The notes below the pieces were generated by a model that saw only the letters and a list, made by a program, of their open reading frames with translations, was not told where the DNA came from and ran no database searches. Made by a program: the position numbers and the translations under genes. This document shows, in pieces, positions 1 through 64,000 of a DNA stretch of 64,000 nucleotides; the first letter of the stretch is position 1, and each line of letters begins with the position of its first letter. Origin of the DNA: Parvularia atlantis (taxonomy: Eukaryota; Opisthokonta; Rotosphaerida); contig CALSCO010001326.1 in NCBI GenBank assembly GCA_943704415.1, positions 1-64,000 of the forward strand. Reading direction: 5' to 3'.

Positions 1-93
1 GGGGGGCATGAGAGCACGGACGGGCGGTTGCTTTTTTCTTGCTGGCCCGACGCACGCGCGCGCACGCACGCAGAGCTCGACTTAGAGGACGGC

Positions 94-1176
<1,083 letters not shown>

Positions 1177-3069
1177 TCAAGGTCTAAGTAGTGCTGACAA
1201 AGCGAGCGCCACCGCTTCTGCCACAAGCGTCACATTGTGCTGCACGCGCCTGTCAGCGCTCGCACGCAGACAGCACGATAGCGGATGCGCAACGCACCTG
1301 CAGCACGTGCAGCCCCTGCAGCGACAGCACGACCACCTCCTTGACGCCGTCGCGCGTGATGTCGACGCTGCGCAGATTGTGCAGCGGGTGCGCAAAGCTG
1401 CGTCGCCAGACCAGCGCGAAGCCTGACACGCGCGTTATGCACGGCTGGCCAGCTGCTCGTCGCCCGCGCACCCTGCTCGCCCTGCTCGCGGTACAGCAGC
1501 AGCTGCCCGCCGTACGTCCCGACGAGGATGTCGCACGGGCTGAGGGCCGACGGCGGCAGGACGTGCGCGCACAGGATGCTGTCGTACTCGCCCGACTGCG
1601 GCAGCACGACCGCGTCGTCCAAGCCGCGCGCCAGTACCGACCTGCCGCGTGAGTCAGCGTTGCCGCCCACGCCGCCACTGACTGCCGCACCGGAACACCT
1701 GCGCGTCGCCCGACGCCGCCGTCACCAGCAGGCGCAGCTCGCCCTCGGGTTGCGCGGAAAAGTGCAGGCTCGTGACCGGCGCGTCAAACTGCAGCGTAAA
1801 CTGGCGGCGCGCGTCGCTCGTGGGCGCAGTGGCGGCGTCTGCCCAGCGGCCGTCAGCCCGCTGCTTGCACGGCCGCCGGCCGCACCAATTGTCACGAGCA
1901 GTGTCCCGTCCTGGCACGCGATCGCGCTCACGCTGCGGTCGCCGATGTACGCCACGCGCGTCGACAGCGCCCTGCGCCGCGGCGCCGGGTCAGCACGTCC
2001 CGAGGCACCGCCGCGACGCGGGCGCGTGCAACCGGCTCGGCAGGCCGTCAAACTCCGGGAAGGCGGCCTGCACCGAGATCTCCTGGAACGTGCGCTGCTT
2101 GGGATTCTGCCGCGCACGCACGAGTGCGCAGTGAGACATCGCACGCTGCGTCCTGACGCGCCGCACCATCGCAAAGACGTGCACACGGTTATCGCTGCCC
2201 GTGAGCAGGAACACGGTCTGGAACGCGTCTGTGCCGTTGAGCGGGAGCCTGCCGGGCAGTGAGTACCGCCCAGCACGCGCTCGCACACTGCTCACACCGC
2301 GCGTGCGACAGCTGCAGCGGGCAGAACGACAGCTCGATTGACTGGCAGTCGCCTGCGGCGCGCGCGTTTAGCCTCGGCGCGCGGGCGAGGGCTGGTGCGC
2401 GTACCGCCCACGCGCTCGATGTCGATCAGCGGCGGCTGGTGGCTCAGCGTCGCGCCGTAGATGTTGAGCGAGTACGTGTCGGGCACGTCGCCCTGCGACA
2501 GCTGCAGCAGGACGGCGTCAGCCTCGCCGCGCCATTGCGCTGGACGCGCCTTGACGACGGCCATCCCGACGAGCACGACGGTCTCGCCACCGGGCACGCG
2601 CTGCTGGTGCGCGTCGATCGAGACAATCTCGGCCTCGGCTGCGGCGGTCCCCGGTCAGCCCGCGCCCCGCCCCGCGCCTCGCGTCCCTGCGCGCGCACCC
2701 GGCACGTAGCTGAACAGCACCTCGGCGCGGCGCCAGCGCACGGCGCCGACGTCGTAGTGGATCGCGGTGATCTTGGCCGTCGCGTCGGCCACTTGCGTCG
2801 TGACAAGCAGCATGGGCGCGTACGCGTCGACGGCTGCGCGCGCGCGTCCGCCCACCAGTCAGCATCGTCGCCATCGCATCGCAGTCGCCATCCTCGCCTC
2901 GTCTCCGCCGTGCGCGCGGCCGCTCGCCCGGCCCGTCGCCCGCGTCACCCGCCTCGCCCGGATCGCTCTCGCCGTGCTCGCCCGGGCACGGCACGACCGC
3001 GAGGCTGTAGACGTTGGTGCGCGCGGGCAGGCGCCAGGCCTGTGCCTCGTCGAAGACCTCCTTGTCCAT
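1177..3069 (-). CDS. KPTN: Kaptin (KICSTOR subunit), beta-propeller protein
   Basis: Kaptin is a subunit of KICSTOR, which holds GATOR1 on the lysosome to restrain mTORC1 when nutrients are low. In animals it was also described as actin-associated. Recognisable family stretches occur in order: [13 protein letters not shown] near the N-terminal third, [24 protein letters not shown], the pair [20 protein letters not shown] and [17 protein letters not shown], then [11 protein letters not shown] and [20 protein letters not shown]. These match the order in human kaptin. Many short introns interrupt it. The last one joins LHVLQ to a final exon ending ALLRP, the equivalent of the animal C-terminal helix. 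The start at 3069 is chosen because [12 protein letters not shown] leads directly into the conserved NVYSLA; an in-frame ATG at 3117 is possible. It is divergent from the lipid kinase gene, 68 bp away. Confidence 0.85.
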
Positions 3070-3137
3070 AATTGTGCAATGGGTGTGGCGGCGGCCCTGA
3101 ACGCTGACGCGCGCCACCGTCGGCGGCAGATACAGCG

Positions 3138-5147
3138 ATGGCCTCGGCCGCGGCGGCGCCCGTGCAGGCGGTGCCGACGGGCGCGGCGCTGCCGACGACG
3201 GTCGAGATCGAGGACGACGCGCTGCTCGTGACCAAGGCGCGCCTGGACGGCACCGTGCACGCCGTCATCGTCACGCCGCGGGTGATCCGCTGCGTCGCCT
3301 TTGACCGCCGCCAGGGTGCGCGCGCAACGGCCTCGCGGCGTGGCGCGAGGTGCCGCATGCCGATGCCCACGGCGCAGAGCTCGTCGTGCACATGCCCAAC
3401 GTCTACGGCGTTGAGAAGCGCACACGCAACGGCCGGCACTCTGTCGTCGTGTACACGTACGTGCCGCACGGGCGCGACCCCAAGCTGGGCGACCCCAGGC
3501 GCGGCGTCGACGCGACGTGCGGATTCAAGAGTGACTTTGAGTTTGTCGTCGCGGGTGAGGACGAGCAGAACGAGTGGCTGGACGCGGTCCGCAGCGCTAT
3601 CGTGCTGTCGCTCGGTGCAGCACTCGGCAGACGCACGGCTCGCCGCTGATCGCCGCCCTGTCGCCGCCCAGGGCTGCCGATCGAGCACCACCGGCGGTAT
3701 CTGATTCTCATCAACCCGTTTGGCGGCAAGCGCACGGCCAAGAAGATCTACAACACCAAGGTGCGCGTGGCGACGGCGGCGCGGCCTTGCTGAGCCGTCC
3801 GGGCCGGGCCGCAGATTTGGCCCATGCTGTGCGTGGCCGGCGTCGAGGTCGAGACGATCTGTGCGTGCGCCGCGCTGCCCGATGGCGCGCCGCTGAGCCT
3901 CGTTGCGCACGCCGCCGCCAGTCACGACGCACGCGAGCCACGCGATCGAGATCGGGCGCGCGCTCGAGCTGGGCAAGTACGACGTCGTTGCCACCGTCTC
4001 TGGCGACGGTCTGTTGTTTCAGCTGCTCAACGGGCTGATGGACCGGCCGGACTGGGCGCGGGCGATCCAGCAGTCGCTCGGCATTGTGCGCGTGCGCCCC
4101 AGTGAGGCCGCGCCGCCCTTCTTACGCGAGCCGCGCGCCCAGCTGCCCGGCGGCAGCTCCAACGCGCAGACCAAGAACCTCGACTGCGAGACGGCCGAGG
4201 CGGCCACGTTCAACATCCTGCGCGGCGTCCCGCGCCCGATCGACATCATGGCCGTGCACCAGGGCGGCAAGACGCACTTTGCTCACCTCTCGCTCACGCA
4301 CGGGCTCATTGCCGACATCGACGTGGGCTCGGACCGGTTCCGGTGCGTGAAGCGTGCACGCGCCCGATCGCCGCGGTGCCCTTGACCCTGGCGCCGCCGC
4401 CACCACCAGCTTCATGGGCCCGGCGCGCATGACCCTCGCGGCGCTCGCGCAGCTCATGGCTCTGCCGCGCTACCCGGTCAAGGTCGCGTACAAGCCCGCG
4501 CCCACGCGCTTCTCCACGTCCAACCCGGAGCGCGTGGCCGACGTCGATTACGCGTCGCAGCCGCGGCCCGTGTTCAAGCACGCCAACGTGACGTTTGACG
4601 CGTGCGTGCGCCGCCGGTGCCGCTGCGGCCGCTGCTGCTCAGAGAGCCCCGTACGCGCGCGCGCACAGCTTGCCGCCCGGCTGGGTCAAGCGCGAGACGT
4701 CCGTGACCAAGCTGACCGTCTCCAACTCGCCCTACCTCGACCAGGAGTTCCTCACGTGCCCGATGGCCGACATGTCCGACGGCTACGCCGACCTGATGTT
4801 GATCGAGGGCACGAGCACGCGGCACATCACACCGTACTTTCTCGAGATCGAGAAGGGCACGCTCGCGTTTGCGCCGTTTGTCGAGTACTTTCAGGTTCGC
4901 GGCCAGCGGAGCGCGAGGGCTGGCGGCTGACGTGCGCGCGCGCGCGCGCGCGCAGATTGAGGCGCTGCACCTCGAGCCTACGAGCGGGCTCATCGCGGTC
5001 GACGGCGAGCTCATCAAGACTGAGCCGGTCACGCTCGAGGTCCTGCCGCGGCTCGCGCGCTTCGTGGCCCCGCCAGACCTCGCCATGCCGCGCTGGACCG
5101 CCCCGCCGGCCGGGCAGCCGCTGACGCTCCAGCACCAGGTCGGGTGA
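3138..5147 (+). CDS. Sphingosine kinase-like lipid kinase with N-terminal PH-like region
   Basis: Predicted lipid kinase of the diacylglycerol/sphingosine kinase fold, which phosphorylates a sphingoid base using ATP. Residues ~1-140 resemble the PH-like lead domain seen in yeast LCB4/5 and plant enzymes. The catalytic core follows: YLILINPFGGKRTAKKIY (nucleotide-binding start), THASHAIEIGR after a spliced intron, then SGDGLLFQLLNGLMDRPDW, the diagnostic glycine-rich loop. Later segments include NILRGVPRPIDIM, the acidic VGSDRFR, and a C-terminal FLEIEKGTLAFAPFVEYF with the lid strands. At least seven short introns are needed to keep the frame. The stop is at 5145-5147. The gene is convergent with the Nudix gene, whose stop is 58 bp away. 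Ceramide kinase is an alternative, but the SGDG loop context favours sphingosine kinase. Confidence 0.85.
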
Positions 5148-5205
5148 GCGGCCCGCAAATACTCTCTTGCAATGCAACACGCGAAATGCCCAGGCTGCCG
5201 CTCGC

Positions 5206-6229
5206 TCACAACGACGACGAGGCCGCGCCGACGCCGGCGTCGGGTGGTGGCAGCCCCTGTGCGTTGCGGAACAGGCTCATGGGCCGCACCGAGCCGCGCT
5301 GCGGCGGGAGGTACTGCGCGCAGCGGAGTGTGGGCACGCACACGAGAAGGCGCAGGCGGCGAGCGCACCTCGCGCTGCAGATCGGTCTTGCCGCCGTCCG
5401 TGTTGCCCGCGACCTGGCGCGCGTAGCGCGATCAGCAAGGAGAGTGCGCACGAGCGCACAGCAAAGAGCGCGCGCGCACGGCCAGGCTCGCGACGGCGAG
5501 GCGCGCGATCGCCTGCTGGGTCGGGTAGAGGGTGCGGAGGGCGGCAAACTCGTCCAGCGGCATCCAGCGGCACTCGTCAATCTCGCGCGGGTCGATGGCG
5601 ATCGCCGTGGCGACGGGCCGCAGGCGCACGACAAAGTACAGGTCGGTGCAGCCCCAGAGGTACTCGTGCTTCTCGCGGAAGCACATGATGCTGACGTAGT
5701 CGGTCGCGATCCCGGTCTCCTCGAGCACCTCGCGCTGCGCCGCGGTGACGATGTCCTCACCCGGGTTGGCCAGCCCGCCGGGGATCTTCCCTGCACACGA
5801 GGCGATGTGTCAGCGATGCCTCACGCCGGCCTCTGATCGCCCGCGCGCACAGCGATCGGGCGCGTCGGCGTAGCGCTCCTTGACGACGAGGATGCGCCCC
5901 TCGTGCAGGACGACGGCGGCGCACCCGACGTAGTGCGTGGCGTAGCCGGGCAGCTTGCTCTCCTCGTCGGCCGGGAGCCAGCGCGTGAGCATGACGTAGT
6001 CGGGCCGGGCGTGGTGGTACGCGAAGCCGAGCTCGACGGCGACGGGCACGAGCGCGGCGCGGGCGATCGGCAGGCGCAGCCACAGCCCGCGGCGCCCGTC
6101 GGCCTGCCAGCGCGCGATCGACGCCACGAGGCGCGCGCGGAACACGTCCGGCTCGGCGGGCAGGTGCGCCGGATCGACCGTCACGCCCTTGTACGCGTCC
6201 GATGTGCCCAAGAGCGGCGCGCTGTCCAT
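5206..6229 (-). CDS. NUDT6: Nudix hydrolase, NUDT6-like
   Basis: Hydrolase for a nucleoside diphosphate linked to another moiety. The N-terminal domain carries the NUDT6 pattern: GLWLRLPIARAALVPVAVEL, then GFAYHHARPDYVMLTRWLP, then LPGYATHYVG. The catalytic domain has a complete Nudix box (G-x5-E-x7-REVLEETGI), so metal binding and catalysis should be intact. It is followed by YLWGCTDLYFVVRLRP and ECRWMPLDEF. A 5' intron removes the region after DAPDR and joins it to GKIPGGL. The C-terminal exon ends GAASSSL and is poorly conserved, as in relatives. The substrate cannot be read from sequence; ADP-ribose, NADH and mRNA caps are all known in the superfamily. It is divergent from the TBC gene, with a 64-bp gap. 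Confidence 0.85.
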
Positions 6230-6293
6230 ATGTACCAGTCGCAGTAAGAGTCAAGGGACACCGCGAGTAGATACATAGGGTTTCGGGCGAACG

Positions 6294-8443
6294 ATGCGCC
6301 GCGCCGTGCTCGTCGTCGACGCGGGCGACGCGCCGGCGGTGCGCGACGTCGCTTCTCCGTGCGCGTCGCGGGCTGACGCGCCGCCGGGGCTGCAGGGCAC
6401 GCGCGTGCTCGTCCTGCGCGACGCCGACGCCGACGGGCGCGTGCGCGTCGCGCTCAAGTGGGCCGACGGCGACGTGTCACGCACGGTGATCGCACGCCGG
6501 CCGCCTCGCATGTCGGGGCCGTGCTGACTGGGCCGCGCACGCCGCAGGACGCAGACGACAACGGCGACAACGGTGCCGTCACGCTCGACGCGGCCGCCGT
6601 GCGCCTGCTTGACGACGACGAGATGCCCGACTTTGTCGCGCCGCCGCCGCAGCGCGCCGCGGCCAACGGCGACGCGGCGCACGCCGAGGCCGAGGCCGCC
6701 GGGTCGTCGGCGTCGTCGGCCGCGCCGCCGGCCGCGCCGCCCGCCAAGTCGCCGCAGACCGAGCGCGAGCGCATCGACGAGGTGATGGCGACGCAGCAGT
6801 GGAAGGGCGCCAAGGCCGACGCCGGCGCGGGCGCGGGGGCGCTCGAGGCCGACGAGGACGGCGGCAGCGCGGCCGGCGACCTGACCGACCTCGGCGCGCC
6901 CAAACGCATCGCGCTCGACGCGACCAACACGGACGAGTACGGCTTTGAGAGCACGTCGGCCAACGCGGCCGATCCCGCAGCCACGTGCGTCGCGGCGTCG
7001 CATCCGCACGCGCATCCGTGACTCACAGCGCACGGCACACGGCACACGGCGCACGGCGCAGGCTCACGCCCGAGAAGATCCGCGAGCGCACGCAAAAGTG
7101 GGTCGACATGCTCCGCGGCAAGAGCCCCAAGCCCGGCAGCCCGATGTTTGTGCCGGAGCAGTGGGACAAGTTCTACCGCACCAACAAGCGCAAGGTGCGC
7201 CCGCGGCGCCCGCCAAGACGCGCGCTGAGATGCGCCGGCCCCCAGGTCATCGAGCGGTGCCGCAAGGGCATCCCGCGGCCCGTGCGCGGCCTGGCCTGGT
7301 ACGCCATGTCGGGCGCGGCTGCGCTCAAGGCCGAGTTAGTGTCCAAGGTGAAGGACTACAACAGCGACCGCTTCGACGTGCGTGCGGCGGCGGCTGTGCG
7401 CGCATGGACGGTGGCCAACAGGCGCCGCGCACACCAGGCGCACTTTGTCGTCCAGGGCGAGAAGTGGGAGATCCTCGACGTGATCGACCGCGACCTCGAC
7501 CGCTGCTACCCGAACCACGTCCAGTTCCGCAACACGAAGGACAAGGGGTGCGTGTGTGTGCGCGCGCGCGCGCGCACGGTGTACTGTGCGCCTCAACTAG
7601 CGCGCAGGCAAACCGACCTCGAGCGCGTGCTCAAGGCCTACGCCTTCTACAACCGCCCGATCGGTTACTGCCAGGGCATGGGCATGGTCGCGGGCATGAT
7701 GCTCATGCACTTGTCGGCCGAGGTGCGCGCGGCGGATGCGCGCGGCGGGGCACTGAGCGCTGCGGGAACCCGCAGGAGACGTTCTGGCTGCTCGCGGCCA
7801 CGCTCGACAAGGAGATGTACACCAAGAACTTTTTCGACGCCCAGCTGTCGCAGATCAAGCGCATCGCGACCGTCTTCTCGAGCCTGCTGCACGGGCGGTT
7901 GCCCAAGCTGGCCGCGCACCTGGTGCGCGAGTGCCGGTGCGCGTGGGGCCGCTGACGCCGCTCGCCGCGGCGGTAGGACGCCAACTTTCTCGAGCCGCTC
8001 ATGTACGTCACGCCGTGGTTCATGACGCTGTTCACGGTGCGCACACCCGCGCCCGCGCGCGCCCACACGCATGCGCACGCTCACGGCTGCGGCAGACGAC
8101 GCTGCCGTGGTCCACGGCGCTGCGCGTGTGGGACATGTTTTACTGCGAGGGCGAGCGTGTGCTGCTGCAGGTGGCCCTCGCAATCATGACCGTGCACGCG
8201 GGTGCGCCTGTGCTCGGCAAGGCAACGCGCATGCACGCCGCTCAGCACCACCGCCGCAGACCACATGCTCAAGGAGTGCCCGTCGCTGCAGGAGCTGCTG
8301 CAGTTCTTGCTGCACCTGCCAGACGATAAGCTGCAGCCGAGCAAGCTGCTGCCCGTGGTCGACACGATCGTGATCAAGGACAGCGAGCTCGTGGCGCTGC
8401 ACAAGGATGTGAACCAGGTCGTGCTGGCCGGGAAGAAGCGGTG
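6294..8443 (+). CDS. TBC-domain Rab GTPase-activating protein
   Basis: Stimulates GTP hydrolysis by a Rab GTPase in membrane traffic. The N-terminal ~200 residues are alanine- and acid-rich and probably disordered, ending in a DEYGFES motif like that before the TBC domain of GRTP1/TBC1D6-type proteins. The TBC domain starts at CRKGIPRPVRGLAWYAMSG. It carries both catalytic fingers: the arginine finger in VIDRDLDRCYP (IxxDxxR) and the glutamine finger in IGYCQGMGMVAG (YxQ). It should therefore be active. Further TBC blocks are ETFWLLAATL, LEPLMYVTPWFMTLFT and ALRVWDMFYCEG. Introns are short and have GTGCG donors; one (near 7549-7611) holds a GT/GC run. The stop follows VLAGKKR. The exact Rab partner is unknown. 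Confidence 0.88.
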
Positions 8444-8540
8444 AGCGCGCGCGCGCGCGAGCGAGCGAGCGAGCGGGTCTGTGCGCGTGTGTGTGTGTGC
8501 ATGGTTGCCGTGTTGCGGATTGCGTTCAAAAGGTCGGCTC

Positions 8541-8764
8541 GAGGTCGAGGTCGAGGTCGAGGTCAGCAGCACAGAGATGCGCACGTCCAGAAAGTACAGC
8601 AGGATGTACGCCCTTTTCGAGCGTCAAAGCCATGGTACCCGCCCAACACCTTGACCCGCTGGCACGCGCTGCAACCCCACCCGCCCCACCGCGCACTACA
8701 CACACCGCACACGCGCACTCACCGCTCCGCACGGATGGATGGATGGGATGGATGGAATGGATGG
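8541..8764. repeat. Simple repeats (GAGGTC)4 and (GGAT)n upstream of RPL39
   Basis: The stretch between the TBC stop and the RPL39 main exon holds GCGA and GT runs (about 8455-8500), four tandem GAGGTC units (8541-8564) and a GGAT-rich tract (8733-8764). Apart from possible RPL39 first-exon ATG codons, no gene is seen here. It probably contains the RPL39 promoter, 5' UTR and first intron. Confidence 0.7.
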
Positions 8765-9048
8765 GTTGGGGCAAGCCGGGCGACCGCGCGCACGTCGTTC
8801 GGCGCGAATTCACGCCACCCGCGCGCGCTCGCGTGCCAGGCGGCCCACAAGACGCTCAAGGTGAAGAAGATCCTGGGCAAGAAGCAGCGCCAGAACCGGC
8901 CGCTGCCGCAGTGGATCCGCTTCCGCACGGGCTCGACGATCAAGTGCGTGGCGCCGCGACCGTGCGCATGCTCGCTGCTCACGCCTTGCTTGCGCGCAGG
9001 TACAACGCCAAGCGGCGTCACTGGCGCCGGACCAAGCTCAACCTGTGA
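8632..9048 (+). CDS. RPL39: 60S ribosomal protein L39 (eL39)
   Basis: Tiny basic protein lining the ribosome exit tunnel. The main exon, 8840 onward, encodes AAHKTLKVKKILGKKQRQNR and then PLPQWIRFRTGSTIK. An intron with GTGCG donor and GCAG acceptor follows, and the last exon gives YNAKRRHWRRTKLNL and a TGA at 9046-9048. This matches the 51-residue family almost end to end. Only the initiator Met is missing from the main exon, so it must come from an upstream micro-exon consisting of little more than ATG, as in animal RPL39 genes. ATG followed by GT occurs at 8632 and at 8500; I use 8632, but the choice is not resolved. An in-frame alternative (ATG at 8734, inside the GGAT tract) would add ten Trp/Gly-rich residues and is unlikely. 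Confidence 0.88.
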   Translation: MVPAQHLDPLARAATPPAPPRTTHTAHAHSPLRTDGWMGWMEWMGWGKPGDRAHVVRREFTPPARARVPGGPQDAQGEEDPGQEAAPEPAAAAVDPLPHGLDDQVRGAATVRMLAAHALLARRYNAKRRHWRRTKLNL

Positions 9049-9110
9049 GCGCCCCCGCCCGCACAGCAGCCTCTGTCTGCGTGTGTGTGCCCGCGTTTGC
9101 CCGTGGACCG

Positions 9111-9193
9111 CTCGCCACAGCGCGCAAACTACGTCTCGCCTCTCACGTGCCTCGCCACAGCGCGCAAAACTGGCTCGCCACAGCGCGCAAACT
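9111..9193. repeat. Three copies of a 20-21 bp intergenic direct repeat
   Basis: CTCGCCACAGCGCGCAAACT occurs at 9111-9130, with one extra A at 9151-9171, and again at 9174-9193. The copies lie in the 316-bp gap between the convergent RPL39 and VPS26 3' ends. No ORF with family similarity covers them. The rest of the gap is purine-rich and featureless. Confidence 0.85.
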
Positions 9194-9364
9194 GCGCACG
9201 ACTGTCGTTCTACGCCGGCCGGGGCGGGGACAGAACACAGGGGGAGGCCGCGGGAGGAGGGCGGAGGGGCAGATGAACGGACTGCGAGCAAACAGAGCCG
9301 AGGGACGACAGCGCGGAGAGGGGGTTGAGAGGGCGGAAAGAACGGGTTGCGAGAGAGGGCGGCC

Positions 9365-10707
9365 TTACATCTGAGCCATCTGCTCCTGCGTGTTGGCCGT
9401 CTCGTACGAGTTGACGGTCGCGTTCTGCGCGCGCCAGAGCGTGATCTCCTGCTGCTTAAAGTAGCGCCGGTCCTCCTGCACCGCGCCGCCGTCGTCAGCG
9501 TGATGCGCGCGAGCGTGCGCGACCGCACACCTGGTCGATCAGGACGAGGTTGAGGTAGTAGCGCACGGAGAACTTTTTGTTGACCTCCTTGAAGGTCGGC
9601 GTAAGCTCGAACCCGTTGAGGAAGAGGCGCACGGGGATGCACTCGCCTGCGCCACGTCTCAGTGCGCAGGCAAACGACTGACGGCAGCGGCGGCCACGCA
9701 CCGCGCACGGGCGAGCCGTCCATGATCTCAAACTTGGCCACGGTCTCGCTCTCGTTGTACAGGTTGGGGCCTGAGCCGGTTGTTTCCCGCTGCGCGATGC
9801 GCATGAGTACGTGTGGCCCCCCCAACGCCACTTAGCACCTTGATGATCGAGATCTCCATCCGCTGGATCTTGATGCGCACGAGCAGGAAGTAGATCTTGC
9901 CGACGATGACGTCCCGCAGCGAGTACTTGGACTTGTTGTACTCAAACTCGATGTGCAGGCAGCCCTCGATGCCGACCTGTTCCACGCGGTCAGCGCGCCT
10001 GCGCCGCGCAAAAAAACAGCCACACGCGCCTCCATCTTGATCGAGTGGTTGATCTCGGGCTGCGTCGTGTACCGATGCACCCACACCTCCTTCTCCTGGA
10101 CGACGTCGGCGAATCGCCTGCTGATCGTCACGCGCACAAAGTACCGCAGCCGCACGTTGATGCCGTTGTAGCTCTCAAACAGCAGCTCGACCTAGGCCGC
10201 CGGGTGTCAGCGGCCCGCCGCCGCCACGCATGCGCCCGCGCACGTTGGGGAAGTTGAAGTCAAACTCGGTCGACTTGAGCAGCGCGCCGGCTGGCGCGAG
10301 CTCCTGCACGAGCGTGGTGAAATCGTTGTTGTTACCCCGGTCGTAGTACAGCTCGATCTGCCCGATAAACTCGACCTGGGCGACGGGCGGTGTGAGCGGC
10401 GGGGCGCGCCCGGGGCGGCGGGCGGGTGATGCCGCACCTTGATCCCGTTGTGCTCGAGCTTCTTCGCGTCCTTGATGTTGACCAGCACCTTGCCCGTGAT
10501 CGATTCGCCGTCGTTGTACAGCAACCGCTTAACCTGCGTTGTGTGTGTGGGGGGGGTCTCAGCGCCGCCTGTCGTGCGCCGCGCCGCCTCCACCTTCTGC
10601 TTGTCCTGCTTGATCTCGACCTTCTTGCGGCTGTCGCTGTCGGCAAAGTCGATCACGACGTCGGCCGCCGTGCCCATGAGCATGTTGAGGCCCGGCACGA
10701 GACTCAT
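9365..10707 (-). CDS. VPS26: VPS26 retromer subunit
   Basis: Arrestin-fold subunit of retromer, which retrieves cargo from endosomes to the Golgi or plasma membrane by bridging VPS35 and sorting nexins. Conserved strands in order: [150 protein letters not shown], then [15 protein letters not shown] after an intron. The C-terminal tail is short and ends EQMAQM. At least six short introns interrupt it. The start [10 protein letters not shown] sits just before the first conserved strand. It is on the same strand as 5MP/BZW downstream of it in sequence, with 434 bp between them. Confidence 0.93.
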
Positions 10708-11141
10708 TTCCGCCCTCGCCCGCGTCGGTTCCGGTGATGGCGTGCGGCGGTCCTGCGCGGGGGCAACGAGTGCTGAGCAAGCGTGATGGGCGTGCGCCGC
10801 GCACGCCGCCCAGCCCGCCTCCCTCCCGCGACCGCGCCAAACCCGCTCGCAGCCGTAGCACCCGCAGCACCCGCCGCCCGCCCACGGCGCGGCTCGCGAC
10901 GGGGGCCGCGGCCCGCGAGCGGTGCGCGCGCGAGACGACAGAGTCGGGCGCCGTCACGAGGCACTGGAAGTCTCGAGAACGTTCGAGAGCGGCGCGATGG
11001 ATCCTAGAGCAACGCGGCCGAGTTGGGCGCTACAGTCACGAGCCCGGGCGTTGTGGTCGTTGTCAGCCGTTCCGGCCGCTCAGGAAGCGCGGGCTCACTG
11101 GCTGGCACTGGCTCAACCCAGCATGCACAGCGCTCGCTCAA
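10708..11141. other. 434-bp intergenic stretch with a heat-shock-element-like site
   Basis: This lies between the VPS26 start and the 5MP/BZW stop, both on the minus strand. No coding segment with family similarity is seen. At 10976-10990 the sequence AGAACGTTCGAGAGC fits two perfect units and one imperfect unit of the heat-shock consensus nGAAnnTTCnnGAAn, about 270 bp upstream of VPS26. Regulation is inference only. Confidence 0.4.
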
Positions 11142-12947
11142 TCACGCGCCGTCCACCCTTGCCCGTGCCTCGGCCTCGTCCTCCTCCTCGGCCTCGGCCA
11201 GCCAGTTGACAAAGGGCTGCAGCTGGCTCACGAGCAGGGCTGCGCACGTCACGCGCGCGCACGCGTGAGCAGGTGCCGCCGCGACATCACGCGCGCCGCA
11301 CCTTTGCCCTTGTTGACCGCGCCCTTGGTGTGCCAGTACACGACCGCGTTCTCCGTGACGACGTCGAGCTGGTACAGGATCTGCACAAGCTTGGCAAAGA
11401 TTTTGGTGATCCGCGCGTCCTCGTAGCAGTGCACCTGGAGCTATTGCACGCGCGCCCGGTTCAGCGCAGAGCCGCACCACGCACGCGACGCTCGCCACAC
11501 CTTGCGCATCACGGCCATCTCGCACTTGGCGTTGTTGGAGAACGCCGCCAGCACCTTGGACCACTCGCGTACGTGCTTCATGCACTGTGCGTGACCGGCT
11601 GAGCGACGCAGAGGCCGACACGCAGCGTGCACGCACCACCGACTCGCACAGCTCGGGCTTGCGCGGCCACTCGATCGCCTTCATCAGCGCGTCAAGCACG
11701 ACCTCGACTACCTCGACGTCGCCCAGGGACGACTTTTGCGCCTGCTGCTTGATGTACAAGATGATCTGCGCAGCGCACCCCGCGGGTCGTCAGCGCGCGG
11801 ACACACATGCACGGTGCGCACGCACGTCGCTGTGCGGCGTCGTGCTCTGGATCATCTCGACGACGCTGTCGCGGATCTCCTCGCGCGCCTTGACCGACAG
11901 CTTACGCATGTGGTACTTGACGAGCTGCGCGCGGGGGTGTGGCGTTGTCAGGGCGCGACTCAGGCCCGCCACAGCCGGGCGCGCACATCCTCCAGGCCCT
12001 CGGCGTTGAAGTGCCGGCAGAAGAACTCGGTCGTGCGCTTGTTGGGCGGGAAAAAGTCGACCAGCTACGCGTCGCGCGTCGTCCGTGAGCCACGCCGCAC
12101 GCATAGGCGAGAGAGCACGGGGGCCAGCCACACCTTGTCCTCCAGCCCGTTCTTCTTGATGTTGGCGCTCAAGTGCTCGACCGAGTTGTCCTTGAGGTAT
12201 GTCCGGAACACGGTCGTCACAAACTGCAGCGAGATGCCTGCGCAGGCGCCTGAGCGCGCCGCGGTGGCAGCGCCCGAGCGCGCGCGCACGCACCCTCCTT
12301 GACCAGGTGGTCGGAGAAGATGCCGTTGAGCAGCATGAGCGGGCACATCTGCGACGCAAACATGACGGCGCAGGCCATCGCGAGCTTGTTGACGTCGGCG
12401 GGCGAGAAGCGGTTGATGAACCGGAGCATCTTTGACACGTTGTCCTCGTAGCTCTTCTGCAGGTAGCTGCAGCCCGGCACGCGCGCGCGCGCAAGCACGG
12501 CGTCAGCACGGGCAAGGATGGGTAGGTGGTGATCGCGGCCGCACCGGAAGCGCCGCACGAGCTGGTTGAACACCTCGACCGTCTTCTTGATGCTGTCGAT
12601 GTTGTCGTCCGTCTTGAACACGCAGAACGGGCTCAGCTCCATGTCCTTCTCGCTGTACTCGCCGCCGGCGCCGAGCATGCCGCCCGTGAAAAGCACGTCA
12701 AACAGCACCTCGCCGTAGCTCTTGTAGTTGAGCTGGTGCGCGCGCGCGGTGTCACGCACGAGCGCACGCACGCGGCCCACGGCGCGTAGCGCACCTTGTC
12801 GTCCAGCGTCGTCAGGTGCGCCGACACGGCCTCGGGGCCCTGCGCCGCGACCGAGGCGATCTCGGCGATGAGCTCCTCGGCAAACTCGGTCGGCTCGTAC
12901 TTGGTCTTGATGTCCTTCTTCCGCGTGCGGATTTTCGTGGCGGCCAT
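11142..12947 (-). CDS. BZW1: eIF5-mimic protein (5MP/BZW), W2-domain translation regulator
   Basis: 5MP resembles the C-terminal half of eIF5. It competes for eIF2 and eIF3 and so tightens start-codon choice. The N-terminus KIRTRKKDIKTKYEP and the following SYGEVLFDVLFTGGMLGAGG match the BZW N-terminal region. The HEAT-like middle follows (MLRFINRFSPADVNKLAMAC, LLNGIFSDHLVK). The W2/eIF5C domain lies in the last ~170 residues: SKVLAAFSNNAKCEMAVM, YEDARITKIFAKLVQILYQL, VVYWHTKGAVNKGK and LQPFVNWLAEAEEEDEAE. The last of these carries the acidic-aromatic box of W2 domains. About ten short introns are inferred. The family is absent from baker's yeast, which is useful for placing the organism. It is divergent from neurochondrin, with a 148-bp gap. 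Confidence 0.92.
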
Positions 12948-13095
12948 GGCGTGCGGGCGGTCGGGCGGCGGTGGCGGGCGCGGCTCTCTGCGCGGTGCCG
13001 CGGGGTCAGCGCACGCAGAGGACCGACCGGGACGCGCGAGAGGCAGAAGGCGCGTGGCATAATTTCGCCCGATCGCACATCAGGCACACCCCAGC

Positions 13096-15641
13096 ATGGC
13101 CGAGAACACTGACAGCCTCGCGGCGACGCTCGCGCTGCTGGCCGAGGGCTCAAGCGACGAGCAGAAGCTGGCGGCGCTGCTGCTGGTGGCGCGGACGGTC
13201 GCGCCGACGGACCGCGCGGCCGTGCGCCGAGTGTTTGACGCGATGAGCTTCCGCTTCCTGCGGCGCCTGCTCCTGACCGGTGCGCCCGCCAACCAGGCCG
13301 CGTGGCCATCGACGCTGACCGCGCCGCGCCAGACGAGCCGCCGGCCGAGGACGTCGCGCCGCAGATGCTGCACGAGGTCGCCGCGCACGTCGTCGCCGGC
13401 TTCTGCGAGGACGAGGCGCTGGCCGCGACGGCGCAGGTCGCCGGGCTCGCACCGGCCCTGCTCAAGCTGCTGCGCGGGGCCATGACCGCCGCGCCCGCCG
13501 ACGCCGACTTCGCCGCGACGCTCATGACCGCGCTCGTGGCTATCGTCCTCTCTGAGACTGGCTGCCGCCTCTTTGTGCAGCAGCCGCACGCGCTTGCGCG
13601 GCTCGTCAAGTGCCTCGCGCTGTGGGCCGCTGCGCCGCCCGGTGCGCCACATCCGCCTCCGCCCGCCCGCCCGCCCGCCGTCGCAGCTGACGCCGTGCAC
13701 GTCAGAGACGCCCGTGCTCGAGGTCGTGCAGACGGGCCTCGTCGCGCTCGTGACGCACCTGACCGTGAACGGTGGGTGCGCTCATGCGCGCGCAAAAAAA
13801 AAAAAAGGCGCCGCGGCACTCATCCGGTGCGAACAGGAAGGGCGGCCATGGACGGCGCCGTGCAGCACGAGCTGGCCAAGACCGTGCCGCCGCTGGCGCA
13901 GCTGTTCCGCGCGCGGCAGGACGCGCTCAAGTTTGACTTGCTGCGCTGCCTGCTGCACCTCGTCAAGCTCGTGCACGACGCCGAGGCGCGCGTGTACCAC
14001 GGCAGCGGTCCGCACGGCTGTGCTGACGCGAAGCGGAAACGCAGGAGGACGACGCCGCAGTGCTCGGCAAGGAGCCGTGGGTTGACGACGTGCGCACGGG
14101 CCTGCGCGACATCCTGCTCAGCAGGATCGGCCAGGCGCAGCGCGACCCGGCCCTGGCGCTCGCCGCGGTGCTGCTGCGGCACAGCCACGCCGACTGGGCC
14201 TTTGGGCGCGGCGGCGAGCCCGACACCAAGCTGCCCGTGACCCTCGTCAACCTCGCGTGCATCGAGGTGCGCGTGTGCCTCGAAGACACGTCGCCGGTCG
14301 AGAAAGTGCGTCGCACACGCGCACCCCGCTGCACGCGCGTGCTAACCGCTGTGGTGGCGGCGGACGCAGCGCGAGCAGCGCGCGCAGGAGATCCTCCCGG
14401 TCGTGTACGACATCCTCGAGGTCGTCATGCGGCACTTCAGCGCGGCCGACAGCGCGCCGAGCGCGTGGACGCGCCTGCCGGCCGATACGCTGCTCAAGCT
14501 GCAGACGATGCTGCAGACCGCGTTCGCGGCCGCGCTCAACTACCTGCACGAGTGGAAGGTGCGTGCGTGAGCGCGCGCGCGAGTGCCGACGCTCAGCGCG
14601 CCGTTGCAGATGCGGCAAACGGAGCACCCAGGCAAGGAACCCGTCACACTCGTCCTGGCCGCGACCGCGCGCATCGTCGCCGCCTGGCTTGCGTCCGAGA
14701 CGGGCTCGCTGCGCACCGAGGCCGCCGCGGTCATCCCCGCGCTGCTCGACATCGCGCGCGACTCGGCCGCGGCCGTGGGCGCGATGGACTGGGCGAGCAT
14801 CCTTAGCCCGGCGCTGCTCAGCCTCACGACGGACGAGGCCGGGCGCGACAGCTTTGTGCAGAGCGTGCGCGCGCAACCTGCTTCTGCCGTCGCTCGTGCT
14901 CAGCACCCTGGCCGTCACTCCAGGGTGGGCCGGCGTGGATCACGGACGCGATCGTGCGGCGCCTGGACGTGCTGCGCTTTGAGCCGGACCTGCAGGGCGC
15001 GCTCGAGCGGCTGATCACCGCGGCCGGTGTGCTCGTCAACGTTGTTGCGCTGGACCCGACCGTGCGCTCGCGCTCGGCGCACGCACCACCCGCGGCTGAC
15101 CCCGCTGTGCAGATCGTCGCGCGCGATAGCGCCCTGCGCGAGCGTCTCGGCAAGCTGCTCGACATGAGCGCGGCGCGGCAAGGCACGCGCACCGGCATCG
15201 CCGTCGCCCGCTGATGCGCGATCCTCACAGACGACCTTGTCCAGCCGCAGCCGCCGCGCCGCACGCTGCTGCTGAGCCATCTCGCGGCCGTGCTGCTGTT
15301 TGCGGCGCGCAGCGGGACGTGGCGCACGAGCGAGGCGCAGGACGACGCGCGCATGCAGCTCGTGCTCGCGTTCCTGCGCCGCGGCTGCGAGCTGCGCGAC
15401 AGCCCCGCCACCGACGCACACGAGACGTGGGAGGACGCGTCCGAGCTGTGGTTCCTGTGCCTGAACGGTGCGCGCCCATGCTCCGCTGTGCCATGTGCTC
15501 AACTGTGCCGCGCTCAGCGCTCGGCGTGATGCAGCAGCAGCTCGCGCCCCGTCATCGCGCGGCGCTGTGCCAGGCACCGTGGTGGGCGCAGACGGCGCGG
15601 CTGCTGTCGGGTGCGGCGTCCGCATGTGCACATCGCGGGCT

Positions 15642-15725
<84 letters not shown>

Positions 15726-15829
15726 CGCACACTTGCGCAGAGCGGCGACTGGCACTGTCGCGCGAGAACGATGACGAGGGGACGCTCACTGCGGCCGTGC
15801 GCGCCTTCCCGCCCGCGCCCGCCGTGTAG
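13096..15829 (+). CDS. NCDN: Neurochondrin homologue
   Basis: Armadillo/HEAT-like cytosolic protein. In animals it is linked to neurite growth and to binding of signalling receptors, and homologues exist in plants and protists, where its role is unclear. The N-terminus SSDEQKLAALLLVARTVAP and FDAMSFRFLRRLLLT match the neurochondrin start closely. Helical repeats follow, including VLQTGLVALVTHLT-like and VYDILEVVMRHFSA segments. The C-terminus LLLSHLAAVLLFAARSGTWR and SELWFLCLN continues through two more introns. I infer acceptors that give ALGVMQQQLAPRH, then a final exon ending FPPAPAV with TAG at 15827-15829. The last intron (15611-15740) contains a long CA repeat. The middle exon joins are less certain than the ends. 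Confidence 0.85.
15643..15723. repeat. (AC)40 microsatellite inside the last neurochondrin intron
   Basis: An uninterrupted dinucleotide tract of 81 bases lies directly after the GGGCTGAC of an intron (15611-15740). That intron's normal donor (GTGCGG) and acceptor (TTGCGCAG) are intact. It lengthens the distance from branch site to acceptor. It also creates a meaningless Cys-Val or His-Thr repeat in shadow frames. Confidence 0.95.
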
Positions 15830-15852
15830 ATTACAGGCACACACATCTGCAG

Positions 15853-16386
15853 TTACTTGGTGCGCGCCGGCGCGACGGGCTTCGGGCGCGTGGCAGCCTC
15901 GAGCAAGACGATGAACGTCGACATGTAGACGATGGGCGCGAGGAAGACCACGACGTGGAAGCGCGGCAGCAGGAAGCGGATGCCGAGGGCCATGACGAGG
16001 TGCGCGAGAAAGCCGCTGAGGAGCACGAGGGCGACGTCGACGAGCACGGCGCGTGCGTTGCTGGTCGTCGCGAGGGCGCGCTTGGCCATCGGGATGAAGA
16101 GCGCGGCGGCCGTAGCGAGGCCCGGGTTGTACTGGCCCGTGGTGACGAAAGGCACGAGGTGCGCGAGGATGTTGACAAAGTGGATGCCCATGCCAAACTC
16201 GATCAGGCGCGGGCTGCGGTCGTACAGCAGCGCGCCCATCGCCAGCAACGGCACGACCGTGACCGGGTTGACCACGAAGATAAAGTCCGGGCCGAGCGGG
16301 CAGCCGTCGACGTCGGCGCCGTAGCCGAGCGCGGGGCAGAAGAAGGCGTTGAGGAAGGCGAAGCGGCGGCCGCGCAGGTCGATGCC
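15853..16386 (-). CDS. HXXEE-like multi-pass membrane protein, N-terminus unresolved
   Basis: Open frame with several hydrophobic segments. From about 16386 it reads GIDLRGRRFAFLNAFFCPAL, and later RLIEFGMGIHFVNILAHLVP and GQYNPGLATAAALFIPMAK. The pattern of an Asn-His helix followed by Y-x-PGL resembles the C-terminal half of HXXEE-domain proteins, whose function is not established. The tail TRPKPVAPARTK is basic and ends at TAA 15853-15855. The HXXEE motif that should lie in the first helix is not visible. The frame has no good ATG before the conserved block except one antisense to the Smr gene (16605). A nearby ATG at 16424 is out of frame. The gene may therefore be N-terminally truncated, or may use an unseen upstream exon. 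Confidence 0.45.
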   Translation of the reverse strand, partial: GIDLRGRRFAFLNAFFCPALGYGADVDGCPLGPDFIFVVNPVTVVPLLAMGALLYDRSPRLIEFGMGIHFVNILAHLVPFVTTGQYNPGLATAAALFIPMAKRALATTSNARAVLVDVALVLLSGFLAHLVMALGIRFLLPRFHVVVFLAPIVYMSTFIVLLEAATRPKPVAPARTK

Positions 16387-16475
16387 GTGAACGCGCCGAG
16401 GACGGTGACAGTCGACCGCGCCATCTGCCTGTCTCGGACGCGCCACTTGCGATGCTGGTTGAGCTATACGCGGCG

Positions 16476-16485
16476 GTACATATCC
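16476..16485 (+). promoter_or_regulatory. GTACATATCC element 26 bp before the Smr gene
   Basis: GTACATATCC is shared with 32276-32285 (12 bp before LAMTOR1) and, inverted, with 1154-1163. It is the most AT-rich spot in the divergent gap, so a TATA-like or initiator role for the Smr gene is plausible but unproven. Confidence 0.35.
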
Positions 16486-16510
16486 GCGTATCACAGCGAT
16501 CTCCTGCGAG

Positions 16511-17179
16511 ATGGGCAACCTGTTCACGCGCAGCAGCGACAGCGGCGCCGCCGGCGGCAAGGGCGCGAGCAGCACGGGCGCGGCGCCGAGCAGCATTGCG
16601 CCCACGCAGCAATCGAAGCAGTCGCAGCAGCCGCCGCACGCGCGCGCGCCTCAGCAGAACGGCGGTGACGACGACGACGACGACGACGACGAGGCCGGGC
16701 CCGTCGACGACGACGACGATCGCCACGTGCCCGCGACGGCGCGCGCGCTGCGCCGCGAGGCCGACGAGATGGCGCGCCAACGCCGCGAGAAGGCCGCGCA
16801 GTCGCAGGAGGCGTACCGGCGCGGCGACCGGCGCGAGGCCAAGGTGCTGAGCGAGGACGGCAAGCGGCTGGCGGCGCGGGCACAGCAGCTGCACGCGCAG
16901 GCCGCCAAGATCATCTTCGAGCACGTCAACCGCGCCACCCCGCCTGACTCGATCGACCTGCACGGCCTCCGCGTCGACGAGGCCCTCGCCCGCACCCGCG
17001 AGCGCCTCGTCGCCGAGCGCGCGCGCGGCAGCGCCTACCTCGTGCTCATCGTCGGCGCAGGCCGCCACAGCGAGCGCGGCATCGCGCGCATCAAGCCCGC
17101 CGCCGTCAAGCTCCTGGCCGAGCTCAACCTCGCGGCCACGCCCAACAAGCCCAACCACGGTTGCATCTACGTCGAGTTC

Positions 17180-17223
<44 letters not shown>

Positions 17224-17284
17224 GTCGCAGGCGCCGGCCGAGCGCGTGGAGGAGGACGGCGGGCTGGGCTGTGTGGTCATGTGA
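16511..17284 (+). CDS. DUF1771-Smr domain protein
   Basis: Predicted nucleic-acid-binding or endonuclease-like protein of the Smr (MutS2 C-terminal) family. The intronless frame of 257 residues has an N-terminal disordered segment starting MGNLFTRSSDS, in which G2 suggests possible myristoylation. Two acidic aspartate runs follow near residues 57-72. A DUF1771 helical pair (residues ~80-135, rich in R/E/A) precedes the Smr domain with its signature IDLHGLRVDEALARTRERL and LIVGAGRHSERGIARIKPA. A Gln run of about 13 residues lies near the C-terminus (17183-17222). In other eukaryotes this architecture occurs in small cytosolic proteins of unclear role and at the end of N4BP2. It is convergent with DNA2; the stops are 32 bp apart. 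Confidence 0.88.
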
Positions 17285-17316
17285 CGGCTTACAGATAAAA
17301 ACAGCGTGCTTTGCGG

Positions 17317-20300
17317 CTACGTCCCGGACAGCTGCGCCATGTCCAGGTCGTCCATCCACGCGTCGTCATCGTCCGCAGCGGCCTTGGCCGGATGCTGCTC
17401 CAGCGCCTGCGACTGCTGCTGCTGCTGTGGAGGTGGTGGCGGCAGTGGCGGCTCGGCGATCATCGCTTGCCCCTGGTTCTCCTTCTCGAGCTCAAGCTCG
17501 TCGCGCAGCGCCAGCAGCAGGTCCGTGTCCATGTCCGGGTCGTCCGCCTGCGCCGCCGCCACCTCGGCCACGGGCTGCGGCCGCGCCTGCGCCTTGCGTT
17601 GCGACAACTGCGACGGCGAGAAGGCGGCGGGCGCGGACGCCGACGCCGACAGCGACCGCATGGCCGCCTGCACCGGCCGCATCGGCTCGTGCGTGTGCTG
17701 CGCGCGCGGCGGCAGCGACAGGGTCTGTCATGTCCCGCATCAGTCGCTCGTCATGCACAGTTAGCGCCGTGCGCACCCAGCCGTTGTCCGCGAGCATGCG
17801 GTTGAGCACGACAAAGAGCGCCGAGCCGGCGAGCGTCGACGCCGAGCCGATCACAACCAGCTTGAGCTCGGCGCGCGTTACGGCCACGTTGACGCGCCGC
17901 CAGTCGCGCAGCAGGTCGCCGACCTTCTGCTGCGCGTTGGACCGCACGAGCGAGAGGATCACACAGGACTTCTGCCGGCCCTGCGACCGGTCGACCGTCA
18001 GCACCTCCACGCCCGGGTGCGACTGCAGCCGCTCGTGCAGCAGGCGCAGCTGCGCGCGGTACGGCGAGATGACGCCAATGCGTTGCTCCTCTAGCCCCGA
18101 GCATACGAGCGCCTCGACGAGCTGTGCACGCACGAGTGAGCTCGGCCGGCGTGAGCAATGCGCGCCCGACGCACGTCCACCGCCAGGTCGGCCTCGACAG
18201 CGTTGCGCACGAGATCGCCGTGCTTCGTCTCCTCGGCCGGCACGGCGTCCGTGTCGAGAAACACGACCGGGCGGCTGGTACGTGCGCGCGCGCGCGTGAG
18301 CCCACGCACGGCCGAGCCTGCGCACACGCGTGCACACCTCGGGTCGAGCGCGTGCTGCAGCCAGCAGCGGTCGAGCCGGCACGCGGGCACGAGCGCGGTG
18401 TGGCGCTCGACAAAGTCGCCGCGCCGCGGCAGCGCTAGCCGGCCTCGCGCGACGGCCGCGGTGCCGCAGCGCAGACGCCCGCCGTAGACGAGCTGATTGG
18501 CGAGCGACATGATCTCGGCGTTCATGCGGTACTGGTGCCGCAGCGACACGATCGCGTGCGGGTGCCGCTCCGACAGCTGCTCAAACAGCGAGACGTCGTA
18601 GCCGCCGCGCTTGGCCTCCTCGTTGCGCACCTGCCGCGACCGTGAGCACGGCAGGGGCGTAGAAATGCGCGCGGGCGCACCAGCGGCGGCAGTTGGTAGT
18701 GGTCGCCCACGAGCACAAACTTGCTGGCGCACGCCAGCGGTCCGAAGCAGACTGGGCGGCCAGCGCGCGGCGTGTTGGCGAAGAGTGCGATGCGCCGCGA
18801 GCGACAAGGGCAAGGCGCACCGGGCTGCGTCACTTGCGACGCCTCGTCGACGATGCAGAAGTCAAACCTGCGGTTGGCAAAGAGCGGGCTGCGAGGGCGC
18901 GTTGTGTTGTGTCAACAGCGCGCAACGCGTGGTCCGGCGCGCACTGCATGATGCCGAGACAGGTCGTCGCGACGATCGGCGTGCTCTCGTTCAGCTCGCG
19001 CAGCTCGGCCACCGTTGCGTCGGCGCGCAAACGGCTCGGCGCGCGCTCCGTGTACGGGTGGATGTGCGGGTGCACCTGGCACGGCCACTGTGCGTCAGAC
19101 GCGCACAGGCGCACCCGGCGCACCGCACGCCGACCTTGTCGACGTTGCCCAGGCGCAGGAAAGACGCGCCCGCGTCTTCGTACAGCAGGCGCAGGAGAAT
19201 GTTGTCGACGGCCGAGTGCGTGTACGACGTCAGCAGAACGGTCTTTTTCTGCGCTCGCAGACACGCATCAGCACGAGCATCGGGCGTGCGCGCGCTAGCG
19301 CACCATCAGCACGAGGTAGCGGATCAGCTTGGCGATCGTCGTCGTCTTGCCCGTGCCCGGCATGCCCAGGACGAGCACGTAGTCGTGCGCTGTGGGTGCG
19401 ACGCGTGAGCAGCGCTCAACGGGCTGCGTGCGCGCATCCACACACCCGTCAGGACCCTGGCCACCGCCGCCTGCTGGTCCTCGTTCAGCCCCGACCACTC
19501 GGGCAGGCGCGCACACGTCTCGACCAGCTCGGCCTGCGGCGAGAACTGCGGGGCTGCAGCAGCCCATCGCACGTCAGCAGCGCAAGTGTTGGCGGTGCCG
19601 GTATGCGCACGTTCGCCGTCGACAATGAGGCGCCGCCGTCGCGCGTCGCCGCTGGCCGTGAACAGGTTGAGCAGGTTGGCGCGGATGAGGCCCATGCCGG
19701 CCGTGAGCTCGTCGCGGTCGATGCTGCAAGGCGCGTGAGCACGCAGTGCGCCGCAACGGCCATCGGCGCCGCACCGAAAGAGCGTGTCATGCGGCATGCG
19801 CCCGCTCTGGCGCAGCCGGCCGTCCTCCTCGAGCGACCACAGGCCCTCGAAGCCGTCCATGCCGTCGGCGACGCGCAAGTGCGGATCGGCAAAGACGTCG
19901 CGGTCGAGCGAGAGCGTGATGCTGCGCGACGAGACGTCCTGTCGCGCAGAAGCAGACACACGTTAGACGCGTTTCGCGCCGCTGAGCACCGCGCACGGAC
20001 CTTGACAAAGCCGATCGCGAGCGCAAAGTGGCCCTTCTCCGACGACACCACGACCGGGTCGCCCACGGCAAAGTGCCCGTCGCCCAGCAGCTGCCGCTGC
20101 AGCGCCTGCGGCCGCGCGGGCGAGCGCGCGGGCGAGCGCACGGCCGGGTAACGCGTGGGCGTGGCGAGGGCGTCGCGCGCGCGCCTGGTTGCGCCCGGCC
20201 GTTGTCAGCCCGTGCGCGTGCATGCCAGCGCGTCGCGACGCACCGAAACTTGTACGCGAACGCGAGCCGGTCGAGCTTGAGCATATCGCTGCCGACCGCG

Positions 20301-23300
20301 TCCTCAACCTGCATGTTGGCGAGGCACCTGCGCGCCAGGCGTGTGAGCAGGCACGCGCAGACAACCGGCCGTCCGAGCGCGCACTGGCCCTGCCCCTCGC
20401 GCTCACTGCTCCCGTGCAGCCAGATCTGCCGCCGCCAGTAGCTGACGTCGCCGAGCTCGAGCGCAATCAGCCGGCTCCTGCGGTGCGTGCTGCGGTCAGC
20501 GGCGCGTGCACACGTGAGCCGAGTGCGCACCACTTGGCTAAAAACTCGCCATGCGCGGGCGTGAGGTCGCGCGTGCGCTCGGCAAAGATCGCGCCAATAC
20601 CGCTCGTCGCGTCCGTGCCGTTCTCCGCGAGCTGTGCCCCGACAGGTGGGCAGCATGAGAGCGCGCACACAGATGCAAGAACGCACGCACCTTGTGGTAC
20701 ACGACGCAGCGCTCGAGCTGCTGGCAGTGGCCGCAGCGGTAGGTCGACGGGTTCATCGGCGGCAGCTCTGCGACCGCGACGTGAGCGGGCCCGCCAGCTG
20801 CAACGCGCACGCACCGTTGCGCACGAGGTGCGCCGCGAGCGTGTTGCGCTGCATGATCAGCGAGCCGATGTCGCTCCAGCTTGACGGCACGCGGCAGACC
20901 TCGCCCGACTTGAGGTAGACGAGCACGCCGCCGGCCACGTCGACGTCGTACCGGTCCGCCAGCAGCAGCGTGTACAGGATCAGCTGGGCGCGGTGCGCTG
21001 GCGACGTCGTGTCCTTGCCGGTCTTCAGCTCGAGCGGCGCGAGCGACTGTGTGCGGTGCCCCGAGCGGTGGTGGATCTGCACGCACACGAGCATGAGCAC
21101 GCGTCGAACGCAGCATACGCCGCACCTTGACCTCCACCGTTGCGTCGATCTTGCCCTTCAACCCAAAGCGCGGCGACCAGATGTTCTCCTCAATGTCGAT
21201 GAGCTTGCACACGGACAGCAGCTGCTCGTCGCCCGCCGTGCGCAGCCGCCCCTCGGCGCGCACCGCCGTCTGCGCGCGCAGCGTCAGCACGGCGCACGCG
21301 GCAGCACCGTCGACGCGCCTGGGGCGTCGGCGTGATGAAGCGCAACGCAAACTGCTGAATCGCCGCAAAGTTCTCGGTCAGCACCTGCCGCGCCTGCGCC
21401 TCGTCGACCTTGGCCGCGTACAGGCGCTCAGTGCCGCTCTGCAGCGCGCTCAGCCACGATCACGCACGCGCGCACAACGGCTGCACCTGGATGAGGCTGT
21501 CAATGTCGCGCTTGATCGACTCACTCGAAAAGTCGTTCGTGCGCAGCGCGCGCTCAAACAACGTGTGCGTCTGGCCGCGCCTTGTCAGCCGTGACTGCGC
21601 GCACACCGCACGCGTCACGCCGCGCTCACCATTGAGCCAAACACGAGCGGCGCCGTCGACTCGCCGGATGTGCGGTGCAGTTCGTTGAGCACAGGCTTGC
21701 GTGCGCACGGGAGCGCGTCGGCCAGCGTCGTGCCAGAGATGAGACAGTCTGGGTGCACGACGAGCAGGTTCTGCCGCGCAACGCATCAGACGGCCCGATC
21801 TCGAATGCACGCGTGCAGACACACCTGCTGCGCGTTGATCACGCACACGCTGTGCGCGTCAAACTCGCCCACGACGCCGACCGAGTCACCTGCGAGCGTC
21901 GTGCAGGTGAGGCCACGGCGGGCAGACGGCAGTGCAACTGCAGCCGCGCGCACCGACCGACACCGCTGCCGCCTGCGCCCACAGGTCCTGCAGCACCACC
22001 GTGCGCTCGGTGTTGGATCGCTCGTGCAGCAGCTTGAGCACCTGCGCGCGGACGCTCGCTCGGCACGCGCACGACGGCACAAGGCGTGCACACGAGCACA
22101 CCAGCTCCGGCGGCCGGTAGTACACGTCGAGCACGACGAAGCGCTCATGCACGACCGTGCGGCCGCGCGGCGGTGCTGGCTGTGGCTGCTGCGGGGGTTG
22201 TTGCGGTGGCGCATCGAGGTTGACGGTCGCAAAAAAGTCGTCGAGATCGTCGGCCGCCTCAGGCTGTGCTGGCAGTGCGGCTTGCGGCTGCGACAGCAGC
22301 TCGATCGGCACGCCGGCCAGCACGTCGTCGTCTAGCGCGTCCTCATCGGCCGGCACAGGCGCGGGCGGCGCTGGTGGCGCGGCGGCGGGACCGAACAGCG
22401 CAGGACGCGGCGAGCGGCGCACGGCAGGGCTGCCGGCTTCGACCAGCTTGGGTGGCGACTCGCACGCCCGGGTAGGCGACGGCTCGTCGACGTTGCCGCG
22501 CATTAAATCGCTCAGCTTGGCCGCCGCCATGGCCCGGGTCGCGAGGCGTGGCGAGCGGCGCGGCGAGACGTCGAGCGGAACGGGCACGAAGTGCGGCGGC
22601 GAGTCCTTGACCGGCGTCGGCGCGGCGAAGAGGTTGATCGCGCCTGCCCCGCCGCGACGGCGCCGCACGGTCGGCGAGAGCATGTCCTCGTTCAGCTGCG
22701 CGTGCAGCCCGCTCGGCCCCGGCGAGACAAACACGTCACGGCCCTGCAGGAAGTTGCTGCCGTCGGACGACGTCGACGCGTGCAGTGACTCGTCCTTCGC
22801 CGCAGGCGCGGGCGTGGGCGCGGGCGGAGGCGGCGCGGGCGGCGAGATGCCCTGCTGCGAGATCGGCTCGATGAGTGCTGGTGGTGGTGGCGCTGCTGGC
22901 GCTGGCGGTGGTGGCGGTGCAGGTGCCGACGTCGAACGGGCCGCGCCGAGCTCCTGCATCAGCGCCTTGAGGGCGTCTGGCCGCGCGCGCTTGCCGCTGC
23001 CTGCGCCCGCCACGCCGTCCTTGCCGGCACTGTGGCTCGCGGTAGGCAGATCACCGCGCGCCCGCTTACGCGCCTCGCCGGTGCCAGTCAGCGCGACCGC
23101 GGGCGGGGCAGAGCTCGGGGCGGCTGCGACTGCCCCGACTGCGACCTGCGGCGCGGCGGGCGTGACGGGCGTCGCCACGACGGACGCCGTCGCGTGCCGC
23201 CCGAACGAGCCCGCAACCTCGATCCACGGATGGCTCTGCACAGGCGAGCGGACTCAGCAGTTTTGCGGCAGGTGCGCGTCAACGCACGTCGGAGCGCTGA

Positions 23301-24097
23301 AGCGGCGCGGGCGTCTGGACTGCTGCTGGCGTTGCTGCCGCGGGTGTTGCTGCTGCTGTCGCGGCGCCGATGCCGACGAGCGCCTGCCCGGGCGTGCCCA
23401 GCGGCGCGTAGGACGGCGTCGGCGGCGCGGGCGAGCCCGAGAGGCGCATGAGGCTGTCGATCGTGAGCGTGGCCGTCTTTTTGTCGAGCTCTGCGACGTC
23501 GCCGCGCCGTAAGCAGGCAGCAGCAGCGGACGGTGCACACGCACGCGCACCCTGCTGCAGCCGCTGCAGCCGCAGCAGCGGCGGCGACGAGCGCCAGCCA
23601 ACGACGCTGCCGTCGCCCTCTGCCGATCGCGCCGTTCGCGCGGGCGTCTGCACCGCGGCCTCCATCGGTGTCGTCGGCGTGGGCTCGGGCGGCGGTGCGG
23701 GTGCGGGTGTGGGTGCGAGTGCGGGTGCGGTCGCAGCTGAAGCAGCAGCAGTGACACTCGACAGCGGCTTGAACGGCGCGCGCTTGCGCAGTGCGCGCAG
23801 CTCGTTCGTGCCGCCCCGCCGCGCCCCGCCCGCGGCCGCGCCGACGTCGACCGCGGCCATCGGGCTGCCGACCGACGTCCACACCTCGGCGTTGACCGCG
23901 GCGGGCGCCTGCACGCGGCGCGCGTACTCGAGCATCGTCCCTCTCTGCACGCGTGCGCACCGTCAGCCCTCGACAGCACACGACATCACACGGCGCACGG
24001 CGCACGGCGCACGCACCGGCTCGGCCGCCGTCAGCCCACGGAAGCCCGGCGGCGCGCGATGCGGCGGCTGCTGAGGCGGCGGCTGCTTGGGCGCCAT
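17317..24097 (-). CDS. DNA2: DNA2 nuclease-helicase
   Basis: Trims long 5' flaps in Okazaki-fragment maturation and resects double-strand breaks. The long N-terminal part (about 22,000-24,097) is proline/alanine-rich and low-complexity. The nuclease domain shows [13 protein letters not shown] near 21,150 and [20 protein letters not shown] near 21,030. It also has the iron-sulphur cysteines [10 protein letters not shown] (C-x2-C-x5-C) near 20,730. The superfamily 1 helicase motifs follow in order: [10 protein letters not shown] near 19,360, [10 protein letters not shown] near 18,850, [10 protein letters not shown] near 18,700, [10 protein letters not shown] near 18,535, [11 protein letters not shown] near 17,980 and [11 protein letters not shown] near 17,890. 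All key residues are present, so both activities look intact. The start at 24097 ([16 protein letters not shown]) joins by an intron to [10 protein letters not shown]. The C-terminal exon is Gln- and Asp-rich and ends AQLSGT. It is divergent from the AlkB gene, with a 63-bp gap. Confidence 0.93.
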
Positions 24098-24160
24098 CGG
24101 GATCGGGATGTGCCCGTTGAAGTTGGTGGCGCGACCAGCGATGTTTGGCGCGCAAATCCG

Positions 24161-25300
24161 ATGATCAGGCGGCGCGCCGACGACGCGGACGATGCGGCCG
24201 CGCGGGCCAAGCGGCAGGTCAAGCTGACGGCACTGTGGCACGAGGCGGCCGTCGTCGCCGTGCCGCGCGCGCTGCGCCGTGCCGAGGTCGATCTCTCGGG
24301 CGTCAAGGGTGCGCGCAATGCCGTGTCACCGATGCGGCTCAAGCGCGCGCACCGCAGCGTTCCAGTACGTGACGCAGTTCCTGCCGGACGACGTGTGCGC
24401 GCGGCACTACCGCGAGCTCGCCGCGCTGGCCGACTGGGAGTTCCACGTGCGCCGCCGCGACCTCACCGCCGTCGATGGCTGCGGCTGACACCCGCGCCCG
24501 CACCGCGCGCGACGCGACGACTGAGCAGCAGATCATCCTCGCCGGCAAGGCCTGCATGATGCACCGGCTCACCTGCGCCTTCTCGCTCAACGGCTCGCAG
24601 CTGTACCGGTACAGCGGCATCGCGCAAAAGACGCGCACGTTCGAATCGTGCCCGGCCGTCAAGGCCATCGTGGACGCCGTCGAGACCATGTTTGTGCTCG
24701 ACCAGCCGGGCCACCCGAGGATCAACTACGTACGTGCGCGCGGCCCGTGCGCGCGATGAGTGTGCCGGCGAGCTGACGCGCCGACGCGCAGGTGCTGCTC
24801 AACTACTACAAGGACGGGTCGCATAGCCTCGGCATGCACGCCGACGCCGAGCAGGACCTGATCGGGCCGGTGTACGGTGCGTGTGCGCGCGCGTCGTGTG
24901 CACGCTCGCTGCTGACCCGGGCTGGCGGCGCAGGCGTCAGCCTGAACGAGGCAGCCAGCGACGACAGCCAGCGGCGCTTCTTCGACATCGTCGACAACGC
25001 GACGGGCGCCAAGACGCGCCTGCCGCTCGACAACGGCAGCCTCATGATCATGCGCCCGGCGTTCCAGAAGCTGTACAAGGTGCGCGCGCATGCTGTTGGC
25101 GCTTTATCGCGCTGACGATCGACGCAGCACGGCGTGCCGGCGCAGAAAAAGATCACGACCGGTGCGCCTGCTCGCGTCGTGCTCGCATCGTGCTCGCGCG
25201 CAGCCAGCCCGCTCACGTTGCGCGCGCAGGCCGCATCAACCTCACGATGCGCTCGGTGCGGACCGCGGGCATGTCTTGTCACCTAGCTGAGAAATTGTAG
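24161..25300 (+). CDS. AlkB-family Fe(II)/2-oxoglutarate dioxygenase (ALKBH2/3-like)
   Basis: Predicted oxidative demethylase that removes alkyl groups from DNA or RNA bases. After a basic lead region come FQYVTQFLPDDVCARHYREL and LYRYSGIAQKTRTF. The core INY-VLLNYYKDGSHSLGMHAD follows, in which H-x-D supplies two iron ligands. The third ligand is in the segment LYKHGVPAQKK, created by splicing, and RINLTMRSVR gives the arginines that bind 2-oxoglutarate. Five or six short introns are inferred. The active-site set is complete. Overall order is closest to ALKBH2/ALKBH3-type enzymes, but I do not assign one. The stop (25298-25300) lies only 8 bp before the RWDD1 start codon. Confidence 0.85.
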
Positions 25301-25308
25301 GCGAAAAT

Positions 25309-26423
25309 ATGGGTGCGCTCTGCGCGGCAGACCTCTCGCTCGCTTCGGCTGCGCGCTCACCGCCTGCGCCCTCCCGCGTGCGCCGCCAGCGGCCGTGCCC
25401 GAGGAGCAGCAGCTCGAGCTCGAGGCGCTGCGGTCGATCTACTTTGACGAGTTTGAGGGTGCGCGGCTCAGCGTGCGCAGGCGCGATGCTGAAGCGGCGC
25501 TGTGGCAGAGATCTCGACCGAGGCGCCCGTGCGCTTCGCGCTCGCACTGCGCGCCGACGACGGGCTGCGGACCGACGTCGACGCGCGCGAGGTGCCGCTG
25601 TGTGCGTCGGTGGCGGCGGCGCACGCGCGCGTTGTGTGCGCCACGCTGACGACGGGTGCAGGCGCGCTCCGCCTCGTGGTCGACTTTGGCGCGCAGTACC
25701 CGACCGAGCCGCCGGGGCTCGAGTGCGAGGACGCGGCGGGCCTGGACGATGCCGAGGTCGACGCGCTGCGTACGACCTTGCTGGCGACGGTGCGCCACGC
25801 GCGCGCGCGCTCGCGGCTGACGGCGGCTGATGGCGATCGATGCGCGCTCAGGCCGAGGAGAACCGCGGGACGGCCATGATCTACGCGCTCGCGGCGCAGG
25901 CCAAGGAGTGGCTGGACCAGCGGCTGGTGCAACACATCGACGCGCACAGGCTCGAGCTGGAGCGGCGGGCGCGCGAGGAGGAGGAGGCGCGCGCCATCGC
26001 TTGTGGTCGTCTCGTGTCTGCGCGCACGGCTGACGCCCGCCCGCGGTGCACAGCGTGAGAACGCCAAGTTTGTGGGGACACCGGTCACGCGCGAGACCTT
26101 TGCCGTGTGGAAGAAGGGCTTCGACGCCGAGGTCGCCGCGCGGAAAGCGCAGGACCGCGAGCGCGCGCTGCTTGAGGCGAAGAAGCGCCGGCTGACGGGT
26201 GCGAGCATCCAAATCGGACCCGCACACGTGCTGACTGCGCACGCGCATGTGCTGCTCAGGGCGGCAGCTGTTTGAGAGCGACGCGTCGCTGATCGCCTCG
26301 GAGCAGCTCGACGACGACGACGAGGTGGTCGAGGTCGACGCCGCCGCGGTCAACGCGCGGCTGGCGGAGGACAAGGGCGAGGACGACGACGGGCAGGACC
26401 GGTCCTTCCTGTATGACGACTAA
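25309..26423 (+). CDS. RWDD1: RWD-domain protein RWDD1 / GIR2 (DFRP2)
   Basis: Partner and stabiliser of the translation GTPase DRG2, and a GCN1-binding protein in yeast (Gir2). The first exon is only ATGG. The GTGCGC intron then ends at GCCGCCAG, giving MAAVPEEQQLELEALRSIYF, the typical RWD start. The RWD domain continues through RLVVDFGAQYPTEPPGLECE, including the YPxxPP-type motif. The C-terminal half has the RWDD1 signature: AMIYALAAQAKEWLDQRLVQ, KFVGTPVTRETFAVWKKGF, and the acidic tail ending DRSFLYDD. The stop is TAA at 26421-26423. The promoter must lie inside the AlkB gene or in the 8-bp gap. Confidence 0.92.
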
Positions 26424-26461
26424 GTGTCGAGACAATCGCTTTAGCCTCAGTGCGTGAAGCG

Positions 26462-27776
26462 ATGCACGCGGTCTCGGTCGCATCGCGCGTCGTCGGCGCG
26501 CGCTCGGCCGTGCAGGCGGTCGCGGCCTGCGCCGAGGCCGTGCGCGCGATGGCAGCGGGTCGTGCGGTGCAGCTGGCGTTCGTGACGGTCGCGGGCGCGG
26601 TCGAGGACGGGTGCGGGCCGCGAGCGATCAGCCGCACGCACACGCACTGCTGACGCCGACGCCGGCAGCATCGCGGCGGGCGAGGCCGCGCGGGCCGCGC
26701 TCGGGCGCCAAACGCACGTGCTCGGCGGCATCGTCGCGCCGTCGTCCGGCAGCGCCGGCGCCAGCGAGGTCACGGTGACGGCGCTGTGCCACGAGCAGCT
26801 GCGCGTGCTCCCGTTCCACTTCGACAAGGAGGCGCGCGACCACGCCCGCGTCGGCCGCTACAACATCGCCGGGCGGGTCGAGGGCCACTTTGACTTCTCC
26901 AAGTTCACGTCGGTCTCGAGCGCGCCGCTGCTGCCGCTGCCGCCGCCGCTGGCCGAGCTGTGCGGGGTGATTGGCGTGATCGTCGTGCCGATGCTGACCG
27001 CGCCGCGTCGCGCAGGGCCCGCGGCGGCACGCGCCAGGGCGAGGCCTCGCCCATCTTCCTCTTCGTGAGCGACAACGCCAGCGACGCGTACCTGCGCTCG
27101 CTCGATGGCGCCTTCCCGCAGTCGCTCAAGGCGCGAGCGCGCCGATCGTTCACCTGGCGCCGCACTGATCGCCGCGACGACGCGCAGGCCGGGCTGATCG
27201 GCCTCGACACGCCGTTCGTCAACGGCCTGCCCACGACGCTGTTTCTGGACGACCGCGTGCACGAGAGCGGCCTCGTCGGCGTCGCGCTCACGGGCAGGGT
27301 GCGCGCCAAGATCCGCACGACGCACACGGGGCGCTACCTCGGCCGGCCGATGCGCGTGACCAAGCACGTCGCGCCACGCACACGCTTGCGCACGCACTCC
27401 CCCCTCCAATTGACGCGAGGCGTGCAGAGCGCGCGGCAACATGGTCGTGGAGATCGAGGGCAAGAACCCGTCGCAGATGCTGCTCGACCTGGTCGAGGCC
27501 GACGCCGCCCTCGCCGGCTCGTTCACCAAGGGCGACCAAGTCTTCCTGGCCGTGTCGCACGAGGCGCCGCCGTCGACCGATCCGCAGGACAGCGTGCCCA
27601 AGGTGCGTACCGCAGTGCACCGATGCGCGCACACGCTTGACGCCGGGGCGCCAGATGAAGCACGAGGACTTTGCCGTGCTGCGCGTGCTCAGCGGCGACC
27701 CCAGGCGTGGGCCCGTGGCCGTCGACACGACGCGCGAGCTGCACAAGGGCCTCGTGGTGCAGGTGCGCCCCCTGCC

Positions 27777-27811
<35 letters not shown>

Positions 27812-28224
27812 GCACAGCGGGCACGCGCTGACTTTGGAGCCAGTTTGTGCGCAGCGCCGACGCCAGCACCGTGGCCGCCGCGACCGCGCCCACGGCCACG
27901 CCGCCGATCCCGCCAGGCCTCAACGCGTACGCGCGCTTCTTCTTCCGCTCGGCGGTGCCGGCCGCAGACAGCGACAGGGGGACCGCACCCACGACGCCGC
28001 TGACCGCCGCAGCCGACGCCGCCCCGCGCCAGCAGCTCTCTTACGACGGCGACCCGCACACGGCGCTCGTGACCGAGAGCGAGCAAGGGTGCGTGAGCAG
28101 CGTGGGCGGGAGCGGCAGCGACGACATCGACGGCGACGGCGCAACCGTGTTTACGACCGTGCACCGCCTGCCGCTCACGACGGTCTCGCTCGCGCTGTTT
28201 GAGCACCCGCCGCGGGTGACGTGA
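26462..28224 (+). CDS. FIST-domain protein (FIST_N and FIST_C)
   Basis: FIST domains are proposed small-ligand sensors, common in bacterial signalling proteins and present in F-box protein FBXO22 of animals. The N-terminal part begins MHAVSVASRVVGARSAVQAV and continues with ARAALGRQTHVLGGIVAPSS and ELCGVIGVIVVPM. The segment LIGLDTPFVNGLPTTLFLDD then ESGLVGVALTG is typical of FIST_N. The join to FIST_C is marked by GRPMRVTK and NMVVEIEGKNPSQMLLDLVE. The C-terminal part includes FAVLRVLSGD and LHKGLVVQ-FVRSADAS. No kinase, cyclase or F-box is seen. One intron (27763-27843) contains a run of 33 T. The start ATG is 38 bp after the RWDD1 stop. Confidence 0.65.
27778..27810. repeat. Poly-T tract of 33 bases in a FIST-gene intron
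   Basis: The tract lies between the donor GTGCGCCC (27763) and the branch-like CGCTGACTTTG, with the acceptor at 27843. It could act as a very long polypyrimidine tract, but its position before the branch site makes slippage expansion more likely. Confidence 0.95.
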
Positions 28225-28304
28225 TGCGGGCGCCCAAATGGAAGAGCAGCATGGCACAGCGCACGCAGCAGGCACACACAGCGACAAAGCAGCAGCAGCA
28301 GCCA

Positions 28305-29352
28305 TCACCGGTACGGCACAAACCAGTAGTACTGCAGCTGCGACCGCCGCACCTCCACCAGCGCCCACAGCGCGAGCAGCACCACGACGCGGCCGACTGA
28401 GCGAGTGTCAGTGCGGCGCGAGGGCAGGCGGCGACGGCGGCACGCGCACCTTCGAAGCTGTTGCGGAAGAGGAACGCGTACGAGTACACCTCGAAAGCGC
28501 ACGCGACGGCAAACACGGCCATGAGCGTCCACGAGGCGAGGCGGAACGCGGCGATGCCGATCATCATCGCTGGCGGGCGCGCACAGGCGTCAGCCGCGAC
28601 AGCACAAGGCGACCGCGCACCGATCAGGCGCAGGATGAGCAGGAACGCGTCCAGGCCGTCGATCGGCCGCAGCGAGTTGTAGCTCAGCGCGAGCAGCACG
28701 AGGTTCATCAATAACAGGCCCGCCGCGCTCACGAGCACGAGCCGCTCAAACATGGGGTAGCTCGCGGGGCGGCTCACAACGACCACGTTGTTGGCGAGCC
28801 ATCCCGAGTTGTTGTCGTCCTGCGCGCCGGCCCGCCCGCCGCTGGCACCGCCCGCGCGCCCACCGACGTTCACCGCGCCGTCGCCGGCGATCTCCGCGCC
28901 TGCCTCGACGTCGCCCGCCGCACCGGCCGCGCCGCCGAGCGCCTCCCGAAGCTCGCGCTGCAGCGGGTCGCTCGCGCCGCCGTCGCCGCCGCCGCCGCCG
29001 CCGTCGCCGCTGAGCCGCGCGGCCCCGGCCTGCCCCGCGCGCGCGTGCTGCTCGTGCGCGTCATCCGGCGCGATACCGCCCTCGCCCGCCGCGACGCGCC
29101 GCCGCCGCACGGGCACAAACTCGCGCAGGCCGTGGTACTTGACGCCGAGCCGTATCTGTCGTCGCCGCACGTGCGTCACGCCACGTCACACACACGGGCG
29201 GCGACGGCGCCGCGCACCTTGCCGTCCGGCTCAACCAGCTGGTAGCGCACGTCCGACGCCGCGTTGTCCTCGCTGCCGGCCGGGCGACTGAGCAGCAGCT
29301 CGCGCGCCGGCGACGCGACGACCGACGCGGCCGTCCCCGCAGCCTCAGCCAT
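28305..29352 (-). CDS. Unknown multi-pass membrane protein
   Basis: I do not recognise the family. The first exon starts MAEAAGTAASVVASPARELL and contains DVRYQLVEPDGK. An intron joins it to IRLGVKYHGLREFVPVRRRR. A glycine/alanine-rich, probably disordered cytosolic region follows (about 28,850-29,090). Four hydrophobic helices come next, starting at ERLVLVSAAGLLLMNLVLLA, with an intron after LILRLI that restores AMMIGIAAFRLAS. Then come EVYSYAFLFRNSFE and VGRVVVLLALWALVEVRRS. The last exon ends YYWFVPYR with TGA at 28305-28307. All joins use GTGCG donors. The compact N-terminal fold before the membrane part may be a small recognition domain. It is convergent with the FIST gene and divergent from ATAD3. 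Confidence 0.6.
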
Positions 29353-29447
29353 GCGACAGCAATGGCGGGCGCGGCCATGGCGGGCGCGTGGCTGGGTCGC
29401 GCGCCACGTGGGCGGCTGCCTTTCTCTTCTTCGTCACCCTCTCGCGG

Positions 29448-29750
29448 ATGCTCAGCCTCTTCGGCATCGGCGGCGGCAAGCCCGCGGACGGTGCGCGACG
29501 CGGCGCGGTGGCCGAACACGTGCGCACGTCGAGGGCTGACGTTGAAGGCGACACGCGCGCAGGGCAACCGCCCACGCCGCCGCAGAAGCCGCCGCAGTCG
29601 TTCACCGAGACGTTCGCGCGCACGGTGGACGGCGGTAGCGGCGGCGGCAACGGCGGCGCGGCGGGCGGCGGTGGCGGCGGCGCGCAGAAGGCGTTCCACT
29701 TCGACCCGTCGGGCCTCGAGCGCGCGGCCAAGGCGGCGCGGTGCGCGCGT

Positions 29751-29781
<31 letters not shown>

Positions 29782-32260
29782 CGCGCGTGTCGGGAAGCAC
29801 ACGTGCGCCCGCTGACAGTCCGCCGGCAGCGAGCTTGACACGTCGCGCAACGCGCGCGAGGCGTTCGAGGTGATCAAGCAGCAGGAGGCGACGGAGCAGA
29901 TGAAGCTGCAGGCGCAAATCAGCAAGTTCGAGGCTGAGGTGCGCCCGGCCTGGCGCGCCCGATGTCGCCGCTGCTGCTGACGCGGATGGCGCGCATACCA
30001 GGGCAAGGCGATGGAGATCCGGCGCATCCAGCAGCTCGAGGAGGAGCGGCGCAAGACGATGGAGACCGAGACGGCGCACATCAAGCATCGCGCGCAGGAG
30101 AGCGACAAGCTCGCGAGGTGCGCCGGTGCATGTGGTGGCGCGCTGCCGTGCTGACTGATGCGACATTGCAGGAAACGGCAGGAGGAGCAGCTCGCGGCGC
30201 AGCGCGCGATGCAGGCCGAGACGCTGCGAAAGCAGGAGGAGTCGCTCGAGAAGCAGGAGGCGATGAAGCGCGGCACGATCGAGTACGAGATGGGCCTCAA
30301 GCGCCAGTTGGAAATGGTTGGTGTGCCACGTATGCTCGCCTCGGCCGCTGACGTGCACCGCGCCGCGCAGGACAAGGTGCGCGCCGAGACCGAGGGCAAG
30401 ATCCGCTACGAGCGCGAGAATCGCGAGCTGCACCTGGAAGAGCTGCGCGTCAAGGCCGCCGAGGCGCGCGACACGACGCTGCAGTCGATCCGCGCGGCCG
30501 GTGCGGCTGTGCGTGCGCGGTCGCGTCGCGTCGCTGATGGCGCGGCGGTGCGGCGGCGGCGCGGCGTATAGGCGAGGTCATCGGCGCGGGTGTGAACGAC
30601 TTTCTCAGCGACCGCAACAAGGTCGCGGCCACCGTCGCCGGTCTGTCGCTGCTCGCGCTTGGCGTGTACTCGGCGCGCGCTTCGACGGGCGTGATCGCGC
30701 GCGTGATCGAGTCGCGCATCGGTGCGTGCGCCACCGGCTGTCGGCGCGGGCCAACCAACGGCGTGGCGCAGGCAAGCCGTCGCTCGTGCGCGAGACGTCG
30801 CGGCAGACGCCGATGCAGTGGGTGCGCCACCCGATCAAGGCACGTCGCGCAACGCTCTTGCGTGTGCGTGGCTATGGGGGGGGGGAGACTGACGCGCGAT
30901 CGCCAGTCGGCGATGGACCTGTACCGGCGCTACCAGAAGCCTGCTGACCCGCTCGAGTCGATTGTGCTGGCGCCCGCGGTCGAGGAGCGGCTGCGATCGG
31001 TCGCGTGGACGACGATCTTTGCGCGCCAGAACCGGTGCGTGCGCGCCCGCGCTGCTGGCCACGCGCCCTGACCCACAGACGCGAACCCTGCAGCGCGCCT
31101 TACCGCAACATCATGCTGTACGGGCCGCCGGGCACGGGCAAGACGATGTTTGCCAAGAGCTTGGGTGCGTGGGCGTGCTTGCGTGCGCGAGCGCATCTGG
31201 GCGTGACCGTGCGGCCGCAGCGCGCTCGTCCAGCATGGACTACGCGATCCTGACCGGCGGCGACATTGCGCCGCTGGGCCGCTCAGCCGTCACTGAGCTG
31301 CACAAGCTGTTTGACTGGGTGCGGCCGCCCACCGGTCTGAGCAGCGCGTGCTGACGGCTGTGCGCGCGCACCCAGGCGAGCACTTCGCGGCGTGGTCTGC
31401 TGCTGTTCATCGACGAGGCGGACGGTGCGTCGCGCGCGCCTGCTGCGCACATCCGGTGGCCTGACACGGCGAGCGCGTGCAGCGTTCCTGCGCAAGCGCA
31501 GCGAGACGACGATGTCGGAGGACCTGCGCAACGCGCTCAACGCGTTCCTGTACCGCACGGGCGAGTCCAACAAGCGCTTCATGCTCATCCTCGCGTCAAA
31601 CCAGCCCGAGCAGCTGGACTGGGCCATCAACGACCGCGTGGACGAGCTTGTGCAGTGCGTGCCGTGTCGCGCGCGTGCCTCACCGTTAGCTAACGCGCTG
31701 CGGTCAGGCTGCCGCTGCCCGGGCCGGACGAGCGCCTGCGCATCCTTAAGCTGTACTTCCACTCGCTCATCGTCGAGCACGGCAAGACGACGGGCGCGCG
31801 CGCGATCGAGGCCGAGGGTGCGCTGCTGCCCCCCCTTGCCCCCTTCCCCGCCCCCTTGCAGGCACTATCGAAGCCCCGCCACGAGCCTCGCTCCGTCTCT
31901 GGCCGGGGTCAAAGTGTTGCCGAGATCTCCCTTCCCTCCACCCTCTGCCGGCGCACTCGCTAACCCTCGCGCGCGCGTGTGCCAGGCATCACGGACGAGC
32001 TGCTGCATGAGGTCGCGATGCAGACGCACGGCTTCTCGGGCCGCGAGCTGTCCAAGCTCGTGATCGCGTGGCAGGCCGCGGCGTACGGCAGCATGAAGGC
32101 CGTGCTCACGCCCAAGCAGGTCAAGGACATCGTGCGGGCGTTTGTGCAGCAGCACTCGCAGCGCAGCCACTGGATGCAGCCGCACAAGGGCTCCGCGAGC
32201 ACCGCACCTGCACCCGCTGCGCCCGCCGCGCCCGCTGCCGCGCCCTCTTCTGCCGCTTGA
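29448..32260 (+). CDS. ATAD3: ATAD3 mitochondrial AAA+ ATPase
   Basis: Inner-membrane AAA+ protein that organises mitochondrial nucleoids and membrane contacts. The start [11 protein letters not shown] matches the family start; an upstream in-frame ATG at 29388 is less likely. [16 protein letters not shown] is followed by a long coiled coil ([20 protein letters not shown] to [14 protein letters not shown]). The membrane segment is [15 protein letters not shown], then [14 protein letters not shown]. The AAA+ core has Walker [13 protein letters not shown], Walker [16 protein letters not shown], sensor [16 protein letters not shown] and [20 protein letters not shown]. All catalytic residues are visible. 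An intron at 29741-29829 holds a run of 31 G. The tail is Ala/Pro-rich. The family is known from animals, plants and protists but not fungi. Confidence 0.95.
29751..29781. repeat. Poly-G tract of 31 bases in the first long ATAD3 intron
   Basis: The tract sits 10 bases after the donor GTGCGCGCGT and before a CGCTGACAG branch-like site (intron 29741-29829). It is G on the coding strand, so the transcript could form a G-quadruplex near the donor. A read-length artefact is possible at such a run. Confidence 0.9.
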
Positions 32261-32274
32261 CCGAGCTGTGTGTA

Positions 32275-32285
32275 TGTACATATCC
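32275..32285 (+). promoter_or_regulatory. TGTACATATCC element between ATAD3 and LAMTOR1
   Basis: The element lies in the 36-bp gap, 15 bases after the ATAD3 stop and 11 bases before the LAMTOR1 ATG. It can serve as a UGUA-type 3'-processing signal for ATAD3 or as a core promoter element for LAMTOR1. An inverted copy follows the kaptin stop. Confidence 0.4.
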
Positions 32286-32296
32286 TTTGCACACTA

Positions 32297-33091
32297 ATGG
32301 GGTGCAACCAGTCAACACAGTCGGGTGCGCGCACGGCCGAGGCGCGCGCCGGAAGCTGAGCGCTCGCGTGCCCGGCAGACGTCCAGGCGAGCCGGCAGCG
32401 CCAGGTCACGCCCGCGCAGGGCGGTGGCGGGCAGGCGGTGCAGCAGACGGCGGCGTCGCGCGCACAGAGCACGCCACAGCGCGCGCGCGGCGAGGGCGCG
32501 GGCGGCCTGTACTCTGCGTCGTACAGCGACCAGCGCACGCTCGAGCAGGACTTTTTCAAGCAGATCATCGCCAAGACGTCCAAGTGCGGCCGGGCGCCGT
32601 CCCGGCGTCTTGAGTGTTGGCTGACGTCGTGTGCCCGTGCAGCAACCTCATCGACGTGTCGCAGACGGCGGGCGCGGGCGAGGGCCGGGGCGCGGCGGCA
32701 GCCGGGGCGGCGGCCGGCGGCGATCGTGGCAAGCAGTACACGTGCGTCCGCGCGCCGTGCGGGTGCCGCTGGGGTTGAGCGCGCGCGCGCACGCGATGGC
32801 AGCGACAAGATACGCACCATCCGCGTGCACAACCCGCGCGCGATGCTCGAGGGCGCGGCGGCGGGTGGCAGCAGCGGCGGCGGCGGCGCGCAGGCGGCGA
32901 GCATCGTCGCGGTGCTGTCGGCGCCGACGCTGACCGCCGACGAGCGCGAGCGGGTGCGCGTGCGCGGCGGAACAACGTCAGTGCTGACGCCTGCGCAGGT
33001 CCAGCGGCAAGCAGAGGCGCTCGCCGCGTCGTTTGCGACGCTGCAGATCAAACACGTCGGCGATCTCGTCGTGCACCTGCCGGAGCTGTGA
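32297..33091 (+). CDS. LAMTOR1: LAMTOR1 (p18), Ragulator lysosomal anchor
   Basis: Anchors Ragulator and the Rag GTPases to the lysosome so that mTORC1 can be recruited. The protein begins MGCNQSTQS: G2 is a myristoylation site and C3 a likely palmitoylation site, as in animal p18. A first intron joins TQS to DVQASRQRQ. The diagnostic block follows: DQRTLEQDFFKQIIAKTSK, spliced to NLIDVSQTAGAGEG and then GKQYT, equivalent to the animal ILAKTASNIIDVS stretch. Downstream IRTIRVHNPRAML and the helical end SFATLQIKHVGDLVVHLPEL complete a protein of normal size class. The stop is at 33089-33091. Identification rests on the acylated start plus this block, since p18 diverges quickly. Confidence 0.8.
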
Positions 33092-33208
33092 GGGGCGCCT
33101 CAGGGCCGCGTGTGTACATGGGCGATCGATCGGGTGACAGCGGATGCCATGCGAGCGTCGCCGACGCCGTCAAACACACTGAGGGACACACAAAAGAGGG
33201 AAGGCGCC

Positions 33209-34034
33209 TCACTGAAGCTGGTACGGCCGGATGCCGTCGCCCTCGAGCGCGAGCGGGCGGTTGAGCACAAAGACGTTCCCGCCCGCCGACGAGTTGGACC
33301 AGATGAGCATGCGGCCCACAGCTGCGCGCGCGCGCACGCACGGCCACCGCGATTCAGCCGGCGCACTGCACATTGCGCATTTACACGTGCGCACGCACCC
33401 GGGGTCCGCTCGAGGATGGCGTACCACCGCGACGACCAGAACGAGTCGAAGACCCTGCGTATTGGCGCTGCTCAGCACCGGACGATGCGGAGTACGAGCG
33501 TGCGCGTGCGCACTTGATCGCGTAGCCGCGCGGCGTGAACCCGACCTGGCCCTGGTACAGCTGCACAGTGTTGTTGAGCACGATCATGTTGGCGACGGCG
33601 TTGTACTTGCGGCGGCGGCGTGTCAGGCACGCAGCACAAAAGCGCACGCGAGGCGCAGCCGTACGCACGAGGGAGTCGCCGTTGAGCTGCGCAAACTGGT
33701 TCTGGACCGAGGCGTCGATCGGGCAGAACACGTTGATGAAGCCCTGCTGCTGGCCCGAGAGGTAGCCGCCGTAGCCAGCGCGCTGCAGCGCGTCGGCGAA
33801 CTGGGTGCAGTTGAGCGTGTTCATGATGTCGAGCACCGAGGCCCCGTCGGGCGCGTTGTACTGCTGCAGCGGCGAGCGGACCCAGCGCGAGATGAGCGGG
33901 ATGGACCTGTCGCGCATCGACTGGCCGCCGTTCTGGCCGTTGGACTGGCCGGCGACGCTCGGTGCCAGCACGGCGACGCCCACGAGCACCACGAGCGCGG
34001 CCGCCGTGAGCTGCAGGGGCGTGTGGCGCGACAT
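33209..34034 (-). CDS. Secreted FAS1-like (fasciclin) protein
   Basis: A clear signal peptide (MSRHTPLQLTAAALVVLVGV, cleaved near VAGQ) begins the protein, followed by a Gln/Asn-rich linker. SVLDIMNTLNCTQFADALQR and YGGYLSGQQQGFINVFCPID follow. The spacing of a failing helix, a small Gly turn and an FCPxD strand resembles the FAS1 pattern TVFAPTD. A later segment, NMIVLNNTVQLYQGQVGFTP, precedes an exon I read as VFDSFWSSRWYAILERTP. The last exon ends ALEGDGIRPYQLQ. FAS1 domains mediate extracellular adhesion. The match is partial, so a lineage-specific secreted protein remains possible. The stop is at 33209-33211. Confidence 0.5.
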
Positions 34035-34335
34035 GGCGTGCGTCGCTGGCCGTGTGCGCGCGTGAGCGAGAACGAACGACGCGAGCGAGTGAGCGGGCGG
34101 GCGCGCACCAAAGGGGAGGGCGGGTGCAGGCGGATCAGGCCGTGGCGGGACGGGCGCGCGCGCTTATATGGCGCGCAGGCACCCGCGCGGCGCGAGACTG
34201 CCCGCGTGGCAGTCCGGGCGCGGGCCGGTGCCGCGGTGACGCACTGTGCGCGTCGGTGACGGCCTGAGTGGCAGCACGTGCGCTGCTCGCCGGCATGCTG
34301 TGACACGCGTGTCTATTTCGGCCGACGAGCGACGC
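34035..34335. other. 301-bp divergent promoter region, FAS1-like / SLC35B1
   Basis: No coding sequence is seen between the two divergent start codons. The region is GC- and purine-rich and holds one TATA-like site on the minus strand (34164-34171), while GAGCGAGC-type runs occupy 34060-34095. Confidence 0.6.
34164..34171 (-). promoter_or_regulatory. TATA-like box for the FAS1-like gene
   Basis: CCATATAA on the minus strand, about 130 bp upstream of the FAS1-like start codon, stands alone in a GC-rich gap. It would also read TTATATGG towards SLC35B1. Confidence 0.45.
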
Positions 34336-35587
34336 ATGGCACGGCTGCGGCGTGGCGACGAGCACGCGGCGCCGCCGGGTCCCGCGGTGCTGCCCGCGCA
34401 CGACGCGCCCAAGCCGCCCAGGCCGCAGACGCGGTGGGAGCGCGTGACGGGCTTGCCGGTCGCGCGCCTGCTGTTCTGCGTGGCTGGGATCAACGCGAGC
34501 TTCCTGTACTGGGGCGTGCTGCAAGGTGCCGGGGCCGCCTGCGCGCGCGGTGGACGCGGTGCGACGCATTGACCCTGCGCGCGTGCGGCCCGCGTGCGCT
34601 GCAGAGCGCGTGACGACGCGCCACTACGGCGCCGAGGGCGACATGTTTGAGAGCGTGCTCGTGATGCAGCTCGCCCAGGCCGTCGTCGCCGGCGCGATCG
34701 CCCTGCCACTCGCGCTCCTCCGCGGCAACGACCTCGCCTCGCGCCTCACGCGCGACCAACTGCTGCGCTTCTTCACGATCGGGCTGACGGGTGCGCGCCC
34801 ACGCCGCGCCGCGCCACATCGCGCCACGCTGCACGTGCTGACACACGCGGCTCGCCTCTCATCGCAAGGCTCCGTCGGCGCGTTCCTCGGCTACTCCGCG
34901 CTCGACTACGTCACGTACCCGTTCCAGATCCTGCTCAAGTCGTTCAAGCCCGTGCCCATCCTTGTGACGCACTCGCTGCTCTATGGCCGCCGCTTCCCGT
35001 GGCACACCTACGCCGGCGTCGCGCTGGTCACGGCCGGCGTGGCCTCGTTCATGCTGCTCAAGCCAGGCTCGTCCGCGGCCGGCGCGACGCAGAGCCTCGT
35101 TGGCGTGGGCCTGGTTATGCTCAACCTGGCGCTGGACGGGTACACCAACTCGACCGAGGACGACATGAAGGCCAAGTACCACCTGAGCGGGTTCGAGTTC
35201 CAGGTGTTCTACAACCTGGCCCAGACCGTCCTGCTCGGCGTGTTCCTGCTCCTGCCGATCACGGACGACCTGCCCGCGGCGATCGCGTTTTGGGCGCGCC
35301 ACCCGGAGAACATGCTCGACATCGCGCTGTTTGCGGTGTGCGGCGCCGTGGGGCAGCTGTTCATCTTCCTCACGGTCGAGCTCTTTGGCACGGTCGAGCT
35401 GGCCGTGGCGACGGTCACGCGCAAGCTGTTCTCGATCATCATCTCGGTCCTGCTGTACGGGCACCGCATCCTCCCGGCGCAGTGGGCCTGCGTCGCCGTC
35501 GTGTTTGCGGGCATCACGCTCGAGTCGCTCGGCAAAAAGCTGCTGCCGGGCGCCGAGCCGGCGCAGGCACAGAAGAAGACGCAGTGA
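34336..35587 (+). CDS. SLC35B1: SLC35B1-like UAA-family nucleotide sugar / ATP-ADP transporter
   Basis: ER membrane transporter of the UAA family. SLC35B1 has been linked to UDP-galactose and to ATP/ADP exchange across the ER. Near residue 50 is ARLLFCVAGINASFLYWGVL, and splicing then gives QERVTTRHYG, the family GxxQExxT motif. Many hydrophobic helices follow: GAFLGYSALDYVTYPFQILL, KSFKPVPILVTHSLLYGRRF, FTNST-type GYTNSTEDDMK, and AVATVTRKLFSIIISVLLYG. The C-terminus LGKKLLPGAEPAQAQKKTQ carries a KKxx ER-retrieval signal. Only two or three introns interrupt it, unusually few here. An earlier in-frame ATG at 34246 is possible but would add an unconserved stretch. Confidence 0.9.
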
Positions 35588-35646
35588 AGCACATGTATGC
35601 ATTGCGCGTACACACCGATTCTTAGCGCGACGCACCCCCGCTATCC

Positions 35647-38600
35647 ATGGGCGTCCCCAAGGTGGGCGCGTGCCCGTTGGCGCAACGCGCGTTCGCTGAC
35701 GCCCGCGCCGCCGCCGCAGTTCTTCCGCTACATCAGGCGCGCGCCACACCGCACACATCTGCCGCCACTAACGCGCCCGGACAGCGAGCGCTACCCGCTC
35801 ATCTCGCAGCTCGTCGCCGACAACCGCATCTCCGAGTTTGGTGCGCGGCGCTCGCTTGGCCCGCGCGCGAGAGCATGGCGCTCACGGCCCTCGTGCGCAG
35901 ACAACCTGTACCTCGACATGAATGGCGTACGCCGCTGCTTGCTGCTTGCTGCACGTGGGGGGCGGGGGCGCGGGGAGGCTCACGGCGCGCGCAGATCATT
36001 CACGCTTGCACTCACAACGACGACGAGCCGACGCTGTCAATGACCGAGGAGCAGATGTTTGCGGGCATCATGCGCTACATCGACCAGCTGTTCGAGGTCA
36101 TCCAGCCGCGCCGGCTGTTTTACCTCGCCGTCGACGGTGACGCCGCTGCACGCGCGCGCTCTCGTGTGCTTAACCGGGGCGAACCGAACGAACGGCAGGC
36201 GTCGCGCCCCGCGCCAAGATGAACCAGCAGCGCGCGCGCCGGTTCAAGTCGAAGCGCGAGGCGCAGGAGCGTGCCGCGCAGGCCGCGCGGTCGGCCGCCA
36301 AGAACGGCGGCGGCGCCGCGGTGTCCACCGAGCCGCCCTTCGACAGCAACTGCATCACGCCAGGCACGTCTTGTGAACACATCCGCGAGCACGGCCTGAC
36401 CCGCGACGCGCCACGCCAGGCACCGACATGATGACGCGCCTGTCGGTACACCTCAAGTACTACATCGCCCTGCGCATCAAGGAGGACCCGCGCTGGCGCA
36501 GCATCCGCGTCATCTTCTCGGGCTACGAGGCGCGCGCTGCACCCGACGTGACGCGCTCGAGCCGCCCGGCTCACACGCACGTGCCAGGCGCCCGGCGAAG
36601 GCGAGCACAAGATCATGTCGTTCATCCGCTCGCAGCGCTCCCTGCCCGACTACGACCCCAACACGCGGCACTGCCTGTACGGGCTGGACGCGGACCTGAT
36701 TATGCTCGGGCTGGTCTCGCACGAGACGCACTTTGCGCTGCTGCGCGAGGAGGTCACGTTCGGGCCAAAGAAGCACAAGTGCGTCTGCGCTGCACACTTC
36801 ATGGCGCTGAGACATGCGCGCACGTACACGTTCACAGGGCCAAGCACACGGGCACGCGCTTCTACCTCATGCATCTCTCGCTCTTCCGCGAGTTCCTCGA
36901 CCTCGAGTTTGGCGCCGCCCGCGAGCAGCTGCCGTTCGCGTACGAGGTCGATCGCGTCGTCGACGACTTTGTGCTGCTCGCGTACTTTGTCGGCAACGAC
37001 TTTCTCCCGTCCCTGCCGTCGCTCTACATCCCCAACGGCTCGCTCGCCGTCATGTTCCAGCTCTACAAGCGGCTGCTGCCGAAGCTCGGTCCGCGCGCGC
37101 GCGCGCGCCATCGCCCTGCGCCGCGCGTGCGCTCACATACATGCCCGCAGGCGGCTACATGAACGAGCGCGGTACGCTCAACCTGCAGCGCGTCGAGATG
37201 TTCCTGCGCGAGCTGGCCGAGAACGAGCGCACGATCTTTGACAGCGAGATGGCCGACAAGGCCTGGCTCAAGAACCGCCTGCTTAGCAGAGCAAACCCGG
37301 CGCGGCCGGACGAGAAGGGTGCGTCGCCGCGCGCCCGCTGTGAGCCAGCAGGCGTGCTGACGAAGACGGTCCTGTGCGTGCGCGCTTGCAGAAGAGCCCC
37401 GTGTAGTGCTCACGTCTAGCCAGTGCGTCGTCTTTGACCAGATCAAGAATTTTTTCCTCAACTTTAGCACGGCCGACATCGAGGAGCTCCGTGCGTGGCG
37501 GCGCGGGCAGGCGTGCGCACGCGCGTGCTGCTCACGCCCAGCGCGCGCTCGCAAGGGGTGTACGCGCCCGAGGTCCCGGTCGACATGGAGAACGAGCTGT
37601 GCTTCCCGGCCACGCTCAGCTCCAAGGACCGCCAGTTTGCCGCGCGCGTGGCTGACGAGCTGTGCCTGTCGCACGAGGTCATCGGATCCGGTGCGCCGCC
37701 GCGCGCAGCGGGTGCGTGCGGCGTGCTGAGGTCTCTGCGGTGCGCGGCAGGCAAGGACCGCTCGCTCGTGGTGTGGCAGGACGAGCAGCTCAACCTGGCG
37801 CACATGATGGAGCCCGGGCACTTTGCGCGGGTGATCGCGCGGTACGAGAACGCCGTGATCCGCAACGACGACTTTGTGGAGGTCGACGATGCCAACGTGC
37901 GTGCCGAGGCACGTGCGACCGCGCGGCCGCTGCTAAGCAGTGGCGCAGCGCGAGGCGTACGAGGCGGCGTTTGCCGAGTGGAAGCGCAACTACTACCGCA
38001 CCAAGCTCAAGATCGACCCGAGCGACGTAAGCGGTGTGTGCCGGACGCCCTGTGCTCGTTGCGCCGTGCGTTCATCGCCCGGTCGCGCCAGCGGTCAAGG
38101 CCGTGCGCAACAGCTACGTCGAGGGCCTGCAGTGGGTGCTGCACTACTACTACGACGGCGTCGCGTCGTGGTCGTGGTACTTCCCCTACCACTACGCTCC
38201 GCTCATGTCGGACCTGGTCGACCTGCACGAGGTACCGATCCACTTTGAGCTTGGTGCGTGCCCGCCGTGTGCACGCGCAACGTGCGCGTGGGCCAACATC
38301 TGCCCGCGCACGCAGGGAAACCGTTCCAGCCGTTTGAGCAGCTGCTGGCCGTGCTGCCGCCGCAGTCGCTGGTGCGTCGCCGTCCGGCCGCGCCGCGTGC
38401 CGCACGCTGATGCGCGGCGCTGGCCGCAGCCGCTCGTGCCGCCCGTGTACCGCCCGCTGATGATGGCGGAGGAGTCGCCCATCCGCGACTTTTACCCGCT
38501 GCACTTCGAGTCGGACCTGAACGGGAAAAAGAACGATTGGGAGGCCGTCGTGCTGATCCCGTTCATCGACCAGCAGCGCCTGCTGCGCGCAATGCAGCCG

Positions 38601-41600
38601 TACAACGAGCGCCTGAGCAAGGAGGAGCAGATGCGCAACAGTGCGTGCGAGGCCGCGCGAGTGGTCCGGGCGGGCTCACGTGCGGGGCCTGCCGCGCGGT
38701 CGCAGGCTTCGGCCCAGAGCTCGTGTTCACGTACGACGGCACCAAGGACTACGCCTTCCCGTCGCCGACCGCCGGCGCGCTCTTCCCGGACATTGCGCAC
38801 TGCCCCGTCGCCGTGCAGGTGCGATGCGCGCACGGTTCGCGGAAGGTGACGCTCACGCGCGCTGCGGCAGATCTTTGTCAACCCGGACGTGCCGCGCGAC
38901 AAGGGCTTCCGCCAGGGCCGGCTGCCCGGGGCGCTCTTTGGCGTGGACGGTGCGCGCCACGTGTGCGTGCTGCGAGGGCTTGGCGACTGACGCACCGCGC
39001 CGGGTAGCGCTCGCCGGCTTCCCCACGTTGTACACCCTCCCGATCAGAGCCGAGCTGCGCATGCATGGCGTGCGCGTGTTTGACGCCGAGAGCAAGTCCG
39101 AGAGCCACGTCGTGACGCTGATGACGCCGCAGGAGGTGCGTGCGCCGCCGCTGGCGCTGGTGGTGCGTCCTGAGCACGCGCGTTGCAGCCGCCCGAGGCA
39201 GTCGCGGCAAAGCTGCTTGGCAACAAGTGCTACGTCGGCTGGCCGTTCTTGATCGAGGCGATCGTCGTGGGCGTGTCGACCAACCTGTTCACGTACCAGC
39301 GGCGCGTCACAGCGGGTGCGCGCGTGCGGTGTTTGCTGCGCTGCAGGGCGCTGACGGCACGTGCAGGCAACAAGAACGTGGGCAAGATTGCCGTGGACGC
39401 GCTGCCGCAGCCGAACGGCGCCGCAGTGGAGGCGTGGGAGCGCAAGGCCGACCAGATCGAGACCGAGTACTCGAAGCGGGGCATTCTCACGGGCGTGATC
39501 GGCACGCTCGTGCACGTAAAGCCGCTCAAGGCACGTCCTCGCTCGCGCGGACGCACCGTGGCATGCGCTGACGGCACCGCGAGCAGGGGCTCAAGCGGCA
39601 GCAGGACGGCAAGATTGTGAAGGAATACGACCACATCGAGCAGCTTGTGCCGGACCTGGCCGTGGTCGAGCACGTCAAGAACGAGGATAAGCGCTTCATG
39701 GAGCGGCTCGCGCCCGCGCTCGAGGTGCGTCTCAGTGCACGGCCGCAGCGCGGATGTGTTCACTCCGGGCGCAGGACGAGATGCCGCTCGGGTCGCACGT
39801 GCTCTACCTGGCCCCTCAGCCGTACGGCTGCCTCGCGACGGTCGAGGGTGAGTGCCGCCGCCGCGCGGCCTGCGGGTGCACAATGCTGAGATGGGGGTGC
39901 GCGCAGCCGTGGACAACATCCGCGAGGTCGTGAGCGTGTCGCTGCACGACGAGGCCCAGAGCATCGCGGCCAGCGCCAAGCCGGTCGCGATCAGCCGCGT
40001 CGAGGAGGTGCGCTGCGCTACTCTACATAGTTGGGCACTAGGCAGACGGCGTTCGTGCGTGTACACAGGAGTACTACGAGTCGGCGGTTGTCGCGCGGAC
40101 CCTGGGCATCTCGGTCAATGCGCTCTTCCGCCTGACCGGCAGCATCATGGTGCGCGCAGCCGCGCTGGCAGGCAGCTGCGCGCACGACACCGATCGGCTC
40201 ATACACCGGTGCGCAGGTGCTGCCAACGGACGGCAGCAGCGTGGTCAACATTGGTCTCAACCTCAAGTTCCACCACAAGGGCCTGCGGGTGCGCCCGCGC
40301 GCGATGCGCCCGCGAGCGTCGCCTGAGCACCGCGCGCGCAGGTCGTCGGCTTCTCGCGCATGGCCAACAAGCGCTGGGAGTTTTCGCAAGCGACGATCGA
40401 CCTCCTGCACAACTACCGCGCGCGCTTCCCGGACCTGTTTGCGTGCGCCGCTGTGCAGCGCTCGCGCTCGCAGCCCGCTCACGGCCGGCGCGGCGCGCAG
40501 CACGCTCCTGAGCACGGAGGCCGAGAACAACCAGTACCTGGAGAGCGATCTGTTTCCGCGCGACGCAGCGCCTGGCCAGGGTGCGTGCCGTGGGCATCGA
40601 GCGCACGCCCACTGATGCGTCGTGCGCCATTCAGGCCTGGACAGCGTGCGCCAGTGGCTGCGGGCGACAGGCGTCGACAGCCTGCAGCGCGTGTCGGTCA
40701 CGTCGGAGCGCCTCACGGCCGCCGAGGTCGCGCGGGCGGCAGCCGAGATCGACCAGCGCCTTGCGGCGCAGACCGCAGCAGCGCTCTCGGGCGCGCCGCC
40801 GGCCAAGCGCGTGCTCACCGGCATCAAGCCCGCGCTCGTCCTCACGCCCGAGCTCGCGCTCTTCCGCCTCGGCAACCAAACCTTCCGTCTCGGCGACCGC
40901 GTGCGTCTGTGCACGTGGCTGGCCATCGGCTTTGGCTCGTGGGGCACGGTCGTCGCTGTTGAGCTGCCCAAGGTGCGGCCGCGCCTCTGACACGTCGGCG
41001 CACGCTCACGCTCCGCGCAGGTGCAAGTGCTGCTCGACCAGGCCACATCGCACGCCGGCACGCTCGAGGGCCTGTGCCCGCAAGGCCGCGGCGTCGAGGT
41101 GGACGCGTTCGGCCTGCTCAACCTCAGCCGGCCTGTGGCGCCCATCGGTGCGAGCTGCTGCCAGTGGCGCACTGGCAGCGCGCTGATATTGCTGTGCCCC
41201 GCAGGCGTGCCGCACAGCGCTCAGCAGCCAGCAGCCGCCGCTGCCGCCGCAGACACGGCCGGCGCGCCCTCGGCACGCGCACGCAGCGGACGTGCCTCCA
41301 AGGGCGCGGCCGCCCCGGCGGCGCCGCAGAAGGGCCCTGTGAAGATCCTGCAGCGTGGCGCTGACCCCAAGCCGCTCACGGTCTCGTATGCCGAGATGGT
41401 CGGCGCCGAGACCAGCAACGGCGCTCGCAAGCCCAATCAGCAGCAGCCGTCGTCGCACGGCATGCCCGTGATTATGGCGCCGCGGCCGCCGACTTTTGTG
41501 CCGTCGTTCCTCGACACGCCCGCGCCCGCGCCCATGCTGGTGCCATCTGTGCCGCTCGCGGATCTCCAGGCCGTGCTCGCCGGCGGCCGCCCGCCCGCCG

Positions 41601-41965
41601 CCATCTCGGCCCTGCTCGCGCCGCGCCCGCCCGCGGACCCCGGCCAGCAGCTGCTGAACGCGCTCAAGGTGCCCGAACCCGTCGCAGTGCACAAGAACGG
41701 CTCGGCGCCGATGCTGCCCGCTGGTATGCCAACCTACGCTTACGTCCCGCCGGAGCTGCGGCTCTTCTCCGGCCCGCCCGTGCCGATGCCCGTGCCGATG
41801 CAGTCGTACCCGGCGATGGTCGTTGCGCGGCCGCACCAAGCCCCGCGCCCGCCGCCCGCTGCCGGCCCGTCGCCGTTTGTGCCGCTGCAGGCGCAACGCC
41901 CGAAGAAGACGCCGAGCGCGCCGGGGGCGCCAGCGACCGCGCCGCAGCCGGCGTCGGGGCCGTGA
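35647..41965 (+). CDS. XRN1: XRN1 5'-3' exoribonuclease
   Basis: Cytoplasmic exonuclease that degrades decapped mRNA. The first exon encodes only MGVPK and joins FFRYIR. Active-site blocks of the CR1 and CR2 regions follow: [13 protein letters not shown] after splicing, [64 protein letters not shown] and [12 protein letters not shown], then [20 protein letters not shown]. The acidic residues that hold magnesium are all visible. Tower, PAZ-like and SH3-like regions follow ([33 protein letters not shown]). The C-terminal ~250 residues, encoded by a long last exon, are proline-rich and probably disordered, ending PQPASGP. About twenty short introns are inferred. Presence of the long C-terminus favours XRN1 over XRN2. 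Confidence 0.94.
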
Positions 41966-42277
41966 GTGGCGTGTGGTGTACGTGCTGTCACGGGCTGGTG
42001 AGACCGAATGCCAGTGCCGCCAGACATGACAAGCGATGGCCTGCTGCAACACGGCCTACGCCCAAGTCGGGTGGTGACTTGCCGGTTCTCGCGGCGTCAC
42101 CGGCGGCGTGTGCGCGCATGCGCTCGGTGACGAGTTCGACTCGGAGCAGCTCTTTTTGCATCGCTTGAGCGCTCCTGCGCATCTCGACCGTCGGATGAGG
42201 TGAACGACTTGAAGTGCGTGTGCTTTCTGTGACGGTCTCTGGCATCATAGCACGCAGTACAGCTCGCACTTCACGCG
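41966..42277. other. 312-bp convergent gap XRN1 / CENP-I
   Basis: No gene is recognised. The gap contains TGTACGTGCTGTCACGG shortly after the XRN1 stop. Otherwise it is mixed-composition sequence with several stops in all frames, less GC-rich than the flanking exons. It presumably holds both 3' UTRs. Confidence 0.6.
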
Positions 42278-44872
42278 TCACACGGCGCCCTGCGACACCT
42301 GCAGCTTGACGAGCGACTGGATGAACGTGTGCATAAACTCGTGCACGCCCGCGAGCCCCTCCGCCTTAAGGAAGGCGAGCAGCTTGACACTGTGCCCGCG
42401 CATGGGATCAGCCGCAATGCACCAGCGCACCGCCGTGCGAAGCGTGCACCGCAGCTCGGCGTAGTTGGCCACCGACAGGCCAAGCGCGCGCGGCCTGAAC
42501 GGTCCGGGCTGGAGCATCTCGGGCGCCTCGCGCAGCTGCGCCACTGCCGCTGCGTGGTCAGGGCGAGGGCGCATATGCATGCGCGGCGCGAGCGCACCGT
42601 CGCCGCCGAGGGACTCGATGAAGCGGCGCGTGAAGCCCGCAAACGCGCTCGAGTGCACGAGCGAGAGCGCGTACATGCGCTCGTTGCACGCCGCAAGCGC
42701 GTCGCTGTCGCGGACGTCAGTATACGCCCATCAACACGGGCGCGTCGGCCGCGCACCACGACAGCGCCTCAAACAGCAGCGTCTCGTCGCCGCCGCCGGG
42801 CAGCTTCATGCGCCAGAGCGCGCTGCTGATGTCGAGGATGAACACGTTGAACTCGCGCACGCGCTCGAGGCCATTGAGCAGGCTGTGCGTGCGTGTGCGA
42901 TTTGTCAGCATTCGTGCGCACAGGATCACGCAGCCGACGCACCCGGCGCCGCTGTAGCCCTCAAACTCGATCGCGACGGCGTTGTTCTTGTTGTCGCGCT
43001 TGAGCGTGTCGTACGCGGCCTTGTACCTGCGGGCCTGCGGTCAGGCGCGTGGCGGCCCGCAGGCCGATGCACGCACTGCGCGACCATGCCGCACAGACGC
43101 GACACGGCCATCGCGGTCGATGACAACAGGCAGTGCTGCACCACCGACGCGGACGGGATGGCCACGAACGGGATGCCGTGGCTCGGGTGCAGCACGCACA
43201 CCTGCGCGCGCGGCGCACAGGCAGCGCGTCAGCTCCGTCGCGGCAGGGCAAAGTGCACGCTGCGGCCGCACCTGCTCGTAGAACGACAGCGCCGCGTGCT
43301 CGAGCGCCACGTGCCCCTGCTCGAGCTGGAAGGCGCTGACGAGCAGGCGGTCCACGTGCGACACGAGCTCGTACAGCGTCTTGAAGTGGTCGACGTCGTC
43401 CGGGATGCCCTGTGCGCATGCATCACGTACGTCAGCTCGAGACCCGGTGCCGCCTCGTGCGCGCCTGTAGCGCCGCGTGCGTGCGCTCCTTGGACCGGGC
43501 AAAGTGCGTCTTCCAGTCAAACAGCGCCCAGTAGCCCACGACGCGCGCGTACGTGCCCACGAGCCGGCACTGTGTGTAGCGCCACCGCATCAGCCGCCCT
43601 CCTGCGATCGCGCGCGCCCGTGCACCTTCCACGCGACGTCGCTCAGCAGGAACAAGCGCTGCAGCGGCGCGAAAAAGTCGGTGTAGAGGTCTACCATCGT
43701 ATGCCGCGTGAGCCTTGAGGCGGCGTGTGCGGTACGCGCGCCACACCCTCGAACGCGCGCGGACGGATCTTGGCCAGGAGCGCAAAGACGTGCTCGGCGT
43801 GCGCGTGGCCGTTCCACGTCTTGAGGTACGACGCGAGCGAGCGGTCAAACATGCCCGGGTCCTCCTCGGCCGGCGCGGCGTGCTGCTGAGGCTGCTGGCC
43901 AGGCGGTGGCGGCGGCAGGCGCGGCGTCTTGCGGCCGAGCGTGCCCTGCTGCGGCGCCCGCGTGAGCCGCACGCCAATGTCGGCCCCGCAGCCAATCGGC
44001 GCACCATCCGCCGCGCGCCGCCCACCGGCGCGACCTTGACGGCGACCCACTGCGGCTGGTGCAGCTTGTAGATTGCGAGTAGGTTCATCAGCGCGGGCTC
44101 GGCGCCGACGCGGTGGTACAGGTCCATGCTGCGCGCGCGCGCGTGAGCCGCCGCGTCTTCACGATCGGTGCACCGCACGCACAGCTTGTTGCAGCGGAAC
44201 AGCTTGACGTGCTCGTGCGTGGTGAGGCGGTAGAGCAGCTGGCACAGCAGCGGCCTTGGGGCGGAGCGGGAGCGGCCGTTGTCATGCGGCGTGTCCCCCC
44301 GCAGCCGCCTTCGCATCGCGCGCACCGCAGCGACTCGTACTCGAGGTAGTGGAACAGCACGCCGTACAGCTGCACCAGGCGCCGCACGTCATCGAGGCGG
44401 TCCCAGACGAGCACGAGCCACTTGAGCACGAGGCCCTGTCCGCATCGACGGCCTGAGCACATGGCAAGAGCGTCCGACACGCACCTTGAACACGACCGAG
44501 TGCTCCTGGCTGTTGAGGCAGCCGAGGACGAGCACGGCCGCCTCCTCCGGCACGGCGGCGCGCGGCACGGCGGCGCGCAGCACGCGGCGTGTCACGCCGT
44601 CGCGCCACGTGGCGAACCCGCGCGGCAGCGAGCCGTCGGGCACGGCGCCGCGGCGGACGAGCGCCGTGACGAGCGCGAGGACCGCGTCCGGTGCGAGGCC
44701 CTCCGCGAGCGCCAGCGCGGCCACAGCGCGGTCCACGGCGGCGCGGTCGACGTCGGCGGCGCCGGCGCCGTGCTCGAGGGCCGCTGCGGCGCCGCGTGAG
44801 GCGCGCGTGAGGCGCAGAGAGAGAGCGACGCGTCGCACCTTTGACCGCTGCCACGGTGGCTGTTGCGTCCAT
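42278..44872 (-). CDS. CENPI: CENP-I (Mis6) inner kinetochore protein
   Basis: Component of the constitutive centromere-associated network, linking CENP-A chromatin to the kinetochore. The first exon MDATATVAAVK splices to AALEHGAG and then LALAEGLAPDAVLALVTALV, equivalent to the animal start. EEAAVLVLGCLNSQEHSVVF, LKWLVLVWDRLDDVRRLVQL and YGVLFHYLEYESLR precede the most diagnostic block, PLLCQLLYRLTTHEHVKLFR, followed by MNLLAIYKLHQPQWVAV. Later segments include VDLYTDFFAPLQRLFLLSDV, VHPSHGIPFVAIPSA-like and SVKLLAFLKAEGLAGVHEFM, the last matching the human C-terminus. The whole is HEAT-like helical. The stop is at 42278-42280. It is divergent from ketopantoate reductase, with only 48 bp between start codons. 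Confidence 0.87.
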
Positions 44873-44920
44873 CGCAAGCACACCCAGCCGCTGTAGATCA
44901 AAGCACACTCGGCCGTACAC
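44873..44920. promoter_or_regulatory. 48-bp bidirectional promoter, CENP-I / ketopantoate reductase
   Basis: The entire interval between two divergent start codons is 48 bp. It is one of the shortest in the window, and TGTAGATCAAAG is the only AT-rich piece. Both 5' UTRs and core promoters must fit here or overlap coding sequence. Confidence 0.5.
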
Positions 44921-46417
44921 ATGCGCGTCGCGGTGGTTGGCGCCGGTCTCATCGGGCTCAACGTGGGCGGGCGCCTGGTGCGCGCCGGCCACGACGTCAC
45001 GTTCTTCGGTGCACGGGCCGAGCGCGTCCTGCGCGGCTGCGTCTGCGATTGACGGGTGGGAGTGGCGGCAGGCCGCCTGCGCTACCGCGACCTCGTGCGC
45101 GAGCACGGCCTGCGCGTCTCGGGGCTGAGCGATGAGGCCGCACCGTTCCTTGTGCCGGTGCGGCGATCGGAGCGCGGACCGTGCCGTCGAGTGGCTCAGC
45201 CGCGTGCGCTGCAGGACGTCAAGTACGAGAGCGACCTGGCCCTGCTCGACCGCAGCGACTGGGACTACGTGCTTGTGACGCTCAAGGCCATCGGCACGGT
45301 GCGGGCGCGCACCCCGATGCGCGTGCGGGCGCGGGCGCTGACGCTGCGGGCGCCGCTCAGCCGGACGTCGGCGCCGCGCTCAAGGGCAGCACGCGCGCAC
45401 ACAAGGCGCGTGCCCCGTGCTGCCGCATGCGACGCTGATGCGCGGGCGCACGCAGATCGTCAGCTTCCAGAACGGCGTCGACAACGCGGCGCAGCTGCGC
45501 GCCGCCATCGCGAGCAGCACCGTGCAGGCGTGCGCGGGCGCGTGCGTGTGTGGTCGCTGTGCTGAACCGTGCGGGCTCAACAGGTCTTTGCGGGGATGGT
45601 CATTTTCAACGTGATCCTGCTGCCGCCGTGCCATTTCCACCAGGGTGCGCGCGCGCGCGGTCGCTGCGATGTGCCCTCGGCTGACGGGTGCGCGCACAGC
45701 GAGCGGCGGCGACATGTTTGTGGACGACGCGCCGGACGTGCGCGCCCTGGCCGACGCTCTGACGGCGGCGGGCATGCCGTGCCACCTGCACGCAGACATG
45801 CGCGGCGTGCTCTACTCCAAGCTACTGTTTAACCTAAACAACGCGATCAACGCGATCGCCGGCATCCCGCTCAAGCAGGAGCTGTCGCAGCACGTGCGTG
45901 CGCCGCCCGGTCTTCTCGCAGCGGCTCAGCGGCGCCTGTGCGCGCCAGGGCTACCGCTACGTCCTCGCGTGCCTGCAGCGCGAGGCGCACAGCGTCTACG
46001 CGGCCGCGGGCATTGTGCCGGCCAACATCACCGGCGTGCCGGCGTGGCTGATCACGTACGTGCTGCAGCTGCCCGACTGGCTCTTCCCGCACGTCGCCCG
46101 CACGACGCTGCGCATCGACGAGTCGGCCGAGTCGTCGATGGTGCGCGTGCTTTCTGTGCTGCACCGGCCTCACGCCGCCGCGGCCGTCCCAGGCCGACGA
46201 CCTCGCCAACCGGCGCACGACCGAGGTCGAGCAGCTCAACGGCGAGATTGTGCGCCTGGGCCGCGCGCACGGCGTGCCGACGCCGTTCAACAGCGCGCTG
46301 CTGGCGCTCGTGCACCAGGCCGAGCAGGCGGGGGCGGGCTCGCCTCGGCTGTCGGCCGATGCGCTGCTGGCGTCGCTCGAGAGTGCGCTGCAGGCGACAT
46401 CGGACCATGCAAAGTAG
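44921..46417 (+). CDS. panE: 2-dehydropantoate 2-reductase (ketopantoate reductase)
   Basis: NADPH-dependent reduction of ketopantoate to pantoate, a step towards vitamin B5 and CoA; broader ketoacid reductases share the fold. The Rossmann start MRVAVVGAGLIGLNVGGRLV has GxGxxG. DWDYVLVTLKA and SFQNGVDNAAQLRAAI follow, then VFAGMVIFNVI. The C-terminal helical domain has VLYSKLLFNLNNAINAIAGI, which includes the catalytic lysine and the Asn used for substrate. The protein continues through GYRYVLACLQREAHSVYAA, then TEVEQLNGEIVRLGRAHG and PTPFNSALLALVHQ, all typical. Six or so short introns are inferred. The stop is at 46415-46417. No targeting peptide is evident. Confidence 0.92.
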
Positions 46418-46541
46418 CTGTGCATCGAACGACAACCGATGGCCATAAACTTGAAGATTGCACGAGCGCTGTAGGCCTATGTCGCCGTAGATGTCGCGCG
46501 CACGGGCAAGATGCTCTCTCACGCGCGGAGCCTGTGGCTGC

Positions 46542-46858
46542 GACGGGCGCGTGCTCGTCGTCATGGGCAACGCCCAGGTCATCAACCACATCAACTTCAC
46601 CTCAACGTACGACTCGGAAAGGGCGGCGCTCTACGACCCCGGGCCGGCGACAACTCAACGGCCTAATCCTGTGAGCGAGTACGGGCATCATGGCCCGTAT
46701 GCCCAGGAGGCAGTCGTGCTGCAAGACGGGCGCGTGCTGGCGATCGGCGGCCTTGGCGACGTGGCGAGATAACCTCGTACGAACTGCTTGACCCGGTGAC
46801 CGAGCGATGGAACGCGACGGCCCGGGGCCGCCTCGCTAATGCTCGATTTTTGGCCATG
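46542..46858 (+). pseudogene. Kelch-repeat gene remnant
   Basis: Two kelch-like units are readable. The first is DGRVLVVMGNAQ followed by ERAALYDPGPATTQ. The second is VVLQDGRVLAIGGLGDVA, then SYELLDPVTERWNATARGRL in another frame. The consensus is DGrVLviGG followed ~20 residues later by ELYDP-x4-W. The second repeat is broken by a frame change near 46,770 with a stop, and no donor/acceptor pair repairs it. No complete blade set or start codon surrounds it. Codon use is less GC-rich than the neighbours, and no introns are seen. It looks like a decayed copy or fragment of a host kelch/galactose-oxidase-type protein gene. A very divergent short functional ORF is the alternative. Confidence 0.5.
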
Positions 46859-46991
46859 AGGTGGGCGTGCTGCTCGACGTTCAAGTCGTGTGCCCTCTGT
46901 GTGCCTGGTGGTTTCGCCGACAGTCTCGGCTCGGCTGATCAATTCCGCCGACATCGCCCCCCTTTGCCCATCGGCCCTCTCGACGGCGGCG

Positions 46992-49072
46992 ATGGCCCGC
47001 GACGACACCGAGGTCGACCGGCTGCTGCGCCAGGACGGCTTTGTGACGCCGGTGTTTGACCCGCAGCAGGAAGGTGCGCATGGGGCGCCCCCGTATCCCC
47101 GCTTCCCCGCGCGCATCTAGAGGCGAAGGACATCGCCGACTTCCAGCAGTTTGTGACACTGCGGCGCGGGCGCCTGCTGTCGGACCTGTTTGACGCCGGT
47201 GCGCGGCGCAGGCGCACGGCGGCGCGTGCGGGGCGCTGAGCACGGGCGCAGACTTCCTGCGCTTCTGCCGATGGCTGCGGCTCGAGGTGCACGGGCGCAT
47301 GGGCCTGTCGCTGTCCGCGTTCCGCGCCATCAACCGCCGCGAGGCGCTGCACGGTGCCCACTGCGGACGACACGCCGCGCTGCTGACGGACGGACGGACG
47401 CGAGCAGATATCGCGCTGCTCGCGCTCACGGCCGCCGCGCTCATCGTGCTGCGTGTCACGCTGCCGCCCTGGACCGAGTGGCTGTGGGGCCCCCCGATGC
47501 TGCTGCAGTGCGTCGCCGTCTATAGGCGCGAGTCGATGCTGCACGCGTGCGCGCCGTCCGGTCCGCGCTCGTCCGCGGCTGATGCGCCATGCGCAGCCGC
47601 ATGCACTACATCGCCAACATGACCGAGTGGCCCCTGCTCGACCGCGTCGTTGATGCCCTGATCATGGCTGTCCTCGGCATGTCCAAGGACGCCTTCTACC
47701 GGCGGCACATCGACGGTGCGCGCGACCGCGCGCGGGGCGTGTTGCGTGACCGCCGCCCCCGCGCAGAGCACCTGAGCCACGTGAGCAACATGGCCCGCGT
47801 CTTTGGCGAGGACTGGCAGGTGCGCGGTCCGCGGGCGCAAGGGCGCGCGGCCTTGCTCACACTGCTCCTTGCCAGCCGTTTGACGACCTCCCCGCCGTTT
47901 GGTGGCTCAAGCCGTGGCTGATGGTCTCGCTCCTGCTGGACGGCGAGCGCATGCGCAAGGAGCGCTTCTCCTACGGCCAGCGTGCGTCGCGCCTCGCGTG
48001 GCCCGCAAGCGCCCCTCACGGTCGGGTGTGCAGTGATCTACGAGTGCGTCGTGCTGCACGCGTACCTGGCCGCGGTCGCCACCGAGTTGTTCCTGTGGCG
48101 GTCGCACGTGCTCCTGCTGTACCACACGCTGCCGGCGGTGCTCGTGACGGGCGCGCGGCTCATGACCGGTGCGCGTGCACGCGTGTTGTGGGTGGCGTGC
48201 ACGTGCCTGATGCGGCGAGCGCGCAGGCATGCTCACGCACTCGGGCGTCGACGCGCGCAACTCGTTCAACAGCTGCGGCCTGTTTGACGCCGCGCGCGCC
48301 GATGGCCTCTTCCGCGTTGGGCTGACGCTGATCGAGTTTCTGAGCCACGCAGGTGTCAGGTGCGTGCACGCGCGTCGTGCCATGGCGGACCGCGGCTGAC
48401 ACGCGGCCGGGCCAGCGCCCACCCGATCCACCACGCCTACTCGCAGTGCCCCGTGCCCGTGCTGCTCCCGCGCGTCAAGGAGATCACCGAACACGCGCTA
48501 CGCACGTACCCAGACACGCGCCTCAACCGCGTACTGTCGCACGACGTCTACGCCGACCTGCTCGCGCGCCTCCCGCCGCCGCGCTGGTTCGACTACGTCG
48601 TGCAGTTTGGCGTGGCCTGCGCCGCCCTACTCCTCGCCACGCTCGTCATTCTCGGCCTGCCGTACCCGCCAATCCTGTTCGAGCTGGTGCGGTGAATGCG
48701 CGTGCGCCCCCCGCGTCTGCTCACGCGCTCGCGCGGCGAGCAGGCGTTTGTCGACTACCGGGTGTTCTTCGTGTCAACCAAGGCCGAGCGGTGCGCACGC
48801 GCGGTCAGGTGCGCGCAGCGCATCAGTCGGAGCCTCCCGCTCAGCCGCGAGCCGTGCGCAGCTACTGGGACTCGGTCGACCTGGTCGGGCGAGCCAAGCG
48901 CATGACGAGCAGCAACGGCTACCTGATCTACGTGCTCGCCAACTACCATCGCATGCGCACATACCTGCGCGAGCACCCGGAGCCCGTGCCGCGCCGGCTG
49001 TACGCGCCGCGCGCCGTCTACGACCACAACGTCGGCGCGGCATACGTCGACGCGTGGCTCGCAGGCGCCTGA
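46992..49072 (+). CDS. Fatty-acid-desaturase-like membrane protein
   Basis: Predicted multi-pass membrane protein. The cytosolic start MARDDTEVDRLLRQDGFVTP leads to DIALLALTAAALIVLRVTLP (helix). A histidine-bearing stretch RRESMLHRMHYIANMTEWPL and then FYRRHIDEHLSHVSNM follow after splicing. LFLWRSHVLLLYHTLPAVLV continues into GMLTHSGVDARNSFNSCGLF, and later HPIHHAYSQCPVPVL. The three His clusters in this order, separated by helices, resemble the desaturase boxes H-x(2-4)-H, HxxHH and HxxHH. The first two are atypical. The C-terminal part (SYWDSVDLVGRAKRMTSS, YHRMRTYLREHPEP) has no counterpart I know. Substrate is unknown; a hydroxylase of the same superfamily is possible. The stop is at 49070-49072, 10 bp from the convergent small gene. 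Confidence 0.55.
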
Positions 49073-49082
49073 ACCCCAATCT

Positions 49083-49386
49083 TTAAACTTGAACTTGGGC
49101 CCACAATAACAACCCGGTTTGTGCATGCACGCTCGCTGCATGGCAGTTCACAAAGAGCAGGATGACCATGCCCGCCGTCACCGCCGACAGACCGCCGATG
49201 GGCGACGTAAACATCGAACCGAGCACGGCCTGAATCGACTGCGGCACAAAGACAGACACGGCCCAGCTGCGCATGGAGTCAGCTCCAGCAGTCCGCGCCT
49301 GCCTGCGCCACATCGCCTGCTCGGCCCGAGCACGCTCCGCACGCCCCGCCCGCGCCCGCGCCCGCTTCGCACGTCTCGGCGGACAT
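49083..49386 (-). CDS. 65-residue membrane protein, two exons
   Basis: A tiny gene. Exon 1 (49373-49386) is ATGTCCGCCGAGAC. A 106-bp intron (49267-49372) with GTGCG donor, a GAGCTGACTC branch-like site and GCGCAG acceptor is followed by exon 2. Together they encode MSAETWAVSVFVPQSIQAVL, then GSMFTSPIGGLSAVTAGMVI and LLFVNCHAASVHAQTGLLLW, ending AQVQV. A central hydrophobic span of about 20-25 residues suggests one or two membrane passes. I do not recognise the family. Support comes from the intron signals, the correct phase and protein-like composition. It is tail-to-tail with the desaturase-like gene (10 bp) and head-to-head with the B-box gene (56 bp). Confidence 0.5.
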
Positions 49387-49442
49387 GTGCCCGGCGCCGG
49401 TTGTGTGTGACAGGCACTTCCGTGACAGCGGCATCGAGCGCG

Positions 49443-51384
49443 ATGGCCAACAGATGTGGCGGCGAGGTTGGCAACGGCGAAGACTACGTGCAGCTTGACG
49501 CGGCGGGTGTGTGCCGCGCTCGCGCCGCTGGCTGTGCGGCGGCTGACGGTGCGCGCCGCAGGCTGCCCGTTCTGCCTCGAAGCGCTGGATGAGGACGCGG
49601 GGCGGACGCCTTGCATGCACCCGATCTGCGCGGTGTGCGTGGACAAGACGACCGACGCGCGGCGCAAGTGCCTGTTCCTGCTCAACGAGCAGATCTACTG
49701 CCACGCCGATTTCACCCGCGCCGAGCTGCTCCTGCCGCGGCCCGCGCCGGCTTTGCTCGTGCTGTGCCAGTCGTGCGAGGAGGCGCCCGCAACGCACCGC
49801 TGCGAGACGTGCGGCGGCGAGTTCTGCGAAGACGAGGCCAAGACGCACCCGCGCGCCAAGACGACCAAGGGCCATGTCGTCAAGCGCAAGCCCGGCGTCG
49901 GCCCCGACATGCCGATGTGCTACACGCATCCAGGCAAGCTGGCAACGCTCTTCTGCGACAGATGCGATCAGATGGCCTGCAACGACTGCATCGCCGCGCC
50001 GCATGACGCCCACCCCTTCATCACCGTTGACAAGGGCCTCGAGAAGCAACGCGCGAACCTTGTCAAGCTCGCCGACGAGGTCTTGCCGCACGTCGAGCTC
50101 TGCGACAGCGGTCTGCGCGCGGTTGAGGTCAACATCGAGTTCTTGATCGAGCACAAGAACGCGAGCACGCGCACCGTGGCCGAGTACTTCGACGCCCTCA
50201 TCAGGCCGCTCGACACCAAGCTGACCGAGCTGCGCAGTCGCAAGTTCGAGCTGACGAAGGAGGTTGAGGATGCCGTGACCGCCGACATCAAGGCGCTGCT
50301 TGAGCAGAAGGACTCGCTCCTGCTGGCCAAGGACCACCTCGTGCGCGCGCATGATGGCGCGGCGACCGCGCCGGTCGGCAGCACGATGCACGACACGGTC
50401 ATGCGCGAGCAAATCATGGCGCGTCTGCGTGTGCTTAAGGCACGCGAGATCAACGCCGAGCCGGTTGTGTGCGTCACAACGGACGTGGCGTTCTCCGTGC
50501 CCAATCCGAGCATCGCGGACGTTCTCGACGTGGACGCATCAACTATGGGTGCGACCTGGCTGCGCGAGCTGCATGCGCGCAATTACTCGAGCATCGGCGC
50601 GCCGGCCAAGACACTGGGCACGGGAAAGGCCGGCGACCCGCCGCAGAACTTTTACTACCCGGTTGCAATCCAGTTCACGCCGCTGACCAGGCAACTCATC
50701 GTGGCCGAGCTGTGCAACAACGCCAGCGTTACCACGCTCTCTCGTGTGCAGTTCTTCAAGGAGGGCGTCTACGCGCGAAACCTCACTAACAGTCGCAAGG
50801 TCTACGGCATCGACATCGCGCCGACGGGCTCGATCTGGATGGCACTACAGGACGACAATGTGGTTGAGCTGGTGAATGCTACTACGGGTGCGCGTGAGCG
50901 GTCGATCAACTGCAGCCATGCTCGAACGATCGCCGTTCTCGACGACGGCTCCCTCCTGGTCGGCTGCTACAACTCAAGCACGGTCATACGCTTCAACGCC
51001 GACGGGTCGCAGCGCTGGTCTTCGCGCGGCAACGCCAACTTGGGCTATGTCACCGGTGTCGTCGCCATCGCCTCGTGGAACCTTGCCGTCTGCTGCGACA
51101 ATAAGAACAACCGTCTGCAGGTACTCGCGCTCGATACGGGCGCGTTTATCCGCGTCATCGCCGAGGGACAGGTAGCGGGGCCGAGCGGCCTGGCGTGGGA
51201 CAGTTGTGCGCGCGTGCTGGTCGTGGGCGAGAAGGACAAGGTCTCGGCCTGGACGCTCGAGGGCATCCGCGTGCACGTCTGGGCCCAGGGCCTCGTCTCG
51301 GACGCGCGCGGTGTGGCCATCTCGCCGCTGGACGGCACCATCGCCGTGACGAGCTTCAACTCGCACAAGGTTCTCCTGTTTTGA
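49443..51384 (+). CDS. TRIM-like B-box / NHL-repeat protein
   Basis: Protein of the tripartite-motif type, probably a ubiquitin-ligase-like or RNA-linked regulator. The first exon encodes MANRCGGEVGNGEDYVQLDA. A short intron (donor GTGTGTGCCGC, branch GGCTGAC) ends at 49560 and joins CPFCLEAL. The RING-like region has CPFC, CMHPIC and CVDK but lacks a clear final C-x2-C. B-box 1 is CQSCEEAPATHRCETC and B-box 2 is CYTHPGKLATLFCDRCDQMA with following Cys/His. A coiled coil covers about 49,980-50,440. The C-terminal six-bladed propeller shows NHL-type blades (GIDIAPTGSIWMALQDDNVV, PSGLAWDSCARVLVVGEKDK, GVAISPLDGTIAVTSFNSHK). Apart from the first intron the gene is one exon, unlike its neighbours, and it is less GC-rich. 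Confidence 0.85.
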
Positions 51385-51450
51385 CCCATCTCTGTCGTTT
51401 GAGCGCGCAATGAGAGTTCCACATGCGAGACACGCAGGGAGCGGGCGGGC

Positions 51451-51790
51451 TCAGATCTCCATCGTTGTGCGCTGGCGCGCTTCCCGCCGCGCGACCCAGA
51501 GCTGGCACAGCGAGAAGAAGAGGTAGGCGGCGTAGATGGCCGCAGCGATGTAGCAGGCCTGGGCTGTTGCGAGCGCGTCCTTGGGCACCTTGCCCTCGGG
51601 GCCCTCGGTCAGCTCGGGCAGCTCCGAGCCAAACGCCGCGCCGAGGCCGATCTAGTCACACGGGCGCACGCGGCGTGAGGGTGAGCAGGCAGGTCACGCG
51701 GTGCAACGGGCCGCTCACCAGGAAGATGATGCCGGCGATGCTGAAGATGACGCAGCAGGTCGCGCACGACGGCTTGCAGACGAGGTACAT
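51451..51790 (-). CDS. RNASEK: RNASEK-type V-ATPase-associated membrane protein
   Basis: Small two-helix membrane protein. RNASEK was first called ribonuclease kappa and is now placed in the V-ATPase membrane sector, needed for endosomal acidification. Exon 1 gives MYLVCKPSCATCCVIFSIAG and IIFL. A 67-bp intron (51652-51718, GTGAGC donor, CTAG acceptor) joins IGLGAAFGSELPEL. Helix 2 is ACYIAAAIYAAYLFFSLCQL, ending in a basic tail VARREARQRTTMEI. Length (about 90 residues), the N-terminal cysteines and the second-helix FSxCQ motif match the animal protein. The start at 51790 is the only ATG giving the family length. The gene is convergent with the B-box gene and divergent from the two-RRM gene. 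Confidence 0.8.
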
Positions 51791-52097
51791 GGCCGCGGGG
51801 CGTGGAGGCGCGGCGCACGGCGGCCCTGCACTGCGCTGCGCGGCGCGTGAGCAGCGGCAGTTGGACGTCGACGCAGAGTGTGGCGTGGCGCGGGTGCCGG
51901 TGATCACCCGGCGCGGTCACGCGCGGCGCGGGTGCGTCACACACGCGGCGAGCACGTGCGCGCACACGGCACAGGCAGCGCGACGCGCGACGCGCGCGGC
52001 AGGGCAGTGGCAGAGGGCGCGCGAAGGCACCGAGCGGCAGCACGCAGAGGACGTTCACTCGGCAGAACTGCGCGGAGTCTTCGAGAGCGTTCTGGAT
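51791..52097. other. 307-bp divergent promoter region RNASEK / two-RRM protein
   Basis: No gene is seen. At 52079-52093 CTTCGAGAGCGTTCT resembles a heat-shock element with an imperfect middle unit, ending 4 bp before the two-RRM gene ATG. A CAGAAC lies 15 bp upstream. The core TTCGAGAGCG is shared with the VPS26 upstream site at 10976-10990. Confidence 0.4.
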
Positions 52098-54554
52098 ATG
52101 GCGCCTTTTCGAGCAACTTCCACCAGCATGGCCGCGGACGGGTGCGGCGCCTTCTCGCGTCCCGAGCGCGCGCGCCTCTGCCGTGCTGACGCGCCGCGCC
52201 GCCTCCCGCAGCAAGCTGTTTGTCGGGGGGATCAGCTGGGACACGACCGACGGTGCGCGCGCGTGCTGCCGGCCGGGCGGCGCGCTCAGGGGAGGCGGGG
52301 GAGGGGCGCTCACAACGACGCGCCGCGCCGGCAGAGACGCTCAAACAGTACTTCCTGCGCTACGGCGACGTCTTCGACGCGGTTGTCATGCGCGAGCCCG
52401 GCACTGGGCGCTCGCGCGGCTTCGGCTTCGTTACCTTCGTCGACCCGGCCTCGTGCGACCGCGTCCTGCGCGAGAAGCACGTCATTGACGGCAAGACGGT
52501 GGGCGAGCGCGCGCGCTCGTCGCACAACGCTCGGACGCTGACGGCCGGCCGCGCGCGCAGGTCGACCCGAAGCGCGCCGTGCCGCGCGACCAGATCGCCA
52601 CGCAGCCACACACGCGCGCGCCGGTGCCGGCCGTCGCGAGCGTCGGCGTCGGGCTCGCCAGCGGGAACGGCAGCGACTACGGGCCGACGGGCGGCGGGGC
52701 AGGAGGCGGAGGAGGGGGCGGCGGCGACGTTTACGCGCGCAAGATATTTGTGGGCGGCATCGCGCAGTCGACGACGGAGGACGTGCTGCGCGAGTATTTT
52801 GAGCAGGTGTGCTCTCGTGCGCTCTCGTGCGGCTGGTTGACTGAAGCGAGCGCACGCGCAGTACGGCGAGGTCGAGGAGGTGCTGCTCATGATCGACAAG
52901 GCGACGATGCGCACGCGCGGCTTCGCCTTTGTCACGTTCGACTCGGAGGACGCGGTCGAGCGCGCGGTCGAGCGGCGCATGCATGAGATAGACAACAAAC
53001 CCGTGCGTCTGAGCGCGCTCGCTCCAGCCGCTGCCATCGCGCTCACTCCGCATGCGCGCCAGAACGTCGAGGTCAAGCGCGCCGAGCCGAAGGGCTTCCG
53101 CTCCGTAAACAGCGGCGGCAGCGGCGGCGGGCAGCCCGTGCCGGCGGCCTGGCGCTCGAGCTTCGCGGTGCCGTACGTCGGCGACGGCGGGGGTGCGTGC
53201 TCGCCGGGCTGTGCCCTGTGCGGGGTGCTGGCGCAGGGTGCGGTTGGTTCGCGGTCGGGACGCACATTTATAGAGAAGGTCGCACTCTCACCGACGTGCG
53301 CACCTTGTGGACGTATGTGCAACAGCAGAGGGCTCGCTCTAGGCTCGTGCCTATCCCCTCGCGGGAACGGCGGCGCGGGTGTCCGGCGGGCCGCACAGCA
53401 GTTAACCCCTTCCCACCTCCGCTCACTCTCTCTGTGCCTGCCCTGTCGGTGGCTGACACGCGGGTGTGGGCACAGGACGCGGCTACGGCAGCCCCGGCGG
53501 CTATGGCGTGGTGCGCAGCCACGTGACGCGCGCACAATCGAGGCTGACGCGCGCGCCGCACGCAGCCGCCGACACAGTCGTCCTACGCGGTGCCGTACGG
53601 CGCGGGTGGGGCCGGTGTGGTGCCTCAGCGTGCTGCAAAGCGCGCAGGCCGGCTGACGCGCGCACGCAGGGTACGACTACGAGTCATCGTTCTACACCGT
53701 CGGCCCGGGCGCGCTCGGCGGCTTTGCCGGCGCGGCAGGCCTCGCCACCCGCCCGACGTCGAGCCTTGCCGTGCCGTACCAGGGCTACGGTGACCTCGGC
53801 TGGCCGTGGGCGTGGCCGTGGCTGATTGGCACGTACCACGCCGTCGCCGCAGCCGCATCGGCTGGGTTCGCACCGGGCTACGTCGCACCGGGCGCAGCGC
53901 CCTCGTACGCCGCTGCCTACGGTACGCGCACGCCTACATCGCCTGCGCTTGCTGCTGGCTGCTGACGCGTCGCGGGCGCAGACGCCAGTGCAGCGAGCGC
54001 GGCGCAGCTCAGCCCTGTGCCGCGCGTGCGAGGTGCGCGCTCGGTGCATCTTCGCGCGTTCTGCGCGTGACACCTGCCCGGCGCACAGCATTGCACGGCG
54101 CCATCGGCAGTGGGTACCAGGACCCCTACTACGGCAGCGCGGGCGCGTCCGACCTGGGGAGCGGCGAGTTTGACGAGCCGCAGGCGGGCGCGGTGCCGCG
54201 GGCGGCGGGCGAGTACGACGGTGCGCGCGAGGTGGCGGCTGTGCTGCGTCGCGGTCTCACTACTCCGCAGCCGACGAGTACAGCGACATCTACGCCGATA
54301 GCGACGCGGCCGACGCAGGAGGGGCAGCGGCGGCGGCGGCACCACCAGCACCCTACGGTGCGGTCGCATCCTTTCCCCTCCCGCTCGCGTACTACGTGCG
54401 CGTGCCGGGGACGGGCCTCATCGCGCTGCACCCCCCGCTCGCGCTCGTCAGCCCCGTCTCTGGCAGCCCGGGGCCCGTCGCCGCCTTCGGCGTCCCAGTC
54501 GGCGGCGCGGACGGCATCGGCGCGCTTCCAGCCCTACACGCGCCAGCCGAGTAG
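52098..54554 (+). CDS. hnRNP/Musashi-type protein with two RRMs
   Basis: RNA-binding regulator of mRNA processing or translation. The first exon MAPFRATSTSMAADG splices directly into RRM1, with RNP2 KLFVGGISWDTTD and RNP1 GRSRGFGFVTFVDP. A Gly-rich linker ([19 protein letters not shown]) leads to RRM2, with RNP2 KIFVGGIAQSTTEDVLREYF and RNP1 MRTRGFAFVTFDSEDA. The remaining ~1.4 kb encodes a low-complexity Gly/Tyr/Ala/Pro domain such as SLAVPYQGYGDLGWPWAWPW, GYQDPYYGSAGASDLGSGEF and FPLPLAYYVRVPGTGL. This is typical of proteins that condense. The RRM pair is closest in style to hnRNP A/B, DAZAP1, Musashi and yeast Hrp1. Exon joins in the low-complexity part are uncertain. I read the end as HAPAE with TAG at 54552-54554, and an alternative frame would end 4 bases later. 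Confidence 0.85.
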
Positions 54555-54580
54555 CTAGTGTTCATTATGTATATCGCAAG

Positions 54581-56041
54581 ATGGTACCTGTACACAGCCT
54601 GCCGTGTCGCATCCGACGCACCGGCGCCGCCGCCGTCGGCCGCTACTTCCGCGCGCGCGATACCGGGCCGGACGGCGCGTGGGCGGCACGCTTCCGTGGG
54701 CGCGCGCTCGTCGGCCGCCGCATGGCCGTGCCGCCGGGCTACGCCGGGCTCGTGCTGCGCGAGCGCTTGCTGCCGGGCCGCGGCCGCAAGCGCGCGGTGC
54801 ACGACGACGACGACGACGACGACGAGGCGCGCACTTGGGCCGCCGCGGCCGCGTTCGACGCGTTCGTGTGCTGGGAGCACGACACGGCGCCCCTGCGCGA
54901 CCATCCGCTGCTGCGCGTCGCAGAATGGACGGCGCTGGCTGCGGCGGTGCGGCCACCCATGCCCCGATCGGCCTGCTGACGCGCCCCGCGCCCGCCGCAG
55001 CTGCACGGCCGCGCCGACGTCGACTCGCGCAACGACCCGGCCGACGTCGCCGCCGCGTTCGCGCCGCCGATGGACGGGCAGACGCAGTGGGTCGCGATCA
55101 AGCCCGGTGCGCGCAGCGCAGCACGACGCTTGGTATCGGCGCGTGCTGACGCGGGAAGAGCAGGGACCGGCCCTGCGCGCTCGTTCCGCCTGCCGCACCC
55201 GCGTACCGGGCGGCCCGCGCGCTTCTTCCTGCAGGACGACGACTGCACGCTGCTTGAGGCGCAGAGCGTTAGCACGCGCGAGCAGTCGTGGTTCGTGGGC
55301 GACTCGGTGCAGGAGGACGGGCGCCTCGTGCTGCTCACGCCGATGCACCCGGTCTTCCTCCTGATCGGCGCCCTCGCTCGCGCACGGCACCCGCCCTCGC
55401 GCCGCGAGCCCGCGGGCGACGGCGTGTTTGTGACGCTGGACCAGCTCCTAACCGACGCCGACACGGCCGAGCTGCGGCAGCTGCAGTCTGTGGCGCAGCT
55501 GGACGAGCTCGAGCGCGTGTGCGACGTCAAAAGCGTGCACGACATGGTCCTGTACCGGCTCAACGACGCCAAGCTGCTCGCGTGGCTCAAGGGTGCGCTC
55601 GCTCTTTGCAGGGGCTCGCTCCCGTCTGATGCCTGTGAGCGCACAGAGCGCGTGCAGGCCGTGGCCGCCGCGGTGACCAGCGCAGGCGTGCTCGAGCATC
55701 ACCCGACGGCCGGCACCCTCGAGCTCGCGCTCAACCTTGTGCTGTCGTACCTGGACGAGGCGTGGGCCGCGCGGCTGCAGGACGACGCCGACTACGCGAT
55801 GCTCGCGCCGCCGCCGCCCGCAGCCGCGCCCACAGCAGCGCCCGCCGTCGCGGCAGACGAGGCCGCACCCGACGAGGCGTCGCCGTCGCAGCCCGCGGCC
55901 AAGAAGCGGCGCCTGACGGGCAAGGTGCGTCTGCGCCACTGGCCTGTTGATGGTGCGCTGACCCTGCCCGCACAGGCGGCCGCTGCGGCGACGTCGGCCA
56001 AGGGCATGAAGCCGCTGTCGTCGTTCTTCAAGCCGGCGTGA
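54581..56041 (+). CDS. RNASEH2C-RNASEH2B: RNase H2 subunit C - subunit B fusion protein
   Basis: Non-catalytic scaffold of RNase H2, which removes ribonucleotides from DNA and cuts RNA-DNA hybrids. The first ~130 residues are subunit C: VHSLPCRIRRTGAAAVGRYF, then FRGRALVGRRMAVPPGYAGL and WTALAAALHG, the family C-terminus. An acidic Asp run lies near residue 74. With no stop, the frame continues through AFAPPMDGQTQWVAIKPG into subunit B: FRLPHPRTGRPARFFL, STREQSWFVGDSVQEDGRLV, LLTPMHPVFLLIGAL, VHDMVLYRLNDAKLLAWLK and a helical C-terminal part. It ends in MKPLSSFFKPA, a PCNA-binding (PIP-like) motif as in human RNASEH2B. The introns at 54947-55000 (54 bp), 55107-55163 (57 bp) and two later ones keep phase. 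The product is about 415 residues. Unspliced reading of the first intron would stop at 54977-54979 and separate the two. Confidence 0.85.
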
Positions 56042-56090
56042 GCTTTTCGGCAAGAACTCTGTGTGTGTCAACAACGCAGCAGCAGCAGCT

Positions 56091-56899
56091 TCACTGCACC
56101 ACGCAGCCCGCCGACTTGGCCGGCTGCGGGTTGGACGCCTTCTCGATCTCGTTGAGGATGTCCTCGAAGATGGCGGCTGCGTGCGTGCGCGGGGCGTCAG
56201 GGCCGCGGGCCGCCAGACAGACACGAGCGAACGAGTACGCACTGATGTTTTGGTTGAGCTTGGCCGAGGCCTCGAGGTGGACGCAGTTCCACTCGGCCGC
56301 GAGCTTCTGCGCCTCCTCGGTGCGTACTTGCCTGTGTGCACGTTTGCGAGTGAGCGATGCGCGCCACAAAGCGAGCGTGCCGCACCGCTGGTGCTCGAGG
56401 TCGCACTTGTTGCCGACGAGGACGATGGGCACCCAGTTGGTCCCGGTCGAGTCGAGGATCTTCTCGCGGATGACCTTGCAGTTCTCGAGGCTGGACCGGG
56501 CCGTGATCGAGTACACGAGGATGTACCCGTGCACGCCCACGGCGTGCTTCGAGTTCATGAGCGAGTACTCGTCCTGGCCGCCGTCTCGGCGCTCAGTGGT
56601 GTGCGCGCGCGCTCACACGGCCCGCAACGACGCACCTGCCCGGCCGTGTCGATGATCTCCGTCTGGAACTCCTGCCCGCGGTACTTGATCACCTTCGTGA
56701 ACGTGTTCTCGATCGTCGGGTAGTACGAGTCGACAAAGTGGCTCTCCACAAACTGGATCGTCAGCGACGACTTGCCTGGTGGCGTCGCGGCGCCGCGGCG
56801 CCCGCCGTCAGGCAGCAGACGGCGGAGAGGCGACGGCGCGCGCGCACCGACGGCGCGGAAGCCGAGCACGGCGATGCGGCGAGTCTTGGGCGACGCCAT
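56091..56899 (-). CDS. RHEB: RHEB small GTPase
   Basis: Ras-family GTPase that activates mTORC1 on the lysosome. The P-loop GFRAVG-KSS is formed across the first intron and has the Rheb-type Arg at the position of Ras Gly12. The effector region VDSYYPTIENTFTKVIKYRG matches Rheb closely. The switch II DTAGQ-DEYSLMNS also spans an intron. HGYILVYSITARSSLENCKV, VLVGNKCDLEHQR and the SAK motif in LEASAKLNQNI follow. The C-terminus GCVVQ is a CaaX box, and the terminal Gln favours farnesylation. Four or five introns are present. The stop is 50 bp from the convergent RNase H2 gene. All nucleotide-binding motifs are intact. Confidence 0.93.
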
Positions 56900-57007
56900 G
56901 GCTGTGCGGCGCGGCGGGCGTCAGGCGCGGTAAGGGTCGGAGGACGGTCGGCAAGGCGCAGCTGTGGTCGCGCAGCGTGCCGCAGCACTAAAGTCCAAGT
57001 GAGCGGG

Positions 57008-57015
57008 GTATATAC
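57008..57015 (-). promoter_or_regulatory. TATA-like box upstream of RHEB
   Basis: GTATATAC, a palindrome, lies about 110 bp upstream of the RHEB start in the 188-bp gap to Ku70. It is the clearest TATA-like site for RHEB. Confidence 0.45.
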
Positions 57016-57087
57016 AGTGACCCGTCTCTGATCCGTTCCTTCTCTGGCACGCAGAAGCTAGTGCACACATCACGCGGGGGGGGCGCT

Positions 57088-59774
57088 TCACGCAAAGTAC
57101 GCCTCGGCCTTGCGCACGAGGTCGTCCTTCTTGTCGGTCGAGGCGGCCTTGACGCCGACGCCCTGCGGCGCGGCGCACACGCGATGATGAGCACGAGCGA
57201 GCGCGCTTGGAACGCCGCGCACCTTGAGAAAGTCCTTGAGCTCGGCGATCGTCAGCTTGCCCACCGAGCCGTTCGCGACCATCTGCTTCACGTCGTCCTC
57301 CGTCACGGGCGCCTTGACCTTCTTCGCCCGCCCGCCCGCGCTCGCCGCGCCGTCCTCGCCGTCCGCGCTCGCGGCCGCCTTGCGCTTGCCTGTGCGAGCG
57401 CGCACATCTGTCTCAGCCGGCAGCAGCCCAACGCAACGCAGCGCAAACGCACTCGCTGCGGTCGTGCGCGACGCCGCGGTCCCGCGCACCTCGGGCGTCC
57501 ACCCGTCGGGGAAGGCGCCCTGCAGGAACGCGTCGATGGCCGGCCCCGCGCGCGCCTGCATGCTATCGATCTGCGGCATCGTCGCGTCGGCGATCTCCTC
57601 CGGCACGTCCTGGTTGAGCGCGATCAGCTGCAGCGTCTGGTAGTGCCGTTGCAGGGCTGTGCGCCGCGTGAGCCGGCGACACCACAGCCGCACTCTCGCG
57701 CGACGCACTCGGGTTCTCGACCGCCACCCAGCCCTTGAGCGTCAGCTTCTTCACGATCGCCTGGAAGCGCCGCACGTCGTCGTCCTTCGCTGCGGCCGCG
57801 GTCGGTCAGACGCGGACGGTGTGCGACGGGCGCCGGGGCGCACCCTTGTTGACGGGCTCGTGCGCGAGCTTGCGGATGTCGTCGTTGAACGGCAGGTAGA
57901 CGATGTGCATCCCCGGCGGCTTCTTCTGCACGCCCGTCGCGCTCACCTCCTCGCGCTGCTCCCCCGCGCGCGCGCTCAGCGAGGCGGCGCGCACATCGCA
58001 CGCGGACGGCGCACCTGCGGGATCAGTGCGACGAAGCGCGGCAGCGTGTGGCTGCGCGCGATCAGCCGGCAGATCGCCACCTTGTCCTTGCGCAGCAGGC
58101 TCTCGATCAGCGCCGCAAACACGGTCGACGACCCGCGCACGTCCTGCCACCGCGCTCAGCCCCGCGTGGTCGCCGTGCCCAGGCGGTGCGCACGTGGTCG
58201 TTCGGGTAGATGAACGGCCCGGCCTTGAGGAAGTGCTTGCGGTGCACGGCGCTCCGCGGCTTGAAGCCCATGAGCACGAGGCCTTTGAGCGTGTCAGACC
58301 GCGCCGCACAGCACACGCGAGCACGCGCGCGCGCACCGGGCTCGCCAACCGTGCGCAGCTTGCTCAGCTCGTCCGTTTCAAACACGACCTGCCGCCCCGC
58401 GCGCGTCACACACAATGCGCACAGACGCCGCCGTTCGCCGCACCCGCTCGCCGCCGTACTCGATGTAGCTGCGCAGGTCCTTGCGGCTCACGATCTGGCC
58501 GGTCGTCTGCCGGCGCCGCGCGTCACGCACGGCCTCGCGTGCGCGCGCAGCAAGCGACCGCACGCACGCACGTTGGTGACGTACTTTGTGAGCGCCTTGA
58601 CCTCGGCGTTCTGCGCCATCGGGTCCATGTACGTGAACGCGCCCTTCTTCGCCTCGCCCACGAGGTTGAAGCTGCGCCGGCCGTGAGCGTTGCGACCCGC
58701 CAGGGCGCACGCAGCGGACGCACACGCGCACGGCGATCTCCATCTTGTTGCTGAGGAAGAACGGCAGGCGCGCCATCGTGCGCTTCTTGTACTCCTTCTT
58801 GCGCAGCTGGTCGAAGATCTGGTCGAGCTTGTCGGCGCCGGCGGGATAGTGGTCGGCCATGTCGTCCTCGTCGATCGAGAGGATTTGCTGGCAGAGGCGG
58901 TCGCGTCAAGCGCTTCTGCTGTGTGCGGTTTCGGCGGCGCGCACCGCGTAAAACTTGGCGACGTCAAACTTGTGCCCGGGCCGGTTCATCGAGAACAGCT
59001 CGATTTCAATGCCCAGCTCGGCCAGGTCCTGCGCCTTCCGCTTGGCCGTCGTCTGGTCCTGCGCGTCGCCCGCGTTCGGGTCGTCGTTGTTGGTGAAGAA
59101 GAAGATGCGCTTGCTGCCGACCTTGATGGCGCTGCGCTTTGCGGTCAGCGCGCGCGACGCGGGTGCGCGCTGCGCCGCACCACTTGGAGAAGAGCATCGA
59201 GGCCGCCCAGAGCACCTTCTCGAGCGACGGGATCTGCTGCGCGTGCCCGATCGTCTTCGCAAACACGGCCGGGTCTGCTCGCAGTCGCGCTCAGCCCGTG
59301 CGATTGGCGCGGTCGAGGGGGGCGACCCCACACCCTGCAGCTGCTCCAGCTGGCTCACGCCGGGCGCGTCGGGCACGCCGAGCTCCTGAACGACGTGTAG
59401 CCCGTCGAAGCTGTGGTCGTTCTTGGCGTTGGCCTGCGCGCGCCGAGCGCGGCGTGGGCGATGCACGGGCGATGCGCATCGGTGGCGGCACGCACGGCGC
59501 CGAAGAACATGACGCCGACAAGGTCGTCCACGCCCGCGATGATCTTGTTCTGGTACACGCGACTCGCGCCACGCAGGGCGCATCGGAGCGGGCTGTCGCC
59601 GCCGTCCACGGCCGGCTCGAGCATGTCCTCGGAGCAGTCGATGGCGAAGAGGATCGAGTCCTTGTTGAGCCAGCGCGTCTCCTCCGTGTCGTCCGCCCGG
59701 TCGTCGTCGTCCTGCTCCTCGTCCTCGCCGGCCTCGTCCTCGTCCTCGTCGCGTCCGCCCCACGACGCAGACAT
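57088..59774 (-). CDS. XRCC6: Ku70 (XRCC6), end-joining DNA-end binding subunit
   Basis: Forms with Ku80 the ring that loads on broken DNA ends for non-homologous end joining. The N-terminus is acidic (SWGGRDEDEDEAGEDEEQDD). The vWA domain follows with WLNKDSILFAIDCSEDMLEP and VYQNKIIAGVDDLVGVMFFG. KRIFFFTNNDDPNAGDA, then AELGIEIELFSMNRPGHKFD, are typical Ku70. The core barrel has NLVGEAKKGAFTYMDP, SRKDLRSYIEYGGERV, LVLMGFKPRS, FLKAGPFIYPNDHVR and PPGMHIVYLPFNDDIRKLAH. The Ku C-terminal arm contains YQTLQLIALNQDVPEEIADA. A C-terminal SAP domain (VGKLTIAELKDFLKVR, then DLVRKAEAYFA) identifies Ku70 rather than Ku80. About a dozen short introns interrupt it. An upstream in-frame ATG at 59798 is possible. 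Confidence 0.94.
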
Positions 59775-59802
59775 GATGGGTGGCGCTACCGTCTGCAAAC
59801 TG

Positions 59803-59876
59803 GCTTGACGCGCCTGAGCTCGTGTTTTGGCTGCTGGTGAGGCCGCTGCAAACGGCAGCGCGTGAGCTCATGTTTT
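59803..59876. promoter_or_regulatory. Duplicated motif in the Ku70 / VPS52 bidirectional promoter
   Basis: Within 112 bp between divergent starts, CTGCAAAC then TGAGCTCGTGTTTT (59803-59828) is repeated as CTGCAAAC then TGAGCTCATGTTTT (59846-59876). The arrangement suggests a tandem duplication of a regulatory unit. Its factor is unknown. Confidence 0.5.
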
Positions 59877-59886
59877 CGACGACGCC

Positions 59887-60086
59887 ATGGCCGGTGCGCG
59901 CTCAAAGAGCGACCTCTCGCTCTCGCGCTCTCTCGCGCGCTCTCGCGTCGCTCATCCCGTGCGCCGCGCAGCCGCCGCCGCCACGCCGTCCTCGTCCGAC
60001 GACGCGCTGCGCGCCATGCTGCCCGGCCCGCTCGCGCGCCGCACGCCCACGCCGGCCGCCGCGTCGCCCGCCCTCGCCGACGACGC

Positions 60087-60118
<32 letters not shown>

Positions 60119-63100
60119 GCGCCACCAGCAGGCTGCTCGACCGCAACATCCTCCGCAAGGGCGCCGACATGTTCCGTCGGGCGGGCGGCGCGGCGGGCGG
60201 CCAGAAGAAGGCCATCTCGGCCGCGTTCTCGTTCAGCACCGGCGGCGGCGAGGGCGACGCGGACGACGCCGGGAAGCTCTCGACCACGCCGTCCAGCGCC
60301 AGCGTCGCGGGCGGCGCGCGCGAGGGATCGGCCACGCCGGCCGCCGTCTCGATCGACGCGCTGCTCGGCGACGTCGACGCGATGCTCGACGACATGGGCG
60401 TCGGTGTGGTCGTGGACGACGCACTTGACGATGTCGACGGTGCGCCGCCGACGCAAGCGCATGATCGGCCGGCGAGGCTGAACACGCCGCCGCCGCCGCC
60501 GCCACAGACCGGCTCATGCAGTTCCAGGGCGACCCGCTCGTGAAGGAGGCGCTGGCCAAGGCACACGACGCCCGCACCGCGCACTGCCACTTGATCGGCT
60601 CACACGCGCCGCGCACAGGGCGTCGACCTGCGTGAGTACGGTCGCACAATCGAAAAGGAGCTGACGCAGGTCGAGCGCGAGTCGGTCGACGCCTGTGCGC
60701 CGCGTGCCCGCTCCGGCTGGACGGCGGCCGACTCTGACGCCGCTCGCGCCGCACAGACATCAACCAGGGCCCGCAGATCGCCGACCTGCACCGGCAGATC
60801 CAGGTGCGCGGTGCTACCACTGCCGCGTGCTCCGTGCGCGTGCTCACACGCGGCGTCAGGCGTGCGACCAGGTCCTCGAGACGATGGAGACGCTCCTCAC
60901 GGGCTTCCAGGAGGACCTCGGGAGCATCTCGGCCGAGATCCAGACCCTGCAGACGCAGTCGCTGTCGATGAACGTCAAGCTGCGCAATCGCAAGGTGCCG
61001 TCGCAACCGTGGCCGCCATGGCGCACCCGTGCTGCTCACGTCCTGCCCCGCAGACGCTGCAGGCGTTCCTGGGCAACTTCCTCGACGAGGTCACGATCCC
61101 GCCTGACCTCATCCGGTGCGCACGCTAGGCTCGCCGCCCTCGGCCGCTGACGCCGCCGCGCCGCAGGCACATTGTCGACGACGAGGTCAACGACACGTAC
61201 CTGCAGCACCTGGGCAACCTCAGCCGCAAGATGGCGTTCGTGAAGGAGCGCGAGGGCCGCACCATCCCCGCCGTCGACACCATCCTGCCCGAGCTCGAAC
61301 GCCTGCGCCTGAAGGCATGCGCATCGCTGGTCGCGCTGACCGCTGACGCTGCGACTGGTGCGGCAGGCCACAGAGAAGGTGCGCGAGTACGTGCTCGAGA
61401 AGGTGCGCGGCCTCAAGAAGCCCAAGACGAACCCGTCGGTGCTGCAGAAGGTGTGCTCGTTTGCTCACGGGCGTCGCGGCTGAGCAGCGGCGGCCCGCAG
61501 CAACTGATCAACTACCGCCCGTACAACGCTTTCCTGCTCGAGCACCACCCGGCGAGCGCGACCGAGATTCACGACAACTACGTGCAGATCATGAACAACT
61601 ACTACCAGCGCAGCTTTGCGCGCTACACGAGCGTCATGGCCAAGCTGCAGGTGCGCCGCGAGGGCGCAGGCGCGGCGGGCCGCTCACGTGTTGCGGTGCA
61701 GATGGCCATGGCCGAGAAGATCGACGTGCTCGGGGCGGGCGAGAGCGTGAGCAAGGGCCTCTTTGGCGGGCGCGTGTCGATGAAGGAGCGCGCCAGCGTG
61801 TTCCGCCTGGGTGAGCGCCTGTCGACGCTGAGCAACATCAACGCCGAGATCATCGTGCCGCACGTTGCCGAGTCGGGCGGGCAGGTGCGCCGCGGGAGGC
61901 TCGCACGTGCTCGTGCGCGGGCCTCCCTGACGTGCGCGCGCCTGTGAAGCGCTTCCTGTTCGAGGTCATCTTCCGCTCGATCGAGCGCATGCTCATGGAC
62001 AACGCGTCGACCGAGTACACCTTCATCATCGACTTCTTCTCCGTGCGCGGCGACAGCGCCAACGCGATCTTTCACTTGGTCTTTGAGCCGTCGCTGGCGT
62101 CGGCCGCGGTGCGTCGGCGCGGTGTCATGTGTGCGCGCGCGCGCTGCTCATGCGCGTCCGCGGCGCCACAGCAAACGACGCGCCAGTTCCTCGAGGAGTG
62201 CTTCGACGCCGTGGGCGTGCTGCTGTGCATCCGCATCAACAACGCGCACCAGCTGATCATGCAGCAGAGGCGCATCCCCTGCCTCGAGCCGCACATGAAC
62301 CAGACCAACTTGATGCTGTGGCCGCGGTGCGTCACGCGGTGTGGCTGTGCGTGTGCGAGCTGACGAGCGCTGTGCATGGCACGCTCCAGCTTCCAGCAGA
62401 TCATGGACGCGCACGTCAAGTCGCTGCGCGCCGCGACGATGCAGACGATCGGCCCGCTCGACGTGCAGGGCCACTACGTGCGTTTGCGCGCACACCAGGC
62501 ATGTGCGCATGCTGACGGCGCGCGTCGTGCAGATCACGCGCCGCTTCGCCGACCTGTTGACGTCGATTCTTGTGCTCGACGAGGGCCACAACGACCAGCC
62601 GGCGGCGATCAGGTGCCTGCGCACGCGCGTGCCGTGCCATGCTCACGGCTGACCGCCGAGCACGTGCACGTGGCAGCATGTCGCGTCTGCGCAGCGAGAT
62701 GGAGCAGCTGTTCCTCCGCTACGCGGCCGACTTCACCGACCGGCGCAACTTCCTGATCTACTTTGTGAACCAGTACGACCTCATCCTGAGCACGCTGCGG
62801 GTGCGCACGCGCGTCTGTATGCGCGCATTGCTCTTACGTCGCCGCCTGCAGGACGCGCCGTCGGCGGCCGCGGTCGAGAAGGAGGTTGAGCACTGGACGC
62901 AGCTGCTCAACAAGAGCATCAACGAGTGCGCGCGCGTGCGCGCAGGGGCGGTCAGCGGTGGCACTGACGCGCCTCGCGCAGATTCGCGGACGAGGAGCTG
63001 TCGCCCGCGTTCGGCGCGCTGATCCAGTTTGTCAAGCACAACGAGGGCCTGACGGACTTTTCCGACATCGAGATAGGCACACTCGAGAAGCTCGCTGTCA

Positions 63101-63460
63101 ACTTCTCGCTGCACTGGAAGCAAGGTGCGCGGGCGCGCGGGCGCCGCTCGTGTGGCCGCGAGCTGAAGGGCGCCGCCGCAGCCATGTCCAACATCAACAC
63201 GCGCGTGTCCAAGAGCTTTGCCAGCCAGAAGGTCGCGTCTGCGGTGATGCAGGTGCTGCTGCGGCAGCTGCTGTTCTTCTACTCCAAGTTCATCGACATC
63301 ATCGAGAAGAGGTGCGGCGTCGTGTGCAGCGTAGTGCCGTGCAGCAGCGGCTGACCGTGCGCGCAGGTTCGGCCGGAGTACCCGCCTGCCGTTCCGTGAG
63401 GAGCTCGTGGGCCTCGAGAACGTCAAGTTTGAGATCAAGCGGTTCCTGCCCAACGCATGA
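59887..63460 (+). CDS. VPS52: VPS52, GARP/EARP tethering-complex subunit
   Basis: Subunit of the GARP complex that tethers endosome-derived vesicles at the trans-Golgi; EARP shares it at recycling endosomes. An intron probably follows ATGGCCG and gives MAAAAATPSSSDDALRAMLP. A low-complexity lead with ten Gln (60088-60117) follows. The conserved part begins INQGPQIADLHRQIQ, then LTGFQEDLGSISAEIQTLQT, SLSMNVKLRNRKTLQAFLGN and FLDEVTIPPDLIR, the Vps52 signature. YLQHLGNLSRKMAFVKEREG, then INYRPYNAFLLEHHPASATE and YYQRSFARYTSVMAKLQ follow. The C-terminal tether region has VKRFLFEVIFRSIERMLMDN and QLFLRYAADFTDRRNFLIYF. It ends FLPNA with TGA at 63458-63460. At least twelve short introns are inferred. 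Confidence 0.93.
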
Positions 63461-63513
63461 TGATGATGCATGATCGTCATGTACAGTATATCGGAGTGCG
63501 TCCAGGCGTGTTT

Positions 63514-64000
63514 TCACAGTTTGGCCGTGCCCGACGTGAGCTGCCGGTACAGCGCCTCGTCCAAGCGCACGTAGGTCTGGTCCTGCCGGCTGAACCAGTA
63601 GATGGGGTCGCGGATGCGCGTGATGTCAAAGCCGTTGGCCTTGAGCGCGATCTTGCTATGCTGGAACGTGCCGGTGACCTGCGGCCGCGGCAGCACGCGC
63701 ACAAACAGCGGCACGGCGTGCGGCAGGAGGCGGCTGGTGAGGTACTCGGCGAGCGCCTGCGCCGTGAGTGTGCGTCAGTGGCCGGCCGTGTCGTGAGAGC
63801 GCGCCGTGCGCACCCGCGGGTGCAGTGACGCGCCGTCGGGCAGCACGATCGACGACATGCACGCGAGGCCCTGGTGGCCCGGCATGGGCACGCCGTACAC
63901 GATGGCCTGCGCACGCGGCCGTGTTAGCGTAGCACAAGCACTGCGCACGCACGCACGGACCTCGAGCACGCCCGGAAAGCGCACAAGTACGTCGGCAACC
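63514..64000 (-). CDS. SLC27-type fatty acid transport protein / very-long-chain acyl-CoA synthetase (3' part)
   Basis: The window ends inside this gene, so only its 3' exons are seen. The readable stretch ADVLVRFPGVLE, then IVYGVPMPGHQGLACMSSIV matches the end of the AMP-binding domain of FATP/ACSVL enzymes (NVYGVxVPGHEGRAGMAA). After an intron come ALAEYLTSRLLPHAVPLFVR, then TGTFQHSKIALKANGFD and IRDPIYWFSRQDQTYVRLD, ending SGTAKL. The family's TGTFK catalytic-loop lysine position is represented by TGTFQHSK. These enzymes activate long and very-long-chain fatty acids to CoA thioesters. The stop is at 63514-63516, 53 bp from the convergent VPS52 stop. Confidence 0.9.

Follow-up and report, generated by a model that had tools for sequence, protein, structure and literature searches.

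The locus at positions 54581 to 56041 raises the question whether subunits C and B of the DNA-repair enzyme RNase H2 are encoded as one polypeptide in this genome, as a sequence-only reading had claimed. Each of the three RNase H2 subunits has its own gene in mammals and yeast, and subunit C is central and serves as the assembly platform (PMC12752506). Subunits B and C are intertwined in a dimer, which binds subunit A at a distance from the nucleic acid (PMC3025331). RNase H2 is localised to PCNA by a PIP box in the tail of B, and the B/C interface holds the end of A (PMC11731006). What B and C contribute to RNase H2 is not yet fully understood (PMC12752506), and most mutations in Aicardi-Goutieres syndrome are found in these two subunits (PMC11731006).

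The window, i.e. the whole stretch of DNA that was analysed (64 kb), is compact and has a GC content of 70%. Genes for 5MP, XRN and Vps52, together with a Rheb-like and a Ku70-like gene, mark the DNA as eukaryotic, and neither tRNA genes nor Rfam matches were detected in the 64 kb. About 70 introns were identified by motif, and they are nearly uniform, with a GTGCG donor, a CTGAC branch motif, a CAG acceptor and lengths of 43–70 nt (median 55 nt), which should make the automatic annotation of this genome easier. A run of about 33 T residues was observed at 27763-27843 within an intron-like stretch, despite the GC content of 70%.

On the plus strand, an ATG at 54581 starts a reading frame that is open for 414 codons once the four introns at 54947-55000, 55107-55163, 55593-55646 and 55925-55975 are removed, and that is closed by a TGA stop codon ending at 56041. 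The features of the gene and of its downstream neighbours are as follows:

54581-56041, plus strand: whole C-B fusion gene, five exons, ATG to stop, 414 aa (open spliced translation; Pfam order PF08615, PF17745, PF09468)
54581-54946, plus strand: exon 1, RNase H2 subunit C domain (PF08615; identity to human and mouse C)
54947-55000, plus strand: intron 1, 54 bp, at the boundary between C and B, phase 0 (28.8 bits on the intron model)
55001-55069, plus strand: linker-coding stretch, RADVDSRNDPADVAAAFAPP preceded by LHG, with which the C helix ends (in-frame coding score)
55070-55106, plus strand: start of the B half, MDGQTQWVAIKPG, with the first barrel strand and a methionine that may once have been the start of B (translation)
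55107-55163, plus strand: intron 2, 57 bp (28.4 bits on the intron model)
55164-55592, plus strand: exon 3, remaining part of the barrel of B and beginning of the winged helix (PF17745, PF09468; alignment with human and mouse B)
55593-55646, plus strand: intron 3, 54 bp, within the conserved WLK/ERV helix of B (24.6 bits on the intron model)
55647-55924, plus strand: exon 4, last part of the conserved core of B, followed by an Ala/Pro-rich tail with KKRR (translation)
55925-55975, plus strand: intron 4, 51 bp (26.7 bits on the intron model)
55976-56041, plus strand: exon 5, GMKPLSSFFKPA as the C-terminal PIP-like motif, then the stop codon (translation; PIP match by motif only)
56091-56900, minus strand: Rheb-like GTPase gene containing four short introns and ending in CVVQ, convergent with the fusion gene at a distance of 49 nt
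57091-59900, minus strand: Ku70-like gene (matches Ku_C; the C-terminal end is SAP-like)

The coordinates that the sequence-only reading had given were correct, and the Pfam and PDB matches verified that both halves are real. Its gene structure included the intron at 54947-55000, while the three further introns in the B half (55107-55163, 55593-55646 and 55925-55975) had not been listed. Once intron 3 is removed, LLAWLKERVQAV is regained, and this segment can be aligned with WLEKKVNQTV in mammalian B. Exon 2 has a length of 106 nt, and therefore its skipping would break the frame.

The identity of the C half is based on a match to PF08615 (RNase H2 C), which comprises amino acids 4–123 and profile positions 2–133 of 133 (E value 1.2e-21, 77.9 bits compared to a cut-off of 20.8). 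The B half contains its two domains in the usual order within amino acids 162–313, i.e. the barrel (PF17745, amino acids 162–218, E value 1.9e-9, 38.1 bits, cut-off 25.2) followed by the winged helix (PF09468, amino acids 222–313, E value 1.3e-9, 39.1 bits, cut-off 25.2). The Pfam match to the barrel starts only at profile position 11, and therefore the first B strand was assigned by eye; counted to this strand, the linker behind the C helix has a length of about 24 amino acids. In the PDB, convincing matches to the halves were limited to the C and B chains of human and mouse RNase H2. The identity in the aligned core was about 38–39% for the C half and 29% for the B half. The motifs LPC, VGRYF, FRGR, AVPPG and W..LAAALH of C as well as SWF..SVQ, TP..P.FLL, LDQ and WL of B have been retained, and the protein ends with GMKPLSSFFKPA (MKPLSSFF), a putative PCNA-binding motif that resembles the C-terminal PIP box of B. 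A structural model predicted from the single sequence of the unspliced read-through, with the TGA read as W and the introns included, had a mean pLDDT of 38.5 and was uninformative about the barrel. In a loop of the C domain a run of Asp codons was observed at 54799-54825 (HDDDDDDDE), which might vary in length.

Whether the two halves belong to one protein depends on intron 1, because its removal forces the frame of C into the frame of B. If it is not removed, C ends 10 residues further on at the TGA at 54977-54979. This opens the alternative of two adjacent genes, in which the 54 bp stay unspliced and B begins with the ATG at 55070, either from its own promoter or by reinitiation. A methionine is indeed present at 55070 just ahead of the first B strand, the unspliced end of C fits the family almost equally well, and the plausible length of such an unspliced C was counted against a fusion. 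Tight spacing is also found at this locus, because only 26 nt separate the stop codon of an upstream gene with two RRM domains from the start of C. Therefore, a distance of 90 nt between two tandem genes would not be unusual.

However, by the rules of this genome itself, intron 1 is a typical and strong intron. An intron model was trained on 66 other introns of the window, which had been picked by motif; intron 1 reached 28.8 bits on this model, more than 86% of these 66 introns. The donor, branch site and acceptor that had been described for 54947-55000 are present. In ten simulated 64-kb strands (640 kb), just two sites in total were as good as intron 1. Introns of the same type are present in the neighbouring Rheb gene, where the ends of the exons are fixed by homology. 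The TGA of the unspliced reading is part of the CTGAC branch motif, and thus a stop codon at this place is expected by chance in one frame out of three and does not by itself represent the remnant of a former stop codon of C. Compared with human C, the spliced end reached 62.3 bits and the unspliced one 60.0 bits, which is a small gain, and Pfam showed no difference. The C-terminal His of C (LAAA-I/L-H), which is invariant in the three aligned sequences, is regained only upon splicing.

Further evidence against two adjacent genes came from the supposed gap at 55001-55069. These 69 bases have a coding score of +4.5 bits in the frame of B compared to -10.4 and -20.6 bits in the other two frames, a score that was reached by 0.14% of simulated non-coding stretches, and every third position is G or C. 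The mere continuity of the frame past intron 1 is weak evidence on its own, because stop codons are rare at 70% GC. The GC content between the would-be stop codon of C and the methionine of B is 0.84, and thus an AT-rich dip is absent at the C/B junction. Of three nearby gene boundaries two are AT-rich, i.e. those between the RRM gene and C (0.35) and after B (0.53), while the value for the Rheb/Ku70 gap is 0.66, and hence such a dip is not universal at gene boundaries here. Taken together, the typical junction intron, the coding linker, the better end of C after splicing and the lack of an AT-rich boundary make C and B as one polypeptide the best reading, as had been proposed. At the level of the gene model the fusion is well supported, and two adjacent genes are unlikely.

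The gap of 26 nt upstream of the fusion gene (54555-54580, same strand) has a GC content of 0.35. Its small size indicates that the promoter of the fusion gene probably lies inside the RRM gene, or that both genes have a common transcript. It was also considered that the RRM gene runs on into C, and this was rejected, as it uses a different frame and ends with a TAG at 54552-54554.

The position of intron 1 at the domain boundary would also fit a regulated or processed fusion, with a spliced mRNA for C-B, an intron-retained mRNA for C alone, and B alone generated by initiation at 55070 or by cleavage of the linker. Retention of the intron would leave a full-length C domain, and the in-frame ATG at the start of B, which has a G at +4, may be the former start codon of B and would allow internal initiation. 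Yet none of the observations requires such a regulation, the spliced mRNA contains two other ATGs between the start codon and 55070, one of them out of frame, and every intron with a CTGAC branch motif carries a TGA, which may be in frame by chance. This type of regulation is thus regarded as quite improbable. An assembly chimera or a degenerate gene copy can be considered extremely improbable, because an accidental in-frame joining of two partner subunits by a typical intron would hardly be expected, and because the frame is intact over five exons and the conserved residues have been retained.

The best explanation for the locus, with a probability of roughly 84%, is that C and B form a scaffold of one chain, to which a separate catalytic subunit A binds in trans and which docks to PCNA via the tail of B. 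One eukaryotic nuclear gene would be transcribed, its four short introns would be spliced as modelled, and the mRNA would encode C, a linker of about 24 residues, and B. The chain, predicted to stay uncleaved, would fold on itself into the intertwined barrel that is formed by separate C and B proteins elsewhere. The folded chain would then bind the separately encoded subunit A, and the C-terminal PIP-like motif would bring RNase H2 to PCNA. Because B and C are intertwined and bind A, and because the tail of B carries a PIP box, the same RNase H2 complex with the B-C dimer as one chain is most likely. The presence of both subunits in one chain would automatically lead to equal amounts of B and C, and the fusion would be expected to enforce a 1:1 assembly. 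A more far-reaching version, which is unlikely, is a constitutive C-B scaffold throughout the lineage, by which the heterotrimeric RNase H2 has become an enzyme of two obligate chains; splicing of intron 1 could then decide whether C alone or C-B is made.

If the single-chain scaffold is true, C and B act as one module without a need to separate, and the distance from the end of C to the start of B can be bridged by about 24 residues within the complex. It would be consistent with the view that A is added to an already paired B and C, and a natural single-chain scaffold could be used in assays. The fusion would not reveal a new activity, and its value depends on a proof at the RNA level and on how widespread it is. 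A description of a natural RNase H2 C-B fusion was not found in the full text of the open-access papers searched; it may still be described elsewhere or be contained in protein databases. In viral and prokaryotic contigs, no relatives were detected with the fusion, with alignments of C and of B, or with the adjacent Rheb as query; this is expected for a eukaryotic gene and says nothing about eukaryotes.

In comparison with RNASEH2B/Rnh202 and RNASEH2C/Rnh203, the two halves belong to the same domain families, have similar core sequences, and share a PIP-like C terminus of B. In contrast to mammals and yeast, where B and C are separate genes and proteins, one gene is present here, with C first and B second. 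Known parts appear to be joined here in a new way, and they do not constitute a new system. An example of a fusion of obligate complex partners is eukaryotic topoisomerase II, in which the equivalents of the bacterial gyrase subunits B and A are united. Likewise, at the locus described here two subunits of one complex appear to be combined in one chain, although the complex is a different one.
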